Below are positions 1 to 32,196 of a stretch of 32,196 nucleotides of DNA, piece after piece. The notes under the pieces are model-generated. The model was not told where the DNA came from and searched no databases. It was given only the letters and a program-made list of their open reading frames with translations. The number at the start of each line of letters is the position of its first letter. Within the stretch, counting starts at the first letter, position 1. The position numbers and the translations under genes are program-made. Source of the DNA: a virus; the IMG/VR virus record IMGVR_UViG_3300034107_000379, positions 1 to 32,196 of that record; one strand, 5' to 3'.

Positions 1-68
1 GTTGGAGCTTGGCAGCACTTGGAATATGCGTAGCCTTGCGCGTGCTTTTCTTGAGGCGTGTTGGTCAT
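1..68 (-). CDS. partial small phage protein, cut by window edge
   Basis: The first 22 codons of a gene run off the left edge, starting MTNTPQEKHAQGYAYSKCCQ. The ATG overlaps the stop of the upstream gene in an ATGA junction, the coupling used throughout this cluster. The start resembles that of its neighbour (MTKTPQELA), so the two may be relatives. No function can be read from the fragment. Confidence 0.6.
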   Translation of the reverse strand, partial: MTNTPQEKHAQGYAYSKCCQAP

Positions 69-259
69 GGTTGTTGTTCTAAGGCTTCTTTGCTAGTTGC
101 ACACATCCGCCCCCTCCAATGGGCATCAGGGCAGGTCATCGCACTTCTATAGACCTTATCTGGAGTGAAAAACGGGCCGTAGGCTTTTACTACTGCTTTT
201 TTGCCGCAAACAGGACAGGACATTCCGGTGTCGGCCAGCTCTTGAGGTGTTTTGGTCAT
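65..259 (-). CDS. small cysteine-containing protein, putative zinc ribbon
   Basis: This 64-residue protein has a CPVC motif near residue 15 and later cysteines in the MTCPDAHWRGRMC stretch, a spacing that could bind zinc like a zinc-ribbon or phage restriction-alleviation-type protein. That assignment is inferred from cysteine spacing only. The ATG sits directly behind the 11-bp direct repeats, with no Shine-Dalgarno. The stop overlaps the start of the next gene (ATGA). Confidence 0.6.
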   Translation of the reverse strand: MTKTPQELADTGMSCPVCGKKAVVKAYGPFFTPDKVYRSAMTCPDAHWRGRMCATSKEALEQQP

Positions 260-262
260 TGC

Positions 263-314
263 GTTTAATTCGCGTTTAATTAGTGTTTAATTAGTGTTTA
301 ATTAGTGTTTAATT
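263..314. repeat. five tandem 11-bp direct repeats of GTTTAATT
   Basis: Five copies of GTTTAATT begin at 263, 274, 285, 296 and 307, separated by CGC or AGT. The period is exactly 11 bp, about one helical turn. The array covers the last codons of one gene (its Leu-Asn-Thr-Asn tail) and the leader of the next. An iteron-like protein-binding site or a translation-leader duplication are both possible. Confidence 0.85.
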
Positions 315-507
315 CCCCGCGCAGCCGCTCCACTTCCGCAGCCAGAATCCGGGCGGCGGCTGCTAGTACTGGGGTTTCTCGCACTTGGTCATTTTTCGTT
401 ACTTCGCGTGCCATTTTGTCTGCTGCCCAACAAAACTCCGACAGGTCGGAGTCAGTGTACCTTGCGTAATAAATAGCCGCTTGCACGGTGTCAGAGATTG
501 GGGTCAT
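298..507 (-). CDS. hypothetical small phage protein
   Basis: This 69-residue protein starts MTPISDTVQAAIYYARYTDS and ends in a predicted amphipathic helix (AAAARILAAEVERLRGEL). The leader reads GTAAACAACC before the ATG, A/C-rich without a Shine-Dalgarno. The final codons lie inside the 11-bp repeats, so the repeats may have extended or replaced the original C-terminus. Function not recognised. Confidence 0.6.
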   Translation of the reverse strand: MTPISDTVQAAIYYARYTDSDLSEFCWAADKMAREVTKNDQVRETPVLAAAARILAAEVERLRGELNTN

Positions 508-513
508 GGTTGT

Positions 514-861
514 TTACTCGATGATTTTTTCCACAAAAGGATCAAGCGGCGCTTCAACTTCTCCGCCGTGCGCTTCGATAAATTCTTCGACTACGGAGAC
601 GGGTATGTAGGCCCAGATCTCGTCATTACCGCTTTGATACTCTCTCCAAATGTCTGGAGGCGAAAACGGCTGAGTGTTCTTGTCATAAATGTAGCCGACC
701 TCGACGGAGTTGTAAGTGGTCCAATGGCGGTTATATCGTTGTCTTGGGTGGCAATAGGCGTACTCGCTGGCTTGGATGCTAAGTGACACGCCGTCGGCGC
801 AATACACCCGTGGTCGGATGTGCGTGGTTTCGTGGTAGTAGTTCATTTTGGTTGTGGTCAT
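514..861 (-). CDS. conserved-looking phage hypothetical protein
   Basis: This 115-residue protein carries VSLSIQASEYAYCHPR near residues 25-40, then a Tyr/Trp-rich section (TYNSVEVGY) and ends with IPVSVVEEFIEAHGGEVE. The arrangement recalls a phage family of unknown function that has an 'S-VQAS...Y..PR' signature and a C-terminal HGG motif; this is from memory and untested. It lies 1 nt downstream of the previous stop, consistent with one polycistronic message. No catalytic signature is visible. Confidence 0.7.
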   Translation of the reverse strand: MTTTKMNYYHETTHIRPRVYCADGVSLSIQASEYAYCHPRQRYNRHWTTYNSVEVGYIYDKNTQPFSPPDIWREYQSGNDEIWAYIPVSVVEEFIEAHGGEVEAPLDPFVEKIIE

Positions 862-862
862 A

Positions 863-1054
863 TTATTTTAACGTGATGTGGCAAGCAGGTTGTGATGAAT
901 CCTCAACACAAGTCAAAGGTTTATACGGATAGCTGGGTACAACTTCGTTTACGTCGCACCAGCAACCGTCTGAATGATCGGCATAGCAGACATCAATGTC
1001 GTCGTGGTCGGTCTTGAGCTGTTCCAATTTTAAGATGAGTTCAGAGATTTTCAT
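863..1054 (-). CDS. small acidic hypothetical protein
   Basis: I chose the start at MKISELILKLEQLKTDHDDI because small phage and bacterial proteins often open with an 'MK(I/V)SELI..L' helix followed by an acidic loop. A start six codons earlier (MGKHNH) is possible. The 63-residue protein has CWCDVNEV in the middle and lone cysteines near the end. It overlaps the preceding gene by 14 nt. Function unknown. Confidence 0.65.
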   Translation of the reverse strand: MKISELILKLEQLKTDHDDIDVCYADHSDGCWCDVNEVVPSYPYKPLTCVEDSSQPACHITLK

Positions 1055-1259
1055 GTGGTTGTGTTTTCCCAAACAGTTTGAGGTCGATCAGCTCGTCCTC
1101 CGCTTTCTCCGCCCGCGCCTTCCAGTAGTTCTTTTCTGCGTGCGTCAGAGCGATGGCTTTGGAGTTGATGCGGTAGTTGTGAAATAATCGTTCATTGAGC
1201 AAAATGATCATCTCCCGCTGTTCGAGCATGAGGTCGATGAGTGCTTGTTTAGTGGTCAT
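1041..1259 (-). CDS. hypothetical coiled-coil small protein
   Basis: The 72-residue protein (MTTKQALIDLMLEQREMI...) is almost entirely helical and charged, with a likely coiled coil at residues 40-62 (HAEKNYWKARAEKAEDELI). It overlaps the upstream gene by 11 nt and the downstream one by 14 nt, typical of densely packed phage early genes. Function not recognised. Confidence 0.65.
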   Translation of the reverse strand: MTTKQALIDLMLEQREMIILLNERLFHNYRINSKAIALTHAEKNYWKARAEKAEDELIDLKLFGKTQPHENL

Positions 1260-1446
1260 GTGGCAGCTTGGTTAGGACATCGACGAGCAAGCCTCTAAGC
1301 ACAATGTTCTCGTGCTCAAGTTGCTCCATGACGCGCCAGATTTTAAGCCCGTCGTAGGTTCCATCCGCAGTTAAAAACTTGGCGTCTGTAGCTACAAATT
1401 CTTCGTAAACAGCCAAGGTGCGTGGGGTTAACGTGTGTTTTTTCAT
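1249..1446 (-). CDS. hypothetical small protein
   Basis: This 65-residue protein (MKKHTLTPRTLAVYEEFVA...) has the 'TPRT.AV' opening also seen in the next upstream gene (TPRTDAVW), and a C-terminal helix with leucine heptads (MEQLEHENIVLRGLL). The two neighbours may be distant duplicates of a phage family that starts with this motif. It lies 2 nt after the previous stop. Confidence 0.6.
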   Translation of the reverse strand: MKKHTLTPRTLAVYEEFVATDAKFLTADGTYDGLKIWRVMEQLEHENIVLRGLLVDVLTKLPHDH

Positions 1447-1448
1447 GG

Positions 1449-1643
1449 CTAGTTAAGTGCGTATTTCTGCGTCGTCGCCGGGCCGGTCTTGCACTGCAAC
1501 ACGAGCAGTCGGAAGCGTAGGAAACTGATCTCCTCTTCCATCTTGGTCATCTCCACATAGATTGGCTCGATGTTGGTGATGCAGCCTTCGATGTCGGTGT
1601 TCGCGTTCCAGACGGCATCAGTGCGTGGTGTTGGTGTGGTCAT
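1449..1643 (-). CDS. hypothetical protein with TPRTDA start
   Basis: The 64-residue protein starts MTTPTPRTDAVWNANTDIEG and continues with a predicted coiled coil (VEMTKMEEEISFLRFRLLV). Short phage proteins with a TPRTD opening and a coiled coil are common and uncharacterised. The start overlaps the upstream stop in an ATGA junction. Confidence 0.65.
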   Translation of the reverse strand: MTTPTPRTDAVWNANTDIEGCITNIEPIYVEMTKMEEEISFLRFRLLVLQCKTGPATTQKYALN

Positions 1644-1873
1644 TGGTTGATCTGGGTTTTAAGTTTCTCTTCGGGCGTGAGCTTATTCCATTCGTCGTAA
1701 ACCTGAAAGAACTTGCGGCCCATGCGGGAAGCCGGGTCAAAGTTCTTTTTCAGCCTTTGAGGCCCGAGGTAGCGGTGTGTTTCAAAGGTAAAACCCTTGA
1801 ACTGGTAGATATTTGCCAGGGTCATGATGCCGTCGATCTTGCCCTCGGCATTGATTAGGTAGTGGGTGGCCAT
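1640..1873 (-). CDS. hypothetical protein
   Basis: I placed the start at MATHYLINAEGKIDGIMTLA, 2 nt after the preceding stop; a start ten codons earlier would overlap that gene. The 77-residue protein has an N-terminal beta-like segment and a basic aromatic middle (FETHRYLGPQRLKKNF), and ends in a charged helix (KLTPEEKLKTQINQ). No known domain is apparent. Confidence 0.6.
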   Translation of the reverse strand: MATHYLINAEGKIDGIMTLANIYQFKGFTFETHRYLGPQRLKKNFDPASRMGRKFFQVYDEWNKLTPEEKLKTQINQ

Positions 1874-1875
1874 GG

Positions 1876-2058
1876 TTATGGTTTGGGTGTGAAGCAGTCG
1901 CATTCCTCAGCCTTTCTTTCCGGTGGGTGAATTGTTGTATCGTGCCATTCAATGTACCAAGGAAGATCCACTGTGCATTTTCCCCACGCATATGGCAGGG
2001 ATTGTTTAAAGTGTATGCACTCGCTGCAACACTTGGGTTGTGGCTCTTGGTTGTTCAT
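1876..2058 (-). CDS. cysteine-rich small protein, copy 2 of a tandem pair
   Basis: This 60-residue protein has CCSEC at residues 10-14, GKCTVDLPWY in the middle and ECDCF near the end. The C..C - C - C.C spacing suggests one bound zinc. It is a clear paralogue of the gene immediately upstream: both share CS(D/E)C, (G)(R/K)CTV.LPW, C(E/D)CF and the terminal PKP. The start overlaps the stop of that copy (ATGA). Function unknown. Confidence 0.75.
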   Translation of the reverse strand: MNNQEPQPKCCSECIHFKQSLPYAWGKCTVDLPWYIEWHDTTIHPPERKAEECDCFTPKP

Positions 2059-2234
2059 GGCTTTGGCTCAAAGCATTCGCAAAACTCCTCCTCGTCGCCC
2101 TTTCGGGTCAGCGGCTCCAGCGCGTGTTCAGCCCACCAAGGAAGCGGGACTGTGCATCTACCGGCGGGACAAGTGGTGGTCTTCCAAAAGTTCACGCAGT
2201 CGCTGCACCTCTGGGGTTTTGGCTCGTCACTCAT
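2055..2234 (-). CDS. cysteine-rich small protein, copy 1 of a tandem pair
   Basis: A 59-residue frame starts MSDEPKPQRCSDCVNF. It contains C10, C13, C22, C27, then CTVPLPWW and ends with FCECFEPKP. It is paralogous to the downstream gene, aligning without large gaps. Its ATG overlaps the previous stop (ATGA), and its TGA overlaps the next ATG, so it fills the gap exactly. The overlaps and paralogy make it real although it is short. Zinc binding is inferred from cysteine spacing. Confidence 0.8.
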   Translation of the reverse strand: MSDEPKPQRCSDCVNFWKTTTCPAGRCTVPLPWWAEHALEPLTRKGDEEEFCECFEPKP

Positions 2235-2449
2235 AACTGCGCATCTCGCACCTCCGATTCGATCTTAAGTGCGGCCCGTGCGACCTCGACCCAGCAAAAC
2301 ACGCTCACCTTGTTGAGCGGGTCGCACACGAAGTCGGCCCATGTTGGCGTGGTCATGTTGTGGTGCGCGCGCGCTTCCTTCATGTACGCCGAGTAAAGGA
2401 GCCCGGCGTAGTTCATCAATGCGTTGGAGTGTAGTGATTCGCTGTCCAT
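2231..2449 (-). CDS. hypothetical helical protein behind the GCCNN array
   Basis: This 72-residue protein starts MDSESLHSNALMNYAGLLYS and is mostly helical (YSAYMKEARAHHNM, WVEVARAALKIESEV). Its leader is A/C-rich (CAAACCAACACAACAAC) and lies directly downstream of the large pentamer array. The frame stays open upstream through the array to an ATG at 2851, but the array cannot easily contain stops, so I prefer the internal start. A 206-residue fusion product remains possible. Confidence 0.65.
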   Translation of the reverse strand: MDSESLHSNALMNYAGLLYSAYMKEARAHHNMTTPTWADFVCDPLNKVSVFCWVEVARAALKIESEVRDAQL

Positions 2450-2482
2450 GTTGTTGTGTTGGTTTGTTGTTCTTGCGGATGT

Positions 2483-2800
2483 GCCCGCCCTTGTTCCTTG
2501 CCCAGCCACGCCAAGCCACGTCGCGCCCGGCCGTGCCATGCCCGGCCTCGCCTCGCCAGATTCCATGCCACGCTCATGCCGTGCCCTGCCGCGCCGCGCC
2601 CAGCCTTGCCGGGCCCTGCCATATTCCTTGCCTTGCCGAGTTCGGCCGTGCCTTGCCAAGCCGTGCCAGGCCGCGCCTTGCCATATTCCTTGCCGCGCCT
2701 CGCCCCGCCCCGCCAGGCCTCGCCAAGCCCCGCCAAATTCCTCGCCTCGCTCAAGCCCTGCCATGCCCCGCCGTGCGAAGCCGCGCCCCGCCAAGCCAAA
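2483..2800. repeat. degenerate GCCNN pentanucleotide array 1
   Basis: About 318 bp consist of the pentamer GCC plus two variable bases (GGCNN on the minus strand). The register is interrupted four times by ATTCC-containing units that start at 2555, 2618, 2680 and 2732 (GCC followed by AGATTCC, ATATTCC, ATATTCC, AAATTCC). The left boundary, 2483-2502, matches the boundary of array 2 at 17 of 20 positions. The period of 5 is incompatible with ordinary codon structure and leaves most frames open on both strands. The minus-strand transcript carries GG every five bases, a two-tier G-quadruplex pattern. Confidence 0.9.
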
Positions 2801-2852
2801 ATCCACGCGCCCGAAAGGCACCGCTCCGAATAATGCCTCCGGGGTTGTCATT

Positions 2853-3281
2853 TTAGTCGATCTCCTTTGGTGCAGTCAATGCGGCCAGCTTCATGCGGAT
2901 TGGCAGCGTTGCCAGATGCTGTTGCAGCTTGCGGTTCTCTCCGGTCAGGCGGTTGGTGTCTGTTGTCATTGCCAGACTGCTCGCCCGGAAAATCATTCTT
3001 TTGCCGTAAGTGACTTTGTTCGCAGCCACCGTAATGCGGCGGTCCGGATCGGCCAAGCGGTATCCTTCGCGTGGTTCACACACGAGGTAGATGTTGCGCT
3101 CCCGCATCAAGCGATTGCGGAATGCACCCATGACTGACTGAAAGCGTTTGCTGGTGCGCTCGACGCCGATTGTGTTGGTAATCGCATCGTAGGAGAAAAG
3201 GTCTCCTTCCTGAAGCGGTTTGATCGCATCCATCAGCTTGTTGACGTCGATCTTGGTGGGAATGCCTGTGACTAGGGTCAT
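2853..3281 (-). CDS. hypothetical protein, possible winged-helix type
   Basis: I chose MTLVTGIPTKIDVNKLMDAI as the start because it falls 11 nt after the preceding stop; longer versions overlap that gene. The 142-residue protein has a segment around residues 20-80 (LFSYDAITNTIGVERTSKRF ... EPREGYRLADPD) whose helix-turn-helix-strand pattern could be a winged-helix DNA-binding fold. A basic coiled-coil-like tail follows (NRLTGENRKLQQHLATL). The fold is inferred. The stop lies 1 nt before an ATG that leads into the pentamer array. Confidence 0.7.
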   Translation of the reverse strand: MTLVTGIPTKIDVNKLMDAIKPLQEGDLFSYDAITNTIGVERTSKRFQSVMGAFRNRLMRERNIYLVCEPREGYRLADPDRRITVAANKVTYGKRMIFRASSLAMTTDTNRLTGENRKLQQHLATLPIRMKLAALTAPKEID

Positions 3282-3292
3282 GTGTATAGTGG

Positions 3293-3961
3293 TTAAGGAA
3301 GTTTCGTGATGGTTGCGGTGAAGCGCCCAAACTGGCCGGGTGTCGGTGACGATGGCCGCCAGTCGCCCACCCCGCAAAAGCAGCCGGCGAAAGTCAGGAT
3401 GTGCTGGAGCATCTCCTGCGTGATGCTTGGATCGACCACGGTGAGCGTCCCGCTGGCTGACCAGTTGCTGAAGCGCGGACGCACGCGGACGTGTTTAGAT
3501 GTGCCGACCCTAGCACGCTTCACGAAGAGCACAAAGCCTGCCTCCTGTGCCGCCTTCTCGTGCTCCTCGAACTCGCTCTCCTTGACCATGGCAAGTAGCG
3601 CGTTGCTGTCGATGTTGCGGCCATCGGCCAGGGTGATCGGCCACCCGATCTCATTGCAGATGATGCCAGACTGCGTTTGGGCCTTCATCGAGCCCCGGCC
3701 TGTCGGCGCCGAGCACTTCTTTCCGCCGTCCCGCAGCATCGACATGATGTTGTCGCTGTCGATGACGACCTGCCCGCCGGACGTGTAGAGACACGACAGC
3801 CAGCTCCATGCGGGTGAGCGGTCGTCTCCGGCCACTGACATTTTTTTGTTAGCAGGATCTTTCTGCCATGCCCGCGTCTTGGCGCCGAAGTCGATGTTGT
3901 CTCTGTGCATTAGGAGGTCTGTGGCTCCTGTTAGTGTGACTGCGTAGTTTTTCTGATACAT
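3293..3961 (-). CDS. hypothetical phage protein with GVGDWRP..GRF motif
   Basis: This 222-residue protein begins MYQKNYAVTLTGATDLLMHR and ends with a glycine/aromatic signature, FCGVGDWRPSSPTPGQFGRF, after RVRPRFSNW. The C-terminal pattern resembles uncharacterised phage proteins of the same length that I cannot name precisely. The middle contains GGKKCSAPTGRGSMKAQTQS, a basic glycine-rich loop. It is preceded by pentamer array 2 and an (AC)8 leader. A nucleic-acid role is only a guess. Confidence 0.7.
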   Translation of the reverse strand: MYQKNYAVTLTGATDLLMHRDNIDFGAKTRAWQKDPANKKMSVAGDDRSPAWSWLSCLYTSGGQVVIDSDNIMSMLRDGGKKCSAPTGRGSMKAQTQSGIICNEIGWPITLADGRNIDSNALLAMVKESEFEEHEKAAQEAGFVLFVKRARVGTSKHVRVRPRFSNWSASGTLTVVDPSITQEMLQHILTFAGCFCGVGDWRPSSPTPGQFGRFTATITKLP

Positions 3962-3994
3962 GTTTTTAGTGTTGTTGTGTTGTTACCGTGTTCC

Positions 3995-4010
3995 GTGTGT
4001 GTGTGTGTGT
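3995..4010. repeat. (GT)8 dinucleotide tract
   Basis: Sixteen bases of alternating GT on the plus strand read (AC)8 in the message of the 222-residue gene, 34 nt upstream of its ATG. The tract continues an A/C-only leader (AACAACACAACAACAC). It could be prone to slippage, but no reading frame crosses it, so the effect would be on translation initiation rather than frame. Confidence 0.85.
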
Positions 4011-4024
4011 TTGCTGGTTGTGAC

Positions 4025-4121
4025 GCCAGCCCAAGTTCCTTGCCTTGCCGGGCCAAGCCGAGCCGCGCCCAGCCGCGCCCAGCCCGGCCCTGCACTGCCG
4101 CGCCCAATTCCAAGCGTTCCC
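4025..4121. repeat. degenerate GCCNN pentanucleotide array 2
   Basis: About 97 bp of the same GCCNN pentamer as array 1, in the same orientation. It begins with a boundary (GCCAGCCCAAGTTCCTTGCC) that is nearly the same as in array 1, and ends with CCCAATTCC, again an ATTCC unit. It lies between two genes, upstream of a gene on the minus strand, as array 1 does. The remaining intergenic sequence to 4213 shows a short coding-like stretch but no start codon. Confidence 0.9.
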
Positions 4122-4213
4122 AAAATTATTCCCGGTCGGCGGATAGCCAGAGCGCCGGGTCGCCCTCAATATAGGAGGTCCGTTCCCCCTCGGCCTTGTG
4201 GCACTCTCGCCGT

Positions 4214-4576
4214 TTATGCCAAAGTTTTCTTCGCGTTCTTGCGCTTGAGCCAATCGCTTTCGCAAGTTTCGGTGATGCGGATGATGTGCGCGCACTGGCT
4301 GTGCATCTCCATCTTGGTGCGGACGTTGGCTTGACTGCTGGCTGAGACAAAGATCTCGATGGTGTCGGCGCACATGCTTTCGGCCAGGACAATCCAGAAC
4401 CGCTTGTTCGCTGCGGCCATGCTGGCCGGCGCTTCGACTTCGGTGATACTTAGGACACTCTCAATGTTGTCCTTCCTCTTGACCGATGCCAAAGCCAGCC
4501 GCTGGTCTGGCGCTTTGACTGTGAGGCGGATGATTGCTCCGCCGATTGCTCTGACTGATGCTTGATAGTGTTTCAT
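4214..4576 (-). CDS. hypothetical protein
   Basis: This 120-residue protein (MKHYQASVRAIGGAIIRLTV...) has alternating beta-like and helical segments and ends in a lysine-rich tail (DWLKRKNAKKTLA). The start overlaps the previous stop (ATGA). Downstream of its stop the +1 frame stays open for about 26 codons with strong G/C at third positions, which hints at a decayed or frameshifted extension. Function not recognised. Confidence 0.7.
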   Translation of the reverse strand: MKHYQASVRAIGGAIIRLTVKAPDQRLALASVKRKDNIESVLSITEVEAPASMAAANKRFWIVLAESMCADTIEIFVSASSQANVRTKMEMHSQCAHIIRITETCESDWLKRKNAKKTLA

Positions 4577-4758
4577 TTTGGTTGATTGTGTTCGTGTATT
4601 TCTTCGACTGCTAAAATCCTTTCAACATCGTTCGGTAATAGCGCCTTCTTGCGTGCTGCTCCGCCGTTGATAGCTGCGTATTCCTTGGTCAGGATGCGTC
4701 CTGTCGTCGTGAGAATGACGACCTTAAATCGTTTGTTTTGGTAAACGTACCGCCTCAT
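4573..4758 (-). CDS. hypothetical small basic protein
   Basis: The start at MRRYVYQNKRFKVVILTTTG overlaps the upstream stop in an ATGA junction, which decides against the longer frame. The 61-residue protein has a beta-like N-terminal half and an acidic helical C-terminus (LPNDVERILAVEEI). No family recognised. Confidence 0.65.
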   Translation of the reverse strand: MRRYVYQNKRFKVVILTTTGRILTKEYAAINGGAARKKALLPNDVERILAVEEIHEHNQPK

Positions 4759-4937
4759 ATCCAAGCGAAGAAAAGCGCGGTGTAGACAAGGATGGCCAGC
4801 ACTGTGACGACTAGGATGCAGAGGCACCCGCCTAGGCCGTCGTCATTGCGATGGTACTCGGCATCTTGTAGTGCTCTACGGTTAGCGGCAGCCTCGTACA
4901 CGCGGCGATAGTCGTTCTTGTTTGATTGTGGCTTCAT
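4755..4937 (-). CDS. small single-span membrane protein
   Basis: This 60-residue protein has a charged N-terminal half (MKPQSNKNDYRRVYEAAANR) and one clear transmembrane segment at about residues 37-58 (GCLCILVVTVLAILVYTALF). The topology is probably N-in. It is too far from the lysis block to be called a holin. The leader is A/C-rich (CAAAAACAACCAAACGCAACC). Role unknown. Confidence 0.65.
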   Translation of the reverse strand: MKPQSNKNDYRRVYEAAANRRALQDAEYHRNDDGLGGCLCILVVTVLAILVYTALFFAWI

Positions 4938-4972
4938 ATCGTTATGGTTGCGTTTGGTTGTTTTTGGTCGCG

Positions 4973-5110
4973 TTATGGTTGTTTCACGATGCGGCTAAGT
5001 ACAATGCGGAGGAACACGCTGACCGGCATGTTGACCTCTTTTGCAGCGGCTCTGAGCTTGTCCCGCAGCTCCTTTGTGCAGCGCAGTGTGATGATTGTGT
5101 CGTTCTGCAT
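4973..5110 (-). CDS. ribbon-helix-helix (Arc/CopG-like) regulator
   Basis: A 45-residue frame starts MQNDTIITLRCTKELRDKLR. It has the ribbon-helix-helix layout: a beta strand (TIITLRC), helix A (TKELRDKLRAAAKEV), the NMPVS turn and helix B (VSVFLRIVLSRIV). Arc/CopG-family proteins of this size dimerise and bind operators through the strand. It is the first gene after the late-block terminator and has a promoter-like sequence that would place the transcript start next to the ATG. It probably regulates the left-arm unit. Confidence 0.75.
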   Translation of the reverse strand: MQNDTIITLRCTKELRDKLRAAAKEVNMPVSVFLRIVLSRIVKQP

Positions 5111-5117
5111 GTCGTCA

Positions 5118-5145
5118 TTTGTAAACGGTTTGAATACGTCGTCAA
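5118..5145 (-). promoter_or_regulatory. sigma70-like promoter before the ribbon-helix-helix gene
   Basis: On the minus strand TTGACG (5145-5140) and TACAAA (5123-5118) are 16 bp apart, just downstream of the late-block terminator. The expected transcript start is within a base or two of the ATG at 5110, which would make the message leaderless or nearly so. Predicted by eye. Confidence 0.45.
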
Positions 5146-5166
5146 TAAAAAAAGATCAAAGTACAT

Positions 5167-5200
5167 AAAAAACCCGCATCCCTCGTGAAAGAGATGCGGG
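5167..5200 (-). terminator. intrinsic terminator closing the fibre block
   Basis: On the minus strand, CCCGCATC (5200-5193) pairs with GATGCGGG (5180-5173), followed at once by TTTTTTATG. An 8-bp GC-rich stem and six T residues make a good Rho-independent terminator for the transcript coming from the fibre genes. Confidence 0.85.
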
Positions 5201-5251
5201 TCGCTTCACCCGGATGCGGCCCCGGTAGCGGCTCCGAGCGGAAGAGATTTC

Positions 5252-5446
5252 TTAGCTCACCACCTCAGCATCAACCGCTGGCGCTTCCTCCTTGCGGAAG
5301 ATCGAGCACGCATCAAAGAGTTTTTGATGCAGGTGCGCGGCGGCTCCGGCGGACTGGATGCCTGCGGATTTGACCGCGATGTCGATCAGGTTTGAGAGTG
5401 CGACCGCTTCTTTTTCGGTCAGCGTGAATGTGGCTGTTGGTTCCAT
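5252..5446 (-). CDS. hypothetical small helical protein
   Basis: I placed the start at MEPTATFTLTEKEAVALSNL; the 64-residue protein is helical and alanine-rich (IQSAGAAAHLHQKLFDACSI). It is the last gene before the terminator. A start eight codons earlier is open but adds MPLHPRRS, which looks non-coding. Between it and the upstream gene there is a strong hairpin. Function unknown. Confidence 0.6.
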   Translation of the reverse strand: MEPTATFTLTEKEAVALSNLIDIAVKSAGIQSAGAAAHLHQKLFDACSIFRKEEAPAVDAEVVS

Positions 5447-5483
5447 AGAGCGCCTAGGATGAAGCGGCAAGGAGGGGAATCAA

Positions 5484-5513
5484 GACCATATTGCTGGCGT
5501 CAGCAAAATGGTC
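5484..5513 (-). promoter_or_regulatory. stable hairpin between fibre gene and terminal gene
   Basis: GACCAT and TTGCTG on one side pair with CAGCAA and ATGGTC on the other, 12 pairs in total with one A/A (T/T on the minus strand) mismatch and a 4-nt loop. The hairpin overlaps the stop codon of the upstream gene. There is no T tract, so it is not a normal terminator; it may stabilise the 3' end or set relative expression. Confidence 0.6.
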
Positions 5514-5829
5514 ACTCAGCAGGAGGAAGCGCAGCCTGAGCTTCGATCCACGTCCGCAGCGGCCCGACGCAATCAATCACGGCTTGGAAGGCCACGGCGA
5601 CCTCTGGCACCTCGTTAATGGCCTGCCACAACTGATCAGTGTAGACCGGCTGATTCAGCGTGCCCGGTCCGATCTCCTGCGTGGTGGGATCGTAGGGTAG
5701 CAGCTCGATGCGCACGTTGCCGGTGGTGAGCGTCGGCGCGTGGACAACTAGGTTGTACACCCACTGTTCCGTGTAAGTTTTTTCCGGGACGGCTGGGACG
5801 ACGATTGGTTCTTCTGGAGTGATAGCCAT
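5512..5829 (-). CDS. putative tail fibre-associated protein
   Basis: This 105-residue protein has a proline-rich N-terminus (MAITPEEPIVVPAVPEKTYT) and a section with alternating beta and helical character (YNLVVHAPTLTTGNVRIELL). It follows the large fibre gene by 12 nt and so may be a fibre chaperone or a small tail component; this rests on context only. Confidence 0.65.
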   Translation of the reverse strand: MAITPEEPIVVPAVPEKTYTEQWVYNLVVHAPTLTTGNVRIELLPYDPTTQEIGPGTLNQPVYTDQLWQAINEVPEVAVAFQAVIDCVGPLRTWIEAQAALPPAE

Positions 5830-5841
5830 AATGAAAATTGA

Positions 5842-7023
5842 TTAAGCCAAGGTTATTGTGCCAGAACGAACGGTTCCGTCTGTGCCTTTGAGTTTAAACG
5901 TCAGAGTGGTGTTGCTAGTTGCTTCGACAACTAAATCTCCATTGGCTGGAGGCGTCGCCGATGCGTCAGGCTTCTGAATAATCGCTCCGTTTACATGCAA
6001 CTTCGAGCTAGGAGCCGTCGTTCCGATGCCGACGTTGCCGCTGCTGTTAATAAACAGATCAGAATTTATGCCGTCACGGGTAAATGTAAAAGTCGAGTAA
6101 TCAAATATTGCGGGCTTCCTTACTGAAACCACACCAGAAGCGTTTGTTGTTCCCGATGTAATAAAAGATCTATCCCCGGATGAATCGTAACCAAAATATA
6201 AACCGGTCGTATTATTTGGGAGTGTTCCGATTGATCCAGAACGAGCAATTGCTATAGAATTAAACTGAATGCCTCCCACCACATCCAGCTTCGCCGCCGG
6301 AGCCGTCGTGCCGATGCCGACGTTGCCGGTAGTGCCAATGGTCATGCGGGCGGCGTTGTCGGTCAGCAACTGCAATGGCCGAGCTGTTGCACCTAGATGC
6401 TGCGTACCGACTTGAAACGCCAGCGCCGTCCCGTCGTACCTTGCAAACATCCGCTCGTAGACCGTGCCACTCGTATAAGTCCCATAAACATTGAACGTCT
6501 GCGCCGCCGCTCCGTTGCGGAGGGCTAGGGTGTTGGCGGCTCCGTCGCGGACGAGGATGGTGTCCTGAGCACCAAAACCAGAGCTTGCTGAAGTAAACCC
6601 AATGACTGACTGTGATGGTATCCTAACACCATCGGTAGTAAAAGAAGCGGTTTGATTGCCTCCATCTTCCGAGCTTGTAATATTTAACCCATTTGGAGTT
6701 ACCAACGTTCCAGCGATATAAGTTAGCCCGTTTTTTCTAACGCTTAATCTACGCGCCCCACCCATTTGCAAATCCAAAAGCAAAGAAGCCGCAGCTGCTG
6801 TCGCCGTCTCCGTCACGTCAATTTTAGCCGCCGTATACGTGCCCGTCGTGCTCCACGTCTGGCTGATCGTCACGGGAGCGGAGGTCGTGAGAGTGCCGCT
6901 ATTGAGCAGGCTGTTCCGACTCACTTTCTTCGAGATCAAGCCCGCCGTATCCCAGACGAATGTCCAGTCGGCATCCGCGACAAAGGTCTTTTCGGTAAAC
7001 TGAGAAAGATTGAGATTGGCCAT
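5842..7023 (-). CDS. tail fibre protein with GIGTT repeats
   Basis: This 393-residue protein is low in cysteine and rich in Thr, Ser, Gly and Asn, as trimeric beta-structured fibres are. It contains two copies of a characteristic unit, GNVGIGTTAPAAKLDVVG and GNVGIGTTAPSSKLHVNG (roughly residues 225-245 and 325-345), widespread in phage fibre shafts and surface proteins, where it often precedes a C-terminal chaperone. Here no intramolecular chaperone peptidase is evident; the end is short (LKGTDGTVRSGTITLA). It probably forms the distal receptor-binding fibre. It lies 5 nt after the preceding stop. Confidence 0.85.
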   Translation of the reverse strand: MANLNLSQFTEKTFVADADWTFVWDTAGLISKKVSRNSLLNSGTLTTSAPVTISQTWSTTGTYTAAKIDVTETATAAAASLLLDLQMGGARRLSVRKNGLTYIAGTLVTPNGLNITSSEDGGNQTASFTTDGVRIPSQSVIGFTSASSGFGAQDTILVRDGAANTLALRNGAAAQTFNVYGTYTSGTVYERMFARYDGTALAFQVGTQHLGATARPLQLLTDNAARMTIGTTGNVGIGTTAPAAKLDVVGGIQFNSIAIARSGSIGTLPNNTTGLYFGYDSSGDRSFITSGTTNASGVVSVRKPAIFDYSTFTFTRDGINSDLFINSSGNVGIGTTAPSSKLHVNGAIIQKPDASATPPANGDLVVEATSNTTLTFKLKGTDGTVRSGTITLA

Positions 7024-7028
7024 AAAAT

Positions 7029-7235
7029 TTAAACGTAGACTACCTTGTCGCCAGTGCCGTCCACAAGAACGTGATCGTTACCATCAAGCCCGATGACAAC
7101 GTGGTAGGTGGGTGCGGGTGCCGCACCTCCGAGCGTCGCACCAATCATCATCAGCAGTTCATCGGTCGGCGAGTACGCCACCGGAATCTGCACCGGGAGC
7201 GCCGGCGCGATGAATGATGTGATGTTGGAGGTCAT
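7029..7235 (-). CDS. small virion-associated protein
   Basis: A 68-residue protein (MTSNITSFIAPALPVQIPVA...) with a hydrophobic, proline-containing N-terminus, a Gly/Ala loop and a short beta hairpin (YHVVIGLDGNDHVLVDGTGD). It sits between fibre genes with only 3 nt and 5 nt spacers, so it is probably a structural or fibre-accessory protein. No family recognised. Confidence 0.65.
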   Translation of the reverse strand: MTSNITSFIAPALPVQIPVAYSPTDELLMMIGATLGGAAPAPTYHVVIGLDGNDHVLVDGTGDKVVYV

Positions 7236-7238
7236 GCG

Positions 7239-7484
7239 TTATTGACCCGTAACCGTGACCACACTCGATGCTGTGTTCAGCTCCTTCGCTTTCACCGTGA
7301 TTGGCGTGTTCGTCGGGATGATGTTGATCGCATCTTTCGCTTCTGTCTCGGCAAGGATCGCGCCATTGGCGGCCAGCACGTACACCGGCTGGCTCACCTC
7401 GACGCCGACGATTGTGCCCTGGACGACGGTGATGCTGGTGCTAGTGGCACCGGCGGCGAGAGTTCCTGTGTAAAGTGTAGCCAT
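7239..7484 (-). CDS. small beta-rich virion protein
   Basis: An 81-residue protein (MATLYTGTLAAGATSTSITV...) made of alternating hydrophobic/Thr strands and a lysine loop (PITVKAKELNTASSV). Composition and length suggest a small beta-barrel or Ig-like decoration domain. Its position among fibre genes suggests a tail-tip or fibre-network subunit. Confidence 0.65.
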   Translation of the reverse strand: MATLYTGTLAAGATSTSITVVQGTIVGVEVSQPVYVLAANGAILAETEAKDAINIIPTNTPITVKAKELNTASSVVTVTGQ

Positions 7485-7492
7485 GGCTTAAA

Positions 7493-8686
7493 TTAGAAGT
7501 TCTGAACGACCGATCCGTAAATCACGCCGCCGACGTTGGTGAATGTGTAAACGTCAGTTTTAGCGCCTACGGTTTGCGTTGGAGCTGATCCGCCTGACCA
7601 TTTCAAGGTCGGCGACGATGGCCACGTGACGGTGTAGTTGGCAACCGTGTTGGTAATCGCCACCACGATCTGCTGACCCGGCACGGAGTTGGCAAAGGTG
7701 AAAGTCGTGCTGGCCGAGAGTGTCTTAGTGAAACTGACGCCGGTGGCCCAATCAATCGCAGTGGCGGCAATAGCGGCGTCAGTGCCGATAAAAGCACGCG
7801 CCGTGATGTTGCCACCAAACGAGGATGGCGTTGTGCCAGCAGTGACGATGGCGAAGTTGTTGCCGCCCTTGGTCAACGGCGAGACGTAAAGCCCGTACTG
7901 GTTATTGACCGTGCCGCTGCCGGTCGCGTTGAAAACGTAAAGACCGCTTAGGCCGTTAGTCACGCCTCCATTGACTACTGGAATTGAGACGAACGAATAA
8001 TAATTACTGAGCGTGCCCGTGCTCCCATGCGTCGCCCGCGCTTGAACGGCGGCAATGTGGTCATTGTTCTCGACGCCAGTCGTCGAGCCAGCCGCATCGA
8101 CACAAGCATAAGCAAAACCAGATCCGAGGTTTGCGCTGGCCGTCACCCGGAATGCTCGCACGTTGTTGGTAGCGGATGTCTGGAACGTGCCGCCGATGTG
8201 CAGCTTGCCGTATGTTTGTTCTCCGTGCAGCTCGCTGGTCACCGCCACCGTTTGCGTGGTCGTGTTGATGTCCAGCATCTTCGCGGCGGCTGCGTTATCC
8301 ACGCTCAAGCCTTCGTCGTAGAAGCGGAGGTAGTTCTTGGCAGTGGATGTGCCCGAGGTCAGCGAGTAATGCGCCAGCAGGAAGCCGCTGCCCGACGCGC
8401 CTGAGATACCACCAAGAAACCGAATCTCTTGCCCTTCACCGTCGTTCACTCCGCCACCGCGAGTTAGCCGCAAAGACTCGGAACCGGTTGGCTGGATTCT
8501 TTGCAAAACTGAAAAGGTGTTTTCCAAAGACAACACTGGCACGCTCAGAGCAGTCACCGCGCCCACCGAGGAAAAGCCAAGCGACTTATTGGGATTTGCG
8601 CTGCCCAGCACGTTCACCCAGGCGTTGTTCCCCGAGGAATCACGCTGAACGATTGCGACGTTGGTAGGAGTGGTAACAGTGCTCAT
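7493..8686 (-). CDS. tail fibre / receptor-binding protein
   Basis: A 397-residue beta-rich protein. The C-terminal ~85 residues (GVSFTKTLSASTTFTF ... VTWPSSPTLKWSGG ... IYGSVVQNF) match a tip domain common in phage fibres, with the 'TVTWP..kW.gG..p' signature. The middle contains YGLYVSPL and Gly/Thr/Ser-rich shaft sequence. It begins directly after the TAA of the preceding gene. Together with the 393-residue fibre it would form the adsorption apparatus. Confidence 0.85.
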   Translation of the reverse strand: MSTVTTPTNVAIVQRDSSGNNAWVNVLGSANPNKSLGFSSVGAVTALSVPVLSLENTFSVLQRIQPTGSESLRLTRGGGVNDGEGQEIRFLGGISGASGSGFLLAHYSLTSGTSTAKNYLRFYDEGLSVDNAAAAKMLDINTTTQTVAVTSELHGEQTYGKLHIGGTFQTSATNNVRAFRVTASANLGSGFAYACVDAAGSTTGVENNDHIAAVQARATHGSTGTLSNYYSFVSIPVVNGGVTNGLSGLYVFNATGSGTVNNQYGLYVSPLTKGGNNFAIVTAGTTPSSFGGNITARAFIGTDAAIAATAIDWATGVSFTKTLSASTTFTFANSVPGQQIVVAITNTVANYTVTWPSSPTLKWSGGSAPTQTVGAKTDVYTFTNVGGVIYGSVVQNF

Positions 8687-9346
8687 TTAAGGATTGGCGA
8701 TGACGGCTGGCACGGAATAGCTCTGACCATTGGCCGTAACGATTAGCATTTCGTCGATAACGACGACGCTTGTGTCAATCGGGCCGAACGTGGGGTCAAG
8801 CACCGCATCGTAGCTGTAGAGGATGCCGTTGTAGACGAACGACGCGACATCATCAATCACCCGGTAATCTGTGGAAGTTGTGGCTGCCCCAGCAATCACG
8901 TCAAAGCTGTAGGTTGTTCCGCTGAAAACGTAAGAAGCCACGCCGTTGACTACTGTGAACGTGATGGCTGTGTCTGGTTGCAAAGATAGAGCGGATGGCT
9001 TGATCTCCAGATTACCAGCACGCAGCGAGTATGGAAACCCATCCGCATCAAGTCCGCCAATCACGATCCAGAAATTGTTGGAGTTGACCTGATTGTTTAG
9101 CGTTTGGTCCATTTGCGCCGCGCTGAACGTGAAAGTCACGTTTGCTCCTGACACGATGCCCGCCGTAGAAGCGAGAGGAAGAGCACCAACGCTGCCGCTC
9201 TCGTGTGGCCGCTTCCATAGCTCCATCCGATACGATGCCATCGCCGGACCACTAGCTGGAATCGGCGCCGTGATGACCAATGGCGTAGTTGCAAAGACCG
9301 GAGCCAGCCCAAGGTCGTCGGTGGTTGGAATGATGGAAATTGTCAT
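8687..9346 (-). CDS. virion protein with three imperfect C-terminal repeats
   Basis: I chose MTISIIPTTDDLGLAPVFAT as the start because it overlaps the endolysin stop (ATGA). The 219-residue protein has an N-terminal beta domain and three imperfect C-terminal repeats recognisable by VASYVFSGTTYSFD, VASFVYNGILYSYD and a weaker LIVTANGQSYSVP. Repeats of this kind often carry binding surfaces in fibres or baseplate proteins. Exact role unknown. Confidence 0.75.
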   Translation of the reverse strand: MTISIIPTTDDLGLAPVFATTPLVITAPIPASGPAMASYRMELWKRPHESGSVGALPLASTAGIVSGANVTFTFSAAQMDQTLNNQVNSNNFWIVIGGLDADGFPYSLRAGNLEIKPSALSLQPDTAITFTVVNGVASYVFSGTTYSFDVIAGAATTSTDYRVIDDVASFVYNGILYSYDAVLDPTFGPIDTSVVVIDEMLIVTANGQSYSVPAVIANP

Positions 9347-9903
9347 CGTGTGGCTTGAAAATGCATGCTGTCGCGGGACCAATAAGCGCCGCCCGACAAC
9401 CATCCTTCATCAGCAAAGTACTCCATGACTTCGAGCGGCATGGATGCGTCGGTTGGCCAGACAGTGTTATTGCCGTTTGATCCTGCCATTAAGTCAATCG
9501 CAGCGCCCCACGCATGTAAGCTCTTGCGGCTGCCTCCGCGCATGTTGCGGTTGTTGTAGCAACCGGCGTATTGCTTGAGCACGTATGGATGCGTCTTGCT
9601 GATTGCCGTCAGCACGCGATGCAGACTGGATGCGACGCGCGTGTGGCAGCGGATAGTCTTTACTGCTTGGCTCTCGTAGTGCACGCCCAAGTCAGCCACC
9701 GATAGATTTACTAGATTGCTCTCGTCACCCGGCTGGCCGTAAAATGCGATCAGTGAGGCCTCGTCCTGTTTTGGCCATTGCACTGGCACCGGGAGCAAAC
9801 TATCAAGATGCTTCTTGCAGGCTGCACGCGACATCGGCCCCCACACGCCGTCAGGATATGCGCCGATCTTTTCTTGGATCAGTTGGATGTCGTGCTTGGT
9901 CAT
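9343..9903 (-). CDS. M15-family peptidoglycan peptidase (endolysin)
   Basis: The 186-residue protein cleaves cell-wall peptides at lysis. Residues 1-35 resemble a peptidoglycan-binding repeat (LIQEKIGAYPDGVWGP). The catalytic core shows SLHAWGAAID at 128-137, matching the SxHxxGxAxD zinc motif of M15 D-Ala-D-Ala carboxypeptidases, with zinc ligands H130 and D137, and DSMHFQ with the third ligand H181 near the C-terminus. I chose MTKHDI because it overlaps the preceding stop (ATGA). There is no signal peptide, so a holin is needed for access; neighbouring genes supply candidates. Confidence 0.9.
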   Translation of the reverse strand: MTKHDIQLIQEKIGAYPDGVWGPMSRAACKKHLDSLLPVPVQWPKQDEASLIAFYGQPGDESNLVNLSVADLGVHYESQAVKTIRCHTRVASSLHRVLTAISKTHPYVLKQYAGCYNNRNMRGGSRKSLHAWGAAIDLMAGSNGNNTVWPTDASMPLEVMEYFADEGWLSGGAYWSRDSMHFQATR

Positions 9904-10001
9904 GGGGAAAACGAACTCAGAATCCAGCCAAGCATGAAAAACCAGCATAAAGTCATGAGCGCGAAGAACGCAACGTGAAGAAGTGCTTGGAGCGTTGGCA
10001 T
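9900..10001 (-). CDS. 33-residue single-span membrane protein, holin-like
   Basis: A short frame starts MPTLQALLHVAFFALMTLCW and continues FFMLGWILSSFSP. Nearly the whole protein is one transmembrane helix. The ATG overlaps the upstream stop (TGATG) and the stop overlaps the endolysin ATG (ATGA), so it is locked into the operon. A small pinholin-like or accessory lysis peptide is the likeliest role. Confidence 0.7.
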   Translation of the reverse strand: MPTLQALLHVAFFALMTLCWFFMLGWILSSFSP

Positions 10002-10309
10002 CAGATGCGTTTGGTTAGCTTTGCCACTACCCACGCGAGCTGAACGACTACGCTGGCGAAGTCGATGCCTTGCTGCACCCAGGGCGGTGTCTTGTACGAC
10101 TGCACAAAGCGCGGAGATGAGATGATCTCTTGAACGCGCATGGCCTTCTCGATGCCACTCACCGGCATCTTGCTGGCCAGCGTCACATTGTCCACGATGA
10201 CTTGAAACTGATCATGCGACAAGCCAGCGACTAGCAGCCGAGCCGTTTCGGTGGCCTTGGCAACCGCGTCGCGATGCCACAAAGACTTGAACCATGTAAA
10301 GAATTTCAT
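10001..10309 (-). CDS. hypothetical lysis-region protein
   Basis: This 102-residue protein starts MKFFTWFKSLWHRDAVAKAT, an amphipathic aromatic helix, has a polar middle and ends with a hydrophobic segment (DFASVVVQLAWVVAKLTKRI) that could span or lie on the membrane. It lies between the lipoprotein and the 33-residue membrane peptide. A role in lysis is inferred from position. Confidence 0.7.
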   Translation of the reverse strand: MKFFTWFKSLWHRDAVAKATETARLLVAGLSHDQFQVIVDNVTLASKMPVSGIEKAMRVQEIISSPRFVQSYKTPPWVQQGIDFASVVVQLAWVVAKLTKRI

Positions 10310-10313
10310 AAGC

Positions 10314-10478
10314 TCACCAAGGAATGGTCACCGACAAAAGCAAGCCTTCCATCATGCCAGACTTGAACCCGTCGCGCCAGTCCTCGCTTTTGTCGGGAAA
10401 GAGCGAGTCATCTGGCATCTTCTGTATGCTGACACACGAGCAGGAGGCAAGAGCGAGGATAAGGAGAATCGTTTTCAT
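10314..10478 (-). CDS. small lipoprotein, Rz1-like spanin candidate
   Basis: A 54-residue frame starts MKTILLILALASCSCVSIQK. It has a short signal peptide and a lipobox (LAS before C13), so the mature lipoprotein would be about 42 residues. Outer-membrane spanin lipoproteins (Rz1 type) are usually this small and often proline-rich; this one has only a few prolines, so the assignment is tentative. Its ATG overlaps the preceding stop (ATGA), and 4 nt separate it from the next gene. Confidence 0.75.
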   Translation of the reverse strand: MKTILLILALASCSCVSIQKMPDDSLFPDKSEDWRDGFKSGMMEGLLLSVTIPW

Positions 10479-10822
10479 CGCACTTTAGAATCCTGACTCG
10501 ACTTGTTGGCGTCCCGCGCAGCAATCAAACCAGCGCCGGCTATGATCTCACCAGTTGCCAATTGCAGCCCTTCCAGCGTTAAAGGCACCCCATCAGTCAC
10601 GCGCAGCAGCGCATCGACCACAGCGCCCAATCCGTGCAAAATAAGAGCCACCCCGGCGAGCGTCGTTTTCCAGTTCAGCAGGAAAGGCAAAATCTTGTTG
10701 GAAAGCCACTTCATGGTCGCGCGGTGAATAGGGTTTGATTTAATGACCGGCCTACCTGCAAGGTCTTCTGCTCGCCGGACTTCTGGCCGCTTGCCAAAGA
10801 TTGGATGTCCGGGCGCTGGCAT
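10475..10822 (-). CDS. holin-like membrane protein
   Basis: The 115-residue protein has a polar N-terminus, a transmembrane helix at about 47-70 (TTLAGVALILHGLGAVVDAL) and a second hydrophobic segment ending in GEIIAGAGLIAARDANKSS near residues 91-110. The 'G-IAA-DAN' ending is typical of small phage membrane proteins in lysis cassettes. The start overlaps the previous stop (TAATG). An alternative start at MKWLSNKILP would give a 79-residue protein of more usual holin size. Confidence 0.75.
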   Translation of the reverse strand: MPAPGHPIFGKRPEVRRAEDLAGRPVIKSNPIHRATMKWLSNKILPFLLNWKTTLAGVALILHGLGAVVDALLRVTDGVPLTLEGLQLATGEIIAGAGLIAARDANKSSQDSKVR

Positions 10823-11118
10823 TACGGATTGAGCTTGTTGTCAATTTTGTCGAGCTTCTCGACTATCGACCGCAGCAGTTGCGTGTCCGCGCTGTCCTTG
10901 ATCTCTAGGCTGCGAACTGTGGTGTTTGTGACGCCAATCGCCTCTTTCACGTCCCTAAGCGATTCATTCTGCCTGTTAATCGCAATCTGGATTGCCGCCA
11001 CCCACGTCCCCAGCATGAATGCGCCGACCAGCAGCGCCCAGCCTAGTTTGACCACCAAGTCGAGAATTTTGAGCTTTGACTCAAAATCCTGAAGTTGTTC
11101 GCGTGTGACAGATTCCAT
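10822..11118 (-). CDS. membrane-anchored coiled-coil protein
   Basis: The 98-residue protein has one transmembrane segment at about 26-47 (LGWALLVGAFMLGTWVAAIQ) and a C-terminal coiled coil (SLEIKDSADTQLLRSIVEKLDKIDNKL). The layout recalls XhlA-type haemolysin or inner-membrane spanin proteins. It is the first gene of the lysis block and starts 25 nt after the tRNA-like element. Confidence 0.7.
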   Translation of the reverse strand: MESVTREQLQDFESKLKILDLVVKLGWALLVGAFMLGTWVAAIQIAINRQNESLRDVKEAIGVTNTTVRSLEIKDSADTQLLRSIVEKLDKIDNKLNP

Positions 11119-11143
11119 GTCTTGATCGCATTCGGTCTGTCAA

Positions 11144-11210
11144 TGGTTGCTGCGATCGGAGTCGAACCGATGCGTGATACTATGATTTCACGCGCTTCCG
11201 AGCCACAGCA
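11144..11210 (-). tRNA. tRNA-like element with abnormal D and anticodon arms
   Basis: The 67-nt minus-strand element has a 7-bp acceptor stem (TGCTGTG with CGCAGCA, one G.U pair), a discriminator A and an encoded CCA. Its T-arm is perfect: ATCGG, loop TTCGACT, CCGAT, containing the GGTTCGANTCC box. The middle is abnormal. A 2-bp mini-hairpin stands in for the D-arm, a 6-bp stem (GCGTGA/TCACGC) has a 10-nt loop AATCATAGTA, and there is no variable loop. A CAU triplet lies in that loop. It sits in a gap inside the late operon. It may be a decayed tRNA or a tRNA mimic. Confidence 0.55.
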
Positions 11211-11219
11211 AAGAACGGT

Positions 11220-11702
11220 TTATGGCAGTGCAGTCGCCGAACCGTAAGCGACAACGCTGACCGTGTAGCCAGTGGCAGGAGGCGTGATAGTCAAGACCTC
11301 GGTGGCTGCTGCGTTGCCCGCATTCGGGTTGTAAATGTTCAGCACTCCTCCGACGCCAACATTGATCGACGAAAACGTGATCTTTCCGAACGCAGTGCAA
11401 GCCACCGCAACGGAGCCGCTGGCCGGGCCTGCCACCGAAATAATGTAGCCCAGCACCCGAGCAGGGACAATGGTCGCGCGAGTGATCGGGTCGAGCTGAA
11501 CAACGCTGTTGACCGTGATGTTTGCGGCGCTTGTTCCAATCGTGATCGTGTTGGCGGAAGCGGCGGTGAACTCAGCCGCAACGCTCCACTGATCGGCCAG
11601 TGAAACATTGATGTCTGGCACCGAATGCCGGATCGGAGCGCGGACTGCGCTGGCTGCGTAGGAGTTCTGGAGCAGCGTGGAAAGTTTGAAGGTAGAAGCC
11701 AT
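11220..11702 (-). CDS. virion structural protein, shorter paralogue
   Basis: This 160-residue beta-rich protein opens MASTFKLSTLLQNSYAASAV and has VPD near residue 28. The upstream neighbour opens with the same pattern (QNSY followed about 15 residues later by VPD), so the two share an N-terminal segment, likely for attachment to the virion. The body is Ala/Thr/Val-rich (NTITIGTSAANITVNSVVQL), as in phage decoration or tail proteins. Confidence 0.7.
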   Translation of the reverse strand: MASTFKLSTLLQNSYAASAVRAPIRHSVPDINVSLADQWSVAAEFTAASANTITIGTSAANITVNSVVQLDPITRATIVPARVLGYIISVAGPASGSVAVACTAFGKITFSSINVGVGGVLNIYNPNAGNAAATEVLTITPPATGYTVSVVAYGSATALP

Positions 11703-11706
11703 GAGA

Positions 11707-12459
11707 TTAAGAGCCTAGAACCAAAATGTTTACGTTGAGCCCAGTTGTTCCGTTAAGAAGAACGGTCAGCGTTTGAGAGGTTGCCGATTTCCTGCCGGTC
11801 GGCGTGCTGTAGATAAATGAGCCACCCTCGTAAATTGGCAGCGGAACCGACGTGTTGGTCACAACTCCACCGAATCCGTCGCTCTTGATCTGCGCGCAGA
11901 TGAGGCCGGTGATGGTCCAGTCGGCCAAGGTGCCAGTTCCGCCAATCGTGTCCACCGCCACTGCCAGTGTGGTCGAGCTGTAGCTGCTGACAACGCCTTC
12001 CATGAAGTTTGCAGCGTTGGCTGCCGAGGTAGCGCGAACCCGCTGCCCGACGATGTAACCAAGCCCGGCTGCTACGGTAAAGCTCTTTGATGCAACCTCG
12101 ATGGCTAGCGAAGTTGTAGAAGTTGCGGTCGGACGAACGGAAGCCGGAGCGACTGCTGGGTCGCGGCGGGTCACGGTAATATAAAGCCCGCGCCAGTAGT
12201 TGAACGCCAAGGTGGCATTCGTGATTGGATTCGTGAGAGCGACCGCCGTCCCTCCTGCCAGCACCGAGTTAACCGTTGTGCCGCTAGTCGCTAGAGTGTT
12301 GGCGCTCGTGGTGCTGTTGCCGTATACCTCAAACACACCAGAAATCAAACCTTCTTCACGCACGACCGAATCCGGCACTTGCTGAGTTGCGGAGGGGATG
12401 ACCGAGTTGCCCGGATAGCTGTTTTGCGCTTTAAGCGTCAACGCGAAGATGTTCGGCAT
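11707..12459 (-). CDS. virion structural protein, longer paralogue
   Basis: This 250-residue protein opens MPNIFALTLKAQNSYPGNSV and shares the QNSY...VPD N-terminal motif with the next gene. The remainder is Thr/Ser/Ala-rich beta sequence with an aromatic patch (FNYWRGLYITVTRR). Position after the glycine-rich tail proteins suggests tail-tip or fibre network. It has few charged residues, as expected for an exposed beta-structured protein. Confidence 0.7.
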   Translation of the reverse strand: MPNIFALTLKAQNSYPGNSVIPSATQQVPDSVVREEGLISGVFEVYGNSTTSANTLATSGTTVNSVLAGGTAVALTNPITNATLAFNYWRGLYITVTRRDPAVAPASVRPTATSTTSLAIEVASKSFTVAAGLGYIVGQRVRATSAANAANFMEGVVSSYSSTTLAVAVDTIGGTGTLADWTITGLICAQIKSDGFGGVVTNTSVPLPIYEGGSFIYSTPTGRKSATSQTLTVLLNGTTGLNVNILVLGS

Positions 12460-12481
12460 AAAATGCGGCGGGATGTCAATC

Positions 12482-13357
12482 TTAGATGAAGGTCACGGTT
12501 GGAAGGCTGATAAACACGCTGCCGACTTGATGGTGCGTGATGGTCGATCCGGATCGGCTCAACATCGGCAAATATGCAACAGTTGCGCTTGCCGCTGGCG
12601 CGGATGCGTGCACCTCCAGCACGGCAGCGGATACCGTCCACCGCCGGATCTGCGCGGCGGCCTTGGTGTAGTTTTGAAAAAAGACCTCTAGTCCTTCCTC
12701 GCCGCCTTCGCCGTAGCCACCAGCACCACCAAAAGCGCCTTCTTCTTCGCCTGATCCAGGCACATTGCTTCCTGCCGATCCTCCTGCCCCGCCAGCTCCA
12801 GGCGTACCAGTCACGCCATCCGCCCCCACTGTCCCGTCGCCCCCATCACCACCAGTTGTTCTACCGCCGGCGCCGCCGCCGCCACCACCACCACCACCAC
12901 CACCGGTCCCCCCGACCACCGTGAGCGTCTCTTGATCCGCAGCCGAAAGCGCACCGACGACCGGGTTGGTAGTCGGCGAAAAAGTGATCTTAAGCCAGAT
13001 AGTGAAGCCGTCAGCAACCGCAAGGGTTGCACCTGCTACCGTCGCCACCGATTCCGTCCACCCGCCGCTGCTGGGATCGTTTGGCGTGTAGGTGCTCCAC
13101 GAGACGCCCAGCACCTTGCCTCCTTGAATGACGACGTTCTCTCCTGACAGAACGCCGGTGAAGTCGATAATGCTGGAGGTGGCCGTTGCCCTGCCTTGTT
13201 TGCTTGAGACGATGATTCCGTCCTCGGTCTCTTGCAGGGTGATCCCGTTGCCAGCGATTGGCATCTGCTCATAAATGGCTTTGCGAAATAGCGCCAGCGT
13301 CTTCCCCTTGAGAAAGTAGTGCAGGTTGCCAAAGAAGTTGGGAAAATCAGGAAACAA
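12482..13357 (-). CDS. glycine-rich tail-tip protein, paralogue C
   Basis: The start is TTG (MFPDFPNFFGNLHYFLKGKT). I accept it because the previous paralogue opens MLPDIPNFN. The 291-residue protein has an N-terminal domain of about 150 residues with (L/Q)ETEDGIIV, a central poly-glycine stretch (near residues 150-200), then a C-terminal beta domain ending LPTVTFI. Glycine-rich segments of this sort occur in tail-tip adhesins, where they can form polyglycine-II sandwiches. It overlaps the previous gene by 11 nt. Confidence 0.8.
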   Translation of the reverse strand: MFPDFPNFFGNLHYFLKGKTLALFRKAIYEQMPIAGNGITLQETEDGIIVSSKQGRATATSSIIDFTGVLSGENVVIQGGKVLGVSWSTYTPNDPSSGGWTESVATVAGATLAVADGFTIWLKITFSPTTNPVVGALSAADQETLTVVGGTGGGGGGGGGGGAGGRTTGGDGGDGTVGADGVTGTPGAGGAGGSAGSNVPGSGEEEGAFGGAGGYGEGGEEGLEVFFQNYTKAAAQIRRWTVSAAVLEVHASAPAASATVAYLPMLSRSGSTITHHQVGSVFISLPTVTFI

Positions 13358-14240
13358 GAGAGCTGATAAAGGTAGCTGCTGGCAGCGTTATGTGATAAGA
13401 CCCGGCGTGGTACTGCGTCACCACTCCGTCAGTCTGTGACGCGATGCGAACGTAAATGTTGGTCGCTGGCGATGCGGTTGGCTTGGTTGCAGAGACGACA
13501 AGGCTGGCCGATGTGACCTGCCAGCGGCGAAAGACCATCAAGAGCGTTGTGTAGTGCGTAAACGATTTGACCTGTCCGTCGCCACCCGCACCCCCGTCTC
13601 CTCCGTCGCCACCTTCTGCTGGCGTGCCTGAGTTCTCATAAAAGCTATCTCCTCCGCCGCTTCCTACGCCCGGACCGCCTGGAGTTTGACCGGATGCGGA
13701 CTCTCCAGTCATACCAGAATAGCCCGCAGTTCCTTGGCCGCCGCCGCCGCCGCCGCCCGCATCACCCCCCGCACCCCCGCCGCCGGTCGTGACGGAAAGT
13801 GTTGTCGCGCCCGTCGATGAGAGCGTTCCGCTCATGTTTGCGTCGGTCTGCGATAACTGAATGCGAAGCCACACGCTGCTGCCAGACGGAACCGATAGAG
13901 TGGTCGGTCCAATGCTCGCTTGTTGTGCCAGCCAGTTTGTCGGCAGAGGGTTGCTCATAGTCGGAGTACCCCACTCGATGCCGTAGACCTTGCCCGCCGT
14001 AATGTCTAGCGTGTTAAATCCCGGCGACGTTGCCTTGAAGTCGTGATTGATGGCGACCGTTGGCGCGGGCTGCGTCTCTTGGTCAGCGTGCAGCAAAATC
14101 CCGGCATTGGTTTCCTCTAACCGCATGTTGGCGCCTTCGATCGGCGTCTGCATCTTGATGCGCCGCACGATCTTCTCTAGCGTTTTGCCAGTCAGAACGT
14201 ACACGTCGCCAAGATTGAAGTTGGGAATGTCCGGCAGCAT
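13347..14240 (-). CDS. glycine-rich tail-tip protein, paralogue B
   Basis: This 297-residue protein opens MLPDIPNFNLGDVYVLTGKT and has the same layout as its neighbours: the LEETNAGILL strand near residue 40, a VYGIEWGTP segment, a glycine-rich middle (GGGGAGGDAGGGGGGGQG) and an end LPAATFISSLVS. It starts on a TAATG overlap with paralogue A. Likely a tail-tip or adhesin subunit. Confidence 0.8.
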   Translation of the reverse strand: MLPDIPNFNLGDVYVLTGKTLEKIVRRIKMQTPIEGANMRLEETNAGILLHADQETQPAPTVAINHDFKATSPGFNTLDITAGKVYGIEWGTPTMSNPLPTNWLAQQASIGPTTLSVPSGSSVWLRIQLSQTDANMSGTLSSTGATTLSVTTGGGGAGGDAGGGGGGGQGTAGYSGMTGESASGQTPGGPGVGSGGGDSFYENSGTPAEGGDGGDGGAGGDGQVKSFTHYTTLLMVFRRWQVTSASLVVSATKPTASPATNIYVRIASQTDGVVTQYHAGSYHITLPAATFISSLVS

Positions 14241-15118
14241 TAGGCGATAATAAAGGTAATTGCCGGCGGTGTGATCGAGATGGTGCCCGCTACGTGCTGC
14301 GTGATACTGGTGCCGCTAATTGTAGCCAGTTGAATCCACGAGAGTGCTTCGCTCGATGCGCCCTTGGCCGTGTGTAGCGAGATGCCATTAATCGACCATT
14401 TGCGGATCTGCGCGGTTCCCTTTGTCGCGCGCGTAAACGTAACACTGCCGCCTGCACCACCGGCGCCACCCGCTCCACCTGAGCCACCGCTGGCCCCGTA
14501 GCTATTACCGAGCCCTGTCACCTGCGTCGGTGGATCGGTACTGTAATCCAGCACGATGCCACCTGCGCCACCGAGCCCTGTATCGTCTCCGTTTGTTCCG
14601 CTGGCGCCGCTCACTGCGCGAATGTCCGGTTGTACCCCCGCAGCCGCGCCACCACCACCACCTCCGCCGCCTCGACCGCCCGCAGCACCTGAAATGTTGT
14701 AGGTGATCGTGCCAAGCGGCCCGGTCGTCGTGGTGTCGCTTTCCGACCACAGCACGCTAAGCCAGACTTGTGTCACTGTGCCGCTTAGACTGCCGCCGAT
14801 GTAATTGACCTCTCGCTGCCAGTCGCCCGGCGTCGGATTATCGCCTACAATGGCACCCCACAGCGGATACATCAGCTTGCCGGGTGCGACGACCACATTG
14901 GTCCCGTCGAGCGATACAGCAAAGCCCAAAGCGAAAGGAGCGGCCACCCCGCCAGAGCCGAGCCGGTCGATAATCTGGCCGTCCTTGGTCTCGGTGATAA
15001 TGACCGTTTCCGAGCTGAGTAGCCGCTGCAAACGAATGCGATCTACCAGACGGTTGAGCAGCCAGCCCGACCGTCCGCCGTTGACCTTCGGGTCGATGAC
15101 TGGAAGTTCTGGCAGCAT
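14240..15118 (-). CDS. glycine-rich tail-tip protein, paralogue A
   Basis: This 292-residue protein opens MLPELPVIDPKVNGGRSGWL, with ITETKDGQII near residue 40, a glycine-rich middle (AAGGRGGGGGGGGAAAG and SGGSGGAGGAGGAGG) and an end TPPAITFIIA. It is the most divergent of three tandem paralogues. It overlaps the preceding stop (TGATG). Function is inferred to be adsorption, from position after the tape measure and from composition. Confidence 0.8.
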   Translation of the reverse strand: MLPELPVIDPKVNGGRSGWLLNRLVDRIRLQRLLSSETVIITETKDGQIIDRLGSGGVAAPFALGFAVSLDGTNVVVAPGKLMYPLWGAIVGDNPTPGDWQREVNYIGGSLSGTVTQVWLSVLWSESDTTTTGPLGTITYNISGAAGGRGGGGGGGGAAAGVQPDIRAVSGASGTNGDDTGLGGAGGIVLDYSTDPPTQVTGLGNSYGASGGSGGAGGAGGAGGSVTFTRATKGTAQIRKWSINGISLHTAKGASSEALSWIQLATISGTSITQHVAGTISITPPAITFIIA

Positions 15119-15759
15119 CAGCCTGGCATGTATTCGTAAATGTAGACCATCGACTGTTTGACGAGGTATATTGAGACGCCATCGCCGTTGATCGTCTCAA
15201 TCTCCAGCCCGTCTTGAATCCAGCCAAACGGAAAGTTAAAGACCGGAGTTGTCGGCTCTGTCGTAAACGGGTTTGTTGGTGGAGGTGGTAGCGGTCCCAG
15301 AGCAATAGCGTTTTCCGGCCTTGTGGCGGTGTTCGGGAAAAACTCCGTCACTTGATGAAACGTGCAGCTCAAGTTGATGTACTGGCCCTGAATCTCGCCC
15401 GTGTTGCTTGTCCCCGGCACTGTGCCTAGTCCGCTCTTGTAGCTCTGGATCTTGCTCGATACCGTTCTCTTCACCGCCTGCGCGCCAAGCAGCCCCGCCG
15501 CCTGCACGTCAAACGAGTAGATGTTTGACCCCTCCTGCGTGATGCTGACGCCGTTGAAGTACATGTTCGGATAGAACGCCGGCTGCATCCCGGTGGCGAA
15601 GTGGGTAGCCGCATACGTAGCAGGCGTGTCGGTCCGCGCGTAGTATTTCAAGGTCATCGTGTCCCATCCGCTTTCGGACACGGACAAGCGCAGTCCGTTC
15701 TCGGCAAGGATTGGATCTGTTGATCCCGGCCAAAATGTTTCAGTGGATGAAATTGGCAT
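15118..15759 (-). CDS. tail protein downstream of tape measure
   Basis: This 213-residue protein starts MPISSTETFWPGSTDPILAE and is beta-rich, with a proline cluster (LGPLPPPPTNPFTTEP) near residue 155 and an aromatic C-terminus (YLVKQSMVYIYEYMPG). It occupies the place of a distal tail or baseplate-hub component. No close family recognised. Confidence 0.7.
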   Translation of the reverse strand: MPISSTETFWPGSTDPILAENGLRLSVSESGWDTMTLKYYARTDTPATYAATHFATGMQPAFYPNMYFNGVSITQEGSNIYSFDVQAAGLLGAQAVKRTVSSKIQSYKSGLGTVPGTSNTGEIQGQYINLSCTFHQVTEFFPNTATRPENAIALGPLPPPPTNPFTTEPTTPVFNFPFGWIQDGLEIETINGDGVSIYLVKQSMVYIYEYMPG

Positions 15760-15761
15760 GG

Positions 15762-17288
15762 TTAAGCGGTCGCGAGACGGGTTAAGACGTTAAAAATACC
15801 TTCAAGAGTGGCGTTGGCTTTTTTCTGATCTTCATTGCCAACTTTCTCTTTTGCCATTTCCCGCCGCAATCTTTCCTTGTTCATAAACGGATCAATGTTG
15901 CCTTCCTTCTGCATTCGCTTCCACTCGTCGTTTACTTCTTTTTCAAACATCCTCCTACCCACAAGCCTTTCCGCTCGTTTGCGGTCGTTCTCTTCACGCA
16001 TCTGTGCCCTGCGCTCTCTTGGGCCTAGTAGTTGCTGATTTACCTCTTTTTCAAACTGAGCTTTTTTCTTTTCGAGAATAGATTGCTCTAATCCGTCTTT
16101 TTGCTTCAAAAGACCTAATGCCCTACCAACAGCGGTCGCATCGGCTTCAGTTAAAGCCGTTCCATTTTCTCTTGCCTTGTTCAGTTTCAAAATAAGATCG
16201 TTCATGTGGTAAATGGATTCGATCTCCTTGTTTACCATGTCGAGCTTGGTCTGATCGTCCTCAACATTTTGAGTGCTGAGCGACATCACTTTCATCCTTT
16301 CGTTTAACGTCTTAATGTATTCAGCCTCTCGCTTTATCTTGTCGGCGGTCGATTTCTTTTCGTCGGCTTCCTTTTTCTCGGCGTCCGTTTTTGTTTGTGA
16401 TTGAGCAGCCGTTAATTTCTCCTGCATTTTTACGGAAAACGATAAAGCATCCCGATAGGAGTTTAATTGATCCTCGTTTATTAAAAACGTCTCATAGACA
16501 GAAATCAAAGCCTTCCGAAAATCATTGGCCTTGGTAATCCCTTCGTTTACGCCACCCAGAAACGACGAAAGAAATCCGCTTTCATCAGCAGTTATTGACG
16601 CCATCGTCATTTTTATCTTCTTCAGCTCTTCGTCGAGCCCCGCCGCGACTGGCTGCACGTTAGCCATCCCGTTTAGCATCTTGTCTGTGAAATCCTTCGC
16701 AGAAATGCCCATCTTTTGAAGTTCTTCGGTATTGCTTGTACCGAAAGCCTGCTTCATTAAATTGCGAACGGTTGGCAGCCGTTCCGCAATTTGATTGATT
16801 TCTTCGGCAAACACTTTGCCTTTTGAGCTGATTTGAGAGAACGCCATGATGACGCCTTTCATCTCTTCTCCACCACCGCCGAAAGCTGCGACATTTTTCC
16901 CCAGCGTTTGAATGTGCCCGGTGGCTTCCTCCGCTGTGTAGCCCATCGTTTGCAGTCGGATCTGCGCATCAACTGTTGATGCGAGATCCATACCTGGTTG
17001 CAAAGCGACCTTTTGCAGCTCCTTAAATTTCTTGTTGGCTGACTCGGCTCCACCTGTCACTAAAGCCAACTGCCTTTTGAACTTCTCAAAACTGACCGTG
17101 CTTTCAGTAATTTTACCACCTAAAGCGCCGACAGACGCGCCTACCGCACCAAACGCCGCCACATTGCGCAGCGTGTTAAATTGACTAGACATCCGCGACA
17201 CAGCGGAGTTTGACGCAATGATTGCGCGATTCAGCCCGCCTTGAAAGTCGGCAGAGTTTAGCCTGAGTGTTGCATCAAGAGAGACCAT
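15762..17288 (-). CDS. tail tape measure protein
   Basis: The 508-residue protein sets tail length. It opens SLDATLRLNSADFQGGLNRA, followed by a hydrophobic Gly/Ala segment (NVAAFGAVGASVGALGG, 42-59). Residues 60-190 match the N-terminal tape-measure domain (LQKVALQPGM, YTAEEATGHIQTLGKN, VFAEEINQIAERLPTVRNLM). A long charged coiled coil follows from about 285. It is short for the family; at about 1.5 angstrom per residue the tail would be about 76 nm. It lies 9 nt after the GT reading frame. Confidence 0.92.
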   Translation of the reverse strand: MVSLDATLRLNSADFQGGLNRAIIASNSAVSRMSSQFNTLRNVAAFGAVGASVGALGGKITESTVSFEKFKRQLALVTGGAESANKKFKELQKVALQPGMDLASTVDAQIRLQTMGYTAEEATGHIQTLGKNVAAFGGGGEEMKGVIMAFSQISSKGKVFAEEINQIAERLPTVRNLMKQAFGTSNTEELQKMGISAKDFTDKMLNGMANVQPVAAGLDEELKKIKMTMASITADESGFLSSFLGGVNEGITKANDFRKALISVYETFLINEDQLNSYRDALSFSVKMQEKLTAAQSQTKTDAEKKEADEKKSTADKIKREAEYIKTLNERMKVMSLSTQNVEDDQTKLDMVNKEIESIYHMNDLILKLNKARENGTALTEADATAVGRALGLLKQKDGLEQSILEKKKAQFEKEVNQQLLGPRERRAQMREENDRKRAERLVGRRMFEKEVNDEWKRMQKEGNIDPFMNKERLRREMAKEKVGNEDQKKANATLEGIFNVLTRLATA

Positions 17289-17297
17289 TGCTGATTG

Positions 17298-17983
17298 TCA
17301 AATGTCAAGCCTACGCCAAGGCTTGTCTTTTAGCATTTTACGAACACTAGCCATTGCAAGGCTTTCTCGTCCGTCGCTTGGCCATTGAGTCTCATTGCCC
17401 TGCATTAGGTAGGAAACGTGCATGTAGGCCAATCCTCGTGACAATGGAAGATCCCACAGAATGGAATCTTCATCCAGCCCGGTCATTTGATGCACTAATG
17501 CGACGTAATAGGCTGACCAGACCGGATACGCTAAGGCTTTTTTACCTCAACCCCTTCCGCCGGCAGAACCTCGGACTGATTTGCAGATGAATCGTTCAGG
17601 ATTCTAATGCCAAGCGAAATGGCTTCAGACTCCAGCCTGATCGGCACTTTTTCGTCGCACCAGTCCTCAAAAGCATCTAGGACAGACTGCATCCCCTGTG
17701 ACCGCAACTGCTTCAGCTCCGCTTTAGGTGTCGAGCACACAAAAATGATGGCCTTTGCTAATGGTGTGAACAAAACCACATCATCAAAGCACTGACTCAA
17801 CAAAGGAAATCCGGCCTTGTGGCACAAGGATGACCACAGATCTTTTCTAGCTGAAGTCAGCCCTTCAAACTGTTTCCCGCCCCATGAATAGCCGCTGTTG
17901 AAGGCGGCTTCTCTCTTTTTCTCTGCGGCTTCCTCCGTAGGAAGGTCAAGGATTGAAATGTTTCTCTCAGCAAGTGGCGTCAT
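17298..17983 (-). CDS. tail assembly chaperone GT fusion via -1 frameshift
   Basis: The G-like frame shifts -1 at A AAA AAG and continues Ala-Leu-Ala-Tyr-Pro-Val-Trp without a stop into the downstream frame, to the stop at 17298. The fusion is 228 residues. The T-like part contains MTGLDEDSILWDLPLSRGLA and ends KPWRRLDI. In lambda, gpG and gpGT bind tape measure and tail tube before assembly. The downstream frame has no good start of its own (a GTG at 17495 is the nearest), which favours the fusion. Small product T alone is unlikely. Confidence 0.82.
17531..17983 (-). CDS. tail assembly chaperone, G-like
   Basis: This 150-residue acidic/helical protein (MTPLAERNISILDLPTEEAA...) ends VEVKKP at a TAG directly after a canonical slippery heptamer. 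It lies immediately before the tape measure gene, as lambda gene G does. The zero-frame product is the abundant chaperone that coats the tape measure. It overlaps the preceding stop (ATGA). Confidence 0.8.
   Translation of the reverse strand: MTPLAERNISILDLPTEEAAEKKREAAFNSGYSWGGKQFEGLTSARKDLWSSLCHKAGFPLLSQCFDDVVLFTPLAKAIIFVCSTPKAELKQLRSQGMQSVLDAFEDWCDEKVPIRLESEAISLGIRILNDSSANQSEVLPAEGVEVKKP
17537..17543 (-). promoter_or_regulatory. -1 ribosomal slippery site A AAA AAG
   Basis: Zero-frame codons are GTA AAA AAG CCT TAG, so the heptamer A AAA AAG fits X XXY YYZ exactly and has the best-known bacterial slippery sequence (as in dnaX). The stop is two codons later. No downstream pseudoknot was checked. 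Confidence 0.85.
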
Positions 17984-18381
17984 GGGCGGCCAGTATGCAG
18001 GAAACGCTCTGCCATTGCAAGCCCGTCGCCTGTGATATTTTCCCGCACGTAGGCTGTCCGCTTGCTTCCCTTGATGCTGATCAAGATCATGCGTTCCGCT
18101 GCCTGCACCGCACGAGCCACAGCGTGCCTGTTCTTGACGGCGGTAATCGCATAGAGCAGAGGGTGCTCTGGGTCGAGCTTTTCAAGATCTCCGCTCTTCA
18201 GCATCTTCATCAGTTCACCCGTCCGGTAAGCCGGGTTTGTGGCGCTTTCCGTCGCCAGAAAGACGGTGACGTACTCCTTGCCTGTGTCCGCCCGGACTTG
18301 AACGTCCGGTTTCATTGGAACGCCGATCGTGCCAAAGGCTGCTGCCAAGTCTAGGTCGTTACAAGGAATCCAAGTGTGCAT
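17980..18381 (-). CDS. tail-region hypothetical protein
   Basis: A 133-residue protein (MHTWIPCNDLDLAAAFGTIG...) with a helical C-terminal half (AITAVKNRHAVARAVQAAER). It stands between the tail tube and the G/GT chaperones. It could be a tail assembly factor; no family recognised. It is 3 nt from the previous stop. Confidence 0.7.
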   Translation of the reverse strand: MHTWIPCNDLDLAAAFGTIGVPMKPDVQVRADTGKEYVTVFLATESATNPAYRTGELMKMLKSGDLEKLDPEHPLLYAITAVKNRHAVARAVQAAERMILISIKGSKRTAYVRENITGDGLAMAERFLHTGRP

Positions 18382-18384
18382 CCA

Positions 18385-18786
18385 TTAAACAAATGGATAT
18401 TGCTTCACTGTAAAGGTTGTCTTTGCGATTTCTTCGTTTGTCTCAGAGCGAGTTGGGTCAAGGTAAACCATAACGCCGTCGGTAGGCACAAAACCAAAAG
18501 TGTCGGCTGTAAAGTTGGCCAAGGTCATGACTTGTTCGCCAGGGTGACCATTGGAAAGCGATCCGGTCCGGTTGCTGATATAGCCGTCAAAAGCAAACGA
18601 AATGGTCGGATTGCGGTACTCAAGCGCAAAAGTCACGCCGCGCGCGTCCATGTAGGCTTTTTCATCCCGTGTGGCTGTGGTGGTCAGTGACTGCACCAGA
18701 ATCTCTGGCGTAGTTGGATTTGATTCATTCAACAAGGTAGTTGAAGGAATGTTCCCATAGCGGATGATTGCATCGACGGCGGCCAT
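18385..18786 (-). CDS. major tail (tube) protein candidate
   Basis: I placed the start at MAAVDAIIRYGNIPSTTLLN, giving 133 residues; the longer frame overlaps the previous gene. The sequence is beta-rich with a GVTFALEYRNPTISFAFDGY segment and a loop before LANFTADTFGFVP, as in tail-tube folds. The position before the chaperone pair and after the terminator-like protein matches lambda gpV. Shorter than gpV because no extra Ig domain is present. Confidence 0.72.
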   Translation of the reverse strand: MAAVDAIIRYGNIPSTTLLNESNPTTPEILVQSLTTTATRDEKAYMDARGVTFALEYRNPTISFAFDGYISNRTGSLSNGHPGEQVMTLANFTADTFGFVPTDGVMVYLDPTRSETNEEIAKTTFTVKQYPFV

Positions 18787-18808
18787 ATTATTGAATGGTG
18801 TGTCAATC

Positions 18809-19294
18809 TTACTGTTCCGTGGTCGCACAAACCACGGTGAAACTGTACTCGGTTGAAATCTCGTCTTCGCTCATCGTTCCGTTGGCCTGAGATTTTGCAT
18901 ACATCTTGACGACGTAAATATCCTCTCCGTTGTCGATGGCGTTGATCGCATCAGGTAATGACAAACCATTCCAGACGCCAAAGAGTCGCGCACTCAGATT
19001 CTCAGCCCGTAGCTCGTGCCTAGGACGTGTGTCGCTGCCGAACGTCTGGTTTGCCTCTTCTCTGTCCTCGACCATGGCAACAGTGATCCCGACGCGAAAA
19101 GCGTTGGTGCCCGGAAAGACTTCCTGATTGTCTGTGGCCTGCACTGAAAAAAACGGATATTTCTCCTGTGTGAACTCTCGTCCATTGCGCGCAGAAAAGC
19201 CTAGGAACAACGGAAGCGAAATAAGGTCATTCGTGAGAATGGTACAGATGCGCCGTTGCAGCCTGTCGCCGGGATTGATTGGATACGTGTTCAT
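18809..19294 (-). CDS. tail terminator-like protein
   Basis: This 161-residue protein (MNTYPINPGDRLQRRICTIL...) has the start-helix plus mixed beta/helix pattern of the gpU-like minor tail proteins: a helix, then FFSVQATDNQEVFPG and a central FRVGITVAMVED strand. Position after the gpZ-like protein supports it. It ends in a beta strand (EYSFTVVCATTEQ). Family assignment is by synteny. Confidence 0.68.
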   Translation of the reverse strand: MNTYPINPGDRLQRRICTILTNDLISLPLFLGFSARNGREFTQEKYPFFSVQATDNQEVFPGTNAFRVGITVAMVEDREEANQTFGSDTRPRHELRAENLSARLFGVWNGLSLPDAINAIDNGEDIYVVKMYAKSQANGTMSEDEISTEYSFTVVCATTEQ

Positions 19295-19920
19295 TACGCG
19301 AAACCTGTGCTTTTTGCGATTCTTTGCATGTCTTGGTTCATGAACTTGATGAAAATCGCTTTTACTTCTGGAAGGCTTTCTCTGAATGCTTCAGGCGCAA
19401 TCTTGGCTGCTCCTTCGCGTGCGTTGCGCGCAAATGCTTCAACTTTGAAAAAAAGTGATTCTGTGGCCAGCTTGCCTTGGCTTCTTCCTTTAAAATTCCG
19501 CTGCGTGCCGACTTTGCGATTTGGCACTTTAAATTGTTTAAAGGCCGGAATAAAGCCTGCGCGAAGGAATTGTGCCGAGTTGTTGCGCGCGCCGACAAAA
19601 CGATCAATTTGTTCTGTCAGATCTGCAGGAATAGGTTTTCCTCTTTTTTTAAGGCGCCAGATAAAAATGGCCATGGCAGCCGTGTTGTTGTACTTCGATT
19701 TTGAACGCTTTGCCTTATAGCGCCCTTTAGCCGGCCCCAGCAATTCTTGTTTTATCTTCCTTCCGCCAGGCGTTTTGTTAATGACACGCTTTGCGGCAAA
19801 AGGTACCCAATACCGCATGGCCTTGTTGACCACCTCGGCATCAGTCTTGTTCTTCATCTGCGCATATTGCGAAAGAGCACGCCGCAGCGCCGCATCTTCT
19901 ACTGTGAGAGTCACGCTCAT
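19294..19920 (-). CDS. tail completion protein, gpZ-like
   Basis: A 208-residue basic protein with N-terminal helix (LTVEDAALRRALSQYAQMKN) followed by lysine/arginine-rich stretches (GRYKAKRSKSKYNN) and a central 'FKVPNRKVGTQRNFKGR' loop. Minor tail protein Z-like proteins, which help head-tail joining, have this size and charge. The start overlaps the previous stop (ATGA). It is distinct from HK97 gp10-type only by weak features, so either family is possible. Confidence 0.7.
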   Translation of the reverse strand: MSVTLTVEDAALRRALSQYAQMKNKTDAEVVNKAMRYWVPFAAKRVINKTPGGRKIKQELLGPAKGRYKAKRSKSKYNNTAAMAIFIWRLKKRGKPIPADLTEQIDRFVGARNNSAQFLRAGFIPAFKQFKVPNRKVGTQRNFKGRSQGKLATESLFFKVEAFARNAREGAAKIAPEAFRESLPEVKAIFIKFMNQDMQRIAKSTGFA

Positions 19921-20276
19921 GCTGCCGTTGCCTCCTTGTTCGGGTCAATCAAATCAAGCGCATAGAATGGCCGGATCGTGTTAGTCTGGATGCTGTCGAT
20001 GCGAAGAGTCCTTGCCGTTGCCAGCGTGGTGCCAAACTTCACCTCGTCGCCAGTTTGTGGTACGGTCGTGAACTCTGCCTTTGTCGCATTAACCGTCAGC
20101 GTTTCGTCTTTAACCACGATTGACGCAAGTAAATTGCGTTGATTGCGTCCCGTCGATTCGTAGCACCGGACCTGCGCGCCATTGTGCCAGACGTACAGCA
20201 TGGCCGTGTCTGATACCGTCCCGAACTTGGTGCGGATGCGTCCATGAGCGGATGCGATGCGTTGCGCGTAGGTCAT
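19917..20276 (-). CDS. head-tail connector candidate
   Basis: I chose MTYAQRIASAHGRIRTKFGT because it follows the terminator and removes a stretch that is the hairpin itself. The 119-residue protein is beta-rich after the first helix (AMLYVWHNGAQVRCYES). Its place after the capsid and cement genes suggests a gpFII-like neck component. Confidence 0.68.
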   Translation of the reverse strand: MTYAQRIASAHGRIRTKFGTVSDTAMLYVWHNGAQVRCYESTGRNQRNLLASIVVKDETLTVNATKAEFTTVPQTGDEVKFGTTLATARTLRIDSIQTNTIRPFYALDLIDPNKEATAA

Positions 20277-20281
20277 ACAAT

Positions 20282-20318
20282 AAAAAGCGGCTGACAAGCA
20301 TGAAAGCCTGTCAGCCGC
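20282..20318 (-). terminator. intrinsic terminator after capsid/cement genes
   Basis: On the minus strand, GCGGCTGACA (20318-20309) pairs with TGTCAGCCGC (20296-20287), with three further inner pairs possible and a TTTCAT loop, followed by TTTTTA. It lies between the cement gene and the neck gene and would limit read-through from the abundant head transcripts. Confidence 0.88.
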
Positions 20319-20348
20319 CCACGATGATGACAACACCTACACCAAAAA

Positions 20349-20759
20349 CTAGCTGAGCAGTTTGACTGCGGCGCTCACCGCGCTCATGTCGCCGGATGTG
20401 CCAGAGCTGGTGAACTTGACGTTCACGTAGCGCGGACAGTTGGCAGGAAGGCGGAAGCGGAAGGCGGTTTCAACCGTGCCGCTGGCGCTGCCGGACAAGG
20501 TGGCCGAGAGCCCGAGGCTGGTGGATGGCGTGACGGCAGCGCCGCCTTGAACCAACACCGCAATAGCGTCACCGGAAGCCAACTGGGTAGAAGTCAGCGC
20601 CGGAATGCGCACCTCAAGCTCGTGCTCTTCAGGGAAAAACCCTTTAGAGTTGGTGCCGAGGTCGAGGTCGGGAGAAGTGACGTTGCCGTCTGAGGCGGTC
20701 AGGAGCCGCGCCTTCGTCAGGTCAGCGTCCTGAATGTTACGAGAAAATTCGTTTGGCAT
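20349..20759 (-). CDS. capsid cement/decoration protein candidate
   Basis: This 136-residue protein opens MPNEFSRNIQDADLTKARLL, then a beta-rich body with PDLDLGTNSKGFFPEEHELE and FRFRLPANCPRYVNVKFTSS. The layout resembles Bbp16-type cement proteins: N-terminal arm, 'LDLG' strand and jelly-roll-like strands. It lies directly downstream of the major capsid gene. A terminator follows it, so the two are likely co-expressed at high level. Confidence 0.72.
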   Translation of the reverse strand: MPNEFSRNIQDADLTKARLLTASDGNVTSPDLDLGTNSKGFFPEEHELEVRIPALTSTQLASGDAIAVLVQGGAAVTPSTSLGLSATLSGSASGTVETAFRFRLPANCPRYVNVKFTSSGTSGDMSAVSAAVKLLS

Positions 20760-20778
20760 GGTAATGATTCTTTAAGGA

Positions 20779-21720
20779 TTAAGCGGTAAGAGCTTCGGTG
20801 TTGCCGATCGAATCGGTGATGACGATTGGGATACCGTTGGACTCAAGTGGCAACGGAGCGAAAACTTCGGCGCCGGTGGCGGACTTGCTGCCGAGAGCGG
20901 AGAAGGCGGTGGAACGGCTCGACTGGAGCTGGAACGCCGAGCGGCGATTCATCAGCCAGTAATTCGGGCGGTAGCCCACTGGGTACTTGCTGAGCAACTC
21001 GGCCAGTTTGGCATCGGTCACGCCGGCGCCGGAGTCAGCGGTGGCATCCTTAAGGCGGCCAACGCTATATTTACTGCCGACCTGCATTCCGACCCACGCG
21101 GTCAAGTTGGCAACGTGCGCAGGATAGACCGTGCTGGTGCCAACGTTTTCAATGCGCCACTCACCCAGTTCAAAGGTGGTGCCGGAACCGAACACGAGCT
21201 GCACGCCTTGAGTGTCGGTGTTGATGCCGTAGACGGAGGAAGCAGTGTCGCCGGTGGTACCGCCAGCATCCACAACCAAGCCAGCGTTGAACGCTGTGTG
21301 AATCGCCTGCAAGCCGGGAAAGCCCTTCGAATCAACGCTGGTTCCGTAGATGACCTGCGAACCCAGTTCAATCAGCGCCTGTTTCATGACGCCGACAGAC
21401 TCAACGTCTTTCCACGCTTGTTCGCCGTCCTCATAAGCGCGAGCGACCGCAACGTCAGCCTGAACGGCGCCGCTGAGGATATAGCACTCAATGAGCTGGT
21501 TTTCGAACTCCGATTTCGTCGGGGTCGAGCCTTCGTTGGCAGCGCGGAAACCGACGCCTGGGTACGAGACGCGAGACGCGATCTTGTAGCTGGTGCCGCG
21601 AATGGTGCGCGCTGGCAGGATCTGAACTTCGGGAGCGTAGGTCAGCGTTTCCTCAATCAGCCCGACGATAGTGTCGGAGCCGTTGAGTTTGGCAATGTCG
21701 AGAAGATTGGCTTGTGGCAT
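20779..21720 (-). CDS. major capsid protein
   Basis: The 313-residue protein opens MPQANLLDIAKLNGSDTIVG and lacks a long cleavable delta domain, in keeping with a separate scaffold. Signatures include a long E-loop-like stretch (RTIRGTSYKIASRVSYPGVG), a spine-helix region (DVESVGVMKQALIELGSQVI), YGTSVDSKGFPGLQAI, and a C-terminal YWLMNRRSAFQL with PIVITDSIGN, as in HK97-fold capsids. Location after the protease/scaffold fits. It is followed by the cement gene and a terminator. Confidence 0.88.
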   Translation of the reverse strand: MPQANLLDIAKLNGSDTIVGLIEETLTYAPEVQILPARTIRGTSYKIASRVSYPGVGFRAANEGSTPTKSEFENQLIECYILSGAVQADVAVARAYEDGEQAWKDVESVGVMKQALIELGSQVIYGTSVDSKGFPGLQAIHTAFNAGLVVDAGGTTGDTASSVYGINTDTQGVQLVFGSGTTFELGEWRIENVGTSTVYPAHVANLTAWVGMQVGSKYSVGRLKDATADSGAGVTDAKLAELLSKYPVGYRPNYWLMNRRSAFQLQSSRSTAFSALGSKSATGAEVFAPLPLESNGIPIVITDSIGNTEALTA

Positions 21721-21738
21721 GGTCTTAGAAGAAAGTTG

Positions 21739-22149
21739 TTATGAGTTGGCCGAAACGTAAGCCGCTTCGGTTGGGAATTTTTTAGTGAACGCGCGAACCG
21801 CTTTCAAGCGATCGAGGCCGGTGGCTGTTCCGATGGCTTGGTTTTTGGCTTCGTGGTAGGAGATGGCTGGGACCTTGACTTCCGGCTCATTGATAGGAGC
21901 GGCAAAGGCAGCAGGAGCAGGAGCGGCGGCGGCGAGGCGAGCTTGCAGCTCGATGTCACTGTTGCCAGCCTGCAACGCTTTTAGATCGGCCTTGAGTTGT
22001 TCGCATTCTGCAAGAACCTTGGCATTGTCAGCGGCAAACTGCGCGGCCACTTCGTCGAACTTAGCGGCAAAGGCGGAGAACTGCTCCGCGATGATGGCGG
22101 AGAAATCAACTTGAGGTTCTGGCGTGGAAGCCACGGGTTCAGTCGGCAT
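21739..22149 (-). CDS. nested scaffold protein with in-frame internal start
   Basis: In the same frame as the protease gene, an ATG at 22149 opens MPTEPVASTPEPQVDFSAII and gives 136 residues of helical coiled coil (EQFSAFAAKFDEVAAQFAAD) and an alanine-rich linker. GAGGA lies 7 nt upstream of this ATG, a far better ribosome-binding site than that of the full gene. In lambda the scaffold Nu3 is made from an in-frame internal start in gene C in the same way. Confidence 0.65.
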   Translation of the reverse strand: MPTEPVASTPEPQVDFSAIIAEQFSAFAAKFDEVAAQFAADNAKVLAECEQLKADLKALQAGNSDIELQARLAAAAPAPAAFAAPINEPEVKVPAISYHEAKNQAIGTATGLDRLKAVRAFTKKFPTEAAYVSANS

Positions 22150-22650
22150 ATCATTTTCCTCGCTGTCAATCTGATCAGCCGAGAACACGCCGTCAGCGTT
22201 GGCTGCGGGTGTGTCTACAAAGTCTGCCGAGTACAATCCGCGCGGGCGGGTCATGTAGTTGCCGCTTTCTTTGTCCAACTCTGGCGCATCTGCTGCAAAC
22301 ATCAAGCTCACGCCAAAAGCTGACGGGATTTCATTGATCATTTCAAGGAGCATCTCTTTTCCGCTGTGCGCCTCGAACAAGGTCAGGTCAGCCAGTAGCT
22401 TGCCTTTGCTGACCCGGAAATTCTCGTAGTAGCCGACCGTGTCCTCGACACTAGAGAAGTGATTGAGCTTTGCCTTTACCCGCCCCTTTTCGATGGCCAG
22501 CGCCTTAAACTTGTTGAGTGACCGCTTGTCCACAAACACCCCATGACCGAGTGCAGGGCCTTCTTGAATCAAGGAAACGCCCATGATGGTGTTTCCTGAA
22601 ACCTTGCCCTGAAAGGCTGCGAACGTCTGAATCTCTTCGGTGACTGGCAT
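21739..22650 (-). CDS. capsid maturation protease with C-terminal scaffold
   Basis: I placed the start at MPVTEEIQTFAAFQGKVSGN, 16 nt after the portal stop; the longer frame is portal shadow. The 303-residue protein has H64 in KLNHFSS and a serine in IPSAFGVSLMF (110-118), the spacing of herpes/HK97-type prohead proteases, then FVDTPAANADGVFS. Residues from about 168 are scaffold-like coiled coil. It would process and then clear the scaffold. Confidence 0.8.
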   Translation of the reverse strand: MPVTEEIQTFAAFQGKVSGNTIMGVSLIQEGPALGHGVFVDKRSLNKFKALAIEKGRVKAKLNHFSSVEDTVGYYENFRVSKGKLLADLTLFEAHSGKEMLLEMINEIPSAFGVSLMFAADAPELDKESGNYMTRPRGLYSADFVDTPAANADGVFSADQIDSEENDMPTEPVASTPEPQVDFSAIIAEQFSAFAAKFDEVAAQFAADNAKVLAECEQLKADLKALQAGNSDIELQARLAAAAPAPAAFAAPINEPEVKVPAISYHEAKNQAIGTATGLDRLKAVRAFTKKFPTEAAYVSANS

Positions 22651-22666
22651 ACACGCCAAACCGATG

Positions 22667-24325
22667 TCAATCAGTGCTACCAGCCTCGGCCTCATCCTCG
22701 GCAATATCTTCGGCTTCGTCCTCTGGTGACTCTTCGTCCTCAATCTCTGGCACGTCCTCCGCTGGCGCAACCGCTGGCGCCGGGATAGCAGGCGCATTAG
22801 GTGCCCGCCGCTCCAGCATGTAAATGGCGGTTGGCAGATCCAGCACGCCGCCAGATGCGTCTTGCACCATCTTGGCGTCCTCGACCAGCTCCATGGCTTC
22901 CGCGCGTAGCAGGCTGCGAATGATGTTGCGATCCTCACCGCGATCCGCCGCAATCTGCGTTTTGCTGATAATCCCGGCCATGGTTTCGTCGATTAGAGCT
23001 TTCGATTCGCGCCCGATGTCGGCGGTGACCTTAGCCGGAAAGCGCCACTCACCGGCATCAAAGTCAGCGACAGCCGGCAGGTGGCCGAGCTGAATACCGC
23101 GAGCGATGACCCGCATGACGATCGGATAAAGGAACTTCTCTTCCAGCGTTAGCTGCGTCATCTCAAACTCCCGCGCAGCCTGCGCCGCTTCCATTCGGAC
23201 CGCTGTGCCTTGGCCTGCCCAAGAATAGATGAAGCCAAACGGCAGCCCAACGGTCAGCCCGGTCGAGCGAACGAGAGTGTCAAGAAACCCGTTAAAGGTC
23301 GGCGAAGGGCGGTTGAAATCGACCGGGTTGAACGATTCACCCTCTGCAAGGTACTGAATGGCGCCCGGTTCCACCTTTTTTAAGCGATCCGCCTCGCTCA
23401 TGTAGTCGCTGTGCGTCGTGTCGAGCGACACATCCTGATCCGCGCTTCCATCCGCATTGTTGATGACGCCGCTGATTGAAGAAAGGTACTTCACTGAGAT
23501 TTTTTCACATGCGAGGATCTCTTGCAGGTCTTTGATGTCGGTGATTGCCGCATCGAACGCCGAGAAGCCCCGATAAGAGTCTAACCGGGTGGGGTCGAAC
23601 AAGTGCAAGAACTCCTGCGCTGGCACTTCGAGCGCCGGCATCATGCTTTCGCCGGTCGTGCTGCGATTGTAGATCCGGTATCGAATCGGCCTGCCCATCG
23701 CGTCGATGACAACGCCCGAAAAGTCCTGCTCGCCCCGCTTGAGCGGTTTAAACGGCTTAGTGTCTGTCCCGTTGCGGTTAGGAACCGAGCCGATGCGGTC
23801 AGCCTCGATGGCCTGTAGCCGGATCGGGCTGATTTTCAGCATTTCGTCCAGCGGAGTCATCGGCACCTCCGACACGATGTAGCCAATGTCACCGTCACGC
23901 TTCATCGATGTCACCCCCAGCCCGGCCAGCACCCGGAAGTGGTGGCGGCGGGTCAGGTCGCAGCTTGCCATCCATCGCTCGACATATGCCGTGATTGCCT
24001 TGTTGGCTTCCTCGGAGCTGGTGCGCGGCACGTATTGCAAGCGGCCCACTGAAAAGGTCCGGTACTTGCGCAGAATCGACTTCACCACGCTGCTGTTCTC
24101 CTCCAGCCACCGCGCTTCCCGGATAAGTGTCACCCGGTCGGTGTGGTTTCGGCTGGAATCAGGCTGATCCAGTGTTTGCCCGCTCGCCCGACGATTGGTC
24201 GATGACTGCGCCCCGACGCGCCAGTAGCCCACCTTGTCGCCTGCCTCTAGCTGCGCCTTCGCACGCTGGCGTTGCAACGCGGTGGCCGGACTGAAGAACC
24301 TGATAGTTTGCTCGATAAAACTCAT
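22667..24325 (-). CDS. portal protein, lambda gpB family
   Basis: The 552-residue protein forms the DNA-entry ring. Features of the lambda-type portal: N-terminal arginine-rich stretch, VLAGLGVTSMKRDGDIGYIV, EADRIG, MGRPIRYRIYNRS, EFLHLFDPTRLDSYRGFSAF, then YSWAGQGTAVRMEAAQAARE before the helical C-terminal part. The last 35 residues are highly acidic (EIEDEESPEDEAEDIAEDEA). It starts on an ATGA overlap with the gpW-position gene. Confidence 0.93.
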   Translation of the reverse strand: MSFIEQTIRFFSPATALQRQRAKAQLEAGDKVGYWRVGAQSSTNRRASGQTLDQPDSSRNHTDRVTLIREARWLEENSSVVKSILRKYRTFSVGRLQYVPRTSSEEANKAITAYVERWMASCDLTRRHHFRVLAGLGVTSMKRDGDIGYIVSEVPMTPLDEMLKISPIRLQAIEADRIGSVPNRNGTDTKPFKPLKRGEQDFSGVVIDAMGRPIRYRIYNRSTTGESMMPALEVPAQEFLHLFDPTRLDSYRGFSAFDAAITDIKDLQEILACEKISVKYLSSISGVINNADGSADQDVSLDTTHSDYMSEADRLKKVEPGAIQYLAEGESFNPVDFNRPSPTFNGFLDTLVRSTGLTVGLPFGFIYSWAGQGTAVRMEAAQAAREFEMTQLTLEEKFLYPIVMRVIARGIQLGHLPAVADFDAGEWRFPAKVTADIGRESKALIDETMAGIISKTQIAADRGEDRNIIRSLLRAEAMELVEDAKMVQDASGGVLDLPTAIYMLERRAPNAPAIPAPAVAPAEDVPEIEDEESPEDEAEDIAEDEAEAGSTD

Positions 24326-24597
24326 AGCGGAAAGGTTGAAAAGTCAGGTTTGAGGCGGTTGGAAATAAGTGGGTACTTGACTGGGTCGAGCTGGTGCATC
24401 CGCCGCATTACAGCCCGCATCAAAGCCATTACGGGAATGCCGCCGTCCGTGCCAGACGCGCGGGTCTCGGACTCACCGCCGCCCGACGTGCTGATCACGA
24501 TGGTGCCCTGCCCTTCGGTCAGCGCCGATAAGCACTGATCGTAAAGAGTTTCGCAATATTGCAGCGAAGCGTAACGTAAAATCGAAGGTCCGCCCAT
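24322..24597 (-). CDS. head completion protein in gpW position
   Basis: A 91-residue frame starts MGGPSILRYASLQYCETLYD, 16 nt after the terminase stop, and ends on an ATGA overlap with the portal start. Between terminase and portal, lambda has gpW, a 68-residue head-completion protein. The sequence has a helix at each end and a glycine loop (VISTSGGGESETRASGTDGG) and could share that role. Sequence similarity to gpW is not obvious. Confidence 0.72.
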   Translation of the reverse strand: MGGPSILRYASLQYCETLYDQCLSALTEGQGTIVISTSGGGESETRASGTDGGIPVMALMRAVMRRMHQLDPVKYPLISNRLKPDFSTFPL

Positions 24598-24613
24598 AAA
24601 GTCACTCAGCCTG

Positions 24614-26422
24614 TCAAGCGTTGACAGCCTCCACGTCGTTTGTGATGATTTCGGCCTGCCCGATGATTTTTTCGATGCAGGCGGCCAGAACCTGCATTGC
24701 CTCCGCATCGAACGAGTGGTTCTCGCCGAGCTTTTTAAAGAACGTCTTGTTTTTGCCGGTCCGCTTGTCCTTTTCGGTGACAAAGACCTCGTTCTGAATC
24801 TCTTTAAAGTACCACTTTGGCGCATTGTGCGCGATCTGCCACGATGCACCCTGGCCTGCGCGCAGCCGATGCAGAACCAGTTTAATGTAGTCGCTTGACC
24901 ACATAATACGGTCACACAAGTCGGCCTGCCTAGCGTTGCGCACCTTGGATCTTGCAAGTCCTACGCCGGAATCGACGTGCTGGATCTGCGAATAAGGACG
25001 TTTGACCGACCGACTGCGACCGGTCCGCTTGTCTAGCAGTGTCCACGTAAAAAACTGCGCCCTGTCGCCCTTCAATGCGATCCAATTATTGGCCGCGCAT
25101 TGCCGGTAAACCTCTCCTTGGTACCGCTCAAAGCCGCAATCGACGAACACGCGCCTGTCGCTAACTTGTAATCTCTTCTGTAGATCGGCAAGTTGCGACC
25201 ATGTATGCAGCTCGCCAGCGTAAAACAGTCGAGATTCTCCGTTCTCAGCCCACAACCGCACGATGACGCGGAAATAGTCGCGCTGCACGTCTACGGTCAT
25301 GTAACGGCGGAACTCTTGATCCCACGGCTCCTCCATCGCGAATCCGCCCGACAAATTGACCTCTTCGGACTGGAACTCCCGCATATCCCAGAACTCGCCT
25401 AGGCGTTTCCGTACAAACTCCGCGAGCGGCGAGTAATCACCCAGTTTTCGCGCGTGTTCGGCCTTCAAAAACTCGCTGGCAATCGTGTCCCACGCAACCC
25501 ACGGAACCGTAAGAGCGTTCCAATGGTAGCTCTTTACGCGCGGGTCAGGCGCCGAGTTTTGATTCTGATAGAACCCGCTGTTTGCTATCTGCCGGCGAAC
25601 TTGCGGCTCGTCCTTGAGGTGGACTTTGCACGAAGGGCACTCGTATCTGACCGTGTTTTTAATGCGCGCGAGGTCGTATTTGCCATCGGCGAGCTTGGCG
25701 CCTTCGCCGTCCCACTTGAGCTGCCCAAGCACCATCGGCCACTTTTCGCCACACGCCGGACAAGCGACGTGCCATTCGCTGCATGATCCGGCGGTGAAGC
25801 TCTCGTAAAACTCGCCACTGTTGTTCATCGGCGTTGAGACGTAAATCCGCTTGGAGTTGCGCGCATCGAACGAGGTTGTGCGCTTGCGTGACTCGTCGAT
25901 GTGCCCGTGCGTCCAGTATGCGGCTTCGTCCCCGATGACGTAGCGCGCAGCTTTTGACTGGAGGTTGTGGATGTTGCTGGCACCCATCACGTACTGGGTC
26001 ATGTGCGCGAACGCCACCGTTCGCTTTTGAATGCTCTTGTCCCCTTTGTTGAGCATTGCCCGCACCGGCTTGCAGTCCAAAATGCGATGCTTAAACCGCG
26101 TGTCCAAGAACTCGTCCGCGTGCTCGTCGGTTTGCAAGTAGAGACACATGTCACCACCTTCTTCCGCGATCAAGTACAACATCGCTCCCTCAGCCAAAGC
26201 GGTTTTCGCACTTTGCACCGAGCACGCGCAGATGATTTCGCGCGTCTCGTGATTCCGCAGCTCTTCAAGCGGCGCCTTAATCCACGGCGAGTTCCGCACG
26301 TCGAATGACCCAAGAATCGGCCCGCGCTCGAAGCGAACGTGCGTTCTCAGCCACTCGTCCACCGGGAGCTTTGGCGTTGGCCGCCAAACCTCCGACATCA
26401 GTGAGTAGATCGAGAATGCCAT
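24614..26422 (-). CDS. terL: large terminase subunit, GpA family
   Basis: The 602-residue motor/nuclease packages DNA. N-terminal signature FERGPILGSFDVRNSPWIKA; Walker A-like SVQSAKTA at 68-75 (K73); Walker B VIGDEAAYW with D165, E166; two CxxC pairs at 221/224 and 262/265 typical of GpA proteins; nuclease-domain acidic residues in TVDVQRD (D378) and FVDCG (D428). It starts on a TGATG overlap with the small subunit. Lambda-type GpA enzymes cut at cos sites; a cos site was not located here. Confidence 0.95.
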   Translation of the reverse strand: MAFSIYSLMSEVWRPTPKLPVDEWLRTHVRFERGPILGSFDVRNSPWIKAPLEELRNHETREIICACSVQSAKTALAEGAMLYLIAEEGGDMCLYLQTDEHADEFLDTRFKHRILDCKPVRAMLNKGDKSIQKRTVAFAHMTQYVMGASNIHNLQSKAARYVIGDEAAYWTHGHIDESRKRTTSFDARNSKRIYVSTPMNNSGEFYESFTAGSCSEWHVACPACGEKWPMVLGQLKWDGEGAKLADGKYDLARIKNTVRYECPSCKVHLKDEPQVRRQIANSGFYQNQNSAPDPRVKSYHWNALTVPWVAWDTIASEFLKAEHARKLGDYSPLAEFVRKRLGEFWDMREFQSEEVNLSGGFAMEEPWDQEFRRYMTVDVQRDYFRVIVRLWAENGESRLFYAGELHTWSQLADLQKRLQVSDRRVFVDCGFERYQGEVYRQCAANNWIALKGDRAQFFTWTLLDKRTGRSRSVKRPYSQIQHVDSGVGLARSKVRNARQADLCDRIMWSSDYIKLVLHRLRAGQGASWQIAHNAPKWYFKEIQNEVFVTEKDKRTGKNKTFFKKLGENHSFDAEAMQVLAACIEKIIGQAEIITNDVEAVNA

Positions 26423-27126
26423 CAGTTTTTGCGCGATCTCCCTCGCTTCTCTGGCTCAGCCGGCGCGATCTCGACTTCCATCATTTCAACGTCCACCTTC
26501 TTCGCCTTAAGTTGCTCCTCGATTTTCACGTAATCTTCGTGTTCCATCTCTCGGAGAATCTTGTCGATGCAGGCAAACAGCCGCTCTTCCGCTTCAGCCG
26601 GCGAAACTCCGCTCACCTCGTAAGCCATCTCCGGCGGAACGCGTTTAATCTTCTCCTTGATCGCATACATGACCGCCCGCACCTGAGCCAGCACCTCATC
26701 AACCGAGACGTACTTCGCCTGTAGAATCTCGATCTGAGTGGCCAGCTTCTGACATTCCAGATGGATCTTGCGTGCCTTAAGCGACGCCACGTCCTGCACG
26801 CCCTCGACGTTGATTGTGTCACCGTCGTTTAAGCGCGTGTACTTACCGCTGGCCAAGAACTGCTGCCGCGCGGCCTTGATCTTTTCGATGTCGTAGCCGT
26901 TCGGCCCTTTAATAAACGCCTCTGGATACTTCTCTTCCCATCGACGCAGAGCTTCAGGCGAAACCGAGTAGAACGCCGCGACATCCTTCAGCGTTTGGTA
27001 TTTCGGCTGAATGGTGCGGCCCTTTAGAAACTCGCTCTCCGCATAGGACAACGGATGACCGGCAGCGACCCGCGCGAGCAGGTCTTGCAGTTTCTTCTGT
27101 GTGTCCTCGGCGGTGGTTGCATCCAT
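26422..27126 (-). CDS. terS: small terminase subunit, Nu1-like
   Basis: I chose MDATTAEDTQKKLQDLLARV, 4 nt after the previous stop. The 234-residue protein has an HTH at about 45-65 (TLKDVAAFYSVSPEALRRWE), as in Nu1-type DNA recognition subunits, a central coiled coil (LECQKLATQIEILQ) and an acidic/basic C-terminal tail (PEKRGRSRKN) that would contact the large subunit. It binds the packaging site. Confidence 0.85.
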   Translation of the reverse strand: MDATTAEDTQKKLQDLLARVAAGHPLSYAESEFLKGRTIQPKYQTLKDVAAFYSVSPEALRRWEEKYPEAFIKGPNGYDIEKIKAARQQFLASGKYTRLNDGDTINVEGVQDVASLKARKIHLECQKLATQIEILQAKYVSVDEVLAQVRAVMYAIKEKIKRVPPEMAYEVSGVSPAEAEERLFACIDKILREMEHEDYVKIEEQLKAKKVDVEMMEVEIAPAEPEKRGRSRKN

Positions 27127-27130
27127 GCTG

Positions 27131-27325
27131 TTATTGATTGCGCATCTCCGCACGGCTGCGCTCGATCAGATCCGCAGCATGTGCCGCGCGACCAGTGCTC
27201 TCGCACCATTCGATCCACTCACGCAAGAGCACGCCGGTGTCACCGAGCCGCTCTTGCGAATCAGCGACCGTCTCTCGTGAGATGTCCATGGTCTGCTGCA
27301 TCCGCTGCGGCACCTCGCCCAGCAT
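27131..27325 (-). CDS. hypothetical small protein before small terminase
   Basis: I place the start at MLGEVPQRMQQTMDISRETV, because AGAGAGA lies just upstream and it clears the previous stop by 7 nt; an upstream start overlaps that gene by 56 nt. The 64-residue protein is helical and polar (WIEWCESTGRAAHAADLIER). Function unknown. Confidence 0.65.
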   Translation of the reverse strand: MLGEVPQRMQQTMDISRETVADSQERLGDTGVLLREWIEWCESTGRAAHAADLIERSRAEMRNQ

Positions 27326-27332
27326 GATCTCT

Positions 27333-27899
27333 CTATCCACTTGCGGCGGTGTCGGTGGCTTCGGGAATCTGCTTTTGGAGTGTCTCATAAATGGTTTGCA
27401 GGAATTGCATGTCTTCTAGTATTTCGGCGATCATCTCCGCATCGAGCGTCTCGATGACGTGCCCTTCGCGCCACCACCGTTTGATGCAGCCGAGCGATGC
27501 CATCAGGTTCTGAAACTTGAGAACGTCGGTCTTGCGCGGCGTTGTCTTTGGAGCGGACTCAAGCCCCATCGCGATCTGGAGTTGCTTGTACTGGCTACTT
27601 CCGGTCTTTTGCAGAGGTGGCTTGTCCGGTGACATCCGCGCGAGCCGCATACACCGATAAACCGCATAATAGTCCCCGGCGCCCACAGCCTGGGTCGCGT
27701 AGGCTTCCCAGTCGTCCTCGTCTACCCCTTCCTTCAGTTTGACGCACGCCTTACCCACCTTCCAAGCGCGTTGGAATGCGGTCTGGCTGATTGTCGATGC
27801 TGTCTGTGCCTCCTCCCGCATCATCGAAAGCTCGACGGCGGCGAAGTCCTCCAGCTCCTTTATGCTGAAGCTATCAAAATTAGGTAGTGCTAGTTGCAT
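27333..27899 (-). CDS. hypothetical helical protein, DUF3102-like layout
   Basis: This 188-residue protein has AFQRAWKVGKACVKLKEGVD ... DDWEAYATQAVGAGDYYAVYR, a pattern like DUF3102-type phage proteins ('G..L..AK...W..W'), though the match is weak. C-terminal half is helical (LDAEMIAEILEDMQFLQTIY). It starts on a TGATG overlap. Role unknown; it may be a regulator. Confidence 0.68.
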   Translation of the reverse strand: MQLALPNFDSFSIKELEDFAAVELSMMREEAQTASTISQTAFQRAWKVGKACVKLKEGVDEDDWEAYATQAVGAGDYYAVYRCMRLARMSPDKPPLQKTGSSQYKQLQIAMGLESAPKTTPRKTDVLKFQNLMASLGCIKRWWREGHVIETLDAEMIAEILEDMQFLQTIYETLQKQIPEATDTAASG

Positions 27900-28099
27900 C
27901 AGGCGTCGCGGCGAAATTTCAATGGGACAGACGAAGTGTCGAGCGTGTAGATCTCGTGAATGTGTTTCCGCATACGCGCGCGCAGCATTGAAGTCGCTTG
28001 AGCTTTTGTGTATGTGCCAAACTCACGCACCTCGCCGACCTGCATTCCTTTAAACCGAGCAACGTTCTTTTTGGGTTCTAGTTGGATTGGTGTGAACAT
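27899..28099 (-). CDS. hypothetical small basic protein
   Basis: A 66-residue basic protein (MFTPIQLEPKKNVARFKGMQ...) with VGEVREFGTYTKAQATSMLR suggesting a nucleic-acid-binding or HTH-like fold. It lies 2 nt from the resolvase stop and overlaps the next start (TGATG). Function not recognised. Confidence 0.65.
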   Translation of the reverse strand: MFTPIQLEPKKNVARFKGMQVGEVREFGTYTKAQATSMLRARMRKHIHEIYTLDTSSVPLKFRRDA

Positions 28100-28101
28100 G
28101 A

Positions 28102-28572
28102 TTAGAGTTGTTTTTCTTGTGCGTAGGCGAGCAGCAGAAGAGCGTCCGCTGTTTTAAGTGTGACCTTGAGGTGTGGGTATCGCCGCTGCGCCTCGGCCTT
28201 GAGTTTGTTCTTCCACTCGGTCGTGCCGCTGGTGTCTCCTTTGGTGCCAAGACGGAAATGCTTTTGCCAGTCTTGCGGCCTGACTAGGATGATTGGCATT
28301 TGCAGCGATACCGCGATACCTCGAACCAAGCCGCAGTTGAATGCGAGCGGAAAGATGGTCGATCCTGGCAGCGCCTTGCCTACGAACTTCGGCACGTCCT
28401 CGATGATAAATTTGAGGTTGTCCCGAATAGAGCAAAGTATATCAGAAAGGTTGTGGATTTCTTCGGCGATTTCTGTGTCGCTACTTGGCATCCCCATGCA
28501 GGAAGGGAGCGCGGCTCCGTCCCAAGCGATGCCGCCGTTTACCCCTGGGTCGATTGCAATGTAAGTGGTCAT
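28102..28572 (-). CDS. RuvC-type Holliday junction resolvase
   Basis: I place the start at MTTYIAIDPGVNGGIAWDGA because it overlaps the previous stop in ATGA. The 156-residue protein has the RuvC core: D8 in IAIDPG, E58 in FIIEDV, D143 in TADALLLLAY, with a basic region (WKNKLKAEAQRRYPHLKV). Phage resolvases of this kind clear branched DNA before packaging, which fits its location just before the terminases. It could also act on four-way junctions during recombination. Confidence 0.86.
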   Translation of the reverse strand: MTTYIAIDPGVNGGIAWDGAALPSCMGMPSSDTEIAEEIHNLSDILCSIRDNLKFIIEDVPKFVGKALPGSTIFPLAFNCGLVRGIAVSLQMPIILVRPQDWQKHFRLGTKGDTSGTTEWKNKLKAEAQRRYPHLKVTLKTADALLLLAYAQEKQL

Positions 28573-29003
28573 GATCTTGGCGCGTCCTGTTCGATGTGTT
28601 GCCACTTGGCATTATGCACTGACTCGTAAATGCGGCGTTGCGGTTGTGGCCGCATCCCGTGTTTGGGTTTGAGGTGGAAACTCTCTAGCGTTTTCTCCAC
28701 CTTCTTACTGAACGCCTGCTTACTGATCCGGTGGCGCTTGGCGATCTGGTCCATGCTCTCCTCGGCCCGACCGATTAGCCCGTAGCAATAAGCGACCGCG
28801 TCCAGTTCGACCATTGGAGTGGCTGAGTCGGCGATGTAGGCGAGAACGGCTGAAATTCCCTTGGCGTAGCTGTAGTGATCGAGGTCCCGCGCTTCCCGCT
28901 CAATCTGGAATCGCACGTACTCGGCTTTGACGATGTCGATGGCCTGCGCCCGGCTCAGATCCGCATGTTGCCGCCACCGCCGCACGATGCGTTCGGCGAG
29001 CAC
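28569..29003 (-). CDS. HTH DNA-binding protein, sigma region 4-like
   Basis: The 144-residue protein starts at a GTG (VLAERIVRRWRQ); the frame stays open upstream for about 20 codons with no better start. A helix-turn-helix at 84-106 (MDQIAKRHRISKQAFSKKVE) resembles sigma-70 region 4 or phage late regulators. It is the first gene of the packaging/late block and lies downstream of two palindromes. A role in late-gene control is inferred. Confidence 0.72.
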   Translation of the reverse strand: MLAERIVRRWRQHADLSRAQAIDIVKAEYVRFQIEREARDLDHYSYAKGISAVLAYIADSATPMVELDAVAYCYGLIGRAEESMDQIAKRHRISKQAFSKKVEKTLESFHLKPKHGMRPQPQRRIYESVHNAKWQHIEQDAPRS

Positions 29004-29287
29004 GTCTTCGGGAGCCTCGACGTACTCGGGAGCTGCTACCTGAAAAACTGGATGATCGGTGTCGATGCGTCAGGATGGCGAAACCCGGCCATAACGCAAA
29101 TAGTTTGCGTAAAAAAACAAATGTAAAAAAATTACATAAACAAGATTTATGCGCGCAAGCGGGAAACCTGCCAAAATGAACACTGCACTAGTATTCTTAC
29201 CCCGGCTGGGGTCATTGACGGCATTTTTTCTAATGGCTATGAATTTTGCGACATTAACTATCAAAACGCCAAACTTTTATGGTTATT
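29004..29287 (-). promoter_or_regulatory. intergenic region with two adjacent palindromes
   Basis: The 284-bp gap between the HNH gene and the late block holds two perfect inverted repeats: ACGCAAA-N3-TTTGCGT at 29094-29110 and ATGTAA-N5-TTACAT at 29121-29137, their centres 27 bp apart. The AT-rich setting suggests operators. I saw no convincing promoter. A 5-bp hairpin (ACCCC GGCT GGGGT, 29199-29212) lacks a T tract. The open frame at 29070-29264 is not convincing. Confidence 0.6.
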
Positions 29288-30061
29288 CTAATGCATTGTC
29301 ATAATCAGCTCAGGCTGATGAGTGATAATCTTGTCTCTTTTAATCCTGTTCTCTTTAACACTCAATGGCCTGAGGTTGGTGTAGTGCCACGCTCTTCGCA
29401 TGTGTTCAATATTGTACACGTCAAAAACAGCTAATGGTTCAATGTGGTCAATATGCCAATAGCTCCCATAATTGTCCCATTTCATTTTGTTGGTAAACTT
29501 TGATTCGATCCATGATGCAAAGAACCCCCAAGTACATCCAATCATTTTGTTCATTCTGTCTACTTTGGTCTCTCTATATCGTTTGAACAAATTACTGAAA
29601 TTACTTCTTAAATTTTGCTTTTGCTTGATTGATGATCTGTCTTTTTGTACACAATTGGCTTTTTTCTTTAGCATTCTTTTATAGTAAGATGCCATTTTTA
29701 ACTCATTACATCGCACCTTTTCTTCCGCGCTCATTTGTTTTCTATATCGACGACCTAAATAGCTTTTATAAGCACTTTGACCCTCTTCAGATTTCCAGAA
29801 CAATTCTTTAGCCTCCAGCTTCATCAGCATGGTTTTTTCATGCTCATACGATTCAAGGATTAAAGCGTTAATATCGTAGACCTTCCTTCCAAAAGCGATC
29901 TTCCAGCTTTCTTTGCGTTTCTTTAAAGTCTTTTCTTTACGTTTCTCGTTCCTTTCTGGAATAGCGGCCCGAGCTTTCACCTGATAGCGATTTCGCATCG
30001 CTTCGTTTTTTGCATACCGTTCTCTATATAAGCGATTGCGTCTCTCTTGCTTGGTTTCCAT
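29288..30061 (-). CDS. HNH endonuclease, homing-type candidate
   Basis: The 257-residue protein starts METKQERRNRLYRERYAKNE. The N-terminal part is basic and helical; the HNH motif is near the end: WHIDHIEPLAVFD (H203, D205, H206), then NLRPLSVKEN (N229, N238). This is the HNH fold used by phage homing and restriction nucleases. The gene is visibly AT-rich compared with its neighbours, a sign of transfer. A start 17 codons earlier (30112) has AGGA close by and is possible; it would add basic/hydrophobic residues. Confidence 0.88.
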   Translation of the reverse strand: METKQERRNRLYRERYAKNEAMRNRYQVKARAAIPERNEKRKEKTLKKRKESWKIAFGRKVYDINALILESYEHEKTMLMKLEAKELFWKSEEGQSAYKSYLGRRYRKQMSAEEKVRCNELKMASYYKRMLKKKANCVQKDRSSIKQKQNLRSNFSNLFKRYRETKVDRMNKMIGCTWGFFASWIESKFTNKMKWDNYGSYWHIDHIEPLAVFDVYNIEHMRRAWHYTNLRPLSVKENRIKRDKIITHQPELIMTMH

Positions 30062-30083
30062 AATTAAAATAAAATAATAATTA

Positions 30084-30112
30084 TTGACTTTTCCCCTCCG
30101 TAAGTGTACCAT
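30084..30112 (+). promoter_or_regulatory. sigma70-like promoter for the XRE gene
   Basis: TTGACT (30084-30089) and TACCAT (30107-30112) are 17 bp apart. Expected transcript start is about 30119, so the message would start at or next to the ATG at 30121, as in leaderless repressor messages such as lambda cI. The promoter lies in the divergent gap with the HNH gene. Confidence 0.5.
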
Positions 30113-30120
30113 TCTTTCCT

Positions 30121-30318
30121 ATGAAACGCAAACCTTTTGCACAATCTCTTGTGGATTTTCGCGCCCAACACGCATTCACCCAAGTCCAATGCAGTGCTCT
30201 CATCCCAAACCTCAGCGTGCGAATGATTGAGAAATGGGAACGCGGAGCAAGCGAACCACCGCTCTGGTCGCAACGCCTGATCCTCGATGCGTTACGTGAT
30301 GCGATGAACACCGAATAA
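30121..30318 (+). CDS. small XRE/Cro-like HTH regulator
   Basis: This 65-residue protein (MKRKPFAQSLVDFRAQHAFT...) has a helix-turn-helix layout: FAQSLVDFRAQHAFTQVQCSA then LSVRMIEKWERGASEPPLWS, the 'IEKWERG...P' recognition end typical of XRE-type proteins. It is the first gene of the plus-strand unit. It might be a Cro-like or excision/immunity regulator. Divergent from the rest of the block. Confidence 0.72.
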   Translation: MKRKPFAQSLVDFRAQHAFTQVQCSALIPNLSVRMIEKWERGASEPPLWSQRLILDALRDAMNTE

Positions 30319-30346
30319 ATAAAAGAAAAAATAATGTAATTATCTG

Positions 30347-30375
30347 TTGACGGTCGTACTCCGATGGGGTATAGT
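30347..30375 (+). promoter_or_regulatory. strong sigma70-like promoter
   Basis: TTGACG (30347-30352) and TATAGT (30370-30375) are separated by exactly 17 bp, the best promoter match in the window. It would start transcription near 30382, just before a hairpin, and drives the two following small genes. Confidence 0.75.
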
Positions 30376-30384
30376 AACAACACA

Positions 30385-30404
30385 GCCTGCCAATCACGGC
30401 AGGC
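30385..30404 (+). promoter_or_regulatory. 5'-end hairpin in small-gene leader
   Basis: GCCTGCC (30385-30391) pairs with GGCAGGC (30398-30404) around AATCAC. It lies about 3 nt from the predicted transcript start, followed by an unstructured A/C-rich leader. It could protect the 5' end or, as DNA, be an operator downstream of the promoter. Confidence 0.65.
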
Positions 30405-30422
30405 GCAACCAACCACTTCAAT

Positions 30423-30635
30423 ATGAACGCCACCATCGCCGCTAAGCTCGCCACTCTCCTCGAAATTAGAATCGCCAACTACAGAATGGACGGCGATATG
30501 CACCCAGAATTTGCCGCTCAGATTCACATGCAGTACACCTTAAGCATCATAAAGGGACAAGAAAAATACGCTGACCAGCTCATTAACGAGGCCATCGAGG
30601 ACGCGCTCAAATACAGACAACAGCGCGCAGCCTAA
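30423..30635 (+). CDS. hypothetical small helical protein
   Basis: A 70-residue helical protein (MNATIAAKLATLLEIRIANY...) with DGDMHPEFAAQIHMQYTLSI and a basic end (DALKYRQQRAA). It follows the strong promoter and leader hairpin, so it is likely expressed well. No family recognised; an early anti-host or regulatory role cannot be judged. Confidence 0.7.
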   Translation: MNATIAAKLATLLEIRIANYRMDGDMHPEFAAQIHMQYTLSIIKGQEKYADQLINEAIEDALKYRQQRAA

Positions 30636-30693
30636 TAATCAAACCCCTCCCATTCCCTCCCACTTCTTCCACTACCCACCACCCACCCCCAAT

Positions 30694-30960
30694 ATGAAAA
30701 ACGCACTCCTTATCACGCTCCTTGTAACGCAAGCCTCCAGCTTTACCTGGATCATCTCCCTCGAAGCCCGCCTCACCGACCGCCAGCCCACGGTTTTCCT
30801 GCACCCCTACGATACGCCGGCCAGCGACACTCCGATCTTCATCGCTCCTCCACCGGATCGCCCGTCGCGCCCGATCCAGCAGCACGCCACCGAGGATAGC
30901 GAGCTCTTGCCGCGCATCGCTCTTGACACTGAGCCCGATGGTGCGTTATTTCCTCGCTAG
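30694..30960 (+). CDS. small membrane-anchored or exported protein
   Basis: An 88-residue protein with an N-terminal hydrophobic segment (ALLITLLVTQASSFTWIISL) that is either a signal peptide or an anchor, followed by a proline-rich, acidic tail (IAPPPDRPSRPIQQHATEDS). Its leader is 58 nt without a single G (30636-30693). It ends just before a terminator. Confidence 0.6.
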   Translation: MKNALLITLLVTQASSFTWIISLEARLTDRQPTVFLHPYDTPASDTPIFIAPPPDRPSRPIQQHATEDSELLPRIALDTEPDGALFPR

Positions 30961-30987
30961 GAAAATTGGGCAACTGATAAAGGGGAG

Positions 30988-31022
30988 CCCCTCCAGTCTT
31001 TTCAGGCTGGAGGGGTCTTTTT
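30988..31022 (+). terminator. intrinsic terminator of the plus-strand unit
   Basis: CCCCTCCAG (30988-30996) pairs with CTGGAGGGG (31007-31015), followed by TCTTTTT. It closes the plus-strand unit. The hairpin also abuts the stop of the minus-strand gene that converges here, but in that direction no T tract follows. Confidence 0.9.
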
Positions 31023-31467
31023 ATGTCTGCTTCTTCCACCGCAATTCGCCCGGCATCACAAGCACCACGTCGGTCCTTTCCACGATCCGGTGAGCGTGTC
31101 CGCTGCTTCCCCTGTATTTGGCCCACATTGCCATTTCTAGGCCGTTCTTGATCTCATTGCCGTAATGTCTTGCATCGAGGTCTGTCCACTCTCCTACGGC
31201 CTTCCCTGCCTTGTTTTTGGCAGTCGCTTGCAGCACTAGCTTTTTGTGCACTGCAAACTGCGCCTTGTCGGCAGGTTGCGTGATTTTCGCCAATTCGCGC
31301 TCAATCGCGGCTTTTTCGCGCTGTCTCTGCAAGGAAGCCTCCTTGCGTTCTTGTTGCGCCTTGTCCGCCTTATCCAGCAATTCCCTCACTCTGGCCGCAC
31401 TAGCAAGACGGCGTTTTTCCATCCTCAAAGCATATTGTGTTGGCTCTTTTCTAGTTTCTTCCTTCAT
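31021..31467 (-). CDS. hypothetical coiled-coil protein
   Basis: The 148-residue protein (MKEETRKEPTQYALRMEKRR...) has an N-terminal long coiled coil with strong basic/acidic alternation (LLDKADKAQQERKEASLQRQ) up to about residue 60, then a globular section (YGNEIKNGLEMAMWAKYRGS). AAGGA lies 7 nt from the ATG, one of the few clear Shine-Dalgarno sites here. Candidate promoter elements (TTGAAT, TATAAA) lie upstream but with suboptimal spacing. Function unknown. Confidence 0.72.
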   Translation of the reverse strand: MKEETRKEPTQYALRMEKRRLASAARVRELLDKADKAQQERKEASLQRQREKAAIERELAKITQPADKAQFAVHKKLVLQATAKNKAGKAVGEWTDLDARHYGNEIKNGLEMAMWAKYRGSSGHAHRIVERTDVVLVMPGELRWKKQT

Positions 31468-31670
31468 TATAGTTCCTTAGTGTTTGTATGGTTTTTTATA
31501 GGTGTGTTACATAGCATTCAAAATAACACCGGCCTAAAAATGTTGCGGAAAATCGCGGCGCTACACGAGAGAAAAGGCAGTGCTCCGCAGAGGCAAAAAC
31601 GGCTAAACCTGCAAAAGCCCCCTCTATTTACCATAATCTCTCTTCTATTTATAAAGAGAATAAATAATAT

Positions 31671-31787
31671 CCCGGTAAACCGGTAAATGAAGGCTGTTTT
31701 CCTAGGCTTTTAGGAATTTTGACAAAATGAAAGTGGCCAAAATATAAAAAGGTTGGGAATCTTTGCCGGATTTACCGGTTTACCGGG
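31671..31787. repeat. 18-bp perfect inverted repeat flanking an AT-rich spacer
   Basis: CCCGGTAAACCGGTAAAT (31671-31688) and ATTTACCGGTTTACCGGG (31770-31787) are exact reverse complements, separated by 81 nt of AT-rich sequence. Each arm holds two copies of TTTACCGG. The region lies beside a P4-type primase gene, where P4-like replicons often have their origin iterons. Operator or origin are both possible. The remaining gap (31468-31670) is AT-rich and shows no gene. Confidence 0.88.
31719..31748 (+). promoter_or_regulatory. promoter-like sequence within the inverted-repeat spacer
   Basis: A consensus TTGACA (31719-31724) and TATAAA (31743-31748) are 18 bp apart on the plus strand. Transcription would begin near 31755, cross the second arm of the inverted repeat and run antisense into the primase gene. 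No coding frame follows, so an antisense or priming RNA is conceivable. Confidence 0.45.
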
Positions 31788-31797
31788 AATTGCCATT

Positions 31798-32196
31798 TTA
31801 GCTCCTCAAAATGCGGTTTTGCATGACATTTACCTTTGAACTGTCATAACCTATAGAAATATTATAAGGCGCTTGTTTGAGTGCTCTAGTGAGCTTATTT
31901 GCAGTATCGACCACCGAGGTCTCGCCGGAGGCGGCGCACCAGTTCTTGTATTCTGTAAAAAGGTCACGCATCGGAAAGTGTGCACCCGGCATTTCGATTA
32001 CTCGTTCACTCATGAACTGCTGAAGGCTGTCCTCTTCCATGCGATATTCTTCCGTTGCAGCCTTGACCATTGCCGGCGGACACAGCCCCCCACGTTCTTC
32101 AAAGTCCAGATAACCATCAATGGCACGTAGCAACATGCCAGGCAGCTCCTTCTTGAAGATGTCCCAGATCTCCGACCGTGGTTTGCGCTCGGCCAC
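31798..32196 (-). CDS. P4-type primase/helicase, C-terminal part (partial)
   Basis: The visible 132 residues are the C-terminal end of a phage/plasmid primase-helicase of the P4 alpha/D5 type. They include WDIFKKELPGMLLRAIDGYL, then LCPPAMVKAATEEYRMEEDS, FMSERVIEMPG and FTEYKNWCAASGE, the order typical after the helicase core. The helicase core with its Walker motifs lies beyond the right edge. The first codon (GTG) is probably internal, not a start. Confidence 0.82.
   Translation of the reverse strand: MAERKPRSEIWDIFKKELPGMLLRAIDGYLDFEERGGLCPPAMVKAATEEYRMEEDSLQQFMSERVIEMPGAHFPMRDLFTEYKNWCAASGETSVVDTANKLTRALKQAPYNISIGYDSSKVNVMQNRILRS

Follow-up and report, generated by a model that had tools for sequence, protein, structure and literature searches.

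GGCNN arrays in an uncultivated phage as a further example of VIPR with a compact layout

The window analyzed here is the whole stretch of 32,196 bases of an IMG/VR phage record that encodes terminase, portal, major head, tape-measure and tail-fibre genes. It contains two arrays of GGCNN repeats, array 1 (2498–2804) and array 2 (4040–4111), both on the minus strand, and two minus-strand genes lie between them. There are 23 occurrences of the pattern (GGCNN)4GGC, every one of them within these two arrays and on the minus strand, and it was absent from 100 dinucleotide-preserving shuffles of the window. An earlier note, made from the letters alone, had described both arrays on the same strand, four ATTCC units at intervals of 63, 62, and 52 bp in array 1 and a match at 17 of 20 positions between the boundaries of the two arrays. 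The positions, the strand and the ATTCC intervals were all recovered in the present analysis, and so was, exactly, the boundary match of 17 of 20. The note also placed the arrays upstream of two genes, which is accurate as to position, and drew no link to the two genes enclosed by the arrays.

Read on the minus strand, array 1 is composed of five units that open with GGAWTNT and close at the next GGA, and array 2 of one unit. These units are the candidate vrRNA guides g1 (2742–2804, 63 nt; NN: TT GG GC TT AC GG AT AG TT GA GA), g2 (2690–2741, 52 nt; NN: GG TT GA CT GG GG GA GC AA), g3 (2628–2689, 62 nt; NN: AA GC CT AC TT AA AC CG TC AA AA), g4 (2565–2627, 63 nt; NN: AG CC AA TG GC GC AG AC AT GT AT), and g5 (2498–2564, 67 nt; NN: GA GA CG AT AC CG GC GT TT GT TG AA) in array 1, and g6 (4040–4111, 72 nt; NN: GC AG AG CG TG GC TG GC TC TT CC AA AA) in array 2, upstream of vipr. 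They comprise 11, 9, 11, 11, 12, and 13 repeats, respectively. Within array 1 only a short junction separates neighboring guides; four junctions are GGAAT (ATTCC on the opposite strand), spaced by 52, 62, and 63 nt, and two variants missed by the earlier note, GGATTTT and GGAAC, occur at the 5' and 3' ends.

Over the 65 regular repeats the first three positions are G in 62, G in 63, and C in all 65, and the two N positions have entropies of 1.89 and 1.99 bits, near the maximum. Several guides include a 4-nt GAGC unit located one to three repeats before the 3' end. Of the last NNs ahead of a junction, 82% are AA or AT (34 guides of this phage group) vs. 17% elsewhere, a bias which suggests that this NN probably belongs to a fixed 3' boundary. 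Each array is followed by a conserved 3' tail on the minus strand, namely GGAACAAGGGCGGGCACATCCGC (2475–2497) after array 1, which is kept among sister phages and has a 4-bp hairpin, and GGAACTTGGGCTGGCGTCACAACCAGC (4013–4039) after array 2, with a 5-bp hairpin; both hairpins are weak (z of -1.1 to -1.7). Structured or hairpin tails showed no enrichment downstream of arrays in general.

The gene vipr (3293–3961, minus strand) encodes a protein of 222 aa that belongs to phrog_4652, a family of unknown function, and had no match in Pfam or PADLOC. It is a Vipr homolog by sequence comparison: phmmer relates it to the "SUSP1 Vipr protein" chain of PDB entry 36pp (1.3e-10, and 2.7e-46 with a profile of 65 homologs), and tblastn to the genome of phage SUSP1 (3e-11, 26% identity over 95% of the length). 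The predicted structure (AlphaFold2, pLDDT 95.2) has a RAMP fold, and its nearest Foldseek neighbors are subunits of type VII and type III (Csm) CRISPR effectors. A glycine-rich loop is present (GVGDWRP...GRF), which aligns with CGVGDWRP...FGRF of SUSP1 Vipr; G193, G197, G199, R202, and G212 are nearly or fully invariant across the 65 Vipr sequences. The second enclosed gene is a vap-like accessory gene (2853–3281, minus strand; phrog_5926) whose 142-aa product is related to the protein encoded by the gene that adjoins vipr on its downstream side in SUSP1 (phmmer, 7.8e-8). According to its model (AF2, pLDDT 89), with a winged-helix part for which the best Foldseek matches are weak ones to OmpR-type DNA-binding domains (E of 0.06), it looks like a winged-helix DNA-binding protein.

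VIPR, a relative of CRISPR carried by viruses, was described in 2026 (preprint PMC13142463). In these systems the phage-borne RAMP protein Vipr, of about 20 kDa and with a glycine-rich loop that is conserved, binds vrRNAs of 9–16 repeats, each made of a constant GGY and a variable NN; DNA recognition by the vrRNAs follows a one-base-skip rule and leads to gene silencing (PMC13142463). Further marks of VIPR are a vap gene beside vipr and, at the 3' end of each guide, an invariant structured tail. Seven VIPR types were distinguished, the system of Escherichia phage SUSP1 representing type II, and the layout variants include "staggered arrays with overlapping vrRNAs" (PMC13142463). The minus-strand locus at 2475–4111, comprising a guide, vipr, the vap-like gene and an array of five guides in the SUSP1 order, is very probably (about 0.93) a VIPR system that would operate as proposed in the preprint. 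The identification of the arrays as VIPR guides follows from several features seen directly in the window and in other viruses, i.e., the identity of Vipr, the accessory gene, the synteny, the co-occurrence of arrays with vipr, and the form and fast turnover of the guides. The window arrays thereby add a new example to an already described system; the phage that carries them is uncultivated, and their layout is compact.

In SUSP1, one GGY-NN guide lies upstream of vipr and more are found downstream of the accessory gene, and the window shares with it this order of guide, vipr, accessory gene and guide array, the homologous Vipr and accessory gene, and GGY-NN repeats numbering 9–16 per guide. 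The two systems differ in that the third base is C in the window and mostly T in SUSP1, in that consecutive window guides are joined by nothing more than an AWGGAATNT junction whereas SUSP1 guides have a long separate tail, in the number of downstream guides (five vs. three) and in the 4-nt GAGC units that several window guides have close to their 3' end. Both window proteins are homologous to those of SUSP1 by sequence comparison, and the window system may belong to type II. Subunits of Class 1 CRISPR systems (type III-A Csm, type VII) resemble Vipr in their RAMP fold, conserved glycine-rich loop and guide-RNA partner; in contrast to them, the window locus is devoid of a cas operon and of exact repeats and spacers, and guide information resides in every NN. 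A CRISPR array was also considered for the window and discarded, as the window array lacks exact repeats with unique spacers and is built of 5-bp units with variable NN, and none of three proteins tested matched a defence family (PADLOC).

By analogy with the preprint (PMC13142463), the arrays would be transcribed and the RNA would assemble with multiple Vipr subunits into a ribonucleoprotein in which each GGC holds one subunit, i.e., one Vipr per repeat. The NN pairs would then base-pair with DNA with one base skipped after each pair (NNxNNx...), and binding would result in the silencing of genes in a competing phage, prophage or satellite.

The association between arrays and vipr was surveyed in viral contigs using the pattern (GGCNN)8 alone, independently of the preprint, which yielded at least 114 loci with arrays of varied NN. 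Loci L046, L055, L097, L102, L110, and L129, some of which are plain simple repeats rather than guides, were left out as they contain no run of at least eight repeats with at least four different NNs. Among the matches listed, 84 of the 114 viral loci encode a Vipr homolog, the arrays are on the same strand as vipr in 274 of 281 instances (274:7) and the median distance from vipr to the nearest array is 51.5 bp; no Vipr homolog was detected in the 44 control viral loci. The 30 loci without vipr among the matches listed include 15 in which the array lies within 1.5 kb of the locus end. As a simple sequence motif, (GGCNN)8 can find VIPR loci in bulk, with at least 114 viral loci that have varied arrays; the pattern initially applied to the genome collection had returned nine chance matches lacking arrays and one true relative, L022. 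In about 15 viral loci of the series L030–L149, (GGCNN)n arrays with varied NN lie well away from the locus ends and the profile finds no Vipr; these may be orphan arrays, or the loci may encode a divergent Vipr type.

Sister phages, found through their terminase (64 contigs, many of them 98% identical), carry the VIPR site between the same flanking genes, A and B, and these near-identical phages supply a comparison set of full systems, guide-only loci and empty loci. The arrangement array, vipr, vap, array is present in the window phage and in G010, G022, and G038. At the same locus G008 (L241) contains one array of two guides (19064–19193), both G023 and G024 a guide with 19 repeats (at 12086–12178 in G024, L247), and G026 (L250, about 5040–5110) and G042 (L257, about 13870–14079) a single guide with eight NNs in common. 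The Vipr profile identified no vipr among the fetched ORFs of G008, G023 (a 30-kb fragment), G024, G026, and G042. L022 has one array of four guides in the 3.6 kb examined, and G035 has no array at the VIPR site. In G037 (L255, about 8850–9700) a different gene followed by an array remnant is located between A and B, so that the site looks like an exchange hotspot. The orphan arrays start as array 2 and end as array 1, a pattern that would fit loss or gain of vipr and vap, which could occur by recombination between the flanking arrays: the two genes could have been removed by recombination between both arrays, or could have entered a single array.

Guides turn over faster than the genes they accompany. 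Nucleotide identity in vipr and vap is 88–95% across the four phages that have a complete system, and only one guide is recognizably common (g1 of the window and its counterpart in L151, which agree at 86% of their NN bases); this pair differs at four places, three of which are NN positions. This turnover beside conserved genes raises the question of how new VIPR guides arise when there is no adaptation gene, and the guide-only phages that of whether guides work in trans or have an inhibitory role.

The guide-only phages also bear on a reading in which the arrays are Vipr-independent RNA decoys that titrate the Vipr of other phages, an RNA anti-VIPR comparable to the Racr RNA anti-CRISPRs. Such decoys would fit the contigs of G008, G023/G024, G026, and G042, in which this locus has an intact array or a single guide and no vipr is detectable; yet the window phage and three sisters have complete vipr and vap genes between their arrays, and the diversity of the NNs suggests targeting, which a decoy does not need, so that for the window arrays this role is improbable. 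For the orphan arrays themselves, functions of their own can be proposed only tentatively and are rather unlikely: they might act in trans by loading Vipr from another phage, either co-resident or co-infecting, or poison the Vipr of a rival as RNA anti-VIPRs. Like Racrs (PMC10651486), they are solitary guide-like RNA units that phages carry and that have no effector with them, but Racrs differ in mimicking CRISPR repeats; the decoy role of orphan VIPR arrays is putative and drawn by analogy.

The remaining alternatives take the arrays as something other than guides. The earlier note had regarded them as strand-oriented, homologous, non-coding sequences with a minus-strand transcript and, as one option, an RNA-binding protein partner, all of which agrees with the VIPR reading (the transcript by analogy), and had further suggested G-quadruplexes, structural leaders or a mobile repeat, which were not supported. 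RNA G-quadruplexes or structured 5' leaders regulating the downstream genes would account for a GG every five bases and for the position of each array just upstream of a start codon. G pairs alone would suffice for a quadruplex, however, and this leaves unexplained the fixed junctions and the C found in all 65 repeats, at a position where SUSP1 also has a pyrimidine; the arrays track vipr, those of sister phages precede different genes, which does not suit a leader specific for the two downstream genes, and no Rfam match was found. Such a role is accordingly very unlikely. A mobile or selfish repeat family, which could explain arrays of differing lengths in many phages, is more doubtful still, since the window has no copy outside the VIPR locus, arrays stay at the short median distance from vipr given above where that gene is present, and neither terminal repeats nor target duplications were observed. 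The idea that the array encodes a repetitive, low-complexity protein can practically be dismissed: ORFs of 118–237 aa do span it, but a five-base rhythm rarely makes a stop codon, which explains their length, and several frames are open on both strands. Moreover, the five-base unit keeps no frame, unit lengths of 52–67 nt vary by non-multiples of three, and the bases that vary are those of the fixed NN positions rather than the third positions of codons.

With the arrays taken as VIPR guides, targets were sought in several collections. Searches with skips of 0, 1, 2, and 3 revealed no target excess over shuffled guides in the sister-phage contigs (about 1.5 Mb) or in the other fetched loci. 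In IMG/VR, g6 (20 bases) had one match, in L261, which is out of codon phase and is not extended by the flanking repeats, g5 (18 bases) had none, and g1 and g4 (16 bases) had 21 and 22, none extending. The g1 matches, mostly in frame and several of them in a tail-fibre-like C-terminal motif, were considered as targets and set aside as coincidence. For g5, 286 genomes from the class to which an Opitutaceae MAG belongs gave 7 matches vs. 6 control matches. Natural targets were thus not found in these collections, from which the right host and rival phages may be absent.

The window terminase is similar to the terminase of Verrucomicrobia phage P8625 and to those of prophages in 51 of the 286 genomes, which cover one class only, that of the Opitutaceae MAG. 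The range of VIPR is thereby extended to an uncultivated phage lineage, possibly one of Verrucomicrobiota. Elsewhere in the window, positions 263–314 contain 4.7 copies of an 11-bp unit, GTTTAATTAGT, and a related repeat, AATTAAACACG, occurs in L022 near the same genes.
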